A stretch of 64,000 bases of DNA from Saprospiraceae bacterium (lineage in GTDB: Bacteria; Bacteroidota; Bacteroidia; Chitinophagales; Saprospiraceae): assembly GCA_022448945.1 (NCBI GenBank), contig JAKVCV010000001.1:1-64000 (forward strand), given 5' to 3'. Shown here one piece after another: positions 1 to 64,000 of this stretch (positions are counted from its first letter, which is position 1; each line of letters starts with the position of its first letter). A program made the translations under genes and the position numbers. The notes under the pieces were generated by a model, which worked only from the letters and a program-made list of their open reading frames with translations, was not told the origin of the DNA and searched no databases.

Positions 1-367
1 TATATTTTATTTCAACTGCGTTCAGACCATGGATATTCCAAAGCCAGCCATGAGGTGTTAAACGAATACCCCAACCATACCACCATTTATTTCTAACCGA
101 CGCTACTGATTCTATATCTTTTATTTTAATATTCTTCTTAATAAAGCCTAAACCAAATTTAATCTGTATTTGTGTCTTATTAACTTCTATGAAAAGTCCA
201 TAAAAGATAACGAAAAGAAGTCCTAGCAAAATACATATTCCAATTAATACTTTAGATTCAAATGGATCATCCACCCATTTATAATAACTTGTAACTAATA
301 AAACAATAATAATATCAATATTAAACAACAGTGGCCAATAACTTATTTGTTTGGTATGGAAATTCAT
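1..367 (-). CDS. PH-domain-like membrane protein (C-terminus outside the window)
   Basis: Reverse-strand reading frame from an ATG at 367 that stays open to the window edge, giving 122 codons of an incomplete protein. Two hydrophobic helices fill about residues 12-26 and 40-58. A basic, beta-rich stretch follows, ending in a WYGWGIRLTPHGWLWN motif and GLNAVEI. That motif resembles small bacterial PH-like membrane proteins in which a two-helix hairpin precedes the PH fold. Function is unknown; a membrane-tethered regulator or scaffold is only inference. The gene is divergent from nothing nearby: its start lies about 120 bp from the end of the large adhesin gene, which runs in the same direction. 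The call rests on my own translation. Confidence 0.6.
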   Translation of the reverse strand, partial: MNFHTKQISYWPLLFNIDIIIVLLVTSYYKWVDDPFESKVLIGICILLGLLFVIFYGLFIEVNKTQIQIKFGLGFIKKNIKIKDIESVASVRNKWWYGWGIRLTPHGWLWNIHGLNAVEIKY

Positions 368-487
368 AGTAGAACATTTAAAGCAAACACGTGACTTTTA
401 TATGTATCGATAAAATTAGAATAAGCTATGTAATATCCCAATAATTACTTCCAATATTCATATTGTTATTAAGTTATAATTTCAATG

Positions 488-3400
488 TTAAAATTTATTT
501 TTAATAACCTTTTGAGAGTGAACAGTAGCTTTGATTTTATTGTGAACACGTACCATATATGAACCTGAAGGCAAATTGGTTAAATTTATGGGTATGTTAT
601 TTATACCAATTATACTTGTTAATTCAAAGGAAAAAACTTTTTTGCCCAATACGTCAAGTACTTCAATTTTTAAATTTTCTAGTTCATTAGCTTCATATTG
701 ATAATAAACGATGTCATTAGTAGGGTTGGGATAGAATATATAATCTGTATTAGTATCTGAGATGTTTAATAAGATCGTATTCGAAAATGATGCGTCTAGG
801 TTTTTATCTATTAACTCTATCCTGTAATAGTTCACTCCAGTAAAAGGGTTGTTGTCATCAAATGTATATTCATTTGTTGAGGATGAAGTTCCTTGAGCTA
901 CAGCAGCTCCAATTGTATGGAAGTTAATTCCATCTTTACTTCTTTGTATGTTAAAGTAATTAGTATTTTTTTCTGATTCGGTAGCCCATTTCAGGTGATT
1001 TGTATTATTATTGGTTTCACCTTCAAAATATAGCCATTCAGCAGAAAGTAAAATAGTCGGGTCTAAAATAATTGCTCCTGTACCTCCTGAGAAGTTTGTG
1101 ATGCCAGTTAATTCATCATAATTTATTCCATTTGGTGTCACTCCATTAGTTCCCGCCAAGTGTAAGCCATCATAATCTGCTGCAGTATAATTAGAACCTG
1201 TGTTTTTGAACCAATAGAATCCTAAAGGATAAGGGTATTTATACGAATAGCCACATATAGGATAGCTAGTCATCCAGTTAGCAGCTGCATTTTCAATAAT
1301 TGTTTTTTCACTAGGCTCATAATAGAATCTTAAATTGTATGAGCCAGTAGGTGTACCTCCTCCAAAATCTACATTCCAATTCCTTTCCATTTCAAATCGT
1401 TCCTCTCCAGGTGTTAGATAGCTAGAGCTGCAATGGCTTGCTGTAAATGGACCTTGTGTTTGCTGATAAAAACTACCATTATCCATTATTGTAATTTGTG
1501 GAAAGTTCGCTGGAACTGCAGAAAGATCACCTTGTAGTGACAATAATATTTCATTGCCACTAAAAAAGTGGTGCCAACCGGCATTGTCAGTACACCATGT
1601 GTTGGTTGTTGCTCCATTTAAACCATATATATAGTCTTTTAAATTAATCGTTACCATGTCGTCAGATGTAATATTACAACCACCTTCACGTCTTATATAG
1701 TATGTTTCACCAGAAATAGTAGGCGTTATGTTTAGACTATTTCCAGAGCCTAGCCAGGTGCCTGTTCCTCCAGGTCCAGTATACCATTCTATTGTAGATC
1801 CAATTCCAGCTGTACCACCACCTGCTGTCAAGGTCATAGTCGTATTGGGACAATATGTTCCTGGCATAGGTGTCATGGTAGGTGTTGTAGATGGTGTTCC
1901 TACATTAAAGTCTATTGTATTAGTAACAGTACATCCTGTGTACTGTGATTCTACTAAATATTGTGTCGTAGTCGATGGGTTAGCTATTGGGTTTTGCAAA
2001 GTAGGATTACTCAGGCCTGTGCTTGGAGACCAAGTATAGCCACTTCCTACTATTGCTTCACACAATTCTATATCATCAATAGCAACATCATCGTAGAATG
2101 GAGAAGGAGTTCCATTTTTATCTACATTAAATCTGAATTGAATCGGACCTGTAATTGTATATGCTGTAAGAGGAATAGTAAATTGTTCCCATGTAGAAGC
2201 CAACGTATTTGTACTATGAGAAAATACGGCATTATGCCATATTGAACCATCAAAGAAATCTACTGTGAAATCATTATATGTAGTAATAGATGCATATACT
2301 GCTCTCTTCATATAGAATGAAAGAGAACTATATGTCGCTACAGGATAATTAGGAGAAGTAAGGGTCACCACTATAGGGTAAGGAGAGGATCCATCTACCC
2401 AAGCAAAATTCCCACCATTGCCAGTATTTTCAACTGTTCCTGCCATACCATAATTCGGATTGCCTCCATATTTCCAATAGGCATTAACACTGCTACTGGC
2501 AGTCGAATTAGATGAAGTCCAACCTGCAGGTATCAACGTTGCGTCAAAGGTTTCATCATAAGAGGTAGCACAGGTGCCTGATCCAACAGAAGTAGCTACA
2601 CCATTTACCATTAACTGTGCATTGAGATTAACTGGAGGATCACCAACACACATATTGACTGGACCAGCAGGAGTTATTGATACTCCAATATCTTGAACAT
2701 TTACAGTGACAGAACCAAAACTTGGACATCCTGGGTTAAGTGGGTCTGTCACAGAAACATTGTAGGTTGTTGTCACAGTTGGCAAAGCTGAAGGGCTCTG
2801 TAAAGTTGTGTTTGATAATGTTGTTCCGGGCCCCCATTGAAAGATAGCACCAACTGGCATACTCGATTGACATATTTTAAATTGTAAATTAGGTCTTGAA
2901 GTGTATGAATAGAGAGGCGTCATATTACATCCTGGTCCACCAGTATTCGAATAATTTCTTATAGTAGATATGAATCCTGTCGTTGAGTATCGGTGTACAT
3001 CTGCATTGATAATAGTACTGTTATCAAAACAACATTCTATAACAACGTTTGAAACGCCATCCCAATCAAAGGGGGTTGTTAATATAAAAGTATTCCAGCC
3101 TAATGAAGACGTATAATTAACAGGACCATATACAATCCCGTCAGTATTTTGCCAGCTACTCGTATTTAAAGCACTAGCATTTGTACAACCCATTTTAATT
3201 GTAAAATCATTAAATGCTCCACTAGTGTTTTTAGTTACTATTTCAAATCCTATTTCAGTAATAGTTCCTGCACTTAAACCCATTGTTGTTAATTCAGAAG
3301 CAGTATATAGGAATTGGTAACGAGCATCTTGATAAGAGCCGTAAAACGGTCCATAAGTACTAGAGGATGATGATCCTGTTCCTATAGTAGCATTTGTTGA

Positions 3401-6283
3401 TGTGCCAGAGCAACCCCCTGGATTCAGACCACAAGTTTGTGGTATTGCGGATACATCTAAAGTTACCGATGAGTTAGGACAGATGTTGTTATCAGAAGTG
3501 GATGCAGAAACTGGGTTTCCACTAACATTAATGGTAATATTATCATATTTTTCACATGCGCCATTTGTAACAGTTACAAAGTAGGTAGTTGTAGAGCCTG
3601 GTGTAGCAATTGGATTCGCAATGTTTGCATTAGAAAGTGATCCAGCTGGTGACCAATTATAAGTAAATGATCCTACTCCAGTAGTTGTTGCCAGTAGATT
3701 AGTAGTAGAACCATAACAGATGTTTGTATTTGAACCAGATACAGCTAGATTAAAATCAGAGCCAACATTTATATTTGCTATTCCAGAACCAGTACATCCG
3801 GACCCTCCATCAGTAACATTTAAAACATAAGCTGTTGTTGAAGATGGAGAAGCAATTGGATTACTAGTATTAGAGTTTGATAGTGAAGCAGAAGGCACCC
3901 AATTGTAAACTGGGGAATTCACTTGTTGCTCACAAATGTTAAATCGCATATTCGCACGACTAGTGTATCTGGAACCAACAGTATTAGTACATGCATTTAT
4001 AGTTGTTGATGAGGTAGTATATCTAAGGCATCTGAAGGCAGGGGAGGTGCTAGTATAACGTACCGATTCTGATCCAGCATTACCTGCGCCATCTTCTTCA
4101 GAACAAAATTGGATAATTATGTTCGATATTCCATCCCAGTCATAATCTAAAATGTTAAATGTATGCCACCCATTGTTTGTTGGATTAATGTTATCTGTCG
4201 GCCCAAAAACCTGTGACATTGAACTGGTGTTTACAAAAGCTGTAGATGGAAACTCTTCCTGGCTTGTGCAGCCCATCCAAATCGTAACTTTATCAAATTG
4301 ATAAGTATATGAAGTAGAAAAATATAAGGCGATATCTTGTATTGTGCCGCCAAAATAACCCATTGCATTCAATTCTGCAGCAGTGTATATATATTGTATT
4401 CTTGTAGAATAATTTGTTGTAGTTGATGTGGATCCATAGAACGGACTATAGGTAGAAGTGGCACTTGTTCCTGTTCCTATATCGAAAGAAGAAGAACTTC
4501 CACTACAACCTGTACTCAATGCACATGTTAGAGGGTAAACATTAGATGTTGAAATTAGTTGAACTGGTTGTCCATCACATATGCCGGTGTCAGCAGGAGT
4601 TATTGTTACTGTAGGTCCAATTCCAGAAACAGTAACAGGAATATTTCCAGTTTTCGTGCACCCGTTGGCCGCTGTTACTGTAGCTACATAGGTAGTAGAT
4701 GATAATGGTTGTGCTAATGGGTTTCCTATACTTGGATCATTAAGAGTGTTCATAGGGGACCATGTATAGTTAAATGGTCCAAAAGATACAGGACCACCCG
4801 CGTTTAATTGAACCACTTCATTTGCGCAAATTGTTGACGATGATGGTGTCATCGTTAATGGAAAGTCGGGGACTACAGATACGACTATATCATCTGAATT
4901 TGTACATACTCCTGTTAGATTACCAGTGACAGTATATGTAGTAGTAGTGGCAGGCGAAGCAGTTGGATTAGCACAGTTAGTACAACTTAGTCCTGTAGTA
5001 GGCGTCCATGTATAGGCTGAAGCTCCTTGACCTAGTAATGATGCAGTTTGTGCACCACAAATTGTTATATCAGGTCCTGCAAAAATACCAGTTGTAATGT
5101 CAAAATCTACTGCAAAACCTGTTGTTCCCATTACGGGGCACCCATCATCTTGCGCTATAAAAGTAATAACATCATTTAAATAGCCAGGTTGTGAAGTCCA
5201 GCAAAAGGTTCCTGTTACAGGGTTTGTCCCTGTTTGTGAAAATGTAGAACCAGGTAAAAGTGTTGTTCCATCTGTAGTTATAGTGAGGATGTTTCCAACA
5301 TCTACTAAGTCTTGAAATACGACATCAAAACAAACTTGATCTCCAAAACAGGCTGCTATAGTATTGGAACTAGTTAGTGAACCTGTGCCACTAAAGTTTG
5401 AAATTCCCCCTATGGGGTTAGTTGGGGGTGTGTTTGTACAGTTAACAACCATTATTTGAAAATCATGAATTATTTCAGATAGCAAGTTCCCATTAGAATC
5501 CCATTCTTTTATCATAATTGCTACAACGTAATTTCCAGTGGTTGGATGATTTAAATTTATACAACCAGTTAGAGAGTCTAAAGTGAAATTATTTAATGGT
5601 TGAGATGGTGAAAACCCAGCAAGATGTGTTATTGGTAATTGAGAAGCTCCAGCAGGTGCGAGCATATGAAATGTCATTGAATCACCTTCTGGGTCAAAAG
5701 TTGTAAGACAATAATTAAAATTAGTGTTTATACAAGCATAAGGAATAGGTGCTGCAGTTACAATTGGTGAATTGTTACATGGAGAATTTAATGTGTTTAA
5801 GGTAGTTGACATTGCCATGTTGTTCGAAGAAGTTCCTGACAAATTACTTGAAGCATCTCTGCAACATAAGTCATATGCAAGATGCCATCCATTACAATGA
5901 GCTGGGAGGGTAATTGTCGCTTCATAAGTATATTTCCATACACCGGGTTGAGTACCTCCGCTACAATTAGAGGTAACTGAATTACATAATTGATTGACAT
6001 CTATAGCAACACCAACTTGATTAAAAGTGGGGATTACTGGGTTTGCTAATCCACAATCATTTGTAAGGGTAAAATAAGATGAAGACATTGTAGCAGGGTG
6101 CGTACCTGGGCACTTTCTGAACAAAGTCATAGTAAAGGTGTATTCAAGAGGGTTGGCAGGATTACAGCTATAAGTAATATTTGCACCTGGTATATGTGAA
6201 GCATGAATTTGACTGCTGAAGCTATATGAAAGCAAAAAAAATATAAAAAAAAATGAGGAGTAATTAAGTAAAGTTTTTTTCAT
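488..6283 (-). CDS. Giant secreted PKD/Ig-repeat adhesin with T9SS sorting domain
   Basis: A 1931-residue exported protein. Residues 1-28 are a signal peptide (hydrophobic core, then SQIHAS). The N-terminal domain begins HIPGANITYSC, as in many Bacteroidota PKD-rich surface proteins. PKD/Ig-like modules of the type YTWSPxxxLSNPxxxNPIAxPxxTTxY recur through the middle. A roughly 190-residue module occurs twice (about 584-785 and 948-1135), each copy starting CSGxS and containing YTAxEL and a WDGxSNxxIxxC segment. A MAM/jelly-roll-like domain (about 1238-1411) follows, then an FN3-like segment (about 1750-1840). Residues from about 1845 form a T9SS type A sorting domain with FYPNPTNDIVYY. It is probably a cell-surface or released adhesin; the ligand is unknown. 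It is transcribed alone. Confidence 0.85.
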   Translation of the reverse strand: MKKTLLNYSSFFFIFFLLSYSFSSQIHASHIPGANITYSCNPANPLEYTFTMTLFRKCPGTHPATMSSSYFTLTNDCGLANPVIPTFNQVGVAIDVNQLCNSVTSNCSGGTQPGVWKYTYEATITLPAHCNGWHLAYDLCCRDASSNLSGTSSNNMAMSTTLNTLNSPCNNSPIVTAAPIPYACINTNFNYCLTTFDPEGDSMTFHMLAPAGASQLPITHLAGFSPSQPLNNFTLDSLTGCINLNHPTTGNYVVAIMIKEWDSNGNLLSEIIHDFQIMVVNCTNTPPTNPIGGISNFSGTGSLTSSNTIAACFGDQVCFDVVFQDLVDVGNILTITTDGTTLLPGSTFSQTGTNPVTGTFCWTSQPGYLNDVITFIAQDDGCPVMGTTGFAVDFDITTGIFAGPDITICGAQTASLLGQGASAYTWTPTTGLSCTNCANPTASPATTTTYTVTGNLTGVCTNSDDIVVSVVPDFPLTMTPSSSTICANEVVQLNAGGPVSFGPFNYTWSPMNTLNDPSIGNPLAQPLSSTTYVATVTAANGCTKTGNIPVTVSGIGPTVTITPADTGICDGQPVQLISTSNVYPLTCALSTGCSGSSSSFDIGTGTSATSTYSPFYGSTSTTTNYSTRIQYIYTAAELNAMGYFGGTIQDIALYFSTSYTYQFDKVTIWMGCTSQEEFPSTAFVNTSSMSQVFGPTDNINPTNNGWHTFNILDYDWDGISNIIIQFCSEEDGAGNAGSESVRYTSTSPAFRCLRYTTSSTTINACTNTVGSRYTSRANMRFNICEQQVNSPVYNWVPSASLSNSNTSNPIASPSSTTAYVLNVTDGGSGCTGSGIANINVGSDFNLAVSGSNTNICYGSTTNLLATTTGVGSFTYNWSPAGSLSNANIANPIATPGSTTTYFVTVTNGACEKYDNITINVSGNPVSASTSDNNICPNSSVTLDVSAIPQTCGLNPGGCSGTSTNATIGTGSSSSSTYGPFYGSYQDARYQFLYTASELTTMGLSAGTITEIGFEIVTKNTSGAFNDFTIKMGCTNASALNTSSWQNTDGIVYGPVNYTSSLGWNTFILTTPFDWDGVSNVVIECCFDNSTIINADVHRYSTTGFISTIRNYSNTGGPGCNMTPLYSYTSRPNLQFKICQSSMPVGAIFQWGPGTTLSNTTLQSPSALPTVTTTYNVSVTDPLNPGCPSFGSVTVNVQDIGVSITPAGPVNMCVGDPPVNLNAQLMVNGVATSVGSGTCATSYDETFDATLIPAGWTSSNSTASSSVNAYWKYGGNPNYGMAGTVENTGNGGNFAWVDGSSPYPIVVTLTSPNYPVATYSSLSFYMKRAVYASITTYNDFTVDFFDGSIWHNAVFSHSTNTLASTWEQFTIPLTAYTITGPIQFRFNVDKNGTPSPFYDDVAIDDIELCEAIVGSGYTWSPSTGLSNPTLQNPIANPSTTTQYLVESQYTGCTVTNTIDFNVGTPSTTPTMTPMPGTYCPNTTMTLTAGGGTAGIGSTIEWYTGPGGTGTWLGSGNSLNITPTISGETYYIRREGGCNITSDDMVTINLKDYIYGLNGATTNTWCTDNAGWHHFFSGNEILLSLQGDLSAVPANFPQITIMDNGSFYQQTQGPFTASHCSSSYLTPGEERFEMERNWNVDFGGGTPTGSYNLRFYYEPSEKTIIENAAANWMTSYPICGYSYKYPYPLGFYWFKNTGSNYTAADYDGLHLAGTNGVTPNGINYDELTGITNFSGGTGAIILDPTILLSAEWLYFEGETNNNTNHLKWATESEKNTNYFNIQRSKDGINFHTIGAAVAQGTSSSTNEYTFDDNNPFTGVNYYRIELIDKNLDASFSNTILLNISDTNTDYIFYPNPTNDIVYYQYEANELENLKIEVLDVLGKKVFSFELTSIIGINNIPINLTNLPSGSYMVRVHNKIKATVHSQKVIKNKF

Positions 6284-6680
6284 TTTTTAGATTTTCGTCT
6301 GTTAAGATTTTAATTTTATTTGGTAGAATCGGTTCGTTTTGAATTACCAATTTCATATAGATATGATTTTGATAATTTTTGCCTTTCATTTAAACTAAAT
6401 TTTAAATCTTTGTGGATGGGGGGCTTTCATAACTGCTCTTGAAACCTTATTTAGTAATTTATAACGGAATCGTATAAATATTCCAACAATTTCAGCAATT
6501 AATAAGTTCTGTAAAAATAAAAAAAAATTCGGAATTTAGTATTAATAATATATGTTTTTAAAAATTAAATATTGCTATTTCCTCAAAATACATAGTTTTC
6601 ATTTTAAATTCTTTTTTTTTAATATTTCTGTTTTTTTTGAATGTTTATATGATCTAATTTTTTTATAACCTTAATGGCAT
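6284..6680. other. Intergenic region upstream of the adhesin gene
   Basis: About 400 bp between the adhesin start and the carbonic anhydrase terminator. It is very AT-rich with several runs of seven to nine T. I found no convincing ORF, no exact TAnnTTTG box on the reverse strand and no strong dyad, so the adhesin promoter is not identified. Confidence 0.5.
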
Positions 6681-6718
6681 AAAAAATAGTAGGCTTCAAT
6701 TGAAACCTACTATTTTTT
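6681..6718 (-). terminator. Rho-independent terminator after carbonic anhydrase
   Basis: A near-perfect inverted repeat: AAAAAATAGTAGG-C-TTCA faces TGAA-A-CCTACTATTTTTT with one mismatched pair. On the reverse strand it yields a hairpin followed by a U run, 55 bp beyond the carbonic anhydrase stop. Its symmetry would let it work in both directions. Confidence 0.75.
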
Positions 6719-6772
6719 ATTTCTAAGGATAAGATATCTCGATTGGTTCGATATTCTTTTAAAAAAAATTTA

Positions 6773-7351
6773 TTAATCTATGAAGTCTACTTTACCACTT
6801 CCTAAATTATAAAAACCAGGGACAAATTTAATTTCTCTATTTTTCATTGCATCTGAAATAATAGTTGATTTATTTATTATTTCATTACATGTAAGTTTAG
6901 CATTTATTTTTACTATTGTATTTACAGATTTGTCATCTGAAGCTTCAATCGCAGGGTTTACATGTTCAAGTAAGTGATTAAGGTTATTCCCATTATCGCC
7001 ACCAGCTATAGCTGCTGTAACAGCACCACAGCTTTCATGGCCCAGAACAACAATAAGATTAACACCTAAATGAGCAACTGCATATTCAATACTGGCAACA
7101 GTAGAAGTATTTGCAACATTTCCTGCTACACGAATAACAAATAATTCACCTAAACCAGCATCAAAAGCGAGTTCAGGAACTACACGACTATCAGCACACG
7201 ATAAAATAATTACGTATGGTGATTGTCCACTCACTAATTCTTTTCTTCGAGAAGAATTTTGAAGTTTGCCGTCAAGCCGATCTTTTATAAAATTAGAATT
7301 ACCTTCTTTTAATCTTTCTAGGGCTTTTTGCCATGAAATATTTTCTTTCAT
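6773..7351 (-). CDS. Beta-class carbonic anhydrase
   Basis: Catalyses reversible hydration of CO2 to bicarbonate in the cytoplasm. The zinc-site motifs of beta-carbonic anhydrases are intact: SCADSR gives Cys52, Asp54 and Arg56, and HESCG gives His105 and Cys108. At 192 residues the length is normal. I chose the ATG at 7351 (MKENISWQKALE), which matches the family N-terminus; an in-frame ATG at 7393 would add 14 unrelated residues. A promoter-like pair at 7415-7447 would start the RNA near 7408 and fits either start. The gene is divergent from the T9SS protease and ends at a strong terminator, so it is probably monocistronic. It may supply bicarbonate for carboxylases such as acetyl-CoA carboxylase (accD lies elsewhere in the window). 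Confidence 0.93.
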   Translation of the reverse strand: MKENISWQKALERLKEGNSNFIKDRLDGKLQNSSRRKELVSGQSPYVIILSCADSRVVPELAFDAGLGELFVIRVAGNVANTSTVASIEYAVAHLGVNLIVVLGHESCGAVTAAIAGGDNGNNLNHLLEHVNPAIEASDDKSVNTIVKINAKLTCNEIINKSTIISDAMKNREIKFVPGFYNLGSGKVDFID

Positions 7352-7414
7352 TATATAATTTTTTGTTTTATGAAATAATAGCAAAGCTATCATTTTAAAT
7401 TAATACTCTTGTAG

Positions 7415-7447
7415 CAAAGATAGTAAACCTATTTTTTAAATTCCAAA
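7415..7447 (-). promoter_or_regulatory. Candidate promoter of the carbonic anhydrase gene
   Basis: On the reverse strand TTTG is followed after 21 nt by TATCTTTG, an exact Bacteroidota -7 box (TAnnTTTG). The 21-nt spacer is slightly longer than the usual 19 but within the range reported for Flavobacterium. Confidence 0.55.
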
Positions 7448-7478
7448 AAAAATAAACCAATTTAAAATACAATTGAGA

Positions 7479-7501
7479 TTCTAGAACGTTCTATAATAGA
7501 A
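7479..7501. promoter_or_regulatory. Overlapping palindromes upstream of the protease gene
   Basis: TTCTAGAA, the 12-bp palindrome TAGAACGTTCTA and the dyad TTCTAT-A-ATAGAA overlap within 23 bp. The cluster ends 16 bp before the protease start, between two divergent genes. It could be an operator or a leader hairpin; no regulator is identified. Confidence 0.35.
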
Positions 7502-7517
7502 TAAAATAATTTGTGGT

Positions 7518-8726
7518 ATGAAATATGTTTTAATTATGTATTTGGTTTTATGCTTTTTGCATACTAAATCACAAGATACAATAATAGTTTATGATGTTTA
7601 TAATAAAACTATGGATACGATTCTACCCGTTGTATTCGATACAACAATCGTCGATGATCATACTTCAACTTCTACCGGAAACTTTGGTAATAAGATTTTA
7701 CTTAGCTTAAACCCACCATCTACTAATCTTTTTTCTGGGTCTCATTTTAGTGATATTATTCCTGTAGAGAATTTTTTTTCTGTTATAGATTATCCCATAA
7801 GAACAACTGTAAGTATCATGCCATATGAAGCAGATACACTTTTAGGAACTACCTGTTCTGGCTTATTGGTAGGACCTGATATGGTTTTAACCGCATCTCA
7901 CTGTGTGTATATTTCATGGGCAGGAGGATGGCAGTATGATAGTTTACATATAATACCTGCATATAACAATGGTCAAATCCAAACAAACTTGTCATCGAGT
8001 ATGGCTAGTCAATATTATATATTCAAATCTATTTATAACGGTAATTTAAATCCTGATATAGCATTGATAAAACTAAAGGATCCAATAGGGATAGAAGTTG
8101 GATGGCAGGGATTAGCATTCAATTTAGATACAAGTTATTTTACCAATAGAGTTTTTCATAAATTAAGTTATCCTAATGGGATTAATTATTTTGATACAAC
8201 GAAAGTCTATAATGGTGACACATTATATTATAATTATGGATATATAGACTTTTTGGTTCCGCCTGGTTTAGGAGTTTATGGAGCAAATGCAATAGGTGGA
8301 CAAGGTGGAAGTTCTCTGTTTTATACAGATAATGATAGTGCATATTTTTCGTATGGTGTTTTTAGTTTGTCAGCATCATATCGGCACACTATTATAGATC
8401 AAGAAATCTTCTATCAATTTAAAAATATAATTGAAAACCATGGCTATTTAGTTCCAATAAACCAGATTACTGATATAGAAAACAATATAAAAATTTACCC
8501 AAACCCATTTAATTTATCAGCAATTATTCAATTTGATAATCCTCAGGCTAGTGTCTATACTTTTACAATGAAAGATTTGACAGGTAGGATTGTAAGAAGA
8601 ATTACTGATATTAATTCCGATGCTCTAATAATTAATCGTGAGAATTTGAGTAGTGGATTGTATTTCTTTTTATTAGAATCAGAAGGGTTGCGTAAGATCC
8701 AAGGTAAGGTAGTAATACAGGATTAA
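7518..8726 (+). CDS. Secreted trypsin-like serine protease with T9SS sorting domain
   Basis: A 402-residue exported peptidase of the chymotrypsin/V8 fold. Residues 1-18 form a short signal peptide. The catalytic His is His128 in TASHCV and the Asp is Asp180 in NPDIALIKL. The nucleophile is probably Ser265 in GQGGSSL, which departs from the usual GDSGGP. Residues from about 324 form a T9SS type A sorting domain starting KIYPNPFN. The protein is expected to be exported by Sec, moved across the outer membrane by T9SS, and attached or released. Substrate specificity cannot be read from sequence. A cluster of palindromes lies just upstream. The gene stands alone between the carbonic anhydrase and lepA. 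Confidence 0.85.
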   Translation: MKYVLIMYLVLCFLHTKSQDTIIVYDVYNKTMDTILPVVFDTTIVDDHTSTSTGNFGNKILLSLNPPSTNLFSGSHFSDIIPVENFFSVIDYPIRTTVSIMPYEADTLLGTTCSGLLVGPDMVLTASHCVYISWAGGWQYDSLHIIPAYNNGQIQTNLSSSMASQYYIFKSIYNGNLNPDIALIKLKDPIGIEVGWQGLAFNLDTSYFTNRVFHKLSYPNGINYFDTTKVYNGDTLYYNYGYIDFLVPPGLGVYGANAIGGQGGSSLFYTDNDSAYFSYGVFSLSASYRHTIIDQEIFYQFKNIIENHGYLVPINQITDIENNIKIYPNPFNLSAIIQFDNPQASVYTFTMKDLTGRIVRRITDINSDALIINRENLSSGLYFFLLESEGLRKIQGKVVIQD

Positions 8727-8772
8727 AATTCACATCTTTAAAGAAATAAAGTGCAACTATTGTAATTAACTG

Positions 8773-8796
8773 TAAACTTATAAACCAATAAGTTTA
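8773..8796 (+). terminator. Weak hairpin after the protease gene
   Basis: TAAACTTAT and ATAAGTTTA form a perfect 9-bp stem around a 6-nt loop, 47 bp after the protease stop. There is no proper U run, so it may be only a weak terminator or a stabilising 3' hairpin. Confidence 0.25.
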
Positions 8797-8849
8797 TAAG
8801 AAAAATAAAGAGCTTAAAAATGGTATTTATTTTTCATCAATCTTAATTC

Positions 8850-8880
8850 TTTGCAATACCAAGATAAAGACTTATTTTTG
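8850..8880 (+). promoter_or_regulatory. Promoter of lepA, full Bacteroidota consensus
   Basis: TTTG at 8850-8853, a 19-nt spacer, and TATTTTTG at 8873-8880. Both boxes and the spacing match the Bacteroidota housekeeping consensus TTTG-N19-TAnnTTTG exactly. Transcription should begin near 8887, giving a leader of about 36 nt before the lepA ATG. Confidence 0.75.
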
Positions 8881-8922
8881 TATGTTTTTCAAAGAGTTTT
8901 AAATTCAATTATAGAATAATAG

Positions 8923-10710
8923 ATGAAGAATATTAGAAACTTTTGCATCATTGCTCATATTGATCATGGTAAATCTACCTTGGCAGATCGAATGCTTGAG
9001 TTGACCCAAACAATTACAGAGCGTAAAATGCAGGATCAGGCATTGGACAATATGGATTTGGAACGGGAGCGAGGTATAACCATTAAATCTCATGCCATTC
9101 AGTTGAATTATACACATAATGGAGAAGAATTTATATTTAATCTTATAGATACTCCTGGCCATGTTGACTTTTCATATGAGGTTTCACGTTCAATTGCTGC
9201 TTGTGAAGGGGCTTTATTATTAGTAGATGCTTGTCAGGGTGTACAAGCTCAAACAATTTCTAATCTTTATCTCGCTCTGGAGAATGATCTGGAAATAATT
9301 CCTATTCTCAATAAGGTTGATATGCCTTCTGCTCTTGTAGATGAGATGTCAGAAGAAGTGGTAGATTTGTTAGGATGCGAATTGCACGAAATAATTTTAG
9401 CTAGCGGGAAAACAGGTTTAGGTGTAGAAGATATTTTTGAAGCTATAATTGAACGAATTCCGCCACCTACTGGAGAATTTGACGCACCTCTTCAGGCTAT
9501 GATTTTTGACTCAATGTTTGATAAATATAGAGGAGTAATAGCTTATTTTAGGATTTTTAATGGAAGGCTTAGAAAGAATGATGCGATTCGATTTTTCAAT
9601 ACTCAAAGTGATTTTTTTGCTAATGAAATAGGTATTTTGAAGATGGAGCAGATTCCACAGGAAGTCTTAGAAGCTGGAAATGTAGGCTATGTTATAACAG
9701 GGACAAAAGATTCTAAGGAAGTAAAAGTTGGTGATACAATAACACTTCAGGAAAACTTATGTGAGACTGCAATTCAGGGGTTTGAGGATGTTAAGCCGAT
9801 GGTATTTGCTGGTATTTTTCCTATTGAAAATGAAGATTTTGAAGATTTGCGTGATGCATTAGATAAATTACAATTGAACGATGCTTCTCTTATTTTTCAG
9901 CCTGAAACATCTGTGGCTTTAGGTTTTGGTTTTCGTTGTGGATTTTTGGGAATGTTGCACCTTGAGATTATACAGGAACGTCTTGAAAGGGAATATGATC
10001 AAAATGTATTGACTACAGTCCCCAATGTTAGCTATTTTGCCTATACAAAGAAAGGAGAAAAGTTAACTATTAATACACCCAATGACTTGCCTGGACCGAC
10101 AAGTTTGGATTATGTAGAAGAACCATATATCCGTGCTCAGATTATTACCAAACCAGAGTATATTGGAGGTATCATAAAATTATGTATGGATAAACGTGGA
10201 ATTCTCAAAAACCAACAATATTTGACTACTTCTAGGTTAGAAATGACATTTGAGTTGCCACTTGCTGAAATTGTGTTTGATTTTTATGATAAGTTAAAAA
10301 CCATTTCAAGGGGATATGCATCATTTGATTATACTCCTCTTGATTATCGCCAATCTGATCTTGTTAAATTGGATGTTTTGCTTAATGGTGAAAGTGTAGA
10401 TGCATTTTCAAGTTTGATACATAAGACGAAAGCTGTAGCTTTTGGTAAAAGAATGTGCTCAAAATTAAAAAACATCTTGCCAAAGCAACAATTCAAGATT
10501 GCTATTCAAGCCGCTATAGGTGCTAAAATTGTTGCTCGTGAAAATATTTCTGCTCTTCGAAAAGATGTAACTGCAAAATGTTATGGAGGGGATATTTCTC
10601 GTAAGCGAAAATTGCTTGAGAAACAAAAGAAAGGTAAGAAAAAAATGCGTGAGGTAGGAAATGTTCAGGTACCTCAAAAAGCTTTTTTAGATGTTTTGAA
10701 ATTGGATTAA
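8923..10710 (+). CDS. lepA: Elongation factor 4 (back-translocase LepA)
   Basis: A ribosome-binding GTPase that acts on stalled or mistranslocated ribosomes and in subunit biogenesis. The G motifs are all visible: AHIDHGKST (G1, residues 11-19), RGIT (G2, around 50), DTPGH (G3, 76-80) and NKVD (G4, 130-133). Domain II, the EF-G-like domains III and V and the LepA-specific C-terminal domain follow; the end carries the typical [16 protein letters not shown] stretch. The length of 595 is standard. The ATG at 8923 is supported by a consensus promoter about 40 bp upstream. The gene stands alone, separated by about 200 bp from its neighbours. Confidence 0.98.
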
Positions 10711-10801
10711 AAACTAATTCGGGGTTTCTTTTACGCTTTTTATCTACAAGTTCCATTAATTTTTAATCTATAAGTATATTTTTTTCGTAATTGTTTCAAT
10801 C

Positions 10802-10839
10802 TTGATATTTATTTAAGGGTGTAATAAATTGAATATCAA
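10802..10839 (+). terminator. AT-rich hairpin downstream of lepA
   Basis: TTGATATT pairs with AATATCAA, and ATTTA with TAAAT, across a 1x2 internal loop and a 9-nt apical loop. The T-rich stretch lies about 10 nt farther on, so termination strength is uncertain; it could equally belong to the next gene's leader. Confidence 0.25.
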
Positions 10840-10919
10840 TCTATAGGGATGTTTTTTCTCTAGTAATTTTTGTTTTTATTGTTTAAAGTTTTCAGTATAA
10901 TTTTAAATAGAACGACAGT

Positions 10920-13784
10920 ATGAAAGTAATTTATTTAATCTTTTTATGTCTTTTAGTTAATTCAATTGCAATTGCTCAGAATAATAATGGTACTATAGAT
11001 GATATTATAGAGCTCTCTACGAAACAAACGATACCAATTCGTATGCCTGGTGGAGTTCATTTAATGACAGATGTATATCTACCAATAACCTCAGATAGTT
11101 TGACAGTGGTTAATGTAATTGGAGCTGATACGCTAACAATTGAATTAATTCCTAAAGGTACTCAGTTGGTTATTTATCCAACTATGATTGATAATAACGG
11201 TGATACAGTTGCTAATCCAAACCCCTATCAACTGCCTTTAGTTTTTAGTCGAAGCCCATATAATAAGGCCCTCGATGAGGCACCAGGTGTAATCTTTTCT
11301 TTTTTTGGCTATGCCTATGCTGTTCAGGATATGCGCGGTCGATACGATTCAGAAGGAGTGTATTTACCTATGTATAGTGATGGGTGGCAGAAATATCCTT
11401 ATTATTCTCATAATCATGCATTAGATATTACAAATTCTACAGATTCTGCCAATGGACGCTTTCATGAAGATGGTTGGATGAGTTATCAATTTTTGCTTAA
11501 TGATTTTAAGAAAGATTTTGATCTAAATAATGATGGGTTAGTAGATACCACTGCACATGTTTGTAATGGTTCTTTTGGAATGTTTGGTGCTTCTGCACTT
11601 GGAAATAGTCAGTATCAGCTTGCATCAGCACATCGCATAGATACTTCATTAAAAGGATTGAGGTGCATAATGCCTATTGTTGCTACAAATGAGCATTATA
11701 ATACTACTGCTTACAATAACGGAGTCTATCGGACTATGATTTCTACTGGGTGGATTACGGGTCAATTAAGTGATATCCAAGATACAGTAGGAACAGATAA
11801 TGATATTCAAAATGCTGTTCATTCACCTTTTGATTTTGGGTTTATTAATGAAGCTGATGTTATAGATATGGGGATTCATCATTTTACAGGCTTTCAACCT
11901 GGTGGTACTACTTTAGCATCATCTTATCCTAATTCTATTACCAGGGTTGAAATGGATGCTAGTTATGCTACTGTAGATGCCGCGGGTGAAGGGAATCTAG
12001 CTGCTAATATATCTCGTTATAAAAACATGGATGTAGCAGGGTATCACCTTACTGGCTGGTACGATATTTTTATCAACGGACAAATAAAAACATGGAACAG
12101 TATCAGAGATAATATATCGGGGTCCAATCAACAATTACAAAAATTGGTCATTGGTCCCTGGGCCCATCAGACAATTTGTTCAAAAACAACTGGTGATTTG
12201 ACTTATCCTGATAATGTAAAAGACGTTTTGGATCTCCCAGTTGATAATATAGATATAAACAACCTTGATGTAAATGCAATCGTTAATTCCGAATTAATGG
12301 CATGGTATCGTTATAATCTTAATCAAAATGGCTATGTTCATTTGGGAGAACCAATGATTAGGATTCCAGAAAGCCACGTATGGCAATCAAGTGCAGGCAT
12401 ATTATTTAGGATCCCTGCGTCTGACTATGATATAACTTTAATCGAGATGGCTAATTTTTTAGGTGGTATGTCTGGGCTACCGTTGATGCCTGCAGAGATA
12501 GATCTCGGAGGAACTACTACAATTTTTAATATTGATGTTCCTTTATTAGATGGCAATCCACCTTTTACGCTTGCTGATACAATACAAGCTCCTGAGCCAG
12601 TAGATTTTAAAGATAGTGTTCCTGATGTAAGGTTTTATGTAATTGGACCTGTCGATACTTTGTCTTTAAATCAAGGTGTTGGAAATTATTGGTATAATGC
12701 TAACGAGTTTCCTCTTACAGGACCTGAAATTCAATTTACCCCATTTTATTTACATCAAAATGGTGATTTAGATCAAGATATACCCACTTTTCATGAAGGC
12801 GTTTTGACTTATGCGCATGATCCAGATGATCCTGTATTCACTGTAGGTGGTGCAAATATGATTGTAAGAACACCACAGAATGATCGTAATTCACAAGGTC
12901 AAATGAATTATGCGGATACTAATTTTGTTAATTACACAATGAATCATACTGGGGTAATACAATTCCAGACGGCAACATTTATGGATACGCTTTCTATTAT
13001 TGGCTTTCCAAAGGCTACTATATATGCAAAATCTGAACCGCAGGGAGTTGGTGCTGGAGAGACAGATACCGATTTTTTTATTCGAGTTCTTGATGTTTAC
13101 CCAGATGGGAGGGAGTTTAATGTGGTAGAAGGGGCAGTTAATGCACGTGCCCGGGAATATGCACGATCTATTTATAATGGAAATGAAAATGATACTGCTG
13201 TTTTTTCAAATATTAATATTGGCCAAATTTATGAGTTTCAATTTGAGATGCTTCCTATCGCTTATACATTTGGCAGGCACCACAGTATGAAAGTGCTAAT
13301 TAGTAGTGGGAATTTCCCTCGTTATCAGTCAAACCCAAACATTCCTATAGAAGACGGGGAATTTTTTCGTCGTAACCCTAATGATGGCCAAACTTATAAT
13401 TACCAAAATCAGACATATAGTCCTAGGGTATCTGACAATAGTATTGTCTTTTCTGATTCATTTCCATCTCGAATAGAATTGCCAGTTTATAATGGTAGTA
13501 TTTATACAGGTATAGAAGTTTCAGATACGTATGAATCTTTTAATGATTTTGAACTTGAAGTATTCCCGAACCCAACCTCGGATATACTTCGTCTTAAGAC
13601 ACTTTACGAGTCTGAGTATAAACTGGTTTTATATGATGCTACTGGGAAGGAAGTTTATAGGTGCCAGTATCAAGGCAATTCTTATTTTTTAAATTTGAAA
13701 ATGATGACTGCTGGTGTTTATACATTGAATCTTTATGATGAAAATGGTGGCTTAAGTACTATTCGTCAGGTTATAAAAAAGTAA
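10920..13784 (+). CDS. Secreted S15-family peptidase/acylase (CocE/NonD type) with T9SS domain
   Basis: A 954-residue exported alpha/beta hydrolase of the X-Pro dipeptidyl-peptidase/CocE family. Residues 1-20 are a signal peptide. The core starts IPIRMPGGVHLMTDVYLP, typical of the family. The likely triad is Ser225 in GASALG, Asp382 in GWYDIF and His416 in GPWAH. The family's usual Tyr after the Ser is Ala here. A DLNNDGLVD insert just before the nucleophile looks like a calcium loop. The C-terminal jelly-roll domain (about 620-860) is present, and a T9SS sorting domain starts near 878 (FPNPTSDIL). It may cleave peptides, esters or amides outside the cell; sequence does not settle which. A small conserved gene follows 44 bp downstream. 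Confidence 0.85.
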   Translation: MKVIYLIFLCLLVNSIAIAQNNNGTIDDIIELSTKQTIPIRMPGGVHLMTDVYLPITSDSLTVVNVIGADTLTIELIPKGTQLVIYPTMIDNNGDTVANPNPYQLPLVFSRSPYNKALDEAPGVIFSFFGYAYAVQDMRGRYDSEGVYLPMYSDGWQKYPYYSHNHALDITNSTDSANGRFHEDGWMSYQFLLNDFKKDFDLNNDGLVDTTAHVCNGSFGMFGASALGNSQYQLASAHRIDTSLKGLRCIMPIVATNEHYNTTAYNNGVYRTMISTGWITGQLSDIQDTVGTDNDIQNAVHSPFDFGFINEADVIDMGIHHFTGFQPGGTTLASSYPNSITRVEMDASYATVDAAGEGNLAANISRYKNMDVAGYHLTGWYDIFINGQIKTWNSIRDNISGSNQQLQKLVIGPWAHQTICSKTTGDLTYPDNVKDVLDLPVDNIDINNLDVNAIVNSELMAWYRYNLNQNGYVHLGEPMIRIPESHVWQSSAGILFRIPASDYDITLIEMANFLGGMSGLPLMPAEIDLGGTTTIFNIDVPLLDGNPPFTLADTIQAPEPVDFKDSVPDVRFYVIGPVDTLSLNQGVGNYWYNANEFPLTGPEIQFTPFYLHQNGDLDQDIPTFHEGVLTYAHDPDDPVFTVGGANMIVRTPQNDRNSQGQMNYADTNFVNYTMNHTGVIQFQTATFMDTLSIIGFPKATIYAKSEPQGVGAGETDTDFFIRVLDVYPDGREFNVVEGAVNARAREYARSIYNGNENDTAVFSNINIGQIYEFQFEMLPIAYTFGRHHSMKVLISSGNFPRYQSNPNIPIEDGEFFRRNPNDGQTYNYQNQTYSPRVSDNSIVFSDSFPSRIELPVYNGSIYTGIEVSDTYESFNDFELEVFPNPTSDILRLKTLYESEYKLVLYDATGKEVYRCQYQGNSYFLNLKMMTAGVYTLNLYDENGGLSTIRQVIKK

Positions 13785-13828
13785 TGATATATAAATTTAG
13801 TGTTAGTTGACTTTTATAAACAAGATTT

Positions 13829-14305
13829 ATGAAAACTGCAACAGTAAAAGAACTAAAAACAGAATTGAGTAATTGTAAACCTATTGAACTTTTACAGATA
13901 TGTTTGCGTTTGTCAAAATTTAAAAAGGAGAATAAAGAATTATTAACTTATCTTTTATTTGAGGCTTCAAATGAGGCTCAATATATAGAGAATGTAAAAA
14001 TAGTTCTAGCCACTCAATTTAGTGAGGTCAATACTAAAAGTTATTATTATATAAAAAAAAGTGTTCGGAAGATATTGCGTAATTGCAAAAAATATATACG
14101 TTACTCTCAAAAAAAGGAAACGGAAGTTGATTTACTCATTTATTTCTGTACTGAACTAAAAAAAATAAGACCCTCTATGGTAAACAGTGTTCAGTTACAT
14201 AATATTTATAAAAGACAGCTTAAAATTATAAGAAATACAGTATCTCAATTACATGAAGATTTACAATTTGATTATAATGAAGAACTCAATGAATTAGATT
14301 TGTAA
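13829..14305 (+). CDS. Conserved Bacteroidota protein of unknown function
   Basis: A 158-residue, highly charged, probably all-helical cytoplasmic protein with no signal peptide or membrane segment. It contains ELLTYLLFEA and KKYIRYSQKKETEVDLLIYFC, which I recognise as the conserved core of a small Bacteroidota family without assigned function. It begins 44 bp after the T9SS S15 gene and may be read through from it. No enzyme motif is visible; an RNA-binding or adaptor role would be speculation. Confidence 0.8.
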   Translation: MKTATVKELKTELSNCKPIELLQICLRLSKFKKENKELLTYLLFEASNEAQYIENVKIVLATQFSEVNTKSYYYIKKSVRKILRNCKKYIRYSQKKETEVDLLIYFCTELKKIRPSMVNSVQLHNIYKRQLKIIRNTVSQLHEDLQFDYNEELNELDL

Positions 14306-14343
14306 ATTTTGGGAAAACTATATTCTTCAACATTTTTTTATTT

Positions 14344-15411
14344 TTAAGAAGATAAAGTTTTTCCATTTCTAATTATTTCCTTTTTTCTGATTAGTGTTTT
14401 GTTTTGAAAAAACAGATGGTTTTCACTAAGTTTTTTGTCAGACTTGTATACTCCTTCCACTTTTAGATATGATTTTTCTAGAGTTCTAATATTATGTAAT
14501 TCAAAAAAGTCTCCTTCTAGTATACCATTTTTAAAGGTGTATGAACTCATACAATCACCTTTTTCATTATACTTTTGCTCTGTCCCATGTCTTAAGCCAT
14601 TTAAGAATTGAATTTTTTTAGAGACAATAGGCTTAGCGTAAAAAAAAGCTTCTACCATTGTATCATTCCCAACCTGATAGGCAAGTTGATTTTTATAAAT
14701 TCCTTTAAGTGTGGTATCTATTTTAATTACTTTGTAAGAATTGAATTTGGTGTAATAAATACCAGAAATAATGTCATTAAGAATATGATAATCTCTATCT
14801 GCTGTGTGGAAAAAAGATAACCAGTCATTAATTTCTTCTCCTGCTTCATAAAAACCCTTTATTTGTAATTCGCCACTTAGAGCAAAATATTTCCATTCAC
14901 CTACTGCAAGGCCATTTTTTAACTCCCCTTCAGCCCATTTTCGACCGTATTTTGAATATTCAATTATGTAACCATTGTGTTCGGGTGGAATTTGAAATAA
15001 GAATTGGTGTTTTTGTATATTGGAAGTGTCAGATATACTAATTCCTTTTTCAAAAACTAGAAAATCTTGATTTAAATCTTTAAAGGCATAAATTAGGTAG
15101 TTACATCCTATTTTCAGATCTGTCATTAAATTAGGTAATAATCCAATAATAATCTGTTCTTTAACTTTCGATTTTTTATAATTTTTAATTATCTCAAATT
15201 TGATAAATATGCTTTTCACACCTGTGTTTTTATCGACAAATGATTGCTTTTTTTTGTTTTTATGGCCTATCATAAGAACTTTGCCTTCAAAGATCTTTTC
15301 TGCGTGATTATAATGACTAAGCACAGAGTGATGTTCGCTGCTATTGCACGCGTTAGCATATGTAGCTAGCGATATTAACGAGATATAAAAAATATGTTTG
15401 AATAATAACAT
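14344..15411 (-). CDS. Secreted protein with NTR-like and MORN-variant regions
   Basis: A protein of 355 residues from the ATG at 15411. An upstream in-frame ATG at 15552 would put 47 polar residues before a clear signal peptide (MLLFKHIFYISLISLATYANAC), so the downstream start is preferred; a -7 box at 15444-15451 agrees. The N-terminal half has the pattern CN...EKIFEGKVL...YLIYAF, as in TIMP/NTR-like domains. The second half carries MORN-like units such as GEWKYFALSGELQIKGFYEAG and LRHGTEQKYNEKGD. Proteins of this architecture are exported and functionally uncharacterised. It converges with the preceding gene, about 40 bp apart. Confidence 0.7.
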   Translation of the reverse strand: MLLFKHIFYISLISLATYANACNSSEHHSVLSHYNHAEKIFEGKVLMIGHKNKKKQSFVDKNTGVKSIFIKFEIIKNYKKSKVKEQIIIGLLPNLMTDLKIGCNYLIYAFKDLNQDFLVFEKGISISDTSNIQKHQFLFQIPPEHNGYIIEYSKYGRKWAEGELKNGLAVGEWKYFALSGELQIKGFYEAGEEINDWLSFFHTADRDYHILNDIISGIYYTKFNSYKVIKIDTTLKGIYKNQLAYQVGNDTMVEAFFYAKPIVSKKIQFLNGLRHGTEQKYNEKGDCMSSYTFKNGILEGDFFELHNIRTLEKSYLKVEGVYKSDKKLSENHLFFQNKTLIRKKEIIRNGKTLSS

Positions 15412-15443
15412 GATATCTAATATAGTTATAATATTAGTCCTCT

Positions 15444-15451
15444 CAAAGCTA
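15444..15451 (-). promoter_or_regulatory. Candidate -7 box for the NTR/MORN protein
   Basis: Reverse-strand TAGCTTTG matches TAnnTTTG exactly. A TTG lies 16 nt upstream, just short of the normal spacing. Initiation near 15437 would exclude the longer ORF start at 15552. Confidence 0.4.
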
Positions 15452-15663
15452 ATTACAAGAACAATACCAACTGGTATAAATGTATGTTTTCGTATAATGT
15501 GGTTTTCGCATTTTACTTTTCTAGAAATGTCTGGATTTTGATAATTAAACAATCTTGGGTTTAGCTACATAAAAAATTTTATTTTCACTTTTGAAATCTG
15601 ATCATATCGTAATTGATTTACCTAAGTGCTTGTTTACTTTGAAATCAAATCAGGTGTTTTTTA

Positions 15664-15918
15664 ATGACTTTTAATAGATTATTGCAATTGTCTCAAAAGT
15701 GTTATCAAAATCCTGTGCGTTCCATTTTTAAATTAGATGAACAATTAGAGATTATAAGGGAAGTGGTATATAATAAGGAAGGTGAAAAACAAAAGGTAAT
15801 TTCTTCTGATTATAAATATGATAATAAAGGAAATTGGATCTATAAATTGCAGTATATTGGAGATCATCCTGAAAAGGTAATTATGAGAAAGATTACTGAT
15901 TTTGACAATACTAATTAG
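15664..15918 (+). CDS. Small hypothetical protein, possibly a remnant
   Basis: An 84-residue ORF with no signal peptide. Its C-terminal half (YDNKGNWIYKLQYI, then VIMRKITDF) resembles the last repeat of YD-repeat or DUF-type extracellular proteins, in which DxxGNW precedes an R-x-I strand. An in-frame stop lies 22 bp upstream of the ATG, so it is not a simple truncation of a longer frame, but it could be the surviving end of a decayed gene. It overlaps the convergent hemF by 8 bp. No function can be assigned. Confidence 0.45.
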   Translation: MTFNRLLQLSQKCYQNPVRSIFKLDEQLEIIREVVYNKEGEKQKVISSDYKYDNKGNWIYKLQYIGDHPEKVIMRKITDFDNTN

Positions 15919-16822
15919 AAAGCCAGTTTATACCTTTTTTTAATTTTGATTGTGTTTGTGCTTCTAAAGAGTTGATTTTAGGTGTATAGCAATATTCCCA
16001 ATTAGCCTGGGGTGGAAGACTCATTAATATAGATTCTGTGCGACCATTTGTTTCCAGTCCAAACTTAGTCCCTCTGTCCCAAACCAAATTAAACTCAACA
16101 TAACGACCTCTTCTTAATCGTTGCCAGTTGAGTTCATTGGAGCTATATTTAAGTTCCTTTGTTTGATTAACCTGATGAGCATATAAATGAACAAACGAAT
16201 TTCCTACTTCCTTGACAAAATTCCATCTTTCCATTTTACTAAATCCATTGGTATCATTTAGTCTGTCAAAAAAGATTCCACCGATTCCACGTGTTTCATT
16301 TCTGTGTGGTATAAAAAAGTAATTATCTGCCCATTTTTTAAATGTGGGATAATAATCATGATGATGTTTATCACAAACATTTTTAAGCATTCTGTGAAAG
16401 TCTTTTGCTAAAAGATCGTCTATATAATGAGGGGTTAGGTCAATGCCACCTCCAAACCACCAAAGACCATTACTCATTTCAAAATACCTGACATTCATAT
16501 GAATAATTGGTGTCATTGGGGAATTAGGGTGTAATACTATAGAAACTCCGGTTGCATAAAATGTTATTGGTTGCGATGTGTCTGTCTCAACTTTTAGAAC
16601 TTTAAGTAAGTTAGCTGGCATATCTCCCTCTACAGAAGAAAAATTTACTCCACCTTTTTCAATGATTGAACCATTATTGATAATTCTGGTTCGACCTCCT
16701 CCGCCTTCTTCTCTTTTCCATAAGTCTTCATGAAATATAGCATCAGCATCTAAATCTTTGAGACCTTTACATATGTTATCCTGTAAACATTTGAACCAAT
16801 TAGTTATTTCTTTTTTTGTCAT
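15911..16822 (-). CDS. hemF: Oxygen-dependent coproporphyrinogen III oxidase
   Basis: Converts coproporphyrinogen III to protoporphyrinogen IX with O2 in haem synthesis. The 303-residue length is normal and the family signatures are intact: REEGGGGRTRI near the N-terminus, GGVNFSSVEG, WWFGGGIDLTPHYI and ETRGIGGIFFD. The RGRYVEFNLVWDRGTKFGL block near the C-terminus completes the family pattern. This aerobic form indicates growth with oxygen. It starts 31 bp after the DUF1573 lipoprotein gene on the same strand, so the two are probably one transcript. It ends convergently, overlapping the small ORF on the other strand by 8 bp. Confidence 0.97.
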   Translation of the reverse strand: MTKKEITNWFKCLQDNICKGLKDLDADAIFHEDLWKREEGGGGRTRIINNGSIIEKGGVNFSSVEGDMPANLLKVLKVETDTSQPITFYATGVSIVLHPNSPMTPIIHMNVRYFEMSNGLWWFGGGIDLTPHYIDDLLAKDFHRMLKNVCDKHHHDYYPTFKKWADNYFFIPHRNETRGIGGIFFDRLNDTNGFSKMERWNFVKEVGNSFVHLYAHQVNQTKELKYSSNELNWQRLRRGRYVEFNLVWDRGTKFGLETNGRTESILMSLPPQANWEYCYTPKINSLEAQTQSKLKKGINWLSN

Positions 16823-16853
16823 ATTAATTGTTCACTATTAATACATTTATTAT

Positions 16854-17420
16854 TTATTCCTCAATAGTAGCTTTTATATACAGCCTTGTTGCAGTTGGAT
16901 TAGTGTTCGCAGTGATTGTGATTGATTTGTGTTGATGTCCCTTTTTTCCTTTAGAATTAAAAGTGACTAAAATTTCTCCTTCATCACCAGGTTCAATTTT
17001 TGCTTTTGGCCATTTGGGTACAGTGCAACCACAACTTCCCTTAGCATTTGTGATTTGTAATGGAATATTTCCAGTGTTTTTGAATTTGTAAGTATATGAA
17101 ACTGAATTTCCAGCTTTGATAGTTCCAAAATCATGACTTGTATTGTCAAATTTCATAATGGCATTATTCAATTTTACCGAGTCGTTTATTCGGATATCCT
17201 CCCTTTCAGTGTTGCCTTCATGAGGTCTTGGAAAATTGTTTGAGAGTTCTCTTATCTGGGATTTGATTACTTCAATTTCACGCTTCAGATATTTGTTCTC
17301 TTCTTCCAGTATTGTTATACGGCTATCTAAAGTTTTTTTGTTTAATTTAGATGTAGTGCTACAACTGATAGATATAAAAAATAAAAACAAGGTAACCAGT
17401 CTAATTAGGAATTGACGCAT
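16854..17420 (-). CDS. DUF1573 lipoprotein with coiled coil
   Basis: A 188-residue predicted lipoprotein. The signal peptide ends with ISISC, so Cys20 is the probable lipidated residue. Residues about 28-62 form a charged coiled coil (ITILEEENKYLKREIEVIKS). The rest is a DUF1573 Ig-like domain with HDFGTIKAGNSVSYTYKFKN and GSCGCTVPKWP, the family hallmark. DUF1573 proteins are common periplasmic or surface proteins in Bacteroidota without a defined role. It is the first gene of a likely two-gene unit with hemF; the functional connection is unclear. Confidence 0.85.
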   Translation of the reverse strand: MRQFLIRLVTLFLFFISISCSTTSKLNKKTLDSRITILEEENKYLKREIEVIKSQIRELSNNFPRPHEGNTEREDIRINDSVKLNNAIMKFDNTSHDFGTIKAGNSVSYTYKFKNTGNIPLQITNAKGSCGCTVPKWPKAKIEPGDEGEILVTFNSKGKKGHQHKSITITANTNPTATRLYIKATIEE

Positions 17421-17592
17421 TTTAGAAATTATTTTGTAATTTTGTTAGTATAAATGTAACAATATTATTTAGTATTTTATTGTTAATTTAATGTAGATAA
17501 AATTTGGTTGTAGATTCTAAATTACTGAAAGTGTTTTAGAAATTATTTCTTTATTGTTTTGTTCGTAAGCTCTTTTTATAAAAGAAAAAATA

Positions 17593-18930
17593 ATGCTCTC
17601 AAGGTTAATCACATATATACAAAAGCATGACTTATTTCGTTTGTCAAGTGATAAAATTTTGCTTGCAGTCAGTGGTGGAATAGATTCTATTGCCTTACTT
17701 CGGTTATTTAAACATGCCGGTGTTAAATTTGGTGTAGCACATTGTAATTTTCAATTACGAGGGAAAGAATCTGATGGTGATGAAGCTTTTGTTAAAGCAT
17801 TGACTGAAGAATTGAACCTACCTTTTTATTGTAAGAAATTCGATTTGGATACTGTATCCAAGGATAAGAAAAGCACACAAATGGCTGCAAGGGATCTTCG
17901 TTATGAGTGGTTTGAATTGCTACGCGTAGAAAATGGTTACGCCTATATTGCAGTAGCCCACCATCATAATGATTCTATTGAAACATTATTGTTGAATTTA
18001 ACTTATGGCTGTGGTATTCGGGGATTGCATGGGATATTACCAAAAAATGGGAAAATTATTAGACCCCTGTTATATGCAAATCGTAAAGAGATTGAAGATT
18101 ATGTTATTAGCAATAAATTCGAATATAGGCAGGACAGTTCCAATGTAGATACAAAATATAATCGCAATAGACTTAGGCAAGGTGTTATCCCTGAATTGAA
18201 AAAAATTAATCCAGATCTTGAAAATACTTTTCATCATAATTTCCAGCATTACAGAGATACAGAATTGTTCTTTAAATATGCTATTGAACAGTTTAGAAAA
18301 CAATTAGTTCATCGAAATGGAGATCGTACATGGATTGATATAGAAGGTGTTACTTCTTCTCCAGCGCCTTTGACATTATTGTTTGAATTTCTTAGGCCAT
18401 TTAATTTTAAATCTTCAAAAATTCAGTCCATTTATAATTCCAGAAATGAGGAATCAGGGGTGATTTTTTCAAGTAAATCGCATTTGGTTTTGAGGGATAG
18501 GTCACATTGGATTGTTTCGGCTATTATTGAAGATAAAAATGATGAATTTTATATTGATACATTAAAAGGTAATCAAGGGGTTTTTAATAAAGAAAATCTT
18601 TGCATTGAATGGGAAATAACAGACACAATTTCTACAAAGAACAATAATGAATCTGTCTGTTTTGATCTTGATAAAATAGATTTTCCCTTACATTTGCGAC
18701 ATTGGAGATCGGGAGATGTTATTTATCCTAAAGGGATGAAAGGTCATAAAAAGAAGGTTAGTAAATTTTTTAAAGATATTAAGATGAACCGCTTTGATAA
18801 AGATTCAACCTGGCTCTTGTGTAATTCTAAAGAACAAATTATTTGGATTATTGGACATAGGGAAGATGAAAGGTTTAAAATAGAAGAGCAGACTACAAAG
18901 GTCCTGCATTTACTTTATAAAGAATTATGA
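17593..18930 (+). CDS. tilS: tRNA(Ile)-lysidine synthetase
   Basis: Uses ATP to attach lysine to C34 of tRNA-Ile(CAU), changing its reading from AUG to AUA. The N-type ATP pyrophosphatase loop is LLAVSGGIDSIALL (SGGIDS at 27-32). HCNFQLRGKESDGDE and AVAHHHNDSIETLLLNL are the family's second and third conserved blocks. The C-terminal TilS domain is present (LRHWRSGDVIYPKGMKGHKK). The length of 445 fits the long form. It opens a compact run with hldD (24 bp) and folC (15 bp), which suggests cotranscription. A 10-bp-arm palindrome covers its stop codon. Confidence 0.97.
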   Translation: MLSRLITYIQKHDLFRLSSDKILLAVSGGIDSIALLRLFKHAGVKFGVAHCNFQLRGKESDGDEAFVKALTEELNLPFYCKKFDLDTVSKDKKSTQMAARDLRYEWFELLRVENGYAYIAVAHHHNDSIETLLLNLTYGCGIRGLHGILPKNGKIIRPLLYANRKEIEDYVISNKFEYRQDSSNVDTKYNRNRLRQGVIPELKKINPDLENTFHHNFQHYRDTELFFKYAIEQFRKQLVHRNGDRTWIDIEGVTSSPAPLTLLFEFLRPFNFKSSKIQSIYNSRNEESGVIFSSKSHLVLRDRSHWIVSAIIEDKNDEFYIDTLKGNQGVFNKENLCIEWEITDTISTKNNNESVCFDLDKIDFPLHLRHWRSGDVIYPKGMKGHKKKVSKFFKDIKMNRFDKDSTWLLCNSKEQIIWIIGHREDERFKIEEQTTKVLHLLYKEL

Positions 18931-18942
18931 AATTCATAATTC
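18922..18942. repeat. Palindrome across the tilS stop codon
   Basis: GAATTATGAA and TTCATAATTC are perfect 10-bp arms separated by one base, covering the last codons of tilS. The tiny spacer makes it a cruciform or protein-site type dyad rather than a terminator hairpin; there is no U run. Confidence 0.35.
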
Positions 18943-18954
18943 ATAATTATACAA

Positions 18955-19920
18955 ATGATAATAATAACAGGGGCAGCAGGTTTTATTGGAAGTTGTTTGG
19001 TTCAGTATTTGAATCTTCAGGGAGAAAGAAATCTTATCCTTGTTGATCAATTTAATAGAAGCGACAAAAATAAAAATCTGCGTGGTAAAACATATTTAAA
19101 GAAAATTGAAAGGGATGTTTTTTTGGATTGGTTTAGACAGCATACTAACGATATTAGTTTGGTTTTGCATATAGGTGCCCGAACCGATACAACAGAAAAT
19201 CGGAAATCTGTTTTTGACAATTTGAATCTTAATTATTCCAAGGCAATAGCTGAAGTTTGTATTGGTGCGGATATCCCCTTGATATATGCTTCAAGTGCTG
19301 CTACTTATGGAATTGGTAATAAAGGATTTAATGATTCCTTGTCACCAGAGTCTTTAAAGCCTTTGAATCCCTATGGAAATTCAAAAAATGATTTTGACAA
19401 ATGGATGTTGAAACAAAAAAAACAACCCGTATTCTGGGCAGGGCTAAAGTTTTTTAACGTCTATGGCCCTAATGAATACCATAAAGGGAGGATGGCATCT
19501 GTGATTTTACATACATTTAAGCAAATACAACAATCAGGGCAAATGAATCTTTTTCGTTCCCATCGCCCTGACTACAAAGATGGGCATCAGAGCCGAGATT
19601 TTATTTATATCAAAGATCTGCTTTCTGTTATTGATTTTTTACTACAAAAGCGACCTCTAAGTGGCTTGTATAATTTGGGTACTGGTAAGGCAAGAAGTTT
19701 TTTGGATCTAGCTGAAAATACTTTTATTGCTATGGGAATTAAACCAAAAATTGGCTTTATTGATACACCTATAGATATTCGAGATAACTATCAGTATTTT
19801 ACAGAAGCAAAAATGGACAAATTGCAACTTGCAGGTTATACAAAAGATTTCTATTCTCTCGAGGATGGTATTAAAGATTATGTTCAGAATTATTTAATGA
19901 AGGATTTTGCCTATTATTAA
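18955..19920 (+). CDS. hldD: ADP-L-glycero-D-manno-heptose 6-epimerase
   Basis: An NAD(P)-dependent epimerase that makes the ADP-L,D-heptose used in the lipopolysaccharide inner core. The Rossmann motif TGAAGFIG is at residues 5-12. The catalytic YxxxK is Tyr140/Lys144 in NPYGNSK, the same positions as in Escherichia coli HldD. KFFNVYGPNEYHKGRMASV and SRDFIYIKDL are also diagnostic of HldD rather than other epimerases. The length of 321 is normal. It sits between tilS and folC with short gaps. Its presence implies heptose in the outer envelope. The rest of the heptose pathway is not in this window. Confidence 0.95.
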   Translation: MIIITGAAGFIGSCLVQYLNLQGERNLILVDQFNRSDKNKNLRGKTYLKKIERDVFLDWFRQHTNDISLVLHIGARTDTTENRKSVFDNLNLNYSKAIAEVCIGADIPLIYASSAATYGIGNKGFNDSLSPESLKPLNPYGNSKNDFDKWMLKQKKQPVFWAGLKFFNVYGPNEYHKGRMASVILHTFKQIQQSGQMNLFRSHRPDYKDGHQSRDFIYIKDLLSVIDFLLQKRPLSGLYNLGTGKARSFLDLAENTFIAMGIKPKIGFIDTPIDIRDNYQYFTEAKMDKLQLAGYTKDFYSLEDGIKDYVQNYLMKDFAYY

Positions 19921-19935
19921 TAGTGATAGATATTT

Positions 19936-21228
19936 ATGAACTATCAAAAAACTTTAGATTTTTTATTTTCTCAATTGCCTATGTATCAGCGAGTTGGTAA
20001 ACAGGCATATAAAAAGGATTTGGGTAATATTAAGTTGCTTTGTCAGCAATTAAATAACCCTCAGAACAGCTTTAGATCTATTCATATTGCAGGAACCAAT
20101 GGCAAGGGTTCAACAGCTCATATCTTAGCCTCTATATTGCAAACTGCAGGATATAGGGTAGGACTATATACTTCGCCACATTATGTGGATTTTAGGGAGC
20201 GAATAAAGATCAATGGTACTTATATTAGTAAAAAGGCTGTTGTTGAGTTTGTTGCTTCAAACAAACAATTCTTTAGTAAAATAAAACCATCATTTTTTGA
20301 AATGACAGTAGCTATGGCTTTTGATTATTTCAACTATAAGAACGTAGATATTGCAATTATAGAAACGGGACTTGGAGGGCGGCTTGATTCCACTAATATC
20401 ATAAAGCCTTTATTTTCAATTGTTACAAATATAGGCATGGACCATGAATCTATGCTTGGAGATACACTTGAAAAGATCGCTAATGAAAAGGCGGGCATTA
20501 TCAAGTCAGGCATACCTGTTATTATTGGAGAGCGAGATCCTGAAACAGATCATGTTTTTATCAAAAAAGCAAAAAAAGAAAAAGCAGAGATTAATTTTGT
20601 ACAGGATGTTATTCAATCAAGACTTCTAAGGACTTCTATGAATAAAGCGGTTTATTCAACAAAAAGTGATAGCCATCCGTTTTTGAACTTGGAAGAACTT
20701 ACATTAGATTTAACGGGGAATTATCAAAAGCACAATTTAAATAATGCGCTTGTTGCTGCTCAATTATTAAAAAAAGCTGACTTTAAAATTAGTGAAAAAC
20801 ATATTCGAAAGGCTTGCTCTACGGTTCAGGAAACAACTAAAATTAAAGGACGTTGGCAAATCATTAATGAATCTCCTCTTACTATTTGTGATTCTGGTCA
20901 TAATGTAGATGGTTTACGCTATATTGTTAAAGCGCTGAAAGAAATTAACAAAAGGAGACTACATTTTGTTTTTGGTTCAGTAAATGATAAAGACCTCAAT
21001 AAAATTTTACCCTTATTACCCAAAGATGCCCTCTATTATTTTTGCAGAGCTAATATTCCCAGAGGTTTAGATGCAGATGAATTAATGCGTGTTGCCAGAA
21101 GTTTCCAATTGTACGGGCAATCATATATTTCTGTCAATGAAGCACTTAATGTTGCAACAAAAGAGGCAAGAAAAGATGATTGCATTTTTATTGGAGGAAG
21201 TATTTTTGTTGTTGCTGAAGTAGTTTGA
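19936..21228 (+). CDS. folC: Folylpolyglutamate/dihydrofolate synthase
   Basis: A Mur-ligase-type ATPase that adds glutamate to dihydropteroate or folates. The P loop is GTNGKGS (53-59). LYTSPHYVDFRERIKING and ETGLGGRLDSTNII are the standard FolC blocks, and the C-terminal Mur-ligase domain has DSGHNVDGL. Length 430. The start at 19936, 15 bp after hldD, gives the expected N-terminus (YQKTLDFLFSQLPMYQRVG). It is the last gene of the tilS-hldD-folC run. Whether it is mono- or bifunctional cannot be decided from sequence alone. Confidence 0.96.
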   Translation: MNYQKTLDFLFSQLPMYQRVGKQAYKKDLGNIKLLCQQLNNPQNSFRSIHIAGTNGKGSTAHILASILQTAGYRVGLYTSPHYVDFRERIKINGTYISKKAVVEFVASNKQFFSKIKPSFFEMTVAMAFDYFNYKNVDIAIIETGLGGRLDSTNIIKPLFSIVTNIGMDHESMLGDTLEKIANEKAGIIKSGIPVIIGERDPETDHVFIKKAKKEKAEINFVQDVIQSRLLRTSMNKAVYSTKSDSHPFLNLEELTLDLTGNYQKHNLNNALVAAQLLKKADFKISEKHIRKACSTVQETTKIKGRWQIINESPLTICDSGHNVDGLRYIVKALKEINKRRLHFVFGSVNDKDLNKILPLLPKDALYYFCRANIPRGLDADELMRVARSFQLYGQSYISVNEALNVATKEARKDDCIFIGGSIFVVAEVV

Positions 21229-21307
21229 GGTTGAAATTGTAAATAGATAATATCTAGATTAGCGATTATATGTATTGTTTTTTTATGTTAAAATAATAAT
21301 AGCCTGG

Positions 21308-21328
21308 TCCAAATAGCAATATATATTA
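21308..21328. repeat. Intergenic 21-mer, copy 1
   Basis: A 21-bp element starting TCCAAATAGCAAT recurs at 42231-42251 with a single difference. Both copies lie upstream of genes for exported proteins, 54 and 105 bp before the starts. It may be a shared regulatory site or chance similarity in AT-rich DNA. Confidence 0.3.
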
Positions 21329-21338
21329 CCACAATACT

Positions 21339-21346
21339 TATTTTTG
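21339..21346 (+). promoter_or_regulatory. Candidate -7 box for the DUF5686 gene
   Basis: TATTTTTG matches TAnnTTTG exactly and ends 35 bp before the ATG at 21382. No TTG sits at the right distance upstream. Confidence 0.4.
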
Positions 21347-21381
21347 TTACTCATTAAATCTTTTATTATTAAAATTTCTGG

Positions 21382-23871
21382 ATGAAGACTTTTTTGCTGT
21401 TTCTATTTTATATGTTTTTCTCCACTTGTATTTTTGCTTTAAATATACATGGAACAGTAACGGATGAAAAAGGAGAAGCGCTTTCTTTTGTCAGTATATA
21501 TATCCAGGGAACCTCTATAGGAACTACTACAAATATTGATGGGAAATATAGTTTGAAACTTGATAATGGAACTTATGAATTAGTTTTTCAATACATTGGT
21601 TTTGAATCAAAAATTGAAAAAATTTCTTTGTCAAAGGAAGATTTAGAGCTTAATGTTTCACTGAATCCTGTAAGTAATAATCTACAGGAGATTGTTGTAA
21701 CTGCAGGTGAAGACCCAGCGTACCGTATTATTCGCAAGGCTATAAAAAAGCGTAAATTTCACCTTAAGCAGATTAAAGAATATAGTTGTGATTCATATGT
21801 AAAAGGAGTACAACATATAAGAAATCTTCCAAAATCCTTTATGGGTTTATCTTTAGACATTTTGAGGCAGAAACTTGATTCTAATGGTACGGGCATAATA
21901 TATCTTTCGGAATCTATTTCCAAATTACACCATAAAGATGGAGAGTTCAAGGAAATCATGTCTTCCTCAAAACTCAGTGGTAATGATAATGGCTTTAGTT
22001 TTAATTCAGGTGCAGCAATGGCTGAAATGTCATTTTATAATAATAGTTTTGAATTAGGAGATAGTGAAATATTATCACCTATTGCTAATGGTGCACTTGC
22101 TACCTATAAATATAGATTGGAAAGTTCTTTTTTTGACAAAGATGGCCATTTGGTTTATAAAATTGAAGTCATTCCTAAAAATAAATTGGCATCTGTTTTT
22201 GGAGGGTATATTTATATTGTAGATGGGTACTGGGCAATTCATAGTACTGATCTTTTTATTACTGGCAAATCTGCTAATATTTCTGTTTTAGACACTGCTC
22301 ATTTCAAGCAGACACATATTCACCTGGGGGAGAAAATTTGGAGAATTTTTTCTCAGGAAATTAGGTTTTCACTAAAACTTCTCACAATTGCTACTAAAGG
22401 TGAATTTATAGGTGTTTTTACAAATTATGATTTAAAACCAGATTTTCCATCCAATTTTTTTGATGCGGAAGTATTTAAGGTCGAGGATAATTCAAACAAA
22501 AAAATTAATGAGTTCTGGGATTCTATAAGACCTGTACCTTTGTCAGAAGAAGAAGTGCTTGAATATCATAACAAAGATAGCTTGCAAAGAATTTGGGAGA
22601 CCAAAGCTTATAAAGATTCAATAGATAAACAAGCCAATAAGCCTAAGATATTTGATCTTTTAAATGGTTATACCTACCAAAATAGTTACAAAAAATATAA
22701 GTTGTTTTTTATATCGCCCTTGGATAATCTCCATTATAATACAGTTCAGGGTCAGATAATTGGTTTAGGTTTAGAATTTTTCAAAGATATCAATGAAGAG
22801 AAAAGGCGTAAATTTAAAGTGCATCTAGATGGTGAATATTCTATTCATGATAAACAATTCAGGGCCAAAGGATATTTTCAAATGCGTTTTAATGCAATAT
22901 CAAATGCATTATTGCGTGTAGAAGGAGGGCGTTCAAAAAAACAATTTAATCCTTCCGACCCAGTTCCGGTTTTGGTAAACACTTATTATACGCTTTTAGG
23001 AAAGCTAAATTACATCAAGTTCTATGATGAATACTATGGGCAGGTCAGATATTCTCAGGAGTTGTTTAATGGGCTGTTTTTTCGTGCTTCTTTAAAATAT
23101 ACGCAACGGGTTGCATTAACTAATCATGGCTTTGATTTTTGGATCAAGAAGAACACCAATAGTTTTTTTTCCAATAATCCACAAGATTTTAGTAACCCTA
23201 CAATGAAGGATGTACCCAGTTTTATCACCCATGAACATTTTGAAATCGATTTGTCTTTTCGTATAAGATTTGGTCAGAAATATATTTCATATCCCAACAG
23301 ACGATTCTATTCAGGTTCGAAATATCCAGACATATGGATAAGTTACCGAAGGGGTATACCACTATTAGGTGGCGATACAAATTATGATTATCTCGAGTTG
23401 AAAGTCGAACAAGAGAACATCAAGATAGGAACGGTAGGTTTATTAAGTTTTAAGGCTACTGCAGGTTGGTTTCCATACAAACAGAATATGTATTTTATGG
23501 ATTTTCGTCATTTTAACGGAAATCAGACTTTTATCGCAAAAACAAGCGAGTATCTAAGCACATTTCAGTTAATGCCTTATTATGAGAACAGTACTAATAC
23601 GGCGTTTGCTATGTTTCATATACAACATGATTTTAACGGTTTTCTCTGGAATAAAATTCCAGGCCTTAAAGTACTTGGATTTGAATTTGTAACAGGGTAT
23701 CATTTTCTTTATACACCTGAAATGTCTCCTTATATGGAATTTAATATTGGTTTGGATAGAATTGGTTGGAATTTGTTTAGGGTATTAAGGGTCGATTTTG
23801 TCATGGGCTATCAGGTAGGTTCATCTAGACTACAAGTTGGTGGGGTACTGGGTGTGACAATTTCATTATAA
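21382..23871 (+). CDS. DUF5686 outer-membrane protein with carboxypeptidase-like regulatory domain
   Basis: An 829-residue exported protein. Residues 1-20 are a signal peptide. Residues about 22-105 form a carboxypeptidase-regulatory-like beta-sandwich (IHGTVTDEKGEALSFVSIYI and GTTTNIDGKYSL). The linker LQEIVVTAGEDPAYRIIRKAIKKR is the hallmark of the DUF5686 family. The C-terminal 400 residues are rich in alternating hydrophobic and aromatic strands and end in a hydrophobic strand (VGGVLGVTISL), consistent with an outer-membrane barrel. Such proteins are frequent in Bacteroidota and resemble TonB-dependent systems, but I see no TonB plug. Substrate unknown. A YfcC-type transporter follows 60 bp later on the same strand. 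Confidence 0.85.
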   Translation: MKTFLLFLFYMFFSTCIFALNIHGTVTDEKGEALSFVSIYIQGTSIGTTTNIDGKYSLKLDNGTYELVFQYIGFESKIEKISLSKEDLELNVSLNPVSNNLQEIVVTAGEDPAYRIIRKAIKKRKFHLKQIKEYSCDSYVKGVQHIRNLPKSFMGLSLDILRQKLDSNGTGIIYLSESISKLHHKDGEFKEIMSSSKLSGNDNGFSFNSGAAMAEMSFYNNSFELGDSEILSPIANGALATYKYRLESSFFDKDGHLVYKIEVIPKNKLASVFGGYIYIVDGYWAIHSTDLFITGKSANISVLDTAHFKQTHIHLGEKIWRIFSQEIRFSLKLLTIATKGEFIGVFTNYDLKPDFPSNFFDAEVFKVEDNSNKKINEFWDSIRPVPLSEEEVLEYHNKDSLQRIWETKAYKDSIDKQANKPKIFDLLNGYTYQNSYKKYKLFFISPLDNLHYNTVQGQIIGLGLEFFKDINEEKRRKFKVHLDGEYSIHDKQFRAKGYFQMRFNAISNALLRVEGGRSKKQFNPSDPVPVLVNTYYTLLGKLNYIKFYDEYYGQVRYSQELFNGLFFRASLKYTQRVALTNHGFDFWIKKNTNSFFSNNPQDFSNPTMKDVPSFITHEHFEIDLSFRIRFGQKYISYPNRRFYSGSKYPDIWISYRRGIPLLGGDTNYDYLELKVEQENIKIGTVGLLSFKATAGWFPYKQNMYFMDFRHFNGNQTFIAKTSEYLSTFQLMPYYENSTNTAFAMFHIQHDFNGFLWNKIPGLKVLGFEFVTGYHFLYTPEMSPYMEFNIGLDRIGWNLFRVLRVDFVMGYQVGSSRLQVGGVLGVTISL

Positions 23872-23890
23872 TCAATAGATTTTTGAAATT

Positions 23891-23898
23891 TATTTTTG
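23891..23898 (+). promoter_or_regulatory. Candidate -7 box for the YfcC-like gene
   Basis: TATTTTTG matches the Bacteroidota -7 consensus and lies 33 bp before the ATG at 23932. No upstream TTG at proper spacing, so the assignment is tentative. Confidence 0.35.
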
Positions 23899-23931
23899 AT
23901 ATAATTTATAATAATAGTTAAATACATTTTT

Positions 23932-25470
23932 ATGAATGACGAGAACAAAGAAATAAAAGGAAAATCAGGCTTTAAGTTTCCTACTGCGCATACTGTTTTG
24001 TTAATTATTGCTGCAATTGTAGCTGCTTCGACCTGGTTCATACCAGCAGGGGAGTATGATCAGTTGGAATATAAAAAAGGAGATGATAGTTCAATGGCAT
24101 TGTTTATACATCATTCGGAAGATGGAGATAAGGAGTATCCAGCAATTCAGGCTACATTGGATAAATTGGGAATGAATATTTCTGTAGAGAAATTTGAAAA
24201 TGGTGATATTTGGAAACCTGTAGGAATTCCAGGCACATATCATAAAAAATCAAGTAACCCACAAGGATTTTGGGAATTTATTCAGTCGCCACTTAAAGGG
24301 ATCGAGGGCGCTATAGACGTTATCCTTTTTGTTTTAATTATTGGAGGATTTATTGGTATTGTTAATCATACTGGTGCCTTTGATGCAGGAGTATCACGTT
24401 TGGCTCGCGGAATGCGCGGAAGGGAAACCTGGTTGATTATAATTATTACATCTTTGATCGCATTGGGAGGTACCACTTTTGGCCTTGCTGAAGAAACGAT
24501 CGCTTTTTACCCTATTTTGGTCCCTGTTTTTTTAGCTGCCAGATATGATGCAATGGTTGCTTTGGCAACCATATATATAGGCTCTTGTATAGGCACAATG
24601 GCATCTACCGTTAATCCCTTTAGTGCTATTATTGCTTCAGATTCCGCAGGGATTAATTGGACGAGTGGATTGTATGGCCGTTTGACAATGCTTGTCTTGG
24701 GGACAATCATTTGTTTATGGTACATTATTCGTTATGCTGAAAAAGTTCGTAAAGACCCTTCTAAGTCTTTAATTTTTAGCCAGAAAAAAGAAATTGATGC
24801 CATGTTTATGAACAGAGATTTGGAAAAAGAACACAAATTTACATTTCGAATTCAATTGGTACTTCTAATTTTTCTAATGTCCTTTGTTGTTATGATTTAT
24901 GGTGTATCTCAACTAGATTGGTGGTTTTTGGAGATGACCACAGTATTTTTTGTTGCTGCAATAATCGTAGGTATCGTATCGAAAATCAAGGAAAAGGTAT
25001 TTGTTGAGCAGTTTGTTAAGGGTGCAAATGATCTACTTAATGTAGCATTGATCATAGGGATTGCCAGAGGAGTAACAGTTTTAATGGATGATGGGATGAT
25101 TAGTGATACCTTGTTGTATTATGCATCAGGAATTGTAGAAGGAATGCCTAAGGCTGTATTTGCGAATGTAATGATGTTTTTATATGCTGGTTTGTCATTT
25201 TTTATTCCTTCGTCTTCTGGAATGGCAGTTTTGTCAATGCCGATTATGGCTCCATTAGCTGATGTCGTTGGTGCCGAAAGAGAAATTGTAGTTAATGCGT
25301 ATCAATATGGTATGGGATTAATGGCTTTTATTACGCCTACTGGTCTTATTCTTGCCTCTTTAACCATGGTAAATGTTACCTATGATAAGTGGTTGAAATT
25401 TGTGATGCCTTTACTAATCATTCTAACCTTATTTACAATGTTAGTGATGACAATTTCTGTTTATTTATAG
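23932..25470 (+). CDS. YfcC-family membrane transporter
   Basis: A 512-residue polytopic inner-membrane protein with about 11-12 hydrophobic helices. It belongs to the YfcC/DcuC-related carriers, once grouped as C4-dicarboxylate anaerobic carriers. Recognisable blocks are STWFIPAGEYD near the N-terminus, GTTFGLAEETIAFYPILVPV, IGSCIGTMASTVNPFS and FFIPSSSGMAVLSMPIMAP. Residues about 40-110 form a periplasmic loop. Substrates in this family are poorly known; dicarboxylates, amino acids or peptides are possible. A small zinc-ribbon membrane protein starts 23 bp after its stop, so the two may be cotranscribed. Confidence 0.88.
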   Translation: MNDENKEIKGKSGFKFPTAHTVLLIIAAIVAASTWFIPAGEYDQLEYKKGDDSSMALFIHHSEDGDKEYPAIQATLDKLGMNISVEKFENGDIWKPVGIPGTYHKKSSNPQGFWEFIQSPLKGIEGAIDVILFVLIIGGFIGIVNHTGAFDAGVSRLARGMRGRETWLIIIITSLIALGGTTFGLAEETIAFYPILVPVFLAARYDAMVALATIYIGSCIGTMASTVNPFSAIIASDSAGINWTSGLYGRLTMLVLGTIICLWYIIRYAEKVRKDPSKSLIFSQKKEIDAMFMNRDLEKEHKFTFRIQLVLLIFLMSFVVMIYGVSQLDWWFLEMTTVFFVAAIIVGIVSKIKEKVFVEQFVKGANDLLNVALIIGIARGVTVLMDDGMISDTLLYYASGIVEGMPKAVFANVMMFLYAGLSFFIPSSSGMAVLSMPIMAPLADVVGAEREIVVNAYQYGMGLMAFITPTGLILASLTMVNVTYDKWLKFVMPLLIILTLFTMLVMTISVYL

Positions 25471-25493
25471 AAGCCGCTTTATCTTATAAGTTT

Positions 25494-25754
25494 ATGACTG
25501 AGCTACTGGACGAACCTATTAAGGACCCTGACAAATATAAACCTTGTTATAATTGTAATGAAATTAATTACACCAAATATAAATATACATGGTGGGGTGG
25601 GCTACTCGGCCCAAAACTCCTGGATCATGTTAGGTGTAATTCCTGTAGGAAAACTTATAATGGCAAGACCGGGCTATCAAATTCAAGGGCTATTGTGATC
25701 TATTGGATAGCCTTGTTGGGAATAGTGTTATTATTCATCCTTCTGTTTATTTAA
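25494..25754 (+). CDS. Small zinc-ribbon membrane protein
   Basis: An 86-residue protein from the ATG at 25494; the longer frame from 25389 would overlap the transporter gene by 80 bp and adds unrelated sequence, so it is not preferred. Cys18/Cys21 and Cys48/Cys51 form a zinc ribbon around the motif YTWWGGLLGPKLLDHV. Residues about 66-86 are one C-terminal transmembrane helix. Short ribbon-plus-helix proteins with a TWWGGxLGPK motif occur in several phyla without known function. It sits 23 bp after the YfcC-like gene and converges with the next one. Confidence 0.75.
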   Translation: MTELLDEPIKDPDKYKPCYNCNEINYTKYKYTWWGGLLGPKLLDHVRCNSCRKTYNGKTGLSNSRAIVIYWIALLGIVLLFILLFI

Positions 25755-25779
25755 AATGTATACATTTTCTGTTGAGGGG

Positions 25780-28515
25780 CTACTTCAACTTGTAGGCATA
25801 TAGCTTATTGTTATTCGCTACTATTAGGGTGTTACTATTTTCAGAAAACAGATCAACTATTGTAAATCTGCTGGTCCCTGGTAAAGGAAATCCTTTCTGA
25901 ACTTCTCCATTAGAATTTAAAAGGGAAATATTACCGTTCTCACGATCAACTAATCCTATGAGTTTTTTTGACCGACCTTTTACCGACACTTCAAAAATGT
26001 GACGATCAGACGAACTATTTAAGGAAAAAACACCTGCTCTTTTAATTTTATCAATGGTTTTTCCATTGCTTTTTTCTTCTTTAGCATAATAGTGCAAGGC
26101 CATCTTTTTGTCACTAAACCGTATGTAATCTTTTCGTTCGTCACCAATTACATCAGCATAGAGAAATTGAATATTTTCAGTCATATGTGGTATTGCGGAA
26201 AACCCAAACCCTTTGCCAAGACTATTCAAAACACGTATTTTACCATTTTTTGCTCCAACAGCAATTCTGCCAATAGAGGCATCAACACCCCAGCCATTTG
26301 TTTTATGCAGAAATTGAATGGCACCAAAACAGGAATCACCATTAAGCATATAGGCTTTACAGGCACCTGATTTATTATATGTTACCAGATAGTTTTTTTT
26401 GTTATATGTCATACATGCCAGAGAATAATCAACTGTTCCTGCATGCTTTAAAGGCTGCCAGCCCGAAACTGGCTTACCATTTTGGTCGTAGCCATAAATG
26501 CCACCATTCTCGCAAGCTATAAAAAAGCGGGGGCCATTACCAAAATCATGTACAACAACTCCATTTGTAGCTTTACTGATCAAAGGAATTCTTTTAATTT
26601 CTTTTCCCTGCCTGTCTAAAATTAAAATATTATTTGCTGTACTAAAAGCATATTGAATTTCTCCGTTACCGTAAAAGTCTATTTCGTATATTTCTGAATT
26701 TATTTTCTCTTGTAATCTTTTTGTTTTGGGCCATAAGTTTTCACCATTTTTATCAAAGAAATACAATGTTTTTGAAGTATCCTGAATGAAAATATAAAAA
26801 TCCCCGTCTTTTGATTGAACAACTTTGGGATCAATTGAGGGTTGAGCCTGCAGATCAGCATCCCATGCTATAGTAGCTTGATTCTGTGCCATCTCATCTG
26901 CTTTGTTGTAACTGGCAGTAAAAGTTACCAAAAAATGCTTTTCATATCCATAAAATTGAATTCCAATAGGGTATATGTTTTTGAACTTACTAAATGGTTT
27001 CTTTATATATTCATGCAGTTCATCACGCATGAAGTATTGAAGAAATTTCATGGAATTGGGAGTGCTCAGTAAAGTATAAATATTGGATCTGTTCTTCGCA
27101 TGTTTAAAAAATGCTTGATATTCAGGTAGCATTTCTATGGTGCGACCTGTATTAAAATATTTTATCCAGTTTTCAAGCGTTGTTTCTGAGTTTGCAAAAA
27201 CAACATATTCATCAACTATTATATAATAAGGATTTTGAATAGGATTGATGTGTTCACCAAAAATTGGACGTAACGGATGATGAGCAACTATTTGTCTGAT
27301 TTCAAAATTTTGATAAGTTGTATTATTTAATTCTCCGAACTGATTTGCGTATTCGTTTAGTAATGATCGAGCGCTTAAAGTATCTTTGCTATGAACAAGT
27401 ACTAACCGGTCTTTGGCAAATGAATTTTTACTATCAATGGGATCATTTAAGATCAATGCAATATCACTTCCTATCCAAGGAAGAAAGTAATTTTCAAAAT
27501 CTTTGTATTCTATTTCTTTGTAGCTATGATAGAAGCTTTTAAAATCATTCCATCCCAGATAGAGCATAGCTGCAAAATTTTGAGGGATATATTGCTCTAT
27601 TATACTATTTTCTGAAGCTTTTTGTTTAGACAGCTCTAGTAAAAATTTATTTCCTGCTTCCGGGTATAAATGACCACTCATCATAAAGCCATTGTTTAAA
27701 AAACGGGCATCCATTCCTAACCATTGACCAATTGTTTCCAAGTTTATGAGCTGTTGTTGATTTGGTTTACTAACAACAGCTATCAAGGAATATATCGTTT
27801 TCATATTGATATATACATCAAAATAACCTTCATGGTGATTGTTTTGCTCACTAACTTTTACAAAAGATTCATTCCTGCTTGCATTATTGACAATATCGTC
27901 TAATTGTTCAATGCTTGATTCCACAATGATAGTTTCATGACTAATTAAGATCAGTTCTCCATATACGGCTATAGAAAATTGTTTTTCTGATCTAAATTTT
28001 AGTGAATAAATGGTTTGACCACGATAGGTGGTTTTGTCAATCTCAATAGGATTTAATTCTTCTATAAAGATCTTGATATTAAAGGATTCTTCGTAGTTGT
28101 CAAGTACATATAGCCAATCTGCATTATTGTTATTGATGATTTGAACACCACTAAAAAGCAGTGCATTTTCAGGTATTTTAGAATAGTTTTTAGATCCTGA
28201 AAAAAGGGAGTCAATGAATAGTAAACCTTGTTCCCATTTCTTGATAATAGATAAACTTAATAAGTCATCAAAGTAGATAGTTTTCTTGACTTCCTCTAGT
28301 ATTGACTTTTGTTGTTTATTCACCAATATCATTGGTGTATTTTCTGAAAAGGCTTCAATCCCTTTAATATTGGAAAAAGGCATTCGGAAATATCCCTGTG
28401 AACTTCCTATCCACAAGACTAATATAATAATAGAACCACCTATTAATATTTTCTTGAGATGTCGGGATATCACAGGTTTAATAAAATAACTCCATAAAAT
28501 TTTTATAAATTCCAA
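25780..28515 (-). CDS. Membrane-anchored protein with C-terminal beta-propeller-like region
   Basis: A 911-residue protein with one N-terminal membrane anchor (about residues 24-38) and a large exported domain. The first 550 residues resemble DUF3352-like extracytoplasmic proteins (PMILVNKQQKSILEEV, FAAMLYLGWNDFKSFYHSY). The last 330 residues contain repeated blade-like segments: FYIFIQDTSKTLYFFDKNG, ILILDRQGKEIKRI, GGIYGYDQNGKPVSGW and ISLLNSNGEVQKGFPLPG. These suggest a PQQ/WD-type propeller. I do not recognise a precise family and cannot give a function. The gene is alone and convergent with the zinc-ribbon gene. A -7 box at 28550 fits the ATG. Confidence 0.75.
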   Translation of the reverse strand: MEFIKILWSYFIKPVISRHLKKILIGGSIIILVLWIGSSQGYFRMPFSNIKGIEAFSENTPMILVNKQQKSILEEVKKTIYFDDLLSLSIIKKWEQGLLFIDSLFSGSKNYSKIPENALLFSGVQIINNNNADWLYVLDNYEESFNIKIFIEELNPIEIDKTTYRGQTIYSLKFRSEKQFSIAVYGELILISHETIIVESSIEQLDDIVNNASRNESFVKVSEQNNHHEGYFDVYINMKTIYSLIAVVSKPNQQQLINLETIGQWLGMDARFLNNGFMMSGHLYPEAGNKFLLELSKQKASENSIIEQYIPQNFAAMLYLGWNDFKSFYHSYKEIEYKDFENYFLPWIGSDIALILNDPIDSKNSFAKDRLVLVHSKDTLSARSLLNEYANQFGELNNTTYQNFEIRQIVAHHPLRPIFGEHINPIQNPYYIIVDEYVVFANSETTLENWIKYFNTGRTIEMLPEYQAFFKHAKNRSNIYTLLSTPNSMKFLQYFMRDELHEYIKKPFSKFKNIYPIGIQFYGYEKHFLVTFTASYNKADEMAQNQATIAWDADLQAQPSIDPKVVQSKDGDFYIFIQDTSKTLYFFDKNGENLWPKTKRLQEKINSEIYEIDFYGNGEIQYAFSTANNILILDRQGKEIKRIPLISKATNGVVVHDFGNGPRFFIACENGGIYGYDQNGKPVSGWQPLKHAGTVDYSLACMTYNKKNYLVTYNKSGACKAYMLNGDSCFGAIQFLHKTNGWGVDASIGRIAVGAKNGKIRVLNSLGKGFGFSAIPHMTENIQFLYADVIGDERKDYIRFSDKKMALHYYAKEEKSNGKTIDKIKRAGVFSLNSSSDRHIFEVSVKGRSKKLIGLVDRENGNISLLNSNGEVQKGFPLPGTSRFTIVDLFSENSNTLIVANNNKLYAYKLK

Positions 28516-28549
28516 AAGCGTATTGGTTTTTTTTATAATAGGGATGTTG

Positions 28550-28557
28550 CAAATTTA
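28550..28557 (-). promoter_or_regulatory. Candidate -7 box for the propeller-like protein
   Basis: Reverse-strand TAAATTTG is an exact TAnnTTTG match, giving a leader of about 28 nt. There is no good -33 element. Confidence 0.4.
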
Positions 28558-28652
28558 TTCTATTAAGTATAAAAAGAGTAGGAAAAGTAGTATTTATTTT
28601 ATTGTTTTTCAGAGAAGAATAAGAACTATTTGGTTTATAATTTAGAATATAA

Positions 28653-29312
28653 CTAATCCTGTATACAACGACATGAGAAACGCATACTTTGGGAATAATA
28701 ACTACGTTCAATTTCGGCTTTGTCATAACTTAATGTTCTATTCCAGCCCCCTCCTGTAGTATCGTATACTGTTGATGTCCAAAAAGAGGCATATTTGCCC
28801 AAATTAAAATAGGGGCCATAGCTTGGATTTGCTTCGCCTGCTGGTAAAGCATTGAAACCATAGCTATCCGTTCCTTCGACGCCATTATTACTGCTATTAT
28901 CCCAGCCATTAGTGGATTTCAATTGAGCACCTTCATTTGACCCTCTATAGTATATATTATTTACTGAATTTAAATCCATACCCATTTGAAGCTCTAGTGT
29001 TTTCCATTCATCGTCTGAAGGTAAATGCCAGCCAGAAGGGCATGCTATATTAGCTTCACTAAAATTATATAAACGACCGTATTCTGAGTTAACACTACTA
29101 GGGTTTAGTGGATTTAATAAGGAACTATCAGTATTATAGCGTAGATTTTCAGCCATCCAGGTCTGTGTTCCAATTGTAATGATACAATATGTTTCTCCAT
29201 CCCTGTTGTCAGTAAAGCTGTTGCTGCAGTTTTTAGTTTCTTCTTTCTTACAACCCGTCCAGACAGTAGCCGATGTTAATAGTATTAGTGATGTTAGCAG
29301 TAAGTTTTTCAT
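28653..29312 (-). CDS. FISUMP-domain lipoprotein
   Basis: About 219 residues from the ATG at 29312 (MKNLLLTSLILL); an ATG two codons earlier is also possible. The signal peptide ends in TVWTGC, a lipobox. The body is a FISUMP (Fibrobacter succinogenes major paralogous) domain: DGETYCIITIGTQTWMAENL near the start, CPSGWHLPSDDEWKTLE in the middle and SMRFSCRCIQD at the end. Such domains are often found in surface lipoproteins of Bacteroidota and Fibrobacteres with unknown ligands. It is expected on the outer membrane. It sits between the propeller-like gene and a small exported protein on the same strand, with gaps over 130 bp. Confidence 0.87.
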   Translation of the reverse strand: MKNLLLTSLILLTSATVWTGCKKEETKNCSNSFTDNRDGETYCIITIGTQTWMAENLRYNTDSSLLNPLNPSSVNSEYGRLYNFSEANIACPSGWHLPSDDEWKTLELQMGMDLNSVNNIYYRGSNEGAQLKSTNGWDNSSNNGVEGTDSYGFNALPAGEANPSYGPYFNLGKYASFWTSTVYDTTGGGWNRTLSYDKAEIERSYYSQSMRFSCRCIQD

Positions 29313-29404
29313 TGACAATTCGTGTTTTGTCCTGGTATTTTTATTTTTAAATCAATAAAACATCGTCAATTTCAGAATGAAATTTGGTAAACCTAATTCA
29401 AAAC

Positions 29405-29412
29405 CAAAGTTA
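29405..29412 (-). promoter_or_regulatory. Candidate -7 box for the FISUMP lipoprotein
   Basis: Reverse-strand TAACTTTG matches TAnnTTTG. It would give a leader of about 86 nt. No -33 match at suitable spacing. Confidence 0.35.
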
Positions 29413-29480
29413 TCAAATTTTATATAAAATCTAATATATTAAAGGCGTGTATTCCTAAAAGGCTCAATTGACAATACAAC

Positions 29481-29876
29481 TTACCATTCTTTTTTAAGTC
29501 TTTTCACTAAAATATGATTGTCTTTTTGCAGAATAACAGTATATTGATTTTTGGTAGCTTGTGGAGGGAAAAAAATAGAAAAGTTGTTTTTGATAGTAAC
29601 ACCTTTTTTTTGGATAATTACTTTTTCTTCTCTTTGTTTTACTGTTATATTAACGCCGCTAATATTTTTTTTTGTGGCAAAAATTATAGCATTGTGCTTT
29701 TTGTCTAATTCGATTATTACTGAACTTATCAAATTAGTGTCAAACTCTACATAATTTCTTGAAAGAAATGGGCTTTGATTATCTGTCAAGGCAATGAAAT
29801 TAAAATTTGATTGTCCAATACTTTTAAAAGATACGAATAATAGAAAAATATAAAATAATTGTAGCAATATTTTCAT
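29481..29876 (-). CDS. Small exported protein of unknown function
   Basis: A 131-residue protein with a clear signal peptide (about 1-21, ending KSIGQ). The mature part alternates charged and hydrophobic residues (VIIELDKKHNAIIFATKK, KVIIQKKGVTIKNN) and is probably beta-rich. No cysteines or known motif are visible in the mature part. It has no close operon partner. I do not recognise the family. Confidence 0.6.
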   Translation of the reverse strand: MKILLQLFYIFLLFVSFKSIGQSNFNFIALTDNQSPFLSRNYVEFDTNLISSVIIELDKKHNAIIFATKKNISGVNITVKQREEKVIIQKKGVTIKNNFSIFFPPQATKNQYTVILQKDNHILVKRLKKEW

Positions 29877-30097
29877 ATTTATATTTTTAAATTAGGGATT
29901 TAGAGATTTACTAAATTATCACATCCAATTTTATTCCAAACGATAAAAATGCCAGTTATTTTTTAGTCGTATCATTAGAATTGTACATTTTTAACTTAAA
30001 ATAGATTGTTTTATGGTTATTAAATTGTTTATTTTGCGTTCTTCAAATTCCTGAATTTGTATTAAAAAAGTTATTTATTTTAAATATTATCGATTCA

Positions 30098-32149
30098 ATG
30101 AGAACTATTCAATTTTTCTTTTTCTTTATACTTTTTGCCATTTCAATAAAGCTTATAGCTGGTCCAGGAGATACGACAACTGTTTATGTTCATAACGCAG
30201 TGGATATGACATATTATGCAAATTATGACCGGCAAGCAGTTTTTCCAGATGGCAGTACTAATTACAGAAAAGTTTTGATGACTTATACACTGGGGTGCGC
30301 TTCAGGAGGGTGTAGTGGTTGGGATTATACGACCCAAATGTTTTTTAGAAGACCTACAGGAACGTTTGATTCAACAATTGTTTCTATAGATACCTCTTCT
30401 ACGCTTCCACTTATTATAGATACTACCTGGAATGTTTATGAAGTTATTGAAAATATGGAATTAGGGCGTGTTATAACACCATATGGCACTTATATGGCTA
30501 ATGGTAGTAATGGTTATACCAATTCATGGACACATCGTTACTATTTTGATGTTACCGATTTTGTACATTTATTAAAAGACACTTGTGATATTCGTGCCTT
30601 TTATAGTGGATGGAGTAGTGGTTTTAGTGTGACTTTACGTTTTGATTTTATTGAAGGAACACCTCCGAGAGATATTATTGATATTCAAAACATTTATAAG
30701 GGTTCTAAAAGTTATTCTACATTCAGCAATTTTGAGTCTACTTATTTTAAATCTAAAAACATTGATGTTCCTTCCAATGCTATTGGTGCAAGAATTTTTT
30801 CTACAATAACTGGACATGGCTTTGACAATAACGTATACTGTGCAGAGTTTTGTCCCAGACAATATACAGTAAATACTAATGGTAGTGTTCTGGGGGCTGC
30901 TATGATATGGAAAGATGACTGTGGTGACAACCCTATTTACCCACAGGGAGGAACTTGGGTTTATGATAGGGCAGGTTGGTGTCCTGGTTCAAAAGGAGAT
31001 ATCCATGAATTCGAGTGGTCATCTTTTAATTCAGGCACTATCAATACTATTGATTTTGATATGCAAAATTATACATGGTCTGGGACACAAACCCCTTCTT
31101 ATACGGTTAATGCGCATGTTGTTTTTTATGGTTCTAATAATTTCACGAATGATGCCTCTTTGACAGAGATTATTAGTCCTAACACGCATGAAGAACATAG
31201 TAGAAAAAACCCATTTTGTGGCAATCCTACTATAAGAGTTAAAAATTTAGGTTCTGCTGAATTGACAAGTATGACTATAGAATACGGTTTACAAGGTGCA
31301 GCTACTTGTAGATATAACTGGACAGGCACTATAGATTTTTTAGATGAGCAGGAAATAAAGTTACCAAGTTTAGAATGGCAAGGTGCAAATACTGGTTCTC
31401 CTGTTTTTTCAGTTGATATTGTTAGTGTAAATGGTCAAGCAGATGAATTTCCTTATGATAACGCAATGAATAGTAATTATGATGTTCCCGAAATTTTAGC
31501 ATATAACTTTTTAATGTTAGGTGTTCAAACTAATAATTATCCTAATGAAACGAGTTATTCCTTAACAGATAACAGCGGGAATGTTATTTTTGAACGCCTT
31601 TCTGGATCTATGACAGCTAATACATTGTATAAAGATAGTATTTTTCTTAATGATGGTTGTTATACACTTAGTGTGAAAGATAGTGGAGGAGATGGTTTGG
31701 GGTGGTGGAATAATACAGCTCAAGGTAGTGGGACAGTAGCGTTTTACAGTCCATTTTTTACTTTTCTTGCTATTAAATCTTTTGGAATTGATTTTGGAAA
31801 TGAATTGCGTTATAATTTCGTATGGCATACAGTTGATAGTATTCAAAGCTCCTGCAGTCTTATTACAACTAATACAGAAACCGTATCTTCTATAGATCTT
31901 GGATATCATTTGTACCCAAATCCTACATCGGGAATATTAAATGTTGAAATTGGAAGTAGTTATTTACAGGATTATACATGTGGCGTCTATGATATTATGG
32001 GGAATAATATATATCATAAAACCATTTTCAAATCTACCTATGAGTTATTACAGATAAATTTAAAAGATTACCCTGCTGGGGTTTATCTATTTGAAATTAG
32101 AGGATCTAATGGAGACAGGCGTGTTGAAAAGTTTATTCTCACAAAATAA
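30098..32149 (+). CDS. Secreted PNGase F-like protein with T9SS sorting domain
   Basis: A 683-residue exported protein whose first 400 residues match the two jelly-roll domains of peptide-N-glycosidase F, which removes N-linked glycans from asparagine. By alignment from memory, catalytic Asp60 corresponds to Asp76 (GGCSGWDY) and Glu206 to Glu250 (YCAEFCP). GTWVYDRAGWCPG (285-297) matches the conserved block of the C-terminal domain. The position of PNGase F Glu118 is occupied by Ser170 (FYSGW). Residues 1-21 are a signal peptide. An added C-terminal region ends in a T9SS sorting domain (LYPNPTSGIL). It may be an extracellular glycoamidase or a related glycan-binding protein. A methyltransferase gene follows 8 bp after the stop. 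Confidence 0.85.
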   Translation: MRTIQFFFFFILFAISIKLIAGPGDTTTVYVHNAVDMTYYANYDRQAVFPDGSTNYRKVLMTYTLGCASGGCSGWDYTTQMFFRRPTGTFDSTIVSIDTSSTLPLIIDTTWNVYEVIENMELGRVITPYGTYMANGSNGYTNSWTHRYYFDVTDFVHLLKDTCDIRAFYSGWSSGFSVTLRFDFIEGTPPRDIIDIQNIYKGSKSYSTFSNFESTYFKSKNIDVPSNAIGARIFSTITGHGFDNNVYCAEFCPRQYTVNTNGSVLGAAMIWKDDCGDNPIYPQGGTWVYDRAGWCPGSKGDIHEFEWSSFNSGTINTIDFDMQNYTWSGTQTPSYTVNAHVVFYGSNNFTNDASLTEIISPNTHEEHSRKNPFCGNPTIRVKNLGSAELTSMTIEYGLQGAATCRYNWTGTIDFLDEQEIKLPSLEWQGANTGSPVFSVDIVSVNGQADEFPYDNAMNSNYDVPEILAYNFLMLGVQTNNYPNETSYSLTDNSGNVIFERLSGSMTANTLYKDSIFLNDGCYTLSVKDSGGDGLGWWNNTAQGSGTVAFYSPFFTFLAIKSFGIDFGNELRYNFVWHTVDSIQSSCSLITTNTETVSSIDLGYHLYPNPTSGILNVEIGSSYLQDYTCGVYDIMGNNIYHKTIFKSTYELLQINLKDYPAGVYLFEIRGSNGDRRVEKFILTK

Positions 32150-32157
32150 ATTGTTGA

Positions 32158-32742
32158 ATGTTAAACAAGAATTACTGGCAAACCCGTTACGCAGAAAAAC
32201 GTACTGGCTGGGATGCTGGAAACATTACAACACCTATCAAGGAGTATTTCGATACAATACTTAACAAAAATGCTAGAATTTTAATCCCGGGATGTGGAAA
32301 TGCTCATGAGGCTACTTATCTTTTTGCGCAGGGATTTAAAAATATATTTCTCTGTGACTGGGCCCAATCACCACTTGATAATTTTGCCCTTAAAAACCCT
32401 GAATTTCCTCAGCAGCAATTGATATGCAGGAATTTTTTTGAATTAAATATAGTTGATTTTGATTATGTTATTGAACAAACATTCTTTTGTGCGATTAATC
32501 CCAGTTTGAGGAAAAGCTATGCAAAAAAAGTTTTTGAAATTTTAAAGCATGGAGGTACCTTAGTTGGATTATTGTTTGGACAGGCACTGGATCTTAATCA
32601 AGAGGGCCCACCATATGGAGGAAGCAAGGACGAATATCTGAGTTATTTTGAACCAATCTTTTCAAAAACTGTGATTGAGGAATGTCAGAACTCTATAGCC
32701 CCACGTCAAGGCGTAGAATTATTTATTGAAATTGTTAAATAA
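32158..32742 (+). CDS. TPMT-family SAM-dependent methyltransferase
   Basis: A 194-residue cytoplasmic methyltransferase of the thiopurine S-methyltransferase-like family. NYWQTRYAEKRTGWDAG is the typical N-terminus and ILIPGCGNAHEATYL is the SAM-binding motif I. LCDWAQSPLDNF and EQTFFCAINPSLRKSY follow as the acidic motif II and family block, and YGGSKDEYLSYF is near the end. Substrates in bacteria include thiols and metalloids such as selenium or tellurium compounds, but none can be assigned here. It begins 8 bp after the PNGase-like gene and is likely cotranscribed, although a functional link is not evident. Confidence 0.9.
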   Translation: MLNKNYWQTRYAEKRTGWDAGNITTPIKEYFDTILNKNARILIPGCGNAHEATYLFAQGFKNIFLCDWAQSPLDNFALKNPEFPQQQLICRNFFELNIVDFDYVIEQTFFCAINPSLRKSYAKKVFEILKHGGTLVGLLFGQALDLNQEGPPYGGSKDEYLSYFEPIFSKTVIEECQNSIAPRQGVELFIEIVK

Positions 32743-33265
32743 AAATAACATTGTTCTGATTGTCTAAGTTCTATTTGAATGATATTTGTTTGTTTATATA
32801 AATGTCGTAAAGTACTGAAGATATTACCAGCAATAAGGCAAAATTAATTTTTAGAAAAATTTTACTCATTTAAAATAATCTTGCTTTTTCATTGAGGTGA
32901 TCGTCTAAATATTACGAATTTAAACTCCTTTCTATTTTCCTGATTTAATTTTTTTTATAAAAAAAACACTTCTTTTTTTGCTGATAAAAATTATGGCGAA
33001 AGCTAATCATATCCGTTATTATATTATAATCATAGTATTAATAATTATGATTAAATTAATTTTTTGTCATTTGTTTATCAAAACTAAATTAATACTATTG
33101 TAATAAACAAACGATGTAAATAAATCGCGAATATGATGTTTATTATTACAAGAATGATCTGCTTGCAATGTAAAACAATTCATTTTTGTAGTTTGATGAG
33201 TAAACAGTATAAAAATTGTCCATCAACTTACTTTAGTCAATTTAGTTGAAATATGTGTTTGTTGC
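32743..33265. other. Gene-poor AT-rich stretch
   Basis: The first 520 bp of an 830-bp region without an annotated-size gene. It holds a possible 36-codon hydrophobic ORF (32993-33103) and an 8-bp-arm dyad (TAATCATA at 33027, TATGATTA at 33046). No exact TAnnTTTG box is present on the forward strand. I see no transposon remnants. Confidence 0.5.
32993..33103 (+). CDS. Possible small hydrophobic membrane peptide (36 aa)
   Basis: An ATG-started 36-codon ORF with a basic start (MAKANHIRYY) followed by an almost unbroken run of Ile, Leu and Val and then a Lys-containing tail. The shape is that of a single-helix membrane peptide. However, AT-rich DNA produces Ile/Leu-rich ORFs by chance, and there is no recognisable promoter or ribosome site. 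It lies 160 bp before the structured RNA candidate. Confidence 0.22.
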   Translation: MAKANHIRYYIIIIVLIIMIKLIFCHLFIKTKLILL

Positions 33266-33424
33266 TATTGTGGGGCGGGCATTTTTGCCCTGCCTTGCAA
33301 TAAAATAGAGCGAATTTATATATAATATTTTATGCAATGTGTGGAATGTTATCTTTTAATTGTCAGTTTAAAGATAGCAAATTAGAATAGCGGGACGCAA
33401 AAGGCGTTCTGCTATTTCTTTTAT
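33266..33424 (+). ncRNA. Candidate structured small RNA, family unknown
   Basis: Three consecutive stem-loops stand out in AT-rich DNA. Stem 1 (33266-33302) is a 16-bp GC-rich stem with one bulge and a TTTT loop. Stem 2 (33348-33378) has 9 bp. Stem 3 (33385-33416) has 13 bp with two G-U pairs and is followed by TTTCTTTT, a standard intrinsic terminator. A weak promoter match (TTTA-N18-TGTGTTTG, 33232-33261) would start RNA near 33268. Alternatively 33262-33269 (TTGCTATT) could pair with AATAGCGG at 33386-33393 and disrupt the terminator. I tried to match tmRNA, RNase P and SRP RNA and found none of their conserved sequences. Confidence 0.45.
33385..33424 (+). terminator. Strong intrinsic terminator with no adjacent gene
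   Basis: AATAGCGGGACGC pairs with GCGTTCTGCTATT through 13 bp (two G-U), loop AAAAG, then TTTCTTTT. The U tract exists only in the forward direction. The nearest upstream stop codon of a solid gene is about 640 bp away, so it probably ends a non-coding RNA. Confidence 0.7.
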
Positions 33425-33575
33425 CACCTAATAATATTGATGCCCTTGATATAGCATTAGTAATAATTTCAATTTTCTTAATTAATAATTCATTTTTTGA
33501 TTTATTTTATTTTTTTATATATATTTAACTTATTAATGATTACCAACATTTTTAAACTCCTATTAATTAAGACAA
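33425..33575. other. Region upstream of the multi-pass membrane protein
   Basis: AT-rich DNA between the orphan terminator and the next ATG. No exact -7 box is seen. Nothing else is recognisable. Confidence 0.4.
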
Positions 33576-34409
33576 ATGTATTTTATTTATAAAAGTTTAA
33601 AGAAAGGGACTATTTGGGCTGGCAATAATACCATTTTTGCGAGAAGTTTGATTATTTGTATTTCAACAATTATGATTAGTGTTGGTTATTTGATGGGTTA
33701 TGAATTGTTTAGTTCCAATTATGAATTTCCTTTGTTTTTGCCATTTCTAATAATTGGTATTACCTTACTTTTACCACTGTTAGTTTCTGCAAATCCATTT
33801 AATCGAAAAGGCGAACGCAAAAGTGCACAAAAATTATATTTTCACAGAATTATAAGATATAGTGTTTATTCCTATTGTACCTTTTTAATGGCTATCTGCT
33901 GTGGCAACTATGAATATAATACTAATATTTATTCTTTTACTGATGCTGTGAACGATTGGAGTTCATATGTGAATTCAGCAAATCCAGACCAATATACTTC
34001 TGTCGAGATAATTCACCCTCCAGTCGAACGTGTACAAAAAAAGAATCTTAAGAAAATTAAATCTAAAAAAAGATGGTCATGGAGAAAGCTCAAAATGCAA
34101 AATAAAAAACCTATGGTCACAACACAAAAGGGTCAAGGAGTATTTATTTTAGTTGCAATATTATTTATTATGCTGTCTTTGGTAATTGCTGTTTTTTCAT
34201 GTTTAGCATTTTGTACAGAACAACCCTGGGGGTATGCTTTGGGCATTCTTGGAATTGTCAGTTTTATATGGTGCATTTTACTGAGTATATATTACTTTAA
34301 TGTATTCGCAAGAAGTAAGGATGAAAAGGGAAAAGAAAGAGTAAAAAAAGAAAAAAAAGTAAGGGGAGGTCGTAAAAGCAATACCAAAAAAGCTATAAAA
34401 ATCGAATAA
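33576..34409 (+). CDS. Multi-pass membrane protein of unknown function
   Basis: A 277-residue protein with about five hydrophobic helices: two between residues 22 and 70, one near 92-107, and two between 190 and 247. A loop of about 80 residues between them is polar, with a very basic segment (QKKNLKKIKSKKRWSWRKLKM). The C-terminal tail is again strongly basic (KGKERVKKEKKVRGGRKSNTKK). The basic segments probably face the cytoplasm and might contact nucleic acid or lipid. No family is recognised. It converges on the tRNA gene through a shared terminator. Confidence 0.65.
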   Translation: MYFIYKSLKKGTIWAGNNTIFARSLIICISTIMISVGYLMGYELFSSNYEFPLFLPFLIIGITLLLPLLVSANPFNRKGERKSAQKLYFHRIIRYSVYSYCTFLMAICCGNYEYNTNIYSFTDAVNDWSSYVNSANPDQYTSVEIIHPPVERVQKKNLKKIKSKKRWSWRKLKMQNKKPMVTTQKGQGVFILVAILFIMLSLVIAVFSCLAFCTEQPWGYALGILGIVSFIWCILLSIYYFNVFARSKDEKGKERVKKEKKVRGGRKSNTKKAIKIE

Positions 34410-34431
34410 TTTTGTATCGGTTGTATATAAA

Positions 34432-34465
34432 GAAACCTGCAAGAGCAATCTTGCAGGTTTTTTTT
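34432..34465. terminator. Bidirectional terminator between membrane protein and tRNA-Ala
   Basis: AAACCTGCAAGA and TCTTGCAGGTTT form a perfect 12-bp stem around a GCAA loop, followed by eight T on the forward strand. On the reverse strand it ends in TTTCTTT. It lies between convergent transcripts. Confidence 0.85.
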
Positions 34466-34472
34466 GTTTTTG

Positions 34473-34546
34473 TGGAGAATATCGGAATCGAACCGATGAC
34501 CTCTTGACTGCCAGTCAAACGCTCTAGCCAACTGAGCTAATCCCCC
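34473..34546 (-). tRNA. tRNA-Ala (anticodon GGC)
   Basis: A 74-nt cloverleaf on the reverse strand. All seven acceptor pairs form (GGGGGAT with ATTCTCC), including G3-U70, the main identity element of alanine tRNAs, and the discriminator is A73. The D stem is GCTC/GAGC. The anticodon stem TTTGA/TCAAG encloses CTGGCAG, giving GGC. The T arm is ATCGG-TTCGATT-CCGAT. The 3' CCA is not encoded. It lies 214 bp from the aminotransferase gene, divergent from it. Confidence 0.96.
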
Positions 34547-34695
34547 TTTTTTTCGTTAAGAAAAACCAAATATAGAAGTATTTATATAAAAAATCAAACT
34601 TCCTCTACGGCTTTTTTTTAATTATCAATGCCTTTAAAAAGATCATTTTATTGATATTTTGTTTAAATAAAGTGAATTATCAAAAATTGCTATTG

Positions 34696-34703
34696 TATCT
34701 TTG
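34696..34703 (+). promoter_or_regulatory. Candidate -7 box for the aminotransferase gene
   Basis: TATCTTTG matches TAnnTTTG exactly, about 57 bp upstream of the ATG. No TTG lies at 17-23 nt upstream. Confidence 0.45.
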
Positions 34704-34760
34704 TATGATATAAGATTTTAAGTATAAATGTCTTTTTAGTGAAAGTGAAAAGAAGATAAG

Positions 34761-35891
34761 ATGAAATTGAATATTCGAATTAAAAAAGAAATTCAGCATA
34801 GTATTGAGAGAGATACATATTTGAATCATTTTTCAGAAATAGATTGTTCTCTTGGTTCAAGTCCATATGGACATTCTTCTAGTGTCGACACCGCGCTCCA
34901 ATCTGTAGATTATAAAATGCTAACCTCGTATCAGGATATGTATTTTGACCCTAATCTATTATCTCAAATCTTAAAGAAATGGTCTCAATATGGTGTCTCT
35001 AAAACTGCTCTTTTTTTTGGTCATGGCATATATCTTTTGGTAGAACGTATTATGTATAAATTGCTGGATATATCTAATGGTATGTTAGGGTACGGACCAC
35101 AGTTTAATGAAATTCCTTCTGAAATGCAATTTGCTGGAGGAATCTATAAGGGTATACCAATGACCAATAATTTTGAATTCCCTTTTGAAGAGATGATGGA
35201 GGAAATTGCAATAAATGGTATTTATGCAGTTATTTATATTGATAACCCTAATAATCCTACCGGACAAATTATTTCATTGGATAAAATTGAAAAGATTGTT
35301 TCATTAGCTGAAAAAAAGGGTATTTGTGTCATTATTGATGAAGCATATGGTGATTTTATGCATGATGAACAATCAGCATTTAAACTTGTTTGCAAATATT
35401 CTAACCTAGTTGTTATAAGGTCTTTTTCGAAAGCATATGGATTGGCTTCAATGCGAGCAAGTTATTGTGCAGTTTCTGATGAAATTGCACCATATTTTAG
35501 GAAAATTGATGTCCCTTTTGAACCGACTTTATTGAGTGCTATTGCTGCTAATGCTGCGATTGGTGATCAAGTTTTTTTGGAGAATGTCAAAAAGAAGGTA
35601 AGAGCAGAGAAAGAGATTATGATTAAGGGTCTCAGAACTTTGGGTTTTGAAGTGCTTCCTACCGATAAAAATACATCTATTCTGTGTGTTTATAAAAAAG
35701 GGATGGATGTCGTGAAATTTTTTGAGGAGTGTAATGTCAAAGTAGTTTCAGGAGTTGCATTCAATAAAACTAATTCAATGATGGATACATCTTTTGCAAG
35801 GTTGAGAATGCCTGGTTCGACATTAAAATGTAATGAAATTTTAAACAGAATGGAAGAAGTATTAAATTCAAAATTATCTTTTATTAAGTGA
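34761..35891 (+). CDS. PLP-dependent class I/II aminotransferase (HisC-like)
   Basis: A 376-residue fold-type I aminotransferase. Key features are NPNNPTG (162-168), the PLP-contacting Asp193 in DEAYGDF, and the Schiff-base Lys224 in RSFSKAYGLASMR. The C-terminal Arg in FARLRMPG is the likely carboxylate binder. It is closest in style to histidinol-phosphate/aromatic aminotransferases, but no his genes are nearby. Its stop codon overlaps the GTG start of the alanine-exporter gene (GTGA), so the two are translationally coupled. That points to a reaction that makes or consumes alanine, which is inference. The N-terminus is slightly unusual (LNIRIKKEIQHSIERD). rimO follows the pair. Confidence 0.88.
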   Translation: MKLNIRIKKEIQHSIERDTYLNHFSEIDCSLGSSPYGHSSSVDTALQSVDYKMLTSYQDMYFDPNLLSQILKKWSQYGVSKTALFFGHGIYLLVERIMYKLLDISNGMLGYGPQFNEIPSEMQFAGGIYKGIPMTNNFEFPFEEMMEEIAINGIYAVIYIDNPNNPTGQIISLDKIEKIVSLAEKKGICVIIDEAYGDFMHDEQSAFKLVCKYSNLVVIRSFSKAYGLASMRASYCAVSDEIAPYFRKIDVPFEPTLLSAIAANAAIGDQVFLENVKKKVRAEKEIMIKGLRTLGFEVLPTDKNTSILCVYKKGMDVVKFFEECNVKVVSGVAFNKTNSMMDTSFARLRMPGSTLKCNEILNRMEEVLNSKLSFIK

Positions 35892-36352
35892 AAAAAGTAA
35901 TAAAATCTACATATTCAGATCAAATGAGTAACCAGGCCCGTCTGTTTCTTGCCGATACAGTGGCTATGGTAATATTTTCATTTACGACAGGAATGGTTAT
36001 TGAATTACTCATTGCTGGAATGACATTAACTCAATCATTGACTTCTCGAATTCTGGCAATACCTGTTAATTTATTTACAGCCAGACCATATGGTCTTTAT
36101 CGTGATTTTTTTTTTAAAAAGAAACGATCAAGAAATCCAATCATAAAAGGTGCTATAGATATTTTAATTTTTATATCTTTCCAAATTCCTGTATATATCT
36201 TTGTTTTAATGTTTGCAGGAGCAAATGTTGGACAAATCATTAAAGCTTGTAGCTCAGTAATCGTATTTTTCATTATATTAGGTAGACCATATGGGTTATT
36301 CCTAGGTTTTTGTAGAACAATTTTTGGGGTAGAATTAAAATCTGATAAATAA
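35888..36352 (+). CDS. alaE: L-alanine exporter (AlaE family)
   Basis: A 154-residue inner-membrane protein with four helices. It resembles Escherichia coli AlaE (YgaW), which exports L-alanine: LADTVAMVIFSF, a GMTLTQSLTSRILAIPVN block, FTARPYGLYRDF, and a repeat-like FFIILGRPYGLFLGFCRTIF near the end. The GTG start overlaps the aminotransferase stop; an ATG 12 codons in (35924) is an alternative that would match the E. coli length better. AlaE-family members are more familiar in Gammaproteobacteria, so the occurrence here is noteworthy. It lies 6 bp before the rimO ATG and is probably part of the same transcript. Confidence 0.85.
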   Translation: MKKVIKSTYSDQMSNQARLFLADTVAMVIFSFTTGMVIELLIAGMTLTQSLTSRILAIPVNLFTARPYGLYRDFFFKKKRSRNPIIKGAIDILIFISFQIPVYIFVLMFAGANVGQIIKACSSVIVFFIILGRPYGLFLGFCRTIFGVELKSDK

Positions 36353-36358
36353 TTGCTA

Positions 36359-37672
36359 ATGAAGACAAAAAGTCATAAAACAGATAAGGTAAATGTGGTT
36401 ACTTTGGGTTGTTCTAAGAATATGGTGGATTCAGAAGTGCTCATGCATCAGCTACAGGCAAATGAGTATGATGTAGTGCACGATAGCAACGACGAGGATG
36501 CTAATATTGTGATTGTAAATACTTGTGGTTTTATTGACCTGGCCAAAGAGGAATCAATTAATACAATTCTTCAATATGCAGATGTTCGTGCTAGAGGTGA
36601 TATTGACAAATTGTATGTTACCGGTTGTTTATCTCAACGGTATAAAGATAACCTTGAAGATGAAATTCCTGAGGTGGATGCATATTTTGGTACACTTGAA
36701 TTACCAGCTCTCCTCGAAAAGTTGGAGGCAGACTATAAACATGACCTGATTGGTGAAAGGATGTTGATGACTCCGCCTCACTATGCCTATCTCAAAATAT
36801 CGGAAGGTTGTAATCGTACCTGTTCTTTTTGTGCCATCCCTCTGATGCGTGGGAAACATATTTCCAAATCAATTGAGGATTTAGTTGAAGAAGCAAGAGG
36901 TTTAGCCAAAAAAGGTGTAAAAGAACTGATGTTGATAGCACAGGAATTGACATATTATGGCCTTGATATTTATAAAAAAAGAAAACTAGCAGATTTATTA
37001 TACGCTCTTAGCGAAGTAGAAGGTATTGAATGGATTCGATTACATTATGCATATCCAAGTAAATTTCCTTTGGATATTTTTGATGCTATTAAAGAACTGC
37101 CAAAAGTTTGTAATTATATAGATATGCCTCTGCAGCATGCAAACAATGATGTGCTAAAAAGAATGCGACGTCAAATTACCAGAGAAGAAACAACAAATTT
37201 GATAAATGAAGCACGTAAGAGGGTTCCTGGACTGACTTTCAGAACAACGCTATTAGTAGGTTTCCCAGGCGAAACTGAAGAAGAATTTCAGGATATGGTA
37301 GATTTTGTACGTGAAATGAAATTTGAACGCGTTGGTGTGTTCCAGTATTCCCACGAAGAAAATACATCTGCCTATAATCTTGAAGATGATATCTCTTCAG
37401 AAGTTAAAGAGCAACGTGCTGCTACTATTATGCAGGTACAGGAAGAGATTTCTTGGGCAAATAATCAACATAAAATTGGCAAGACTTTCAAAGTGCTTTT
37501 TGATAGGGTAGAAGGCGAGTTTTTTGTTGGACGGACTGAATTTGATTCCCCTGAAGTAGATAATGAGGTATTGGTCAAAACAGAAGATAATTTTGTTCGA
37601 ATAGGTGATTTTGCAATGATAGAGATTACGGAGGCAACGGAATTTGATCTTTATGGGCGTGTGGTTTTCTGA
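36359..37672 (+). CDS. rimO: Ribosomal protein uS12 methylthiotransferase
   Basis: A radical SAM enzyme with two [4Fe-4S] clusters that methylthiolates an Asp of ribosomal protein S12. The N-terminal cluster uses Cys18, Cys56 and Cys90; the radical SAM motif is CNRTCSFC (Cys151, Cys155, Cys158). The order MTTase domain, radical SAM domain, TRAM domain is complete in 437 residues. The VTLGCSKNMVDSE start separates RimO from MiaB. I chose the ATG at 36359; the frame extends six bases upstream to a TTG at 36353. It follows alaE closely, suggesting readthrough transcription. Confidence 0.96.
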   Translation: MKTKSHKTDKVNVVTLGCSKNMVDSEVLMHQLQANEYDVVHDSNDEDANIVIVNTCGFIDLAKEESINTILQYADVRARGDIDKLYVTGCLSQRYKDNLEDEIPEVDAYFGTLELPALLEKLEADYKHDLIGERMLMTPPHYAYLKISEGCNRTCSFCAIPLMRGKHISKSIEDLVEEARGLAKKGVKELMLIAQELTYYGLDIYKKRKLADLLYALSEVEGIEWIRLHYAYPSKFPLDIFDAIKELPKVCNYIDMPLQHANNDVLKRMRRQITREETTNLINEARKRVPGLTFRTTLLVGFPGETEEEFQDMVDFVREMKFERVGVFQYSHEENTSAYNLEDDISSEVKEQRAATIMQVQEEISWANNQHKIGKTFKVLFDRVEGEFFVGRTEFDSPEVDNEVLVKTEDNFVRIGDFAMIEITEATEFDLYGRVVF

Positions 37673-37685
37673 CAAGAATTAAAAG

Positions 37686-37720
37686 TAAAAATTATTTTTT
37701 TAAATCATAATTTTTATTTT
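37686..37720 (+). terminator. Weak AT-only hairpin after rimO
   Basis: TAAAAATTAT and ATAATTTTTA form a 10-bp stem around an 11-nt loop, then TTTT. All pairs are A-T, so stability is low; it may still separate rimO from accD. Confidence 0.3.
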
Positions 37721-37774
37721 TATAGTCTGTTGAAGAAAAATTTATTGACGATAAAATTAAAAATCAACATAAAT

Positions 37775-37806
37775 TTTAAACTTATAAATACAATTTTGTA
37801 ATTTTG
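37775..37806 (+). promoter_or_regulatory. Promoter candidate of accD
   Basis: TAATTTTG (37799-37806) is an exact -7 box; TTTA lies 20 nt upstream (three of four bases). Initiation near 37813 lies downstream of the first ATG of the frame, which supports the internal start at 37846. Confidence 0.5.
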
Positions 37807-37845
37807 TATATGGATCTTCTAAAAAACACAAAAACTAGCCTAAAA

Positions 37846-38694
37846 ATGGGGTGGTATAAACGTGAAAAGGATGGCATTACAACTGCCACCTCTCAAAAAA
37901 AAGAAACTCCCGATGGTATATGGCATCAATGTGGAGCATGTAAGACTACATCAACAATAAAGGATTTAGTCGATAATATGTATGTATGTCCTGAATGTAA
38001 TCAGCATGAGCGTATAGGGTCTCAGGAATACTTTGAGATTATATTTGACCGCAATAAATTTTCAGAATTGTATAGCGAAATAATTGCGCATGATTTTCTT
38101 GGATTTACAGATCTTAAACCATATAAAGAACGTCTTGAAGCTGCACGCATTAAAACGGAACTTGATTCTGCAATTAGAGTAGCTAAGGGTAAGGTTAAAA
38201 AAATGGATTTTGTTATTGCTGCTATGGATTTTGGCTTTATTGGTGGATCAATGGGTTCAGTAATGGGTGAAAAAATTGCTAGAGCCATTGACTATTCTAT
38301 CGAAACTAAAACGCCTTTTATGATTATCTCTAAGTCAGGAGGCGCTCGAATGATGGAATCTGCTTTTTCTCTTATGCAAATGGCAAAAATTGCTGCCAAA
38401 CTTACGCAATTGGCTGAGGCGAAAGTACCATATCTTTCTTTTTTGACTGATCCAACAACAGGTGGTGTTTCAGCATCTTTTGCAATGCTTGGCGATTTTA
38501 ATTTCTCAGAACCCAATGCTTTAATTGCATTTGCTGGTCCAAGAATTGTCAAAGAAACGCTTAAACTTAAGGAATTGCCAGAAGGATTTCAGCGTGCTGA
38601 ATATTTACTGGAATGTGGATTCCTTGATTTTATTGTTGAAAGAAAGAATATAAAAGCAAGAATTGCAGATATCCTTTTTATGCTTAAAAAATAA
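37846..38694 (+). CDS. accD: Acetyl-CoA carboxylase carboxyltransferase subunit beta
   Basis: The beta half of the carboxyltransferase that makes malonyl-CoA for fatty-acid synthesis. The N-terminal zinc ribbon uses Cys29, Cys32, Cys48 and Cys51. The crotonase-fold core carries SKSGGARMMESAFSLMQMAK and SFLTDPTTGGVSASFAMLGD, both standard for AccD. I chose the ATG at 37846 (MGWYKREKDG, 282 residues), which matches other AccD starts; ATGs at 37804 and 37810 would add 12-14 residues and fall before the predicted transcription start. accA, its partner, is not in the window. It converges with the START-domain gene. Confidence 0.95.
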   Translation: MGWYKREKDGITTATSQKKETPDGIWHQCGACKTTSTIKDLVDNMYVCPECNQHERIGSQEYFEIIFDRNKFSELYSEIIAHDFLGFTDLKPYKERLEAARIKTELDSAIRVAKGKVKKMDFVIAAMDFGFIGGSMGSVMGEKIARAIDYSIETKTPFMIISKSGGARMMESAFSLMQMAKIAAKLTQLAEAKVPYLSFLTDPTTGGVSASFAMLGDFNFSEPNALIAFAGPRIVKETLKLKELPEGFQRAEYLLECGFLDFIVERKNIKARIADILFMLKK

Positions 38695-38722
38695 TTAAGT
38701 ATTCGAAATAGTAGCAGGTGTT

Positions 38723-39358
38723 CTAATTTTGTAAAAAGTTTTTTAGAGCGAGTAATGTGTCATATGGGCCTTCTACTATTGTAGAATTAACTACCCAGTC
38801 TGGTACTGAACCACCTAAATCAGCAACAGATTGCTGTACTACTTTAATCTTTCCATTTCCCATGTCTGTAAATAACCAGAACCCTTTTGAACGCGGTATA
38901 CGTACTATATTACTTTTTTCATTTATATAATTAGGGAGGGAGTTCATTGTGATTTTTATTTGATTTTCTGAAGGTTTAGAAAATAAAGAGTGCGTGATAT
39001 TATCCCTGTCAAGCACAGGCCATGGGGCATTCCCTAAATTATAAGTAATTATCTCATTTTTAGATACGACTTTAAGGTTAGCAACTTCAATGCTCCTTTT
39101 CATAAATTTCTTGCGTTTTACAGGGTCTCTATAAGCTTCTACAGCTTTTTTCAATGAAGTTTTTATAAAAACTGTTGCACGATATTCTTTGATACTCCAG
39201 CCATCTATGAATCGAGTTTCAATTTTTACCCCATTTTTATCTTTTGCAAGTGTCCAACTTTGAGCGACTATTTTATTGCGCGTTATTAATAGAAAGAATA
39301 GACTAATAAAACAATATTTAAATGGTAACAATTTTAACATGCTTAGTTTGATTTTCAA
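38723..39358 (-). CDS. Exported START-domain protein
   Basis: A 211-residue protein with an N-terminal hydrophobic segment (about 12-33, ending NKIVAQ) that reads as a signal peptide. The remainder is a START-like lipid-binding domain: WTLAKDKNGVKIETR, AVEAYRDPVKRKKFM, NAPWPVLDRDNI and the C-terminal helix GPYDTLLALKNFL. Secreted START proteins are frequent in Bacteroidota. A role in lipid handling in the periplasm is inferred from fold only. It lies 188 bp downstream of the DUF2064 gene on the same strand. Confidence 0.8.
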   Translation of the reverse strand: MKIKLSMLKLLPFKYCFISLFFLLITRNKIVAQSWTLAKDKNGVKIETRFIDGWSIKEYRATVFIKTSLKKAVEAYRDPVKRKKFMKRSIEVANLKVVSKNEIITYNLGNAPWPVLDRDNITHSLFSKPSENQIKITMNSLPNYINEKSNIVRIPRSKGFWLFTDMGNGKIKVVQQSVADLGGSVPDWVVNSTIVEGPYDTLLALKNFLQN

Positions 39359-39546
39359 ATCTTTATAAACTTCTTTTTTATGATGGTCTCTTGTAAGAAA
39401 TTGTTTTAAGTTATTGCAAGCTGATGCTGCATCATCTATAATAACTACTTTGATTATATCCTTTTTTCTAAAAATAACCTTTTTATTTATTCATAAAAAA
39501 ACAAATAGGATATTATTATCTGTGGGGTTGTTTGAAAAGAATTCAT

Positions 39547-40155
39547 TTAAATTCCAAATTTATCACGAAGCTTTAAAGGTAAATCATCTATATAATCAAT
39601 ATCACTTAATACTGGTAATTCAGCATAGGAATAATTTAAAACTTCTAAATCAATAAGAGTATCATGGTAAACACGTGGTGTGCTCCATTGCTTGTTTCTA
39701 AAAATAGCATATTCCAATTGCCGCATTCCTAAAAAGTAATATCCTCCATCTGTGGCCGGACCAAGAACAAAATTTGTATTTTGTAAAGTTGTTAATCCTG
39801 TATCAATTAAATCTGCAGAAAGTTCATAACAGTCACTCCCAATCATTGCAACTTTTTTATATCCTTTACTAAAAGCTTGCTCAAAGGCTTTGTACATTCT
39901 TATGCCTAATTCACCATCAGGTTGTACCGTTTTTGAGAAACTTTCATTGGGGAACATATCTTCGTAGTCGGGATATGAAGAATAATGTACCTGTCTGTCG
40001 CAATCTGCTTCGAGGGCGATATAAGCAGTGTATTGTAATAAGAACTTATAAATTTCCAATGCTTTTTGGTCGCCAACAGTACTCGCTAGACGAGTTTTTG
40101 TAGTGCCAAGTACAGGGTTTTTAGCAAAAACCATCAATAAAGTATCACTATTCAT
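39547..40155 (-). CDS. DUF2064 glycosyltransferase-like protein
   Basis: About 202 residues from the ATG at 40155 (MNSDTLLMVFAKNP); an upstream ATG at 40188 adds 11 residues unlike the family. The nucleotidyl/glycosyltransferase fold of DUF2064 is visible in FAKNPVLGTTKTRLA, AMIGSDCYELSADLI and LGPATDGGYYFLGM. Family members are sometimes annotated as arsenosugar-biosynthesis glycosyltransferases, but no arsM or partner radical SAM gene is here. Function is therefore open. It sits in a run of reverse-strand genes from the methyltransferase to the START protein. Confidence 0.85.
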   Translation of the reverse strand: MNSDTLLMVFAKNPVLGTTKTRLASTVGDQKALEIYKFLLQYTAYIALEADCDRQVHYSSYPDYEDMFPNESFSKTVQPDGELGIRMYKAFEQAFSKGYKKVAMIGSDCYELSADLIDTGLTTLQNTNFVLGPATDGGYYFLGMRQLEYAIFRNKQWSTPRVYHDTLIDLEVLNYSYAELPVLSDIDYIDDLPLKLRDKFGI

Positions 40156-40317
40156 ATAGGTTTTTTTACTTAATATATACGTAATCAATGCTATTATATG
40201 TTACAATAACATCAAATATTAGTCCAAAATTCATTAAATATACAATGTTTAATTATAGTTTTAAATAAAAAAATCTATATAAGCTATAGTATGTTCTAGT
40301 TAAAATAAGTAGTTATT

Positions 40318-40833
40318 CTAATATACTATTGTCATTTCTGAATTCAGCCATTTTCCCCATGAAGGATCAAAGCCATGTATTTTATCTGTTTCCTTTTCTT
40401 CACTATCTACTATAGTTTTTTTACAGTTTACCCACTCAAAAATTCCACCATATAAATTTTTTACATTCATATAACCCTTCTTTAGAAGCGCTTCGCCAAC
40501 TCTTTCACTACGATAACCTACTGAACAATACACAAGGATCATTTGATTTTTAGGCACATCTTCAAGTTTTGTGTAATCAGTTTCCGGGTAGCCAAGCCAT
40601 AATGCTCCTTTAATATGACTGACATCATATTCATTATTAGCACGAACGTCAAGTATAACCCAATCCTCCATTTTTTTTATCTCATTTCCCTTAATTAGAG
40701 GGACTGAATTGGTATATAACGCGGTTAGCATTTCATAGTAATCAGTTGCTATAAAAACCCTAATCCATTTGATTCCATATATTCCTCCTAGGATTAGAAT
40801 TGCAACTAATACAATTATCAATGTAGTTTTCAT
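40318..40833 (-). CDS. Membrane-anchored rhodanese-like protein
   Basis: A 171-residue protein with one N-terminal helix (about 5-25) and a single rhodanese domain. WVILDVRANNEYDVSHIKGAL is the standard opening, and the active-site loop is CSVGYR with Cys103, so the persulfide-forming Cys is intact. GEALLKKGYMNVKNLYGGIFEWV completes the fold. It probably moves sulfane sulfur or handles thiols at the membrane; the partner is unknown. It starts 23 bp after the PAP2 gene on the same strand and is likely cotranscribed with it. Confidence 0.88.
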   Translation of the reverse strand: MKTTLIIVLVAILILGGIYGIKWIRVFIATDYYEMLTALYTNSVPLIKGNEIKKMEDWVILDVRANNEYDVSHIKGALWLGYPETDYTKLEDVPKNQMILVYCSVGYRSERVGEALLKKGYMNVKNLYGGIFEWVNCKKTIVDSEEKETDKIHGFDPSWGKWLNSEMTIVY

Positions 40834-40856
40834 ATTTAAGATATTTTAATTGTAGA

Positions 40857-41438
40857 TCATGTCCATATTCTCTTTACCAAGCCTAGCCAAGAACAAATTC
40901 GATTTACTATAAACGCTAAAAAACAACCCAAAAAAGCTCCACCAATAACATCTAAAGGAAAATGTACACCCACATATATTTGCCCATAAGCAATTAGGCA
41001 AGCCCAAATAAATAATAAAAGAAAATAGATTCGGTTCCAGCTGCATCGAAATATTAAGTACAATTGCATGGCAAAAGAAAAATGATTTGTAGCATGAGAA
41101 GAGGTAAAACTAAATCCACCCCCACAATTTTCTAATAACAAACGTACATTATTAAGCGTAGTGTCATTGCAAGGCCGGATCCGACATATACTTTTTTTAA
41201 CTAATTCACTACTGATTTGATCTGAGATAATAATCGTAATAGTTATAATAATTAATACCCATACTGTCTTTATACCTCGTTTTTTTCCTATGAAAAATAA
41301 GAGGAGTAAATATAGAGGAATCCAGGTCTTTTTATCTCTAATGTATGGCATAATAAGATCAAAAATATTATTGTGCCATTGTCCATTTATTAAACTAAAA
41401 AGCGATTTATCCCATTCTAAAATTATATCTGTTAGCAT
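40857..41438 (-). CDS. PAP2-family membrane phosphatase
   Basis: A 193-residue polytopic membrane protein with the PAP2 acid phosphatase motifs: KSICRIRP (motif C1), SSHATNH with His115 (C2) and GVHFPLDVIGG with His159 (C3). Substrates in such proteins include undecaprenyl diphosphate and phosphatidate-type lipids. SSHA replaces the more common PSGH. It is the middle gene of methyltransferase, PAP2, rhodanese with gaps of 32 and 23 bp. A second PAP2 gene occurs at 60116. Confidence 0.88.
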   Translation of the reverse strand: MLTDIILEWDKSLFSLINGQWHNNIFDLIMPYIRDKKTWIPLYLLLLFFIGKKRGIKTVWVLIIITITIIISDQISSELVKKSICRIRPCNDTTLNNVRLLLENCGGGFSFTSSHATNHFSFAMQLYLIFRCSWNRIYFLLLFIWACLIAYGQIYVGVHFPLDVIGGAFLGCFLAFIVNRICSWLGLVKRIWT

Positions 41439-41470
41439 ATATGTTATTTAAGTAATCACATTGCAATCAA

Positions 41471-42202
41471 TTAACATGGTTTTGCTATCAAAATAAGTCG
41501 ATTAGACTTTTGTTTGTTGAATTCTGATAAATCATAATCTCCATAAGTGTTAATTAATTGCATATCAACTTCCTTTAATAAACGCTCAAAATCATCTTTT
41601 AAAAAGGCACGTACACGTTCTTGAAAATAGAAGGATTTCGCTTTATCTTCAAATCGTATATTTTTGAGAATGTAACCATTTTCTACGTACCTATTAATAT
41701 TAAAAGTAATATCTGAAACAACTTTCTTTTCACTAAGAACTAATTCTTTTATTGTTTTCAATGCATTAAAAAAATCTATTACCAAAATACTATCATTTGA
41801 TTTTAAGCAATTTCTTATATTTCGTAATGTGTCTATATGTTCTTTTTCTGAATTGAAATAGCCAAAAGAAGTAAATAGGTTAAATATAAAATCAAATTGT
41901 CCTAAATTCAATTCTTTTCGCATATCATGGGTATAAAAATGTAATTTTTTTTGCTCAAATTGTTTGGCATGACCAATGCTCTCAGGCGATAAGTCTACTC
42001 CGATTACATCAAACCCTTTGTCAGCTAAGTATATAGAATGGCGGCCTTTACCACAGGCGAGGTCAAGGATTTTTGATCTGCTTCTGATTCCTAAATGTTC
42101 AATTAGATTATTCATGAAGAATTGTGCTTCAATATCATTACGATGTTGATAAAGTAAGTGATAATAATCCGAATCAAACCATGTGGAAAACCATGAACTC
42201 AT
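41471..42202 (-). CDS. Class I SAM-dependent methyltransferase
   Basis: A 243-residue cytoplasmic methyltransferase. Motif I is ILDLACGKGRHSIYLADKGF, followed by the acidic residue in VIGVDLSPESI; FDFIFNLFTSFGYF is the later family block. The N-terminus (SSWFSTWFDSDYYHLLYQHR) is common in Bacteroidota members of this group. The substrate is unknown. It appears to be the first gene of a three-gene unit with PAP2 and rhodanese. The opposite-strand metallopeptidase gene starts 154 bp upstream. Confidence 0.9.
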   Translation of the reverse strand: MSSWFSTWFDSDYYHLLYQHRNDIEAQFFMNNLIEHLGIRSRSKILDLACGKGRHSIYLADKGFDVIGVDLSPESIGHAKQFEQKKLHFYTHDMRKELNLGQFDFIFNLFTSFGYFNSEKEHIDTLRNIRNCLKSNDSILVIDFFNALKTIKELVLSEKKVVSDITFNINRYVENGYILKNIRFEDKAKSFYFQERVRAFLKDDFERLLKEVDMQLINTYGDYDLSEFNKQKSNRLILIAKPC

Positions 42203-42230
42203 ATTTTTATATTTTCAATAACTAAAAAGA

Positions 42231-42251
42231 TCCAAATAGCAATTTATATTA
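42231..42251. repeat. Intergenic 21-mer, copy 2
   Basis: Twenty of 21 bases match the element at 21308-21328. It lies in the divergent space between the methyltransferase and metallopeptidase genes. Confidence 0.3.
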
Positions 42252-42388
42252 AAATTTGCACTTTCTGGATTTCAAAGCGGAAAAAGAATTAACTTGCAGT
42301 ATAAATTTATACATTTTGTTTGTTTAGTAAAATAAGCATAAATTAAAAATCATTATTGATTATTCACCATGTTTTATACTATATGATT

Positions 42389-44545
42389 ATGCAAAAATGT
42401 TTTTTTATAATAGTAATGATTTTTTTCTTTTTTGCTTTCAGTATTGATATTGCATATGCACAAACTGATAAGCGGGATCTAAACAATTCTAAAACCCCCT
42501 ATTCCCCTTATGGTGGTGTTTTTACACCTAAAGGAACCTTGAAGGTGCTTTTAGTTTTTGTTACCTATAAAGACAAAAGTACTGCAAATCCTAAATTTTT
42601 AAATAAAAACAATAAACTTCCTGAGTGGGATTATTTACAAAACAATAAACTTCCCTCATTTGTTGATCCTATAACTGGTGACTGTCCAGAGTATATATTT
42701 AACAGAGCAACTGATTTTGATAAGTATATTAACATGACAAAAAACAATTTTTCAAAACAGTTTGCTTCTATGTCAAATAATAAATTTAAGTTGATAGGAG
42801 AAGTATTTAAAGATTCAAAAGGAAAACCAACAGTTGTAGAAATTGATCCTACTGAAGGTTATTCATGGACACAAATGAATAGTAGGGCAGTGGATGCTAT
42901 GCGAAAGATAAATCCTAATGTTGATTTGTCTTCTTTTGATCAACGTAAAAATAGGCCCGATTTTAAATTTGATAATTCGGATACAACAATTCATAAACCA
43001 GATAAAATTATTGATTTTGTAGTTTTTGTTCATCGCTATAATAAAAATTGGATACAACAGCCAAAAGCCAGTATGCGTGGATGGATAGGATCTGGAGGAG
43101 GTTTTGCGGCAACAGGAATTGTACCTTCGAATAAGTTAAATGGTTATAGATTTGCTGAAGGTTTTACAATGACTTATCGTTCTGGGGTTTTTGTACATGA
43201 AGTTGCACATGTCTTGTTTAATGCGCCGCATATTATGGGTGTTAATAATGTTGTAGGAGATTTTTTTTATCTTATGAGTGCTGGTTGGGGTATTATGGCT
43301 CCTATAAGTATTTTTTCAGGATTTAATGCATGGGAACGTTGGTATTCAGGTTTTATAGATCCTGTAGCTGATATCAAAGATGAAAAAGATCTAAATGGTG
43401 GTAATGTTTTCTTATTACGCGATTATTTTACGACTGGAGATGCATTAAGGATAGAAATTCCATTTTCAGGTGGTCAGCACTTGTGGCTTGAAAATCATGC
43501 TAAAGTTCATCCTTATGATGAACATCCATGGAAGGGAAATGTACTTGGAAAAGGTGATACAATTTTTGGAACAGCAGCAGGAATTTATGCCTATGTAGAG
43601 TCAATTGAAGGTAGTAGGAATAATATTTTTTCGGCCCTCTCAAATCGTGCAAATGGGATTAAAGTACTGAATGCCAGTGGAAATTATGATTATCATATGT
43701 ATAAAGAAATACCTGTAATAAAAAATAATTGGGGAAATGTTATGCATAGTTTTAAAAGGATGGAACCAAATCCTATTTCAGGGATCAATAACTTTTATCG
43801 TTTCCCTTTTGATGGAAATAATGATGGAATTATACAAATTGACCCTAATTATAATTCCAGTAAAACGGAATGGTATGCACCTATTTTCAGAGAAGAAATA
43901 CAGCCTGATTCTTTTGTGAACCTCTATGGTTCATTTGGTTCTTTTGATCCTATACGATCCGAAGGATATACTAGCCCCGTAGCATTCAGAGATGGTGATT
44001 ATCTCGATATAAATTCTAACCCCTTGCCACTAAATTATCCTAAATACATATTGAAAGATAAAGCATTAGAGCCATATATATTGAACGGGTTGGCTATGAA
44101 GTTTTCGGCAATAGAAAATAGTAAAGATATGCTTGTTCAAATACGCTTTAAAAAAGTTAGTATATGTCATGATAATAGGTGGTCAGGAAATATTGTGTTG
44201 CCCAATATAACAGAAGATGAGAAGCCAGATTTAGTTGTGTCTAACTGTACTAAATTGATAATTGACAAAAGTGGAACTGTAAATACACATGTTAAAACTA
44301 ATAATGGAGATTTTATTATTCCTTCAGTTTTTACTGTTAGTAAGGATGCATGTCTTCATTTGAAAAGTAAATCAAGGCTTATTATAAAAGATGATTCCAG
44401 ATTGATTCTTGAAAAAGGGGCGAGATTAATTATGGACAGCAAATCTAAAATAATTGTCAGCCCTAATGCAGAATTTAATATAAATGACAATAAAATTGAA
44501 AAACATAAGTCTGCTAAAATCATTGATCAAGAAGGGAAAAGATAG
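42389..44545 (+). CDS. Secreted HExxH metallopeptidase (M6-like) with octad-repeat tail
   Basis: About 718 residues from the ATG at 42389; an ATG at 42356 adds 11 residues before the signal peptide. Cleavage is likely after SIDIAYA. Numbering from 42356, the zinc motif HEVAHVLFNAPH is at 281-292, giving two His ligands and the general-base Glu, with GVFV just before it, as in M6 (immune inhibitor A-like) peptidases. KTPYSPYGGVFTPKGTLKVLLVFVTY near the N-terminus is typical of this group. Residues about 665-712 form six eight-residue units (SRLIIKDD, SRLILEKG, ARLIMDSK and so on), a beta-solenoid pattern. No T9SS sorting domain is visible. Confidence 0.75.
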   Translation: MQKCFFIIVMIFFFFAFSIDIAYAQTDKRDLNNSKTPYSPYGGVFTPKGTLKVLLVFVTYKDKSTANPKFLNKNNKLPEWDYLQNNKLPSFVDPITGDCPEYIFNRATDFDKYINMTKNNFSKQFASMSNNKFKLIGEVFKDSKGKPTVVEIDPTEGYSWTQMNSRAVDAMRKINPNVDLSSFDQRKNRPDFKFDNSDTTIHKPDKIIDFVVFVHRYNKNWIQQPKASMRGWIGSGGGFAATGIVPSNKLNGYRFAEGFTMTYRSGVFVHEVAHVLFNAPHIMGVNNVVGDFFYLMSAGWGIMAPISIFSGFNAWERWYSGFIDPVADIKDEKDLNGGNVFLLRDYFTTGDALRIEIPFSGGQHLWLENHAKVHPYDEHPWKGNVLGKGDTIFGTAAGIYAYVESIEGSRNNIFSALSNRANGIKVLNASGNYDYHMYKEIPVIKNNWGNVMHSFKRMEPNPISGINNFYRFPFDGNNDGIIQIDPNYNSSKTEWYAPIFREEIQPDSFVNLYGSFGSFDPIRSEGYTSPVAFRDGDYLDINSNPLPLNYPKYILKDKALEPYILNGLAMKFSAIENSKDMLVQIRFKKVSICHDNRWSGNIVLPNITEDEKPDLVVSNCTKLIIDKSGTVNTHVKTNNGDFIIPSVFTVSKDACLHLKSKSRLIIKDDSRLILEKGARLIMDSKSKIIVSPNAEFNINDNKIEKHKSAKIIDQEGKR

Positions 44546-44628
44546 CTTATAGGGTTTTTAATGTAGAATATTAATGTTACCTGACCTAAAGATTTTTTTT
44601 ATATGTGGGGTAACAGTATCAGTTCGTT

Positions 44629-44647
44629 ATTTAGAATCATTCTAAAT
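44629..44647. promoter_or_regulatory. Dyad upstream of the nqr promoter
   Basis: ATTTAGAAT and ATTCTAAAT are perfect 9-bp arms around a single C, about 57 bp upstream of the nqrA -7 box. The short spacing suits a dimeric DNA-binding protein rather than an RNA hairpin. Confidence 0.4.
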
Positions 44648-44703
44648 GTGTTTTTGTGCTCACAAAACATAATTTTTTGGTATGTAGATATAAAACGAAA
44701 TTT

Positions 44704-44711
44704 TATATTTG
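44704..44711 (+). promoter_or_regulatory. Candidate -7 box of the nqr operon
   Basis: TATATTTG is an exact TAnnTTTG match. TTTTTTG lies 24 nt upstream, just beyond the usual spacing, and TATG at the ideal 19 nt. The leader before nqrA would be about 57 nt. Confidence 0.5.
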
Positions 44712-44774
44712 CAGCAATAATAGAATGCAAAAGATTAGTATTTTTTATAATATATTTAACATTTAAGTTTATAT

Positions 44775-46385
44775 ATGACACTCTCAACAGCGCTTATATT
44801 TTCTATTGTTTTTATTATTTTTTTTATTTTCATAATGGGAACAATTGCAGAAAGGATGTTAAAAATCTCTGCTAAAAACAGTGGACAAAATCCAAAACAA
44901 TACGGAATATTACCAAATGATTTAAGCAGTATTTTTGGTCGCAACATTAGTAAACCATCTTATATACCTTCGAATGAAGATTTTTTTAGCTTCGATAAAG
45001 GATTTGATATCAAACTCATGGGGGAAGCATCAACAGAACATAAGATTGAATCTGTACATTCTGCTACTTATGCCATAAAACCCAAAGATTTTATTGGTAT
45101 GATGCCTATTCCCAAAGTAGTTGTCGAAGAAGGAGACTCTATAAAGTCTGGAGATATCCTATTTTATGATAAAAGTCGACCAGAAATTAAATATGCTGCC
45201 CCAATTAGTGGGGAGATGGTTCGAATTCAGAGAGGAGAAAAGCGTTCGATTAATGAGGTTGTTATGTTGGCTGATAAAGATATTGAATACCGTCAATATG
45301 ATTTGCCTGATCTGAATTCTGTTAATCGTGTGGATTTAGTAACTTTTCTACTTGATTCAGGAGCTTGGCCTTTTATTCGACAACGACCATTTGATATAGT
45401 TGCAGATTTTAATGTCGTACCTAAATCTATTTTTGTTACCACATTTGATTCGGCACCATTAGCACCTGGTTTTAATCTTACTGTACAAGGTAAAGAAACG
45501 GAATTCCAAAAAGGTCTGCAAGTGTTGGCAAAATTAACAAATGGAGATGTTCATCTTGGAATGGATGCGAGAGGGGAAAAACCAGCGGATGCGTTTATGA
45601 ATGCATCAGGTGTTGTTAAACATTGGTTTAAAGGGCAGCATCCTGCAGGTAATGTTGGAATTCATATCCATCATGTAGACCCCATTAACCCAGGAGAGAC
45701 AGTTTGGCATCTTGATGTCCATGGAGTTTTAGTTTTGGGAACATTGTTTGAAAAAGGGATTTTTGATACCGAACGCGTTGTAGCAATTACTGGTTATGAA
45801 ATAGCCAAACCGCGTTTTGTACGGGCTCATCAGGGGATATGTTTAGAAAAATTAGTAATGGAAGTTCAGTTCCAAGAAGAAAGAAATACAACTGATAAAG
45901 AGGGGAAACCAGTCAATATCTCAAGAAAAGCAGTTAGATTAATTTCTGGTGATCCTTTAACGGGCAAAGAAATTACTTCAACTGGTTATTTGGGTTTCTT
46001 TGATGATCAGATAACGACTGTAGAAGAGGGTGATTATTATGAACTTTTTGGTTGGTTACTTCCTAGAAAAGGACACCCAACTCAAAATCGTACTTTTCCT
46101 GGTGGGTTTTTCCCATCGACTGTATATAAAGCAGATACGCAACAAAATGGTGAGCATCGTGCATTTGTTGTTTCGGGAGAATATGAAAGTGTTTTGCCAA
46201 TGGATATTTATCCACAATATTTGTTAAGAGCTATTCAGGCATATGATTTTGAAAAAATGGAAGGATTGGGAATTTTGGAATTAGGGGAAGAAGATGTTGC
46301 TTTGTGTGAGTATGTATGTACTTCAAAGCATCCTGTTCAAAAGACCTTAAGAGAAGGTTTAAATATGTTGATGGAACAGGGATAA
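44775..46385 (+). CDS. nqrA: Na+-NQR subunit A with N-terminal transmembrane extension
   Basis: The cytoplasmic-side subunit of the Na+-translocating NADH:quinone reductase. The NqrA core begins at about residue 72 (FSFDKGFDIKLMGEAS) and includes VEEGDSIKSGDILFYD, KGQHPAGNVGIHIHHVDPI and GWLLPRKGHPTQNRTFPGG. At 536 residues it is longer than the usual 445-470. The extra 70 residues start with a strongly hydrophobic helix (about 5-22) followed by a polar linker containing KQYGILPNDLSSIFGR. No other ATG lies between residue 28 and the core, so the extension is not easily a start error. It heads the nqrABCDEF operon. Confidence 0.93.
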   Translation: MTLSTALIFSIVFIIFFIFIMGTIAERMLKISAKNSGQNPKQYGILPNDLSSIFGRNISKPSYIPSNEDFFSFDKGFDIKLMGEASTEHKIESVHSATYAIKPKDFIGMMPIPKVVVEEGDSIKSGDILFYDKSRPEIKYAAPISGEMVRIQRGEKRSINEVVMLADKDIEYRQYDLPDLNSVNRVDLVTFLLDSGAWPFIRQRPFDIVADFNVVPKSIFVTTFDSAPLAPGFNLTVQGKETEFQKGLQVLAKLTNGDVHLGMDARGEKPADAFMNASGVVKHWFKGQHPAGNVGIHIHHVDPINPGETVWHLDVHGVLVLGTLFEKGIFDTERVVAITGYEIAKPRFVRAHQGICLEKLVMEVQFQEERNTTDKEGKPVNISRKAVRLISGDPLTGKEITSTGYLGFFDDQITTVEEGDYYELFGWLLPRKGHPTQNRTFPGGFFPSTVYKADTQQNGEHRAFVVSGEYESVLPMDIYPQYLLRAIQAYDFEKMEGLGILELGEEDVALCEYVCTSKHPVQKTLREGLNMLMEQG

Positions 46386-46455
46386 TCCCATAAATTAGTT
46401 CATTAAATAAATTTGATATTAATTCTAATACAATAAATAATAATAAAGTAACCAT

Positions 46456-47727
46456 ATGGGACCTTTTGATGTAGAATTTTGGAAGAAGTTACAGCCACCT
46501 AAAGAAAAACAGTTTTTACATGGGCTTTATGATGGCTTATTCACCCTCTTTTTTAAACCAAATGAAGTAACGCATGGAGGCACACATATTAAGGGCCCAA
46601 TGGACCTTAAGAGGTTGATGATTCATGTAGTTCTTGCCTTAACTTTATGCTATGTTTTGGGTGCTTATAATATAGGTCATCAACATTTTTTAGCATTAGG
46701 AGAGCACACTGGTATATTTGATGCACTTCATTTGAAATTAGTGATAGGTCTAGTTTCTTTATTGCCAATTTTTATTGTTTCCAATTTAGTTGGTTTGGCA
46801 ATTGAGTTTTATTTTGCTGCTAAAAAAGGTCATGCAATTGAAGAGGGGTACTTAGTAACTGGTGCTCTCATTCCTTTAATTATGCCACCAGATATACCGT
46901 TATGGATGTTGACATTGTCGATAATTTTTGCTGTATTTTTAGGTAAAGAAGCATTTGGAGGTACAGGAATGAATGTTATAAATATAGCTTTATTGGCTCG
47001 TGCATTTATCTTTTTTGCTTACCCTACAGAAATTTCTGGTGATGCACCTTGGGTTGCTGCTATTGATTTTGAGAATGGATTAACGGATTATAGTTTTATT
47101 CATACAATGTTTAATGGCTTTTTTAGTTGGATGGATTGGAGTGTGTTTGTAGGAGGACAGCCATTGCTGGAATCTTTTACAGGTGCAACACCTCTGGTTT
47201 TGGCTAGAACTGGTGGTTGGGAAGCAGTAACAGAGGTATATTCACCTGCTGCTATGTTCATAGGTGGTATACCTGGTTGCATAGGAGAAACTTCTAAATT
47301 GGCTATTTTAGTTGGAATAGGAATTTTATTAGTTACAAGAGTTGCTAGTTGGAGAATAATGTTTTCAATGGCTTTAGGTGTAATTTTAACTGGCATGTTA
47401 TTTAATGCTATTGGAGCAAATATGGGTTCTTATAGTGCTTATATGAGTGTGCCTTGGTACAATCATTTCTTAATGGGAGGCTTATTATTTGCACTTGCTT
47501 TTATGGCAACTGATCCTGTTACAGCTTGTGGTACTAATACCGGTAAGTGGATATATGGATTTTTAATAGGCTTTTTTGGAATGGTTATTAGGGTTATGAA
47601 TCCAGCGTATGCAGAGGGTTGGATGTTAGCTATTCTTTTAATGAATGTTTTTGCACCAACAATTGATTTTTATGTTGTTGATGCTAATATTTCTAGACGA
47701 TTAAAGAGGGTTAAAGCTAAAGTCTAA
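46456..47727 (+). CDS. nqrB: Na+-NQR subunit B
   Basis: A 423-residue integral membrane subunit that carries covalent FMN and riboflavin and takes part in quinone reduction and Na+ transport. The flavinylation motif is TGAT in SFTGATPLVLAR; Thr245 is the likely phosphoester-linked residue. IMPPDIPLWMLTLSIIFAVFLGKEAFGGTGMN is typical NqrB sequence, present across residues about 140-170. Roughly ten helices are visible. The ATG lies 70 bp after nqrA. It is closely similar in layout to RnfD, but the company of NqrA and NqrF fixes the complex. Confidence 0.95.
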   Translation: MGPFDVEFWKKLQPPKEKQFLHGLYDGLFTLFFKPNEVTHGGTHIKGPMDLKRLMIHVVLALTLCYVLGAYNIGHQHFLALGEHTGIFDALHLKLVIGLVSLLPIFIVSNLVGLAIEFYFAAKKGHAIEEGYLVTGALIPLIMPPDIPLWMLTLSIIFAVFLGKEAFGGTGMNVINIALLARAFIFFAYPTEISGDAPWVAAIDFENGLTDYSFIHTMFNGFFSWMDWSVFVGGQPLLESFTGATPLVLARTGGWEAVTEVYSPAAMFIGGIPGCIGETSKLAILVGIGILLVTRVASWRIMFSMALGVILTGMLFNAIGANMGSYSAYMSVPWYNHFLMGGLLFALAFMATDPVTACGTNTGKWIYGFLIGFFGMVIRVMNPAYAEGWMLAILLMNVFAPTIDFYVVDANISRRLKRVKAKV

Positions 47728-47774
47728 TCAGAAATTGTTTTTCAGTAATTGAATTTTTCCTAAATAAAATAAAA

Positions 47775-48527
47775 ATGGAAGAGAAAAAAGAAATGAATGT
47801 TTACCTGTATGTTTTTATACTAACTTCGGTAACAGCTCTTATTTTGTCACTTTTGTATACAAGTCTCAATCCTATTTTTGAAGCCAATAAAGCTGAGGCA
47901 AAAAAGAAGGCTATATTGAGTTGTGTTCCCGATTCAACGATTGATTTGAGTAATCAAGAATCTGTGACAAAAGCTTATGAAAAAGTTACTATGATTGCTG
48001 TCTCGGAGCAAGGTGAAATTTATACCAATGAAAATTTAGAAACGATTAATACATTGGCTACAGGTGGTGCAAAGAAATATAAAGCATTAGCGGAATTAGA
48101 TTTAGCTAATGAAGAGAAAAAAGAATCGTCCAATAGATTGTATCCAGTATATAAATATGAAAATGATGAGTCAAAGTATTACATTGTAGCAATAAGAGGT
48201 AATGGTTTATGGGATAAAATTTGGGCTTATATAGCCTTAGAAGAAGATCTCAATACGATTGCTGGTGTATATTTTGATCACAAGGCTGAAACACCTGGGC
48301 TTGGTGCGGAAATAAAAGATAGTGACAAATTTAAAGCTCAGTTTATAAATAAAAAAGTATTTGATGGTTCTAGAGTTGCTTTTACAGTTTTAAAAAGAGC
48401 TAAAAAAGGTGAACACTTTGTAACAGGAATTTCTGGAGCTACCATTACAAGTGATGGAGTAACTGATATGTTTGTAAGTGGAATGAGCTATTACAAAACT
48501 TATTTTAGCGCGCTAAAAAATCAATAA
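47775..48527 (+). CDS. nqrC: Na+-NQR subunit C
   Basis: A 250-residue subunit with one N-terminal membrane helix (about 9-29) and a large periplasmic FMN-binding domain. The flavin attachment motif is SGATIT, with Thr223 as the FMN-bearing residue. HKAETPGLGAEIKDSDKF is the family signature ahead of it. FMN transfer to NqrB and NqrC requires ApbE, which is not encoded in this window. The gene starts 47 bp after nqrB. Confidence 0.95.
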   Translation: MEEKKEMNVYLYVFILTSVTALILSLLYTSLNPIFEANKAEAKKKAILSCVPDSTIDLSNQESVTKAYEKVTMIAVSEQGEIYTNENLETINTLATGGAKKYKALAELDLANEEKKESSNRLYPVYKYENDESKYYIVAIRGNGLWDKIWAYIALEEDLNTIAGVYFDHKAETPGLGAEIKDSDKFKAQFINKKVFDGSRVAFTVLKRAKKGEHFVTGISGATITSDGVTDMFVSGMSYYKTYFSALKNQ

Positions 48528-48581
48528 ATATGATGCTTTTATTTTATGCATCTATTGAATTTATACAATAAATATTTAAAC

Positions 48582-49253
48582 ATGGCTGAAACTACAGTTG
48601 AAACAAAGAAAAAAAGTGGCTTACTTGGAAAAGAAGACATAAAATTGTTGAAAGACCCGCTGCATAGTGATAATCCTATTACAATACAAGTACTTGGGAT
48701 TTGCTCAGCTTTAGCAGTCACAGGTTCCGTGACAAAATCATTAGTAATGGCTGTTGCATTAATTTTTGTATGTGCTTTCGCAAGTTTAATTATTTCAATA
48801 TTGAGGAATTCTATACCTTCTTCTATAAGAATGATTGTTCAACTTTTAGTTATTGCTGGGTTGGTTCAAATTGTAGAAATTGTATTAGGGGCATTTGCAT
48901 ATACAGCTTATGTTGAATTATCTGTTTTTATTGGTTTAATTATTACCAATTGTATTGTTATGGGTAGATTGGAGGCATTTGCCATGGGTAATAATCCAAA
49001 ACAAGCCTTATTAGATGGCATTGGTAATGGACTCGGTTATGGTTGGATTTTGGTTGCAATGGCAGTCGTTCGAGAGCTCTTTGGAAAAGGAACGTTTATG
49101 GGGTGGGAAATTATGAATCCATTGTTTGCAATTGTTGGAGGTGAGTATACACTTAATAATTTAATGGTATTACCTGCATCTTCTTTATTTGTTATTGGTA
49201 TTTTTATTTGGGTACAGAGAAATGTTGATGATGAATTGGTAGATAAATCTTAA
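48582..49253 (+). CDS. nqrD: Na+-NQR subunit D
   Basis: A 223-residue hydrophobic subunit with six helices, from the ATG at 48582 (MAETTVETKKKSGLLG). The frame is open 36 bases farther to an ATG at 48546, but the shorter start fits the family better. NPITIQVLGICSALAVT and TNCIVMGRLEAFAMGNNP are conserved NqrD blocks; the latter holds a Cys that helps bind the membrane-embedded Fe centre shared with NqrE. It lies 54 bp after nqrC. Confidence 0.94.
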   Translation: MAETTVETKKKSGLLGKEDIKLLKDPLHSDNPITIQVLGICSALAVTGSVTKSLVMAVALIFVCAFASLIISILRNSIPSSIRMIVQLLVIAGLVQIVEIVLGAFAYTAYVELSVFIGLIITNCIVMGRLEAFAMGNNPKQALLDGIGNGLGYGWILVAMAVVRELFGKGTFMGWEIMNPLFAIVGGEYTLNNLMVLPASSLFVIGIFIWVQRNVDDELVDKS

Positions 49254-49325
49254 TTGGATGTTTTTTATCTTTTCAGATCATTTATCAAAAAATATAAATT
49301 TTAACAATTTTAAATAAGTTATAAA

Positions 49326-49934
49326 ATGGGCGAGACATTAAATATTTTTCTTAAATCTGCCTTTATTGACAACATGGTTTTAGCATATTTTCTAGGAATG
49401 TGTTCTTACCTTGCAGTATCAAAAACAGTAAAAACTGCTGTTGGTCTAGGACTGGCTGTAATTTTTGTTTTGGGTATCACTATGCCAATTAACTGGGTGA
49501 TAAATACATATCTTTTATCCGATAGTGCTATTGTTGCTGGTGTTAGCCTTAGTTTTTTAAGACTTATCCTTTTTATTGCAGTTATTGCGTCAATGGTACA
49601 ATTGGTAGAGATGATTATTGAAAAAGTTTCACCAGCACTCTATAATTCATTGGGTATATTCTTGCCATTAATTACTGTGAATTGTGCTATTTTAGGTGGC
49701 TCTTTATTTATGGTATCTAGAGAATATGGTTTTGTAGATTCTGTGTCTTTTGGATTAGGATCTGGTTTGGGATGGTTTTTAGCAATTGTGGCTATCGCAT
49801 CTATTCGTGAAAAGTTACGTACAGCTGATGTTCCACCAGCGCTTAGAGGATTGGGTATAGCTTTTATAATAACAGGTTTGATGGGTATTGCTTTTATGAG
49901 TTTAGCAGGTTTGAATCCTGCAGATTTCAATTAG
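49326..49934 (+). CDS. nqrE: Na+-NQR subunit E
   Basis: A 202-residue membrane subunit homologous to NqrD in inverted topology. SAFIDNMVLAYFLGMCSYLAVSK and LITVNCAILGGSLFMVSRE are family signatures; one Cys in each is expected to bind the Fe centre between NqrD and NqrE. Six helices are visible. It begins 72 bp after nqrD and 57 bp before nqrF. The start is supported by the conserved N-terminal helix. Confidence 0.95.
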   Translation: MGETLNIFLKSAFIDNMVLAYFLGMCSYLAVSKTVKTAVGLGLAVIFVLGITMPINWVINTYLLSDSAIVAGVSLSFLRLILFIAVIASMVQLVEMIIEKVSPALYNSLGIFLPLITVNCAILGGSLFMVSREYGFVDSVSFGLGSGLGWFLAIVAIASIREKLRTADVPPALRGLGIAFIITGLMGIAFMSLAGLNPADFN

Positions 49935-49991
49935 TAAATATTTTTGATAGTAGTAAAGTGATTTAATTTAAGAACAAAATTTTTCATTCGT

Positions 49992-51317
49992 ATGAAATTG
50001 ATATTGTTATCTATATTTATTTTTTCTGCCTTGATAATGCTTCTGGCTTATGGGCTGATGGTTGCTAAAAAGAAACTTTTGCCTCAAGGTGATGTCTCTA
50101 TCTCTGTGAATAATGGTGAGAAAGTCTTAGAATTGAAACCAGGAGCTACCTTACTTACTGCTTTGTCAACAGACAACATATTTTTACCTTCAGCATGTGG
50201 TGGTGGTGGTACTTGTGCAATGTGTAAATGTCAGGTTAATTCTGGGGGTGGTGATCCACTATCTACTGAAATGAATCATTTAACAAGAAAAGAGGCAGCA
50301 GATAATTGGCGTCTAGCCTGTCAGGTTAAGGTTAGAAATGATATGGAAGTAGAAGTTCCAGCTGAAATTTTTGGAATAAAAAAATGGGATTGTGAGGTAG
50401 TTTCTAACTATAATGTTGCAACCTTTATTAAAGAATTTGTGGTTAAAGTTCCAGAGCCTGTATCTTTTGTTGCTGGTGGATATATTCAAATAGATGTCCC
50501 TTCTATTACAATCGATTATAAAGATATGAATATTGATTCCCATCCTAGAATGGGAAAGGAAAAAGATGAATTTGAAGGAGAATGGAATACTCTCGGAATG
50601 CGTCAATTTAAAATGGTAAATGAAGAGCCTATTTTCCGTGCATATTCAATGGCGAATCACCCAAAAGAGGCTGAAGAACAGCAAATAATTATGCTAAATA
50701 TTCGTGTTGCTCCACCTCCACCGATTTTTCATATGGTAGATGGAAAGCGTCAGTTTAAAGAATATATGGATGTTAATCCGGGAATATGTTCTTCTTATGT
50801 TTTTGGTTGTCAGCCTGGAGATAAAGTTACTATTTCTGGTCCTTATGGAGAATTTCATATAAAGCCTACAAAAAAAGAAATGGTATATATTGGAGGGGGT
50901 GCTGGAATGGCACCTTTACGTTCACACTTATTTCACTTGTTCCATACACTAAAAACTAGGGATAGAAAAGTATGTTATTGGTATGGTGGACGTGCACCAA
51001 GGGAATTGTTTTATATTGATGATTTTAGACAAATAGAAGCCGAATTTGACAACTTTACTTTCTTCATTACTATTGATAGAGACCCCAATGATCCTAATTG
51101 GATTGCTAAAAAAGATTTAAATGATCAAGATGGAAATTGTTTTTTTGGTTTTGTTATGCCAGAGTTGAAGAAACATTATTTAGATCATCATCCAGAACCT
51201 GAAGAAATTGAATATTATTTCTGTGGTCCGCCAGCGATGGCAGGTTCTATTTTTTCTGCATTGGATGATCTAGGAGTACCTAAAGAAAACATTGCGTTTG
51301 ATGATTTTGGAGAGTAA
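49992..51317 (+). CDS. nqrF: Na+-NQR subunit F (NADH dehydrogenase subunit)
   Basis: The NADH-oxidising subunit, 441 residues. One N-terminal membrane helix (about 2-23) precedes a 2Fe-2S ferredoxin domain with Cys69, Cys75, Cys78 and Cys110 (CGGGGTCAMCKC). The FAD domain has RAYSMANHP, and the NADH domain has YIGGGAGMAPLRSH and YFCGPPAM. It ends in IAFDDFGE, typical of NqrF. As the last gene of the operon it is followed within 20 bp by a strong terminator. Confidence 0.97.
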   Translation: MKLILLSIFIFSALIMLLAYGLMVAKKKLLPQGDVSISVNNGEKVLELKPGATLLTALSTDNIFLPSACGGGGTCAMCKCQVNSGGGDPLSTEMNHLTRKEAADNWRLACQVKVRNDMEVEVPAEIFGIKKWDCEVVSNYNVATFIKEFVVKVPEPVSFVAGGYIQIDVPSITIDYKDMNIDSHPRMGKEKDEFEGEWNTLGMRQFKMVNEEPIFRAYSMANHPKEAEEQQIIMLNIRVAPPPPIFHMVDGKRQFKEYMDVNPGICSSYVFGCQPGDKVTISGPYGEFHIKPTKKEMVYIGGGAGMAPLRSHLFHLFHTLKTRDRKVCYWYGGRAPRELFYIDDFRQIEAEFDNFTFFITIDRDPNDPNWIAKKDLNDQDGNCFFGFVMPELKKHYLDHHPEPEEIEYYFCGPPAMAGSIFSALDDLGVPKENIAFDDFGE

Positions 51318-51335
51318 TTCTATTGATTCCAAACT

Positions 51336-51379
51336 AAAAAACCGCATCTTTACTATTACTGAGTAGGGATGCGGTTTTT
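51336..51379 (+). terminator. Terminator of the nqr operon
   Basis: AAAAACCGCATC and GATGCGGTTTTT form a 12-bp stem; TACT and AGTA pair again inside the loop. A T run closes the stem. It lies 19 bp after the nqrF stop. Confidence 0.88.
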
Positions 51380-51574
51380 AATTTGTGTTTATTTGCATGT
51401 TTTTTGGTTGAATTTTTTATGTATTTGATAACTGTAGATTAGTAGTTTCTTATGTAAATTCGGACACTATATGTTCTTTAAGCTCTATAGCCATATCGCC
51501 TTTATTAAAGGATTATTATATATTCATATGTGTTACTTTAGTTTTAATTTGTTACTATAAATATCCGATTTAAT

Positions 51575-52156
51575 ATGAGCAATGATATTTTAGATGATTT
51601 TTCGTTGTATAGTAAAAGTTTAAAACAGCGTCTACAGAAACATATTAGAAAAGGAGAACAAATCATTTGGGCAGAGCGTCCCAAGCAAGGTATTCTCTTT
51701 CGTTCCTCAGATGGTTGTTTAATCCCTTTTAGTTTATTTTGGGGCGGTTTCGCTTTTTTTTGGGAAACTATGGTTCAGGTTATGGATGCACCTTTAATTT
51801 TTACTTTGTTTGGAATTCCTTTTGTATTAATTGGTATATACCTTATTCTAGGGAGATTTTTTCATGATATGTATATTCGAAAAAAAACGATATATGGTTT
51901 GACAAAAAAACGAATTGTCATCAAACGAGGCTATAAGCTTGATTTTTTAGATTTGTCTAGTATAAGCAATATTCATCTAATCGAAAAAAAAGATGGTTCA
52001 GGCACTATATTATTTAACAATAAAGACAATCATGGAACTAATAAGAATAATTCTTATCATTTTGTATTGAGTCCCCCGAATTTGGTGTTTGGGTTTGAAG
52101 CTATTCCTAATGTTAAGAATATATATAATCAAATTGAGCAATTAAGAAATATGTAA
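51575..52156 (+). CDS. PH-domain membrane protein
   Basis: A 193-residue protein with a charged N-terminus (SLKQRLQKHIRKGEQIIWAERP), two membrane helices (about 48-68 and 75-93) and a C-terminal PH-like domain (YGLTKKRIVIKRGYKLDFLDLSSISNI). This layout matches small bacterial PH-domain proteins whose function is undefined. It has the same general design as the partial protein at the window start, though they are not obvious duplicates. It stands alone after the nqr operon and converges on rplT through a shared terminator. Confidence 0.75.
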   Translation: MSNDILDDFSLYSKSLKQRLQKHIRKGEQIIWAERPKQGILFRSSDGCLIPFSLFWGGFAFFWETMVQVMDAPLIFTLFGIPFVLIGIYLILGRFFHDMYIRKKTIYGLTKKRIVIKRGYKLDFLDLSSISNIHLIEKKDGSGTILFNNKDNHGTNKNNSYHFVLSPPNLVFGFEAIPNVKNIYNQIEQLRNM

Positions 52157-52233
52157 ATTTGAATATATTGTCATGTAGGGTATGTGGATTAATTAAGTAT
52201 TTGACTCCTTAAATTTTCCTACGACTTTAAAGT

Positions 52234-52271
52234 AAAAGCGCTAAATCCTTAAATGAATTTAGCGCTTTTTT
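52234..52271. terminator. Bidirectional terminator between PH-domain gene and rplT
   Basis: AAAAGCGCTAAAT and ATTTAGCGCTTTT are perfect 13-bp arms around a 10-nt loop, with T runs in both directions. It separates convergent genes. Confidence 0.9.
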
Positions 52272-52296
52272 AAAGATTATAGTTTATTATATATCT

Positions 52297-52641
52297 TTAT
52301 TTTACAGCATCAACAATAGCTTTGAAAGTTTCAGGTTCATTCATCGCTAAATCAGCGAGGACCTTACGATTAAGCTCGATACCTTTTTGGTTTAACATGT
52401 GCATAAACTGCGAGTAAGACAGTCCATGTTCACGGGCTCCAGCATTAATACGTGTGATCCACAAGCTACGGAAATGACGTTTTTTGGTTTTACGATCACG
52501 ATAAGCGTATGTTAAACCTTTTTCGACGGCATTTTTAGCTACGGTGTAGACTTTTGATCTGGCACCAAAGTAACCTTTAGCTTGTTTTAAAATCTTCTTT
52601 CTTCTTTTTCTTGATGCAACAGAATTAACTGAACGTGGCAT
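52297..52641 (-). CDS. rplT: Large-subunit ribosomal protein bL20
   Basis: A 114-residue basic 50S assembly protein. [24 protein letters not shown] is the standard start and the globular end has [25 protein letters not shown]. bL20 binds 23S rRNA early in 50S assembly and in several bacteria represses its own operon. It lies 131 bp downstream of rpmI on the same strand, a wider gap than in many bacteria, and that gap holds stable hairpins. infC, usually upstream of rpmI, is missing from this locus. Confidence 0.98.
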
Positions 52642-52685
52642 ACTAATTAAATTTTGAAAATATTAAATAATGTGAGTAATCAGGG

Positions 52686-52751
52686 GTGTCAGGCAAAGAA
52701 GGCGCCCACACTTTTCCTCTGTTCTCATCTTTTCTGTGGAGTATTTACTCC
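52686..52751 (-). promoter_or_regulatory. Structured rpmI-rplT intercistronic region
   Basis: On the reverse strand there is a perfect hairpin GGAGTA-TT/AA-TACTCC (52738-52751), then a GC-rich element in which GTGT...GGC can pair with GCC...ACAC (52686-52711). Such structure between rpmI and rplT could mediate bL20 autoregulation or mRNA processing; no sequence match to a known leader family was recognised. Confidence 0.35.
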
Positions 52752-52772
52752 TAACAATCAGGCACAATTTAC

Positions 52773-52967
52773 TTATTTTGTAAGTAAATGTTTAATACGT
52801 TTTTCATCACTTTTATGTACCAAAGCATCGTGTCCCGCTAAAAGTTTACGCTTTTTTGATTTCTTCGTCAAAATATGGCGTAAACCTGATCTACGACGTT
52901 TTAATTTGCCGGTACCAGTAAATTTGAAACGCTTTTTTGTACCAGAATGTGTTTTCATTTTCGGCAT
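52773..52967 (-). CDS. rpmI: Large-subunit ribosomal protein bL35
   Basis: A 64-residue basic protein: [20 protein letters not shown] is diagnostic. It belongs to the 50S subunit. It is the first gene of the rpmI-rplT pair; a -7 box at 53009-53016 gives a leader of about 35 nt. The upstream gene encodes an IscA-like protein, and its terminator lies in between, so transcription does not come from an infC gene as in the common arrangement. Confidence 0.97.
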
Positions 52968-53008
52968 AATTACAAATTCTTTATTTATTGGTTTATAAAA
53001 AAGCGTTG

Positions 53009-53016
53009 CAAATATA
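53009..53016 (-). promoter_or_regulatory. Candidate -7 box of rpmI-rplT
   Basis: Reverse-strand TATATTTG fits TAnnTTTG exactly. It lies just past the terminator of the upstream IscA-like gene. Confidence 0.45.
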
Positions 53017-53030
53017 GGAATAGTTACTTG

Positions 53031-53077
53031 AATAAAAGAAAAAGCTGATGAATTATTTAATTTAATTCATCAGCTTT
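53031..53077 (-). terminator. Terminator of the IscA-like gene
   Basis: AAAGCTGATGAATTA and TAATTCATCAGCTTT are perfect 15-bp arms around a 7-nt loop. Read on the reverse strand the hairpin is followed by TTCTTTTATT. It lies 19 bp after the stop. Confidence 0.85.
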
Positions 53078-53095
53078 AGCTAGTATTTTAATTAG

Positions 53096-53437
53096 TTATG
53101 CAGAAAAGGAAGTTCCACAGCCACAACTTTCTTTAGCATTTGGGTTGTTGAAAGTAAACCCTCTGTTTTGAAGATCGTCAGCAAAATCTATTTCAATACC
53201 TACTAAATAGATAGCATGGGCTTTATCCATTATTATTCGAAGGCCTCCTGAAATGAACTCATCATCATTTTCTTTTTTTTCGTCAAAGCCAAGAATATAA
53301 GTAAATCCAGAACATCCACCACCCTTTACGCCCACTCTGAGACCGTGCTTGTCTGTCACTTTTTCCTCTTTCATTATTTTCATTAGCTGTTTAACAGCTC
53401 CTTCTGTTATGGTTACGGGCGTTTCAATATTCGCCAT
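53096..53437 (-). CDS. IscA/HesB-family iron-sulfur carrier
   Basis: A 113-residue A-type Fe-S carrier. The three conserved cysteines are present: Cys42 in GGGCSGF and Cys105/Cys107 in SCGCGTSF. VTITEGAVKQLMKIM is the usual start of the domain. Such proteins deliver [4Fe-4S] clusters to apoproteins; candidates in this window are RimO and the Fe-S partners of Mrp and NifU. No suf or isc genes are adjacent. It is transcribed alone and followed by a strong terminator. ErpA, IscA and SufA types cannot be separated from sequence alone. Confidence 0.93.
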   Translation of the reverse strand: MANIETPVTITEGAVKQLMKIMKEEKVTDKHGLRVGVKGGGCSGFTYILGFDEKKENDDEFISGGLRIIMDKAHAIYLVGIEIDFADDLQNRGFTFNNPNAKESCGCGTSFSA

Positions 53438-53729
53438 AGTTTATTGTTTTATCTGATAATAATTGAATCGATGATTTAAATTAAGTGTAAAGATAAGAAT
53501 TTTATTAGAAACATAGAGCAACTAACTTTAGTTCCTTGTATTTTCATTTTATAAGAATTTTGGTAGAATCTTCTTATGCGACTTGTTGCCAATAATTAAA
53601 GCCTTTAATAAGTATATGTTAATATTTGTTATTTAAACTTAAATTTATCATAAAAAACTGAGGATTAAATCATAGAAATATTAAACAAGCGGTTATCTTT
53701 ACATCTCCTTATTAAAATTTAAGAATATT

Positions 53730-54317
53730 ATGGATACTTTTTTGGAAATATTGAAAATTATTTTGCCTGCATTATTTGTTTTTTTAACAGCTTGGCTCGT
53801 TTTACGTGCTTTTTTACAAAAAGAGGCCGATGTTGTGCGAGGGATGTTGATTCGTGATTCTGAAAACCGAAGAATTGATGTGCTAAAAACTACAAATAAA
53901 ACATTATTACCAATTCGTTTAAAGGCATACGAACGAATGACATTGTTCTGTTCCAGAATGGAACTTGGTCAATTAATCACTAATACCAATACCAATGCTA
54001 ATGTTACAGCTGAAGTCTATAAAACCCAATTGATTCTTTCAATTGAAGAGGAATTTAATCATAATATTACACAGCAGGTTTATATGACGGAAGAGTTGTG
54101 GAATATTATACTCTTGGCTAAAAAAGAAGTGACACAAATTTGTCAAAAACTGTATATGGATTTGGAAAAAAAATATGTTGACGAAGGTTTAGACGGGAAT
54201 CCATCTGCAAAAGAATTTTTGAATGCCTTGGTTGGTTATTTAAAAGAAACGCCTCAAATAGGTTATGTTCAAGCGCTTAGTGCTATTAAAAAGGAAGTTG
54301 GGGTCTTGTTTGCCTGA
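53730..54317 (+). CDS. Membrane-anchored protein of unknown function
   Basis: A 195-residue protein with one N-terminal helix (about 8-27) and a mostly helical cytoplasmic part. LLPIRLKAYERMTLFCSRME and EEEFNHNITQQVYMTEELW are well-conserved-looking blocks that I associate with a Bacteroidota family of unknown function. The C-terminus (YVQALSAIKKEVGVLFA) is amphipathic. It is divergent from the IscA-like gene and ends at a clear terminator, so it is monocistronic. No catalytic motif is visible. Confidence 0.72.
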   Translation: MDTFLEILKIILPALFVFLTAWLVLRAFLQKEADVVRGMLIRDSENRRIDVLKTTNKTLLPIRLKAYERMTLFCSRMELGQLITNTNTNANVTAEVYKTQLILSIEEEFNHNITQQVYMTEELWNIILLAKKEVTQICQKLYMDLEKKYVDEGLDGNPSAKEFLNALVGYLKETPQIGYVQALSAIKKEVGVLFA

Positions 54318-54379
54318 TGGATTTTTAAAATGCAATGAACAAGAATCTATTAATTTTTTCAAAAATCAAAAAAATATTT

Positions 54380-54408
54380 AAAGTACAAGTTAACCCTTGT
54401 GCTTTTTT
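54380..54408 (+). terminator. Terminator after the 195-aa protein
   Basis: AAAGTACAAG pairs with CTTGTGCTTT (one G-U) around TTAACC, followed by a T run. It lies 63 bp after the stop. Confidence 0.75.
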
Positions 54409-54449
54409 ATTATGAGGGTATGGTTTAGTTAAAAACTAATATTTGAAAC

Positions 54450-54457
54450 TATATTTG
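54450..54457 (+). promoter_or_regulatory. Candidate -7 box for the nucleotidase-domain gene
   Basis: TATATTTG matches TAnnTTTG. It would leave a short leader of about 13 nt before the ATG at 54477. Confidence 0.35.
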
Positions 54458-54476
54458 TTATGACAACCTTTTAAAT

Positions 54477-55223
54477 ATGTATCATTTTATTATTAGACTC
54501 ACTTGTTGCATGTTGTTTTTTACAGCATGTCGTCCTCAAACACATTTTGTTAAGGCAGATAATAAATACCATGAAATTTTGGATCTTACAGAGGAGGATT
54601 CAGTTATAAATGATATAATTGCACCCTACAAAAAGGATATTGGTGATGAAATGAAAAAAGTTATAGGTCAGGTAGCTATTATGTTTACAAAAGAAAAGCC
54701 TGAATCTACCTTAGGCAATTGGGCGGCAGACTTAACATATACTCAATGTGATGAATATTTAAATCTCAAAATTGATTTCGCAGTACTGAATTATGGCGGT
54801 TTACGTATTCCTTCTTTACCAAAAGGTAATGTTACTAAAGGAAAAATCTATGAATTAATGCCATTTGAAAATTATTTAGTATTGGTAGAAATGAAAGGAA
54901 GTGAGTTGCCTTTATTATTTGATCATATTGCGAAGAAAGGTGGATGGCCTGTAAGTAATCATGTAAAAATGAAGATCCACCAAAATAATGCAGTTGATGT
55001 ACGTATCAATAATAGAAAAGTTGAAAATAATAGGATATATAGGTTTGCCACAATTGATTATATTGCCAATGGAGGAGATAATTGTACTTTCTTAAAAGAT
55101 AAAAAGAAGGTGGCAACTGGTGTTTTGTTTCGTGATGCAATTATAGAATTTATAGAGAATGAAACAAAGGCTGGTAGAAACCTAGATGCAAAACTTGACG
55201 ATAGAGTTATTATTCTAAAATAA
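54477..55223 (+). CDS. Lipoprotein with isolated 5'-nucleotidase C-terminal domain
   Basis: A 248-residue lipoprotein; the signal peptide ends FFTAC (Cys18). The rest corresponds to the substrate-binding C-terminal domain of UshA-type 5'-nucleotidases: LGNWAADL, LNYGGLR, ELMPFENYLVLVEMKG and DYIANGGDNCTFL. The catalytic metallophosphoesterase domain is absent. In many Bacteroidota the two domains are split over adjacent genes, but here the next gene is nth. It may pair with a catalytic subunit encoded elsewhere, or bind nucleotides without cleaving them. Only 33 bp separate it from nth. Confidence 0.85.
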   Translation: MYHFIIRLTCCMLFFTACRPQTHFVKADNKYHEILDLTEEDSVINDIIAPYKKDIGDEMKKVIGQVAIMFTKEKPESTLGNWAADLTYTQCDEYLNLKIDFAVLNYGGLRIPSLPKGNVTKGKIYELMPFENYLVLVEMKGSELPLLFDHIAKKGGWPVSNHVKMKIHQNNAVDVRINNRKVENNRIYRFATIDYIANGGDNCTFLKDKKKVATGVLFRDAIIEFIENETKAGRNLDAKLDDRVIILK

Positions 55224-55256
55224 CGATTTGTATTAATTCGCTAAATTATTAAAGGA

Positions 55257-55892
55257 ATGACTAAGAAGGAGATTGTTAGAGAAATTCAAAAACGCTTAGA
55301 GGATTTATATCCTCAAACACCTATTCCTTTGGCACATACAGATTCTTATACACTCTTGGTAGCAGTTTTACTATCCGCCCAATGCACTGATAAACGTGTA
55401 AATCAGGTTACTCCGCAACTTTTTGATTTAGCAGACAATCCATATGAGATGTCAGGCGTCCCTATAGATAAGATTAAAGCAATTATTCGGCCATGTGGTT
55501 TATCTCCAAGAAAGTCTAAGGCAATTTCAGACCTTTCCAAGATTCTGATAGAAAAATTTAATGGTAAAGTCCCTAATGATATGGAAGCTTTGGAATCGTT
55601 GCCAGGGGTAGGGCATAAAACTGCTTCAGTAGTAATGTCACAGGCCTTTGGGGTTCCTGCTTTTCCTGTCGACACCCATATTCATCGCCTTGCTTACAGG
55701 TGGAAATTATCTAATGGGAAAAATGTAGTACAAACTGAAAAAGATTTGAAACGGTTATTTCCAAAGAATATCTGGAATAAATTGCATCTTCAGATTATTT
55801 ATTTTGGCAGGGAATATTGTCCTGCAAGAGGCCATATGCCTTTTAAATGTCCAATTTGCAAGGATTTTGGTCGTCGATCTATGTTTAAATAA
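55257..55892 (+). CDS. nth: Endonuclease III
   Basis: A base-excision DNA glycosylase/AP lyase acting on oxidised pyrimidines. The helix-hairpin-helix LPGVGHKTAS includes catalytic Lys121, and Asp139 sits in VDTHIHRL, both as in the family. The usual C-terminal [4Fe-4S] motif is incomplete: Cys188, Cys198 and Cys201 remain, but the fourth Cys is replaced within DFGRRS. Length 211. It follows the nucleotidase-domain gene by 33 bp and converges with the helicase gene, 18 bp away. Confidence 0.95.
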   Translation: MTKKEIVREIQKRLEDLYPQTPIPLAHTDSYTLLVAVLLSAQCTDKRVNQVTPQLFDLADNPYEMSGVPIDKIKAIIRPCGLSPRKSKAISDLSKILIEKFNGKVPNDMEALESLPGVGHKTASVVMSQAFGVPAFPVDTHIHRLAYRWKLSNGKNVVQTEKDLKRLFPKNIWNKLHLQIIYFGREYCPARGHMPFKCPICKDFGRRSMFK

Positions 55893-55910
55893 ATTATAAG
55901 CTATATTATT

Positions 55911-57185
55911 TTATTTTTTTGGTTTTCTTTTTTTTTTGTTTTTGTTGCCATATTTTTTTTCTTCTATTTCTGCTTTAAGCATTTCTTCTTTTATCATTGC
56001 TTTCCAATCTAATCCTTTTGTATCTTTAGTAAAATCAAGCGTATCTTGATAATCATTTTTATTTATTTCTAGAATTTCAACTTTTTTACCGATAAAAAAT
56101 TCTATTTCTGCTAATGTTTCTTTTTCTTCTTCACTACAAAAGGAAACAGCATTTCCTTTGTTTTTACCACGTCCGGTACGCCCGACTCTATGGACATAGT
56201 TTTCAGTTTGTTCTGGCAGGTCATAATTAACAACAAAGTCAACATTGGGAATATCTATACCTCTTGCACTCAGGTCAGTAGTAATTAGTAAACGGATTTT
56301 TCCAGTTTTGAAATCTTTCATTACCGAAGTCCGCTTTTGATGACTCTTGTCACTATGCATTGTAAGCGCCTCGATACCTACCCGATTCATGGCTTTACAA
56401 ACTCTTTCTGCTCTTACTTTTGTACGCACAAATGCAAGAATCTTAGACTGTTTATGTTCTCTGTAGAGTCGTTCTAAAAAATATCGTTTGTCTTCTATTG
56501 AGATATATGCTACCATGTGATTGACATTTCTAGCAACTCGGTTTTGGGGAGAAACTTGAATACGAATTGCTGAACTATTTATTAAAGAATAAGCCAGTTT
56601 TTTTATTTCCTTGTTAATGGTTGCTGAAAAAAATAAAGTTTGTCTTCTTTTTGGTAGATAATTTATTATATCCTGGATATCTTTTAGAAATCCTTTTGCA
56701 AGCATTAAGTCAGCTTCATCAAGAATAAGTGTTTCAACACGATGTAAGTCAAGATAACCTTGGCTTCTTAAGTCAAACATGCGTCCAGGAGTCGTTACAA
56801 GAATATCAGCTCCTTTATCTAATAATTTGATTTGTGGATCTTGGTCTACACCTCCAAAAATACAAATGGCTTTAACTTTAGTTTGTAGCCCAATATCATT
56901 GAGTACTCCTGTTACCTGAATTGCTAATTCATGAGTCGGTACCATTACCAAACACTTTATACCATCACGACGATTAGAACGATTCTTCCATTTTTGAAGC
57001 TTGTCAATGACAGGAATACCATAAGCAGCAGTTTTTCCAGTACCAGTTTCGGCAATTGCTAAAACATCTTCTCCTTTTAAGATATAGGGAATAGACTTGT
57101 ATTGAATATCAGTAGGTCTTATAAAACCAAGTTTATGTAGGTTCTTTTTGATTTCAGGAGAAATATAGTATTCTGTAAATTTCAT
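55911..57185 (-). CDS. DEAD-box RNA helicase
   Basis: A 424-residue ATP-dependent RNA helicase. The Q motif region (FIRPTDIQYKSIP), AETGTGKT (45-52), PTHELA, TPGR, LDEAD (156-159) and SAT form the first RecA domain; HRVGRTGR closes the second. The C-terminal tail is short and very basic (KKYGNKNKKKRKPKK). It is of the RhlE-like type, but the subfamily is not certain. It is divergent from mrp and ends convergently with nth. A second DEAD-box gene lies at 63318. Confidence 0.93.
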   Translation of the reverse strand: MKFTEYYISPEIKKNLHKLGFIRPTDIQYKSIPYILKGEDVLAIAETGTGKTAAYGIPVIDKLQKWKNRSNRRDGIKCLVMVPTHELAIQVTGVLNDIGLQTKVKAICIFGGVDQDPQIKLLDKGADILVTTPGRMFDLRSQGYLDLHRVETLILDEADLMLAKGFLKDIQDIINYLPKRRQTLFFSATINKEIKKLAYSLINSSAIRIQVSPQNRVARNVNHMVAYISIEDKRYFLERLYREHKQSKILAFVRTKVRAERVCKAMNRVGIEALTMHSDKSHQKRTSVMKDFKTGKIRLLITTDLSARGIDIPNVDFVVNYDLPEQTENYVHRVGRTGRGKNKGNAVSFCSEEEKETLAEIEFFIGKKVEILEINKNDYQDTLDFTKDTKGLDWKAMIKEEMLKAEIEEKKYGNKNKKKRKPKK

Positions 57186-57282
57186 CTTTGGTTTTAATTT
57201 ATAATAAAGGTACGCAGAGTATTTAGAAATACAGGCCTTAAGTATACTTTTTATCAGAATTTGAATATTTATTCTAGTTCTA

Positions 57283-57321
57283 TTTATATACTAGAAATGC
57301 GGTTATAAATTTGTATATTTG
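57283..57321 (+). promoter_or_regulatory. Promoter region of mrp
   Basis: TTTA-N19-TAAATTTG (57283-57313), with a second exact -7 box, TATATTTG, immediately after (57314-57321). Transcription would begin 25-40 nt before the ATG at 57351. Confidence 0.5.
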
Positions 57322-57350
57322 TACAATTAAATATACAGTTTTAATGTTTT

Positions 57351-58454
57351 ATGAAAAACAATTTTGAAAAACAACAAATAATAAATGCTTTACGTACTGT
57401 TAAAGATCCAGAATCTGGTCAGGATATTATAAGTGTACGTATGGTAGAAAATCTTCAGGTCAATGGGAATGATATTAGTTTTACTATTATTGTTCCTTCT
57501 GTTAAGTCGCCTGTTAAGAACCAGTTGACATTTGCCTGTATTGCTGCAGTCAATGAATTGTACCCTGAAGCAGAAGTTCATGTACATTCTAAGCAAAAAA
57601 AAGGAGCACAAGACGATAAACGAGAAAGTCCAATGCCACATGTCAAAAATATTATTGCAGTAGCATCTGGTAAAGGGGGGGTAGGTAAGTCTACAGTAGC
57701 TGTGAATCTTGCACTAAGCCTTAAAGCAATGGGGGCAAAAGTAGGGCTAATGGATATGGACTTATATGGTCCGTCGGTTCCGACTATGTTAGGTCTACAA
57801 GGACAACGTCCACGTATACAGGATATTCATGGAAAACCTAAAATGATACCTATTGACAAACATGGTATTCCTACAATATCTATTGGTTATATGATTGAAC
57901 CTGAGCAAGCAGTAGTTTTACGTGGCCCAAGGTTAGGCGGGATTGTCAAACAATTTTTTCAAGAATGTTTATGGCCAGAGTTAGATTTTCTTGTCTTGGA
58001 TCTTCCACCTGGAACAGGTGATATTGCTTTAACTCTAGTTCAAACTGTACCAGTTACTGGAGCCGTAATGGTTACAACTCCTCAGGATGTTGCTTATAGT
58101 GATGCTTTAAAAGGTATGAATATGTTTCGTTTAGAAAATATTAATATACCAATTTTGGGTGTAGTAGAAAACATGTCTTGGTTTACACCTGAAGAACTGC
58201 CCGATAATAAATATTATATATTTGGTAAGGGAGGTGGCAAAAAGCTTGCAAAAGAAGCTAATACGATTTTATTGGGGCAAATTCCTATTGTTCAGGCTGT
58301 TCGTGAGGGTGGTGATTCTGGTAAACCTGTTGTTTTAGGTGAGGACTCAATTGCTAAAGATGCTTTTATGTCTGTTGCGAAAAATGTTTTGAGACAAGTT
58401 TCTATTCGTAATGAAATGTTGGATGCTACAAAGATTGTAAAAGTTTCAAGTTAA
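57351..58454 (+). CDS. apbC: Mrp/NBP35-type Fe-S carrier ATPase
   Basis: A 367-residue P-loop ATPase that carries Fe-S clusters. An N-terminal MIP18/DUF59 domain (about 8-80, with KDPESGQDIISV) precedes the deviant Walker A GKGGVGKST (107-115). LVLDLPPGTGDIALTL is the Walker B region. The CxxC pair found near the C-terminus of many Mrp proteins is absent; the corresponding segment reads WFTPEELPDNKYYIFG. A NifU-like gene follows 62 bp downstream, which supports an Fe-S role. A tandem -7 box lies just upstream. Confidence 0.94.
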   Translation: MKNNFEKQQIINALRTVKDPESGQDIISVRMVENLQVNGNDISFTIIVPSVKSPVKNQLTFACIAAVNELYPEAEVHVHSKQKKGAQDDKRESPMPHVKNIIAVASGKGGVGKSTVAVNLALSLKAMGAKVGLMDMDLYGPSVPTMLGLQGQRPRIQDIHGKPKMIPIDKHGIPTISIGYMIEPEQAVVLRGPRLGGIVKQFFQECLWPELDFLVLDLPPGTGDIALTLVQTVPVTGAVMVTTPQDVAYSDALKGMNMFRLENINIPILGVVENMSWFTPEELPDNKYYIFGKGGGKKLAKEANTILLGQIPIVQAVREGGDSGKPVVLGEDSIAKDAFMSVAKNVLRQVSIRNEMLDATKIVKVSS

Positions 58455-58516
58455 TTACTACTTTATATTTCTACATTGTCTTGAAGTAAAGGTTATTAAA
58501 AATAAATAATATAATT

Positions 58517-58777
58517 ATGAGTATTGATAAAGAAGCAATATTGCAACGTGTTGAACAAGCACTGACAACTTTACGCCCTCATCTTGAAGCTGATGGAGGG
58601 GATATTGAAGTTGTCGAGTTAACAGACGATATGGTTCTTAAGTTTAAATGGTTGGGAAATTGTGAAACATGTTCTATGAGTGCTATGACTTTCGAAGGCG
58701 GAATTCAGGCTACTATCATGTCTTTTGTTCCTGAGATTAAAGAAATGCATTCCATTAATGGATTCTCGCACACTTAG
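58517..58777 (+). CDS. NifU C-terminal-domain protein
   Basis: An 86-residue NifU-like Fe-S scaffold domain. RPHLEADGGDIEVVEL and the CxxC in GNCETCSMSAMTF (Cys49, Cys52) are the family signature. A homodimer of such domains can hold one [4Fe-4S] cluster. It lies 62 bp after mrp and is probably coexpressed, so the pair may form a scaffold-carrier module. The lipoprotein gene 54 bp downstream may share the transcript. Confidence 0.95.
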   Translation: MSIDKEAILQRVEQALTTLRPHLEADGGDIEVVELTDDMVLKFKWLGNCETCSMSAMTFEGGIQATIMSFVPEIKEMHSINGFSHT

Positions 58778-58831
58778 AATTCTCCACACCTATTTAGATT
58801 TAATATTATATTAATTGACAACCAAAAGTTT

Positions 58832-59485
58832 ATGAACAAATTTTTCGCTCAATTGTATAAGATATGGGCGCTTATCTGTGTTCTTATGCTACTTTTTGGC
58901 TGTAATTCAAAAAATGATCAGGTAAAGCATTCATATAAACGTACTGAACTAGATAAGTTAAATGTTTATGTGATTGCAGGAGATTATTACGAAATCAAAA
59001 TTGGTGTCAAAGGAGATTTACTTACCGGTGTATATATCGACCCGAAATCTAATGATAAAAACTCCTGTCTCTTTTTTTTTGAAGGGAAAATTGGTTTACG
59101 TAATCCTGTAAAAATCAAATGCTATAATCCTACAAAAACTGACCCTGTTTTTAATGGTGATCTTAAGCTTTTAGGAGATGTTATGATTGCCCGTTTGAAA
59201 AATCCTCCAACCAAAAATTGTGACCCTGAATTTACAGATGAGGTCGGTCATTCTGTAGTATTAGATTTACAACACAACTGGTTATCAATCCGAATGATCC
59301 AACAAGAAACATATTTATATGAAAATTTCGATGGTGGTTTAACTGTTGGAAATGCTTTGATTAAAGGAACTGTTGTAGCAGTTATTGAAAAGTATGGTTC
59401 ATGGTTAAAGGTAGAAGTACAAGATAAACAAAATGAATTTGGTTGGATACAGGAGTTTATGCTTTATCCTTTGTTAGAATTATAA
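58832..59485 (+). CDS. Lipoprotein with SH3-like C-terminus
   Basis: A 217-residue predicted lipoprotein with lipobox LLFGC (Cys24). The middle part is polar and beta-rich (YYEIKIGVKGDLLTGVYID). The last 60 residues resemble a bacterial SH3 domain: ETYLYENFDGGL, KGTVVAVIEKYGSWLKVEV and FGWIQEFML. Such domains often bind cell-wall material or peptides. It follows the NifU-like gene by 54 bp, but functional relation is not evident. I do not recognise the full-length family. Confidence 0.7.
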   Translation: MNKFFAQLYKIWALICVLMLLFGCNSKNDQVKHSYKRTELDKLNVYVIAGDYYEIKIGVKGDLLTGVYIDPKSNDKNSCLFFFEGKIGLRNPVKIKCYNPTKTDPVFNGDLKLLGDVMIARLKNPPTKNCDPEFTDEVGHSVVLDLQHNWLSIRMIQQETYLYENFDGGLTVGNALIKGTVVAVIEKYGSWLKVEVQDKQNEFGWIQEFMLYPLLEL

Positions 59486-59649
59486 ATCTTTCCTTTTTAT
59501 TAATAATTCTTGCTTGAAACTAGTGGTTCAGAAACTTAATTGTAAATTAGCTTTTACATAATGGAATTTAACATCTATAACAATAGTCTGTTACGATTTT
59601 GTATTATGGTTTATATTAATATTCTTGTTTGTCTGAACCCTTTAATATT

Positions 59650-60075
59650 ATGAAAATTCTAATCATAAATGGACCTAACCTTAACTTGTTGGGTAAACGA
59701 GAGCCTGAAATATATGGCAATACTACTTTTGAAAATTTTTATGAACAACTTAAAATACAATTTCCTGGTGTTGAATTTGATTATTTTCAATCGAATGTAG
59801 AAGGCCTCTTAATCAACAAATTGCATGAAGTAGGATTTATGTTTCAAGGTATAATTTTCAATGCAGGTGCATATACGCATACATCTTTAGCACTAGCAGA
59901 TGCCATAGCTGCAATTAGCACACCTGTAATTGAGGTGCATCTATCTAATGTTTATGCTCGCGAAGAGATTCGTCATAATTCTACAATTGCCTCAAATTGT
60001 ATAGGAAGTATTTCTGGTTTTGGTATGCGTAGTTATGAACTTGGTGTTTTGTACTTTACAGGATTTCACAATTAG
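59650..60075 (+). CDS. aroQ: Type II 3-dehydroquinate dehydratase
   Basis: Catalyses the third step of the shikimate pathway, dehydration of 3-dehydroquinate. From the ATG at 59650 the protein is 141 residues and starts with the canonical MKILIINGPNLNLLG. Tyr22 in REPEIYG is the catalytic Tyr; NAGAYTHTS and EVHLSNVYAREEIRHNS hold the substrate-binding and His residues. An in-frame TTG at 59629 is an unlikely start. It is alone on the forward strand and converges with a PAP2 gene. No other aro gene is in the window. Confidence 0.96.
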   Translation: MKILIINGPNLNLLGKREPEIYGNTTFENFYEQLKIQFPGVEFDYFQSNVEGLLINKLHEVGFMFQGIIFNAGAYTHTSLALADAIAAISTPVIEVHLSNVYAREEIRHNSTIASNCIGSISGFGMRSYELGVLYFTGFHN

Positions 60076-60115
60076 TAATTAAAATTTATACCAAGTCCTG
60101 TTGCTAAAACTTTTA

Positions 60116-60913
60116 CTAAAATAATGTTTTAGACATTTTTCCTTTTTTCTTTTTAAATTTTTTTTTGGAATGTAATGTTGGGATGAGAATTCCTATTGTT
60201 CCTCCGATGAGATATCCGGCTACTATATCAGTCAAAAAGTGTTGTCCTGATTGTTGACGTAAAATACCAGTCACAGCGGGTAAAATTATAGCAGCAGCCC
60301 AAACCCAAGGTTTTGCTTTGCTGCTTTTATTATAGTCATGAAAGATCTTGGCAGTCATAAAACACATCGCTGCAGACATTGAAGTATGTCCTGAGAAAAA
60401 AGAATATTGAGCCCTTTGTTCTTGCTTATAGTTTAAATCTATATTTTTATTGTAGACAAAAGGACGTGGTCTTTTTACTAAATTTTTTGTAAGAGCAGTT
60501 AAAGTTGCTGTTAGGGCAAAGGTTTCTGCATACATAATTCCAAACTTTACCCAATCTTTACGAATTCTATTATTTGAAAATAACGTTAATGGGATAGCAC
60601 AACTTGTATACAAAAGAATATCACTGGCAATCGATAAATTTGGAGACCAATTGTAGATGGTATTTCTATCAAAAGCATTAATGCTTTTGATATTTATAGA
60701 TTGTATGTATGATTCTTCGAGAGGAGGTGTTTGGGAATCCAAGATTAAAAAGCTTATTCCCAAAGCAATGGCAGAAGTCGATATAGGGATGTCAATCTGC
60801 CAATTTAATTCATAGGGTTTTTGGAACAAAGAATCACTTGATTGGGCATTGATTTGAAATATAAAAGTAATATAAATAACTATTAATTGTAAACTATTGA
60901 ATTGGCTGAGCAT
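60116..60913 (-). CDS. PAP2-family phosphatase, exported or outer-membrane-associated
   Basis: A 265-residue membrane protein with an N-terminal signal-like segment (ending FQINAQ) and about five helices. The PAP2 motifs are KNLVKRPRP (C1), SFFSGHTS (C2) and QQSGQHFLTDIVAG (C3). The C-terminal tail is strongly basic (SKKKFKKKKGKMSKTLF). Family members act on lipid phosphates such as undecaprenyl diphosphate or lipid A phosphates. Its start lies inside the 3' end of the zinc-ribbon gene (20-bp overlap), indicating coupled translation. Confidence 0.88.
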   Translation of the reverse strand: MLSQFNSLQLIVIYITFIFQINAQSSDSLFQKPYELNWQIDIPISTSAIALGISFLILDSQTPPLEESYIQSINIKSINAFDRNTIYNWSPNLSIASDILLYTSCAIPLTLFSNNRIRKDWVKFGIMYAETFALTATLTALTKNLVKRPRPFVYNKNIDLNYKQEQRAQYSFFSGHTSMSAAMCFMTAKIFHDYNKSSKAKPWVWAAAIILPAVTGILRQQSGQHFLTDIVAGYLIGGTIGILIPTLHSKKKFKKKKGKMSKTLF

Positions 60914-62021
60914 TGTTTAAAGTGACTAAATAATATATTCCAAAACTTATTGCAATGATAAACAAAATAAAGAAAGTAACTTTGATCCATGAAGTTGGTT
61001 TGCTGCCATTAATTTTACCAGTTTGACCATTGACGGCAAATTGGTAGGTTTTGTCATTATATTGATAAGAGCAAATCCAGACAGGAAGAATGATGTGTTT
61101 GAAAGTTTGCCCCCATTTTTGACTATGTACCGATAAGCCTCTTTGCGTATCTCCACCTAAAGCATTACTTGCAATTCTTCTTAATTCTTTATCCATTTGT
61201 TTATCTGCGATCTGATAGCCTTCTAGTACATCAAGACTATATATTTCTGCTTCCCATCCAACCAATAGATTATTGGAAAAATTGACAACTTTTTCAAGTT
61301 CAAATGGATAAATTGGTGTGATGACTTTATGAGGTAACCCTTTTGAAGCTACAATGAGTATATCATCAAAAAACTTATCAAAGTTCCCTCTATGGTACTC
61401 CCATCTTGTTCTTTGAACTTCCCGGGTTTGTGTTTCTCCATCGCTGTCTGTATATGTTTCTGTTTCATAGTAATAATAACCAGCTTCACCAGACCATTGC
61501 GTATGCGTTTTAGCATCATAAGTCCAGAAAGGAACATATATACCGTGTACATCACCAAGAGCAGCAAGAGTTTTGAGTTTATTTGGTTTGAACCATCCTT
61601 TTTTAATCCATTCTTTGAACTTGTCTTTCGCTTCTTGTTTTGAAATCATAAAAGGGATAATACCCTGAGGTTGGATTAGGTTTTTTTCTATCGCTTTTTC
61701 ATTTACTTTTTCTGATCCGCAAAAGTTGCATCTTATGGAAACAGCATCATCTTCAATCATAATTTGAGAACCACAACTTTCACAGTCAATAACCTTTTTG
61801 TTGATCGTTTTGGGTGTAAATTGTGACATTGCCTTTGCGGCATTCTCTAATGATAATTCCTGTACCATATCATTTGCCTGATCATAAGGTTTTACAAAGC
61901 CACAATGATCACAATTGATTTGTTGCTTTTTTGCAGAATAGCTCAATTCGCCACCACAAGTAGGGCAAGGCAACAATAATACATTCTCTAAAAATTCAGG
62001 ATTATGCTCAAACTCTTCCAT
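60894..62021 (-). CDS. Double zinc-ribbon protein with C-terminal membrane helix
   Basis: A 375-residue protein with two zinc ribbons, Cys19/22/37/40 and Cys80/83/98/101. A basic-hydrophobic middle domain (LAALGDVHGIYVPFWTYDAKTHTQWSGEAGYYYYE) follows, then a C-terminal helix (about 345-366). This arrangement is found in TFIIB-ribbon-type proteins of Bacteroidota and other phyla whose role is unknown. It is likely anchored to the membrane with its ribbons in the cytoplasm. It leads a two-gene unit with the overlapping PAP2 gene. Confidence 0.78.
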   Translation of the reverse strand: MEEFEHNPEFLENVLLLPCPTCGGELSYSAKKQQINCDHCGFVKPYDQANDMVQELSLENAAKAMSQFTPKTINKKVIDCESCGSQIMIEDDAVSIRCNFCGSEKVNEKAIEKNLIQPQGIIPFMISKQEAKDKFKEWIKKGWFKPNKLKTLAALGDVHGIYVPFWTYDAKTHTQWSGEAGYYYYETETYTDSDGETQTREVQRTRWEYHRGNFDKFFDDILIVASKGLPHKVITPIYPFELEKVVNFSNNLLVGWEAEIYSLDVLEGYQIADKQMDKELRRIASNALGGDTQRGLSVHSQKWGQTFKHIILPVWICSYQYNDKTYQFAVNGQTGKINGSKPTSWIKVTFFILFIIAISFGIYYLVTLNNAQPIQ

Positions 62022-62309
62022 ATGATAGAATAACTCTTTTTAATGATACATTTAGCTTAGCTAGTTTATTTGGTTTTAGCCCAAAAACAATAAGGTACTT
62101 CATTGAAATAGATAATGTTGTTTTCAAGTAGTTGAACTCTATTAAGTAGCATTTCTATTTCTTACGGACTGTTGTCGTCATTATATGTTCATTTCTCAAT
62201 TTTTAGCATAAAGAAATGTATTAAAATTAATTAAAGACATTAACCCAATTTAGCAAAAAAAATATGAAAAATAAAAATATTTAATCTATTCACGTAAGAG
62301 AATAATATT

Positions 62310-62891
62310 TTAATAGGGAAGTGGTATTAAACTCATAGATGCTAGGGCTACCCCAGTTATTTTTCCAATTAAGCCAATAACGGTATTCCCTTGCATAAAT
62401 TCCTGTGCATTTTCTTTGAATTGTTCCTGAAGTTTTCTGTTCAAAGTTTTCATAGGGTCTTCATCAAAATTCTCAGATTCTTCATCTGGATTTAAGATTA
62501 GGGTCTGTTCTCCATCCTTAAGCTCAATCTTATTTTCAACTTTAAGTTCGGCAGGATTTTTAAGTCTTCGTATTCCAAACAATAGAAAAGCAAGACCTAA
62601 AAATATTGAGAGGAATAAGTCTACTGCAGAGTCACCTTGCATTCCCCTTAAAAAAACAGTTCCCATCCATAGTGCTGCATAACCATGAAAAATAGCAGTA
62701 AAAAAACCTACTGGTTGGGCTAGTTTAATGGAGAATTTCAGAACTCTTACAGGAGATTTATCTCTACTGATAGACCAATAGAATTTGGATAAAACCATGA
62801 TTGATACCATTCTAAGCAAAAATGCCAATAGAGGTATAATTGTAAATGCCATAAATAGTGTAAGTAAATAGGCAAGAGCAGATGTTATCAT
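62310..62891 (-). CDS. Membrane protein of unknown function
   Basis: A 193-residue protein with about three or four N-terminal helices (two in residues 5-40, then around 55-80 and 90-107). A highly acidic, helical segment follows (NPDEESENFDEDPMKTLNRKLQEQFKEN). The last 30 residues are hydrophobic with glycines (GLIGKITGVALASMSLIPLPY) and may re-enter the membrane. No family is recognised. It stands alone on the reverse strand, with no close neighbour within 280 bp. Confidence 0.65.
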   Translation of the reverse strand: MITSALAYLLTLFMAFTIIPLLAFLLRMVSIMVLSKFYWSISRDKSPVRVLKFSIKLAQPVGFFTAIFHGYAALWMGTVFLRGMQGDSAVDLFLSIFLGLAFLLFGIRRLKNPAELKVENKIELKDGEQTLILNPDEESENFDEDPMKTLNRKLQEQFKENAQEFMQGNTVIGLIGKITGVALASMSLIPLPY

Positions 62892-63091
62892 GATTAAAGA
62901 TTTTTAATATTTAGTCGTTAAAGGTAAGAAATAAATGATATATGAACAGTTCTTTTTGTTAAATAATATCAAATTAAAATAAGGTAAGGTGTTTATACTT
63001 TTTATTAAATAGAATTTGTAATGGCTGTGTAGATAATAAAGCTATTACTGATTGTATAAAACGAAAATGCAATTTTGTCTTTAATTAATTG
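62892..63091. other. Intergenic region, nothing recognised
   Basis: About 200 bp of AT-rich DNA between the divergent membrane-protein gene and the helicase transcript. No ORF, exact -7 box or strong dyad was found. Confidence 0.5.
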
Positions 63092-63099
63092 TACCTTTG
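63092..63099 (+). promoter_or_regulatory. Candidate -7 box of the leader ORF/helicase transcript
   Basis: TACCTTTG is an exact TAnnTTTG match. A TTTG lies 14 nt upstream, shorter than the norm. The leader before the helicase would be about 210 nt. Confidence 0.45.
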
Positions 63100-63141
63100 C
63101 GCTCGATTTAAGTGGTTGGATAGAGTGATTATTAAATAAAC

Positions 63142-63246
63142 ATGTTTAAAAATGATGTGCTAATATATCTTAATTGTAACTATAGTTGTTGTTGCACCTC
63201 AGGGTTTATTATTATCATTACTTCTCTTATTTGCACTTTTTGGTGA
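63142..63246 (+). CDS. Cysteine-rich leader peptide candidate (34 aa)
   Basis: A 34-codon ATG ORF: MFKNDVLIYLNCNYSCCC, then TSG and a hydrophobic, Cys-containing end. It has five Cys codons, three in a row (TGT TGT TGC), in a window where Cys is rare. It lies between a -7 box (63092) and the helicase ATG (63318). A hairpin (63205-63257, 13 bp with one bulge) covers its stop codon, so translation would affect folding. This is the geometry of a translation-sensing leader, but expression is unproven. Confidence 0.35.
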   Translation: MFKNDVLIYLNCNYSCCCTSGFIIIITSLICTFW

Positions 63247-63257
63247 TAAATAATAAA
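63205..63257 (+). promoter_or_regulatory. Hairpin overlapping the leader ORF stop codon
   Basis: TTTATTATT-ATCA pairs with TGAT-A-AATAATAAA (13 bp, one bulged A) across a 26-nt loop. The leader stop codon (63244-63246) is in the right arm. No U run follows, so it is not a simple terminator. Confidence 0.4.
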
Positions 63258-63317
63258 GTGTCTTTATTCAATTAATTTCTCAACAGAGGTTTTTTTATAA
63301 ATATAGAAATAGAAAAA

Positions 63318-64000
63318 ATGTCAACATTTGAAGAAATAGGTTTAAGGTCAAATATTCTAAAGGCTTTGGCTGAATTGGGTTTTGAGAAACCAACTACAGT
63401 TCAGGAACAGGCAATTCCTTATGTTATTGAATCTGAACGGGACCTGATAGCTCTTGCTCAAACCGGGACGGGCAAGACAGCAGCTTTTAGCTTGCCTATT
63501 ATTCATAAATTGGATACTAATGCTAAAAATATTCAGGCTTTAATATTGTGTCCTACACGTGAGTTGTGTATTCAGATTACTAAAGATATTGAAACATATA
63601 TTAAATATGAAAAAGGGATAAATATTGTCTCTGTTTATGGTGGTGCATCGATTGAAACGCAAATTCGTCAGTTGAGAAAAGGTTGTCATATAGTAGTTGG
63701 TACTCCCGGTCGTGTTCGGGATTTAATAAACAGGCGAAAATTGGATGTATCTGGAATTAATTTCTTAGTGCTGGATGAAGCTGATGAAATGCTAACTATG
63801 GGATTCAAGGAGGAATTAGATGCCATTCTTGAAACTGTTCCGGTAGAAAAACAAGGGTTACTGTTTTCTGCAACTATGCCTAAAGAAATTGATGCAATAG
63901 CAAACAACTATATGAGGGATCCATATAAAATTGAAATTGGAACTCGAAATGTTGCCAATGCTGATGTAAAGCATGTTTATTGCGTAACAAGGTCTTCAGA
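63318..64000 (+). CDS. DEAD-box RNA helicase (CsdA/DeaD-like), truncated by the window edge
   Basis: Reading frame from the ATG at 63318, open for 227 codons to the end of the window. Motifs in order are FEKPTTVQEQAIP (Q motif), AQTGTGKT, PTREL, GTPGRV, LDEADEM and SATMP, the complete first RecA domain. The spacing and sequence are of the cold-shock DeaD/CshA type, which unwinds mRNA and helps ribosome assembly. The C-terminal domain lies beyond the window. It sits behind a leader of about 210 nt with a small Cys-rich ORF. Confidence 0.95.
   Translation, partial: MSTFEEIGLRSNILKALAELGFEKPTTVQEQAIPYVIESERDLIALAQTGTGKTAAFSLPIIHKLDTNAKNIQALILCPTRELCIQITKDIETYIKYEKGINIVSVYGGASIETQIRQLRKGCHIVVGTPGRVRDLINRRKLDVSGINFLVLDEADEMLTMGFKEELDAILETVPVEKQGLLFSATMPKEIDAIANNYMRDPYKIEIGTRNVANADVKHVYCVTRSS

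Follow-up and report, generated by a model that had tools for sequence, protein, structure and literature searches.

The window analyzed here is a stretch of 64,000 nucleotides from a genome of the Saprospiraceae, a family found in marine and wastewater habitats (assembly GCA_022448945.1, contig JAKVCV010000001.1, positions 1 to 64,000). Its closest named record is Aureispira sp. CCB-QB1, at 76% identity, and judged by that record the genome belongs with Aureispira.

The nqr operon and the N terminus of NqrA

On the forward strand, a complete nqrABCDEF operon is headed by nqrA, an open reading frame (ORF) of 536 codons at 44775-46385 with its ATG at 44775. It is followed downstream, on the same strand, by nqrB (46456-47727), nqrC with its FMN-binding domain (47775-48527), the Rnf-Nqr membrane subunit genes nqrD (48546-49253) and nqrE (49326-49934), and nqrF (49992-51317). 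Subunits A, B, and F were assigned by NCBIfam, and subunits C, D, and E by Pfam and gene order. The ORF 5' of nqrA (42356-44545, 729 aa) has no Pfam match at an E value of 0.01 and contains HEVAH, which we take to be a zinc-protease-like motif. The ORF 3' of nqrF (51575-52156, 193 aa) has a weak PuhB match (40.4 bits against a cutoff of 110) and none in Pfam.

The core of NqrA, residues 73 to 536 plus stop (44991-46385), is recognized by family models, PDB alignment, and Foldseek. NCBIfam models NF003761 (487.1 bits, cutoff 450) and TIGR01936 (425.5 bits, cutoff 321.05) match residues 74 to 534, and equivalog models NF003759, NF003762, and NF003758 also match, under their cutoffs. The AlphaFold2 model has the NqrA fold, with an E value of 2.9e-44 against 8a1y_A in Foldseek and a TM-score of 0.88 by target length. 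As the family models begin to match only at residues 73 to 75 of 536, and the Vibrio cholerae NqrA structures in the PDB align only from residues 71 to 73, about 72 residues are extra, in agreement with the 71 that the original prediction had counted before the core. Within the core, Aureispira NqrA proteins have an insertion of ~18 residues, in the window at 45864-45929 (residues ~364 to 385). The core measures 464 to 466 residues in Aureispira, versus about 446 in three other loci (L060, L016, and L165), and is longer still, at 478 residues, in Saprospira grandis.

The N-terminal extension (residues 1 to 72, 44775-44990) is delimited by the family models and alignments, together with the conservation and profile matches described below. 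An in-frame TAA at 44757-44759, six codons 5' of the ATG, leaves no space for a signal peptide in the window species. The base at -3 of the start codon is T, not the favorable A (compare the available text of PMC6847099). Before the core, in-frame ATGs otherwise occur only at codons 21 and 28, within or just past the helix, so that no ATG yields a clean core, as had been claimed.

The extension consists of a hydrophobic helix and then a linker. The best 19-residue window has a mean Kyte-Doolittle value of 2.91, the first charge falls at residue 26, and no Lys or Arg precedes the helix while four occur in the 25 residues that follow it. AlphaFold2, run with 43 sequences (mean pLDDT of 87.2), gives a single helix over residues 2 to 35, with block pLDDT values of 84, 90, and 79 over residues 1 to 30 and 59 to 66 over residues 31 to 60. 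The strong hydrophobic helix of the original prediction is thus upheld, but it is longer than the proposed extent of about residues 5 to 22. Hydropathy, the AlphaFold2 model, and the lack of charge before residue 26 point to residues 2 to 24 (44778-44846) as the predicted transmembrane part. Because a 34-residue helix exceeds what the membrane needs, about ten of its residues should protrude into the cytoplasm.

This putative cytoplasmic helix end belongs to a stretch, residues 25 to 39 (44847-44891), that aligns with the motif DNLLxIEAKxxGxD of relatives. Within it, A33 is kept in 86 and G37 in 89 of the 114 rows of the extension alignment. A second conserved patch follows at residues 44 to 56 (44904-44942), where P47 is kept in 103 of 114 rows and AlphaFold2 predicts a short helix at residues 49 to 53. 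Residues 61 to 70 (44955-44984), directly 5' of the core, are again modeled with high confidence (block pLDDT of 90). The best-kept linker positions are 26 (Asp, Glu here), 28 (Leu, Met here), I31, A33, G37, P47, and P61.

Conservation and distribution of the extension

The original prediction had named a lack of conservation in close relatives as its own refutation, and the comparison does not refute it. NqrA was matched in seven of the eight other Aureispira genomes searched, and each of these carries the extension from residue 1, with no frame-breaking indels. The dN/dS of the extension is 0.17 to 0.52 in 16 of the 18 listed pairs (18 of 28 pairs; the other two listed have no dS estimate). 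Constraint is weaker than on the core, with dN of 0.34 to 0.60 versus 0.13 to 0.22 in Aureispira pairs. The extension is under purifying selection, in frame. In the rest of the Saprospiraceae sample, NqrA is matched in 27 of 28 genomes (all but G019), 25 of them with a readable gene start (all but G020 and G021), and a hydrophobic segment lies 5' of the core in all 25, with G033 atypical.

A profile built from 12 extensions of genera other than Aureispira (A3) matches the window genome at the extension and nowhere else (E value of 2.9e-6). It found four of the five Aureispira genomes tried, missing G004 at an E value of ≤0.1, and at the same threshold 10 of 20 chosen genomes, missing G004 and divergent extensions such as those of G378, G045, and G033. 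As divergent extensions escape it, profile counts are lower bounds. Among 396 genomes of the order, the extension profile A1, introduced below, matched, at an E value of ≤0.001, only NqrA frames of 514 to 590 aa and two fragments (191 and 340 aa); weaker matches (E values of 0.001 to 0.007) fell in four genomes without an NqrA match (G289, G281, G323, and G381). A Pfam search of three NqrA extensions gave no significant family (best E value of 0.096). With no significant Pfam match and with profile matches confined to NqrA frames, the fusion of a known domain was rejected.

Profile A1 was built from 16 extensions, the window's included, and searched against the same 396 genomes. At an E value of ≤0.01 it matched 110 genomes, 4 of them without an NqrA match, leaving 106 of the 157 NqrA-containing genomes with a profile match. 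In the window's own family (f1), 96 of 119 genomes were matched; individual reading of the remaining 23 found a hydrophobic segment in 11 and none in 9, with 3 not judgeable. In total, 107 of the 116 f1 genomes with a judgeable gene start are carriers. Carriers known by name are Saprospira grandis, Phaeodactylibacter xiamenensis, Neolewinella xylanilytica, and a metagenome-assembled genome labeled Haliscomenobacter hydrossis; Membranihabitans has a signal peptide, a helix, and a shorter linker. In the other families of the order, the profile found the extension in 10 of 38 genomes (f5, f10, f13, f18, f21, and f22) and reading added G087 (f22). Fifteen more of these 38 were read as lacking it, namely G098 (f22) and 14 genomes in f2, f6, f9, f11, f12, f14, and f17.

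Across the phylum, A3 matched six times in 395 genomes: five Saprospiraceae NqrA proteins and one stop-broken frame (E value of 0.006). NqrA scored over the cutoff in 67 of these genomes, 6 of Saprospiraceae and 61 others, and all 6 Saprospiraceae members have long frames (541 to 567 aa) and count as carriers. Among the 61 others, seven long frames were read (477 to 580 aa); each has an ATG only a few codons from the core and no extension. The other 54, judged by frame length, reach at most 478 aa, which would not accommodate most forms of the module. These counts support a restricted distribution within Bacteroidota.

The nine f1 genomes read as lacking the extension comprise six of one group (g70) and three others (G212, G313, and G297) with an apparent loss. 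NqrA from g70 (L129 and L134 to L139) is unextended, and in the core tree it falls among sequences from other Bacteroidota, although the genomes are filed under the same family; their operon was possibly replaced. In L144, L145, and L148, also family members, the helix of NqrA seems lost, and the first two keep a short hydrophobic stretch 5' of the ATG that could be a remnant.

Predicted signal peptides and topology, and a shifted promoter-like element

In most of the family, more sequence precedes the helix. The start codon is often TTG, the n-region is short and basic (frequently MKN..K), and the hydrophobic stretch after it closes with A-x-A or AQ. By our own rule and by eye, the stretch before the helix in most relatives is a putative Sec-type signal peptide. 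Of 184 initial loci, one was left out for a gene start at the contig end (L140) and one held no NqrA (L180). The automatic rule coded the remaining 182 as 89 with signal peptide and helix, 53 with helix, and 40 with neither. Inspection by eye moved 19 loci from helix to signal peptide and helix, mostly for an acidic residue close to where cleavage would occur; it moved L008 and L055 from signal peptide and helix to helix, and L129, L135, and L144 to neither. Three loci with an atypical double hydrophobic stretch (L033, L100, and L163) were kept as helix. The final coding is 106, 33, and 43 loci, respectively. After cores >97% identical were merged and four that were too short for the tree (L009, L043, L044, and L166) were omitted, 153 distinct cores remained: 89 coded as signal peptide and helix, 25 as helix only, and 39 as neither.

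By the positive-inside rule, the flank of a membrane helix that is rich in Lys and Arg lies inside. In the 89 signal-peptide rows, Lys and Arg average 0.15 over the 12 residues that lead into the helix and 2.75 over the 25 that follow, and the excess after the helix is seen in 86 of these rows and in 21 of the 25 helix-only rows. The bias is absent in 7 of 114 rows; in L095, L097, and L098, codons upstream of the ATG were counted. Under this rule the predicted topology has the N terminus outside and the core inside, which agrees with what NQR requires. The distance from helix to core has a median of 47 to 48 residues and ranges from 22 to 57. Membrane insertion, orientation, helix length, and the signal peptides are all predicted.

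The cores were placed in a quick maximum-likelihood tree, which has 49 open forks of 150 and a very long branch at L152; on it, the three states need 13 changes, versus a shuffled mean of 56.7. The helix-only state needs 7 changes, at least 4 of them forced by well-supported branches, and extended versus unextended needs 6; gains and losses look alike on this tree. One helix-only clade (SH-aLRT of 100) unites Aureispira, Saprospira, and G378 and adjoins the signal-peptide row L060 (support of 90). Likely, with the direction inferred, the module was gained early, the signal peptide lost repeatedly, and the helix lost a few times. The losses of the signal peptide probably include the Aureispira/Saprospira clade, with the helix retained. 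Compared with most relatives, the NqrA of the window has a shortened form of the module, without the signal peptide.

The promoter of the gene had been proposed to lie upstream of the long start, and a promoter-like element is found there. In the available text of PMC6847099, the Bacteroidota -7 element is TAnnTTTG, refined to TAHHTTTG in Flavobacterium johnsoniae. The refined consensus is matched on the forward strand by TATATTTG (44704-44711), from which transcription is expected to start at about 44716, 59 nt 5' of the ATG. Among the 149 of 153 rows with enough upstream DNA, the 450 nt 5' of the core contain TAnnTTTG in 83 of 87 rows with a signal peptide (22.8 expected from two-base-block shuffles), in 25 of 25 with the helix only (7.0 expected), and in 31 of 37 without an extension (8.3 expected). 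The sites cluster by N terminus. With a signal peptide, 87 of 94 fall at -450 to -301; with the helix only, 23 of 36 fall at -300 to -201; and without an extension, 31 of 36 fall at -150 to -51. The promoter-like element sits 5' of the long start, and the longer the N terminus, the farther from the core it is found. A second TAnnTTTG match, TATTTTTG (44930-44937), lies inside the extension and also fits the -7 consensus. It is one of only two sites <100 nt from the core among helix-only rows, and a shorter transcript from 44930 is conceivable in the window species.

A proposed membrane tether and its alternatives

The protein encoded by ORF 44775-46385 is a true NqrA. Conservation, the position of the promoter-like element, topology signals, and the AlphaFold2 model support an extra anchor at its N terminus, predicted to insert in the membrane. 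We favor, at a probability of about 0.7, an anchor that serves as a tether for NqrA beside NqrB. Translation would start at 44775, and residues 2 to 24 would insert in the inner membrane, leaving a short N terminus outside and the remainder inside. In most relatives the Sec signal peptide would perform the same insertion, and the same topology would remain if it were cleaved. The helix would continue about ten residues into the cytoplasm and pass into a mostly flexible linker, with ~47 residues from helix end to core, the last ten of which look ordered. The anchor would hold NqrA at the membrane on top of the canonical C-terminal docking loop, make it an integral subunit with one helix, like NqrC and NqrF, and stabilize the NqrA-NqrB-NqrF contact.

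In V. cholerae, NqrA is kept in place by a C-terminal loop (R330 to N379) that is intertwined with the N terminus of NqrB, part of which forms the inhibitor site (PMC9325719, available text). The counterpart in the window of this hydrophobic loop, which docks at the membrane surface, is LFGWLLP, residues 424 to 430 (46044-46064), which aligns with V. cholerae L334 to P340; L424, F425, W427, and P430 correspond to L334, F335, W337, and P340, while A338 is replaced by L428. As these hydrophobic residues are kept, the anchor appears to be an addition and not a replacement. The change in recruitment to the complex that the original prediction expected from a tethered NqrA may occur, with the canonical docking residues still in place.

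The main rival to the tether is a specific intramembrane role, in which the helix packs on one particular subunit from NqrB to NqrF and alters the pump, for example through quinone access or subunit movement. The nearly constant spacing of helix and core would fit such a role, as would the conservation of membrane-proximal positions (Asp or Glu at 26, I31, A33, G37, and P47) beyond the needs of a bare tether. However, the hydrophobic residues of the helix are interchangeable, none within residues 4 to 24 reaching two thirds of the 114 rows, and the linker sequence differs in four lineages (L033, L115, L118, and L153). Moreover, the N terminus of NqrB, the nearest candidate partner, does not covary with the extension, and we consider this role unlikely, if the strongest of the competing explanations.

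A coevolving NqrB N terminus was rejected as a candidate because absence of its FxKGGK-type motif follows ancestry. The motif, in the stretch that docks to NqrA, is missing in extended genomes, but also in unextended members of the order (L205, L207 to L210, L215, and L216), and three lineages with an apparent loss of the extension (L212 to L214) retain the extended type of NqrB. Among the NqrB starts read (L054 to L133 and L198 to L217), the motif is absent in most genomes of the order and present in most other Bacteroidota.

Tethering to a partner outside NQR, such as a respiratory complex, to build a supercomplex is a good deal less probable; the conserved linker patches without a Pfam counterpart could bind such a partner, but no partner gene was found. 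Least credible is a start-site artefact, with translation beginning near the core or an upstream frame open by chance in AT-rich DNA: some relatives do have upstream frames open far past the start, low-GC DNA readily encodes hydrophobic runs, and G741, outside the family, has a long chance frame, but the in-frame purifying selection, the recovery of the window stretch by a profile without Aureispira rows, the promoter-like element shifted in step with the extension, and the lack of an ATG for a clean core show that the extension is no such artefact.

Beyond the tether, a bolder and rather doubtful extrapolation would make NqrA an integral subunit across Saprospiraceae, whose helix and conserved membrane-proximal motif add a specific contact within the NQR membrane domain that controls assembly or quinone access. 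Its insertion would have relied on a Sec signal peptide, discarded repeatedly once the helix could insert by itself.

NqrA has no known cofactor and no assigned function, and a clade with a membrane-bolted form of the subunit offers a natural experiment on its role. The putative signal peptide is of interest too. It precedes a subunit with a main domain that has to remain cytoplasmic, and its apparently repeated loss, with the helix retained, makes a clean case of a topology kept through different targeting signals. In the literature searched (titles and abstract openings, mostly of open papers), no N-terminal helix or signal peptide on NqrA is described, and the main text of PMC4014512, on NQR evolution from Bacteroidetes, does not contain the terms "Saprospira," "Haliscomenobacter," or "N-terminal." Within that literature, the helix-anchored NqrA would be a variant of a known subunit without an earlier description. 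As the original prediction stated, NqrA is known as free of transmembrane helices, on which the available texts of PMC4014512, PMC9325719, and PMC10643135 agree. Hydropathy, charge bias, the AlphaFold2 model, and conservation predict that the NqrA described here has one, which would correct that general statement.

The NqrA of V. cholerae (PDB 8a1u, 7xk3, and 4u9o) is homologous to the core over its full length (phmmer E value of 6.6e-77, residues 71 to 536), is the source of the best Foldseek match, and shares the docking-loop residues. Whereas it has no transmembrane helix (PMC9325719 and PMC10643135, as available), 72 residues of helix and linker precede the core in the window. RnfC of the Rnf complexes has a similar fold (Foldseek E value of 1.1e-21 and weaker) but is set apart from NqrA by binding FMN and iron-sulfur clusters (PMC12174285, available text). 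In the same text, Azotobacter vinelandii RnfC has a long extra helix at its C terminus that contacts RnfB and RnfH, whereas the helix in the window is N-terminal. The likeness to the single-helix subunits NqrC and NqrF is one of layout; they carry a hydrophilic domain on one helix (PMC9325719, available text), as we propose here for NqrA.
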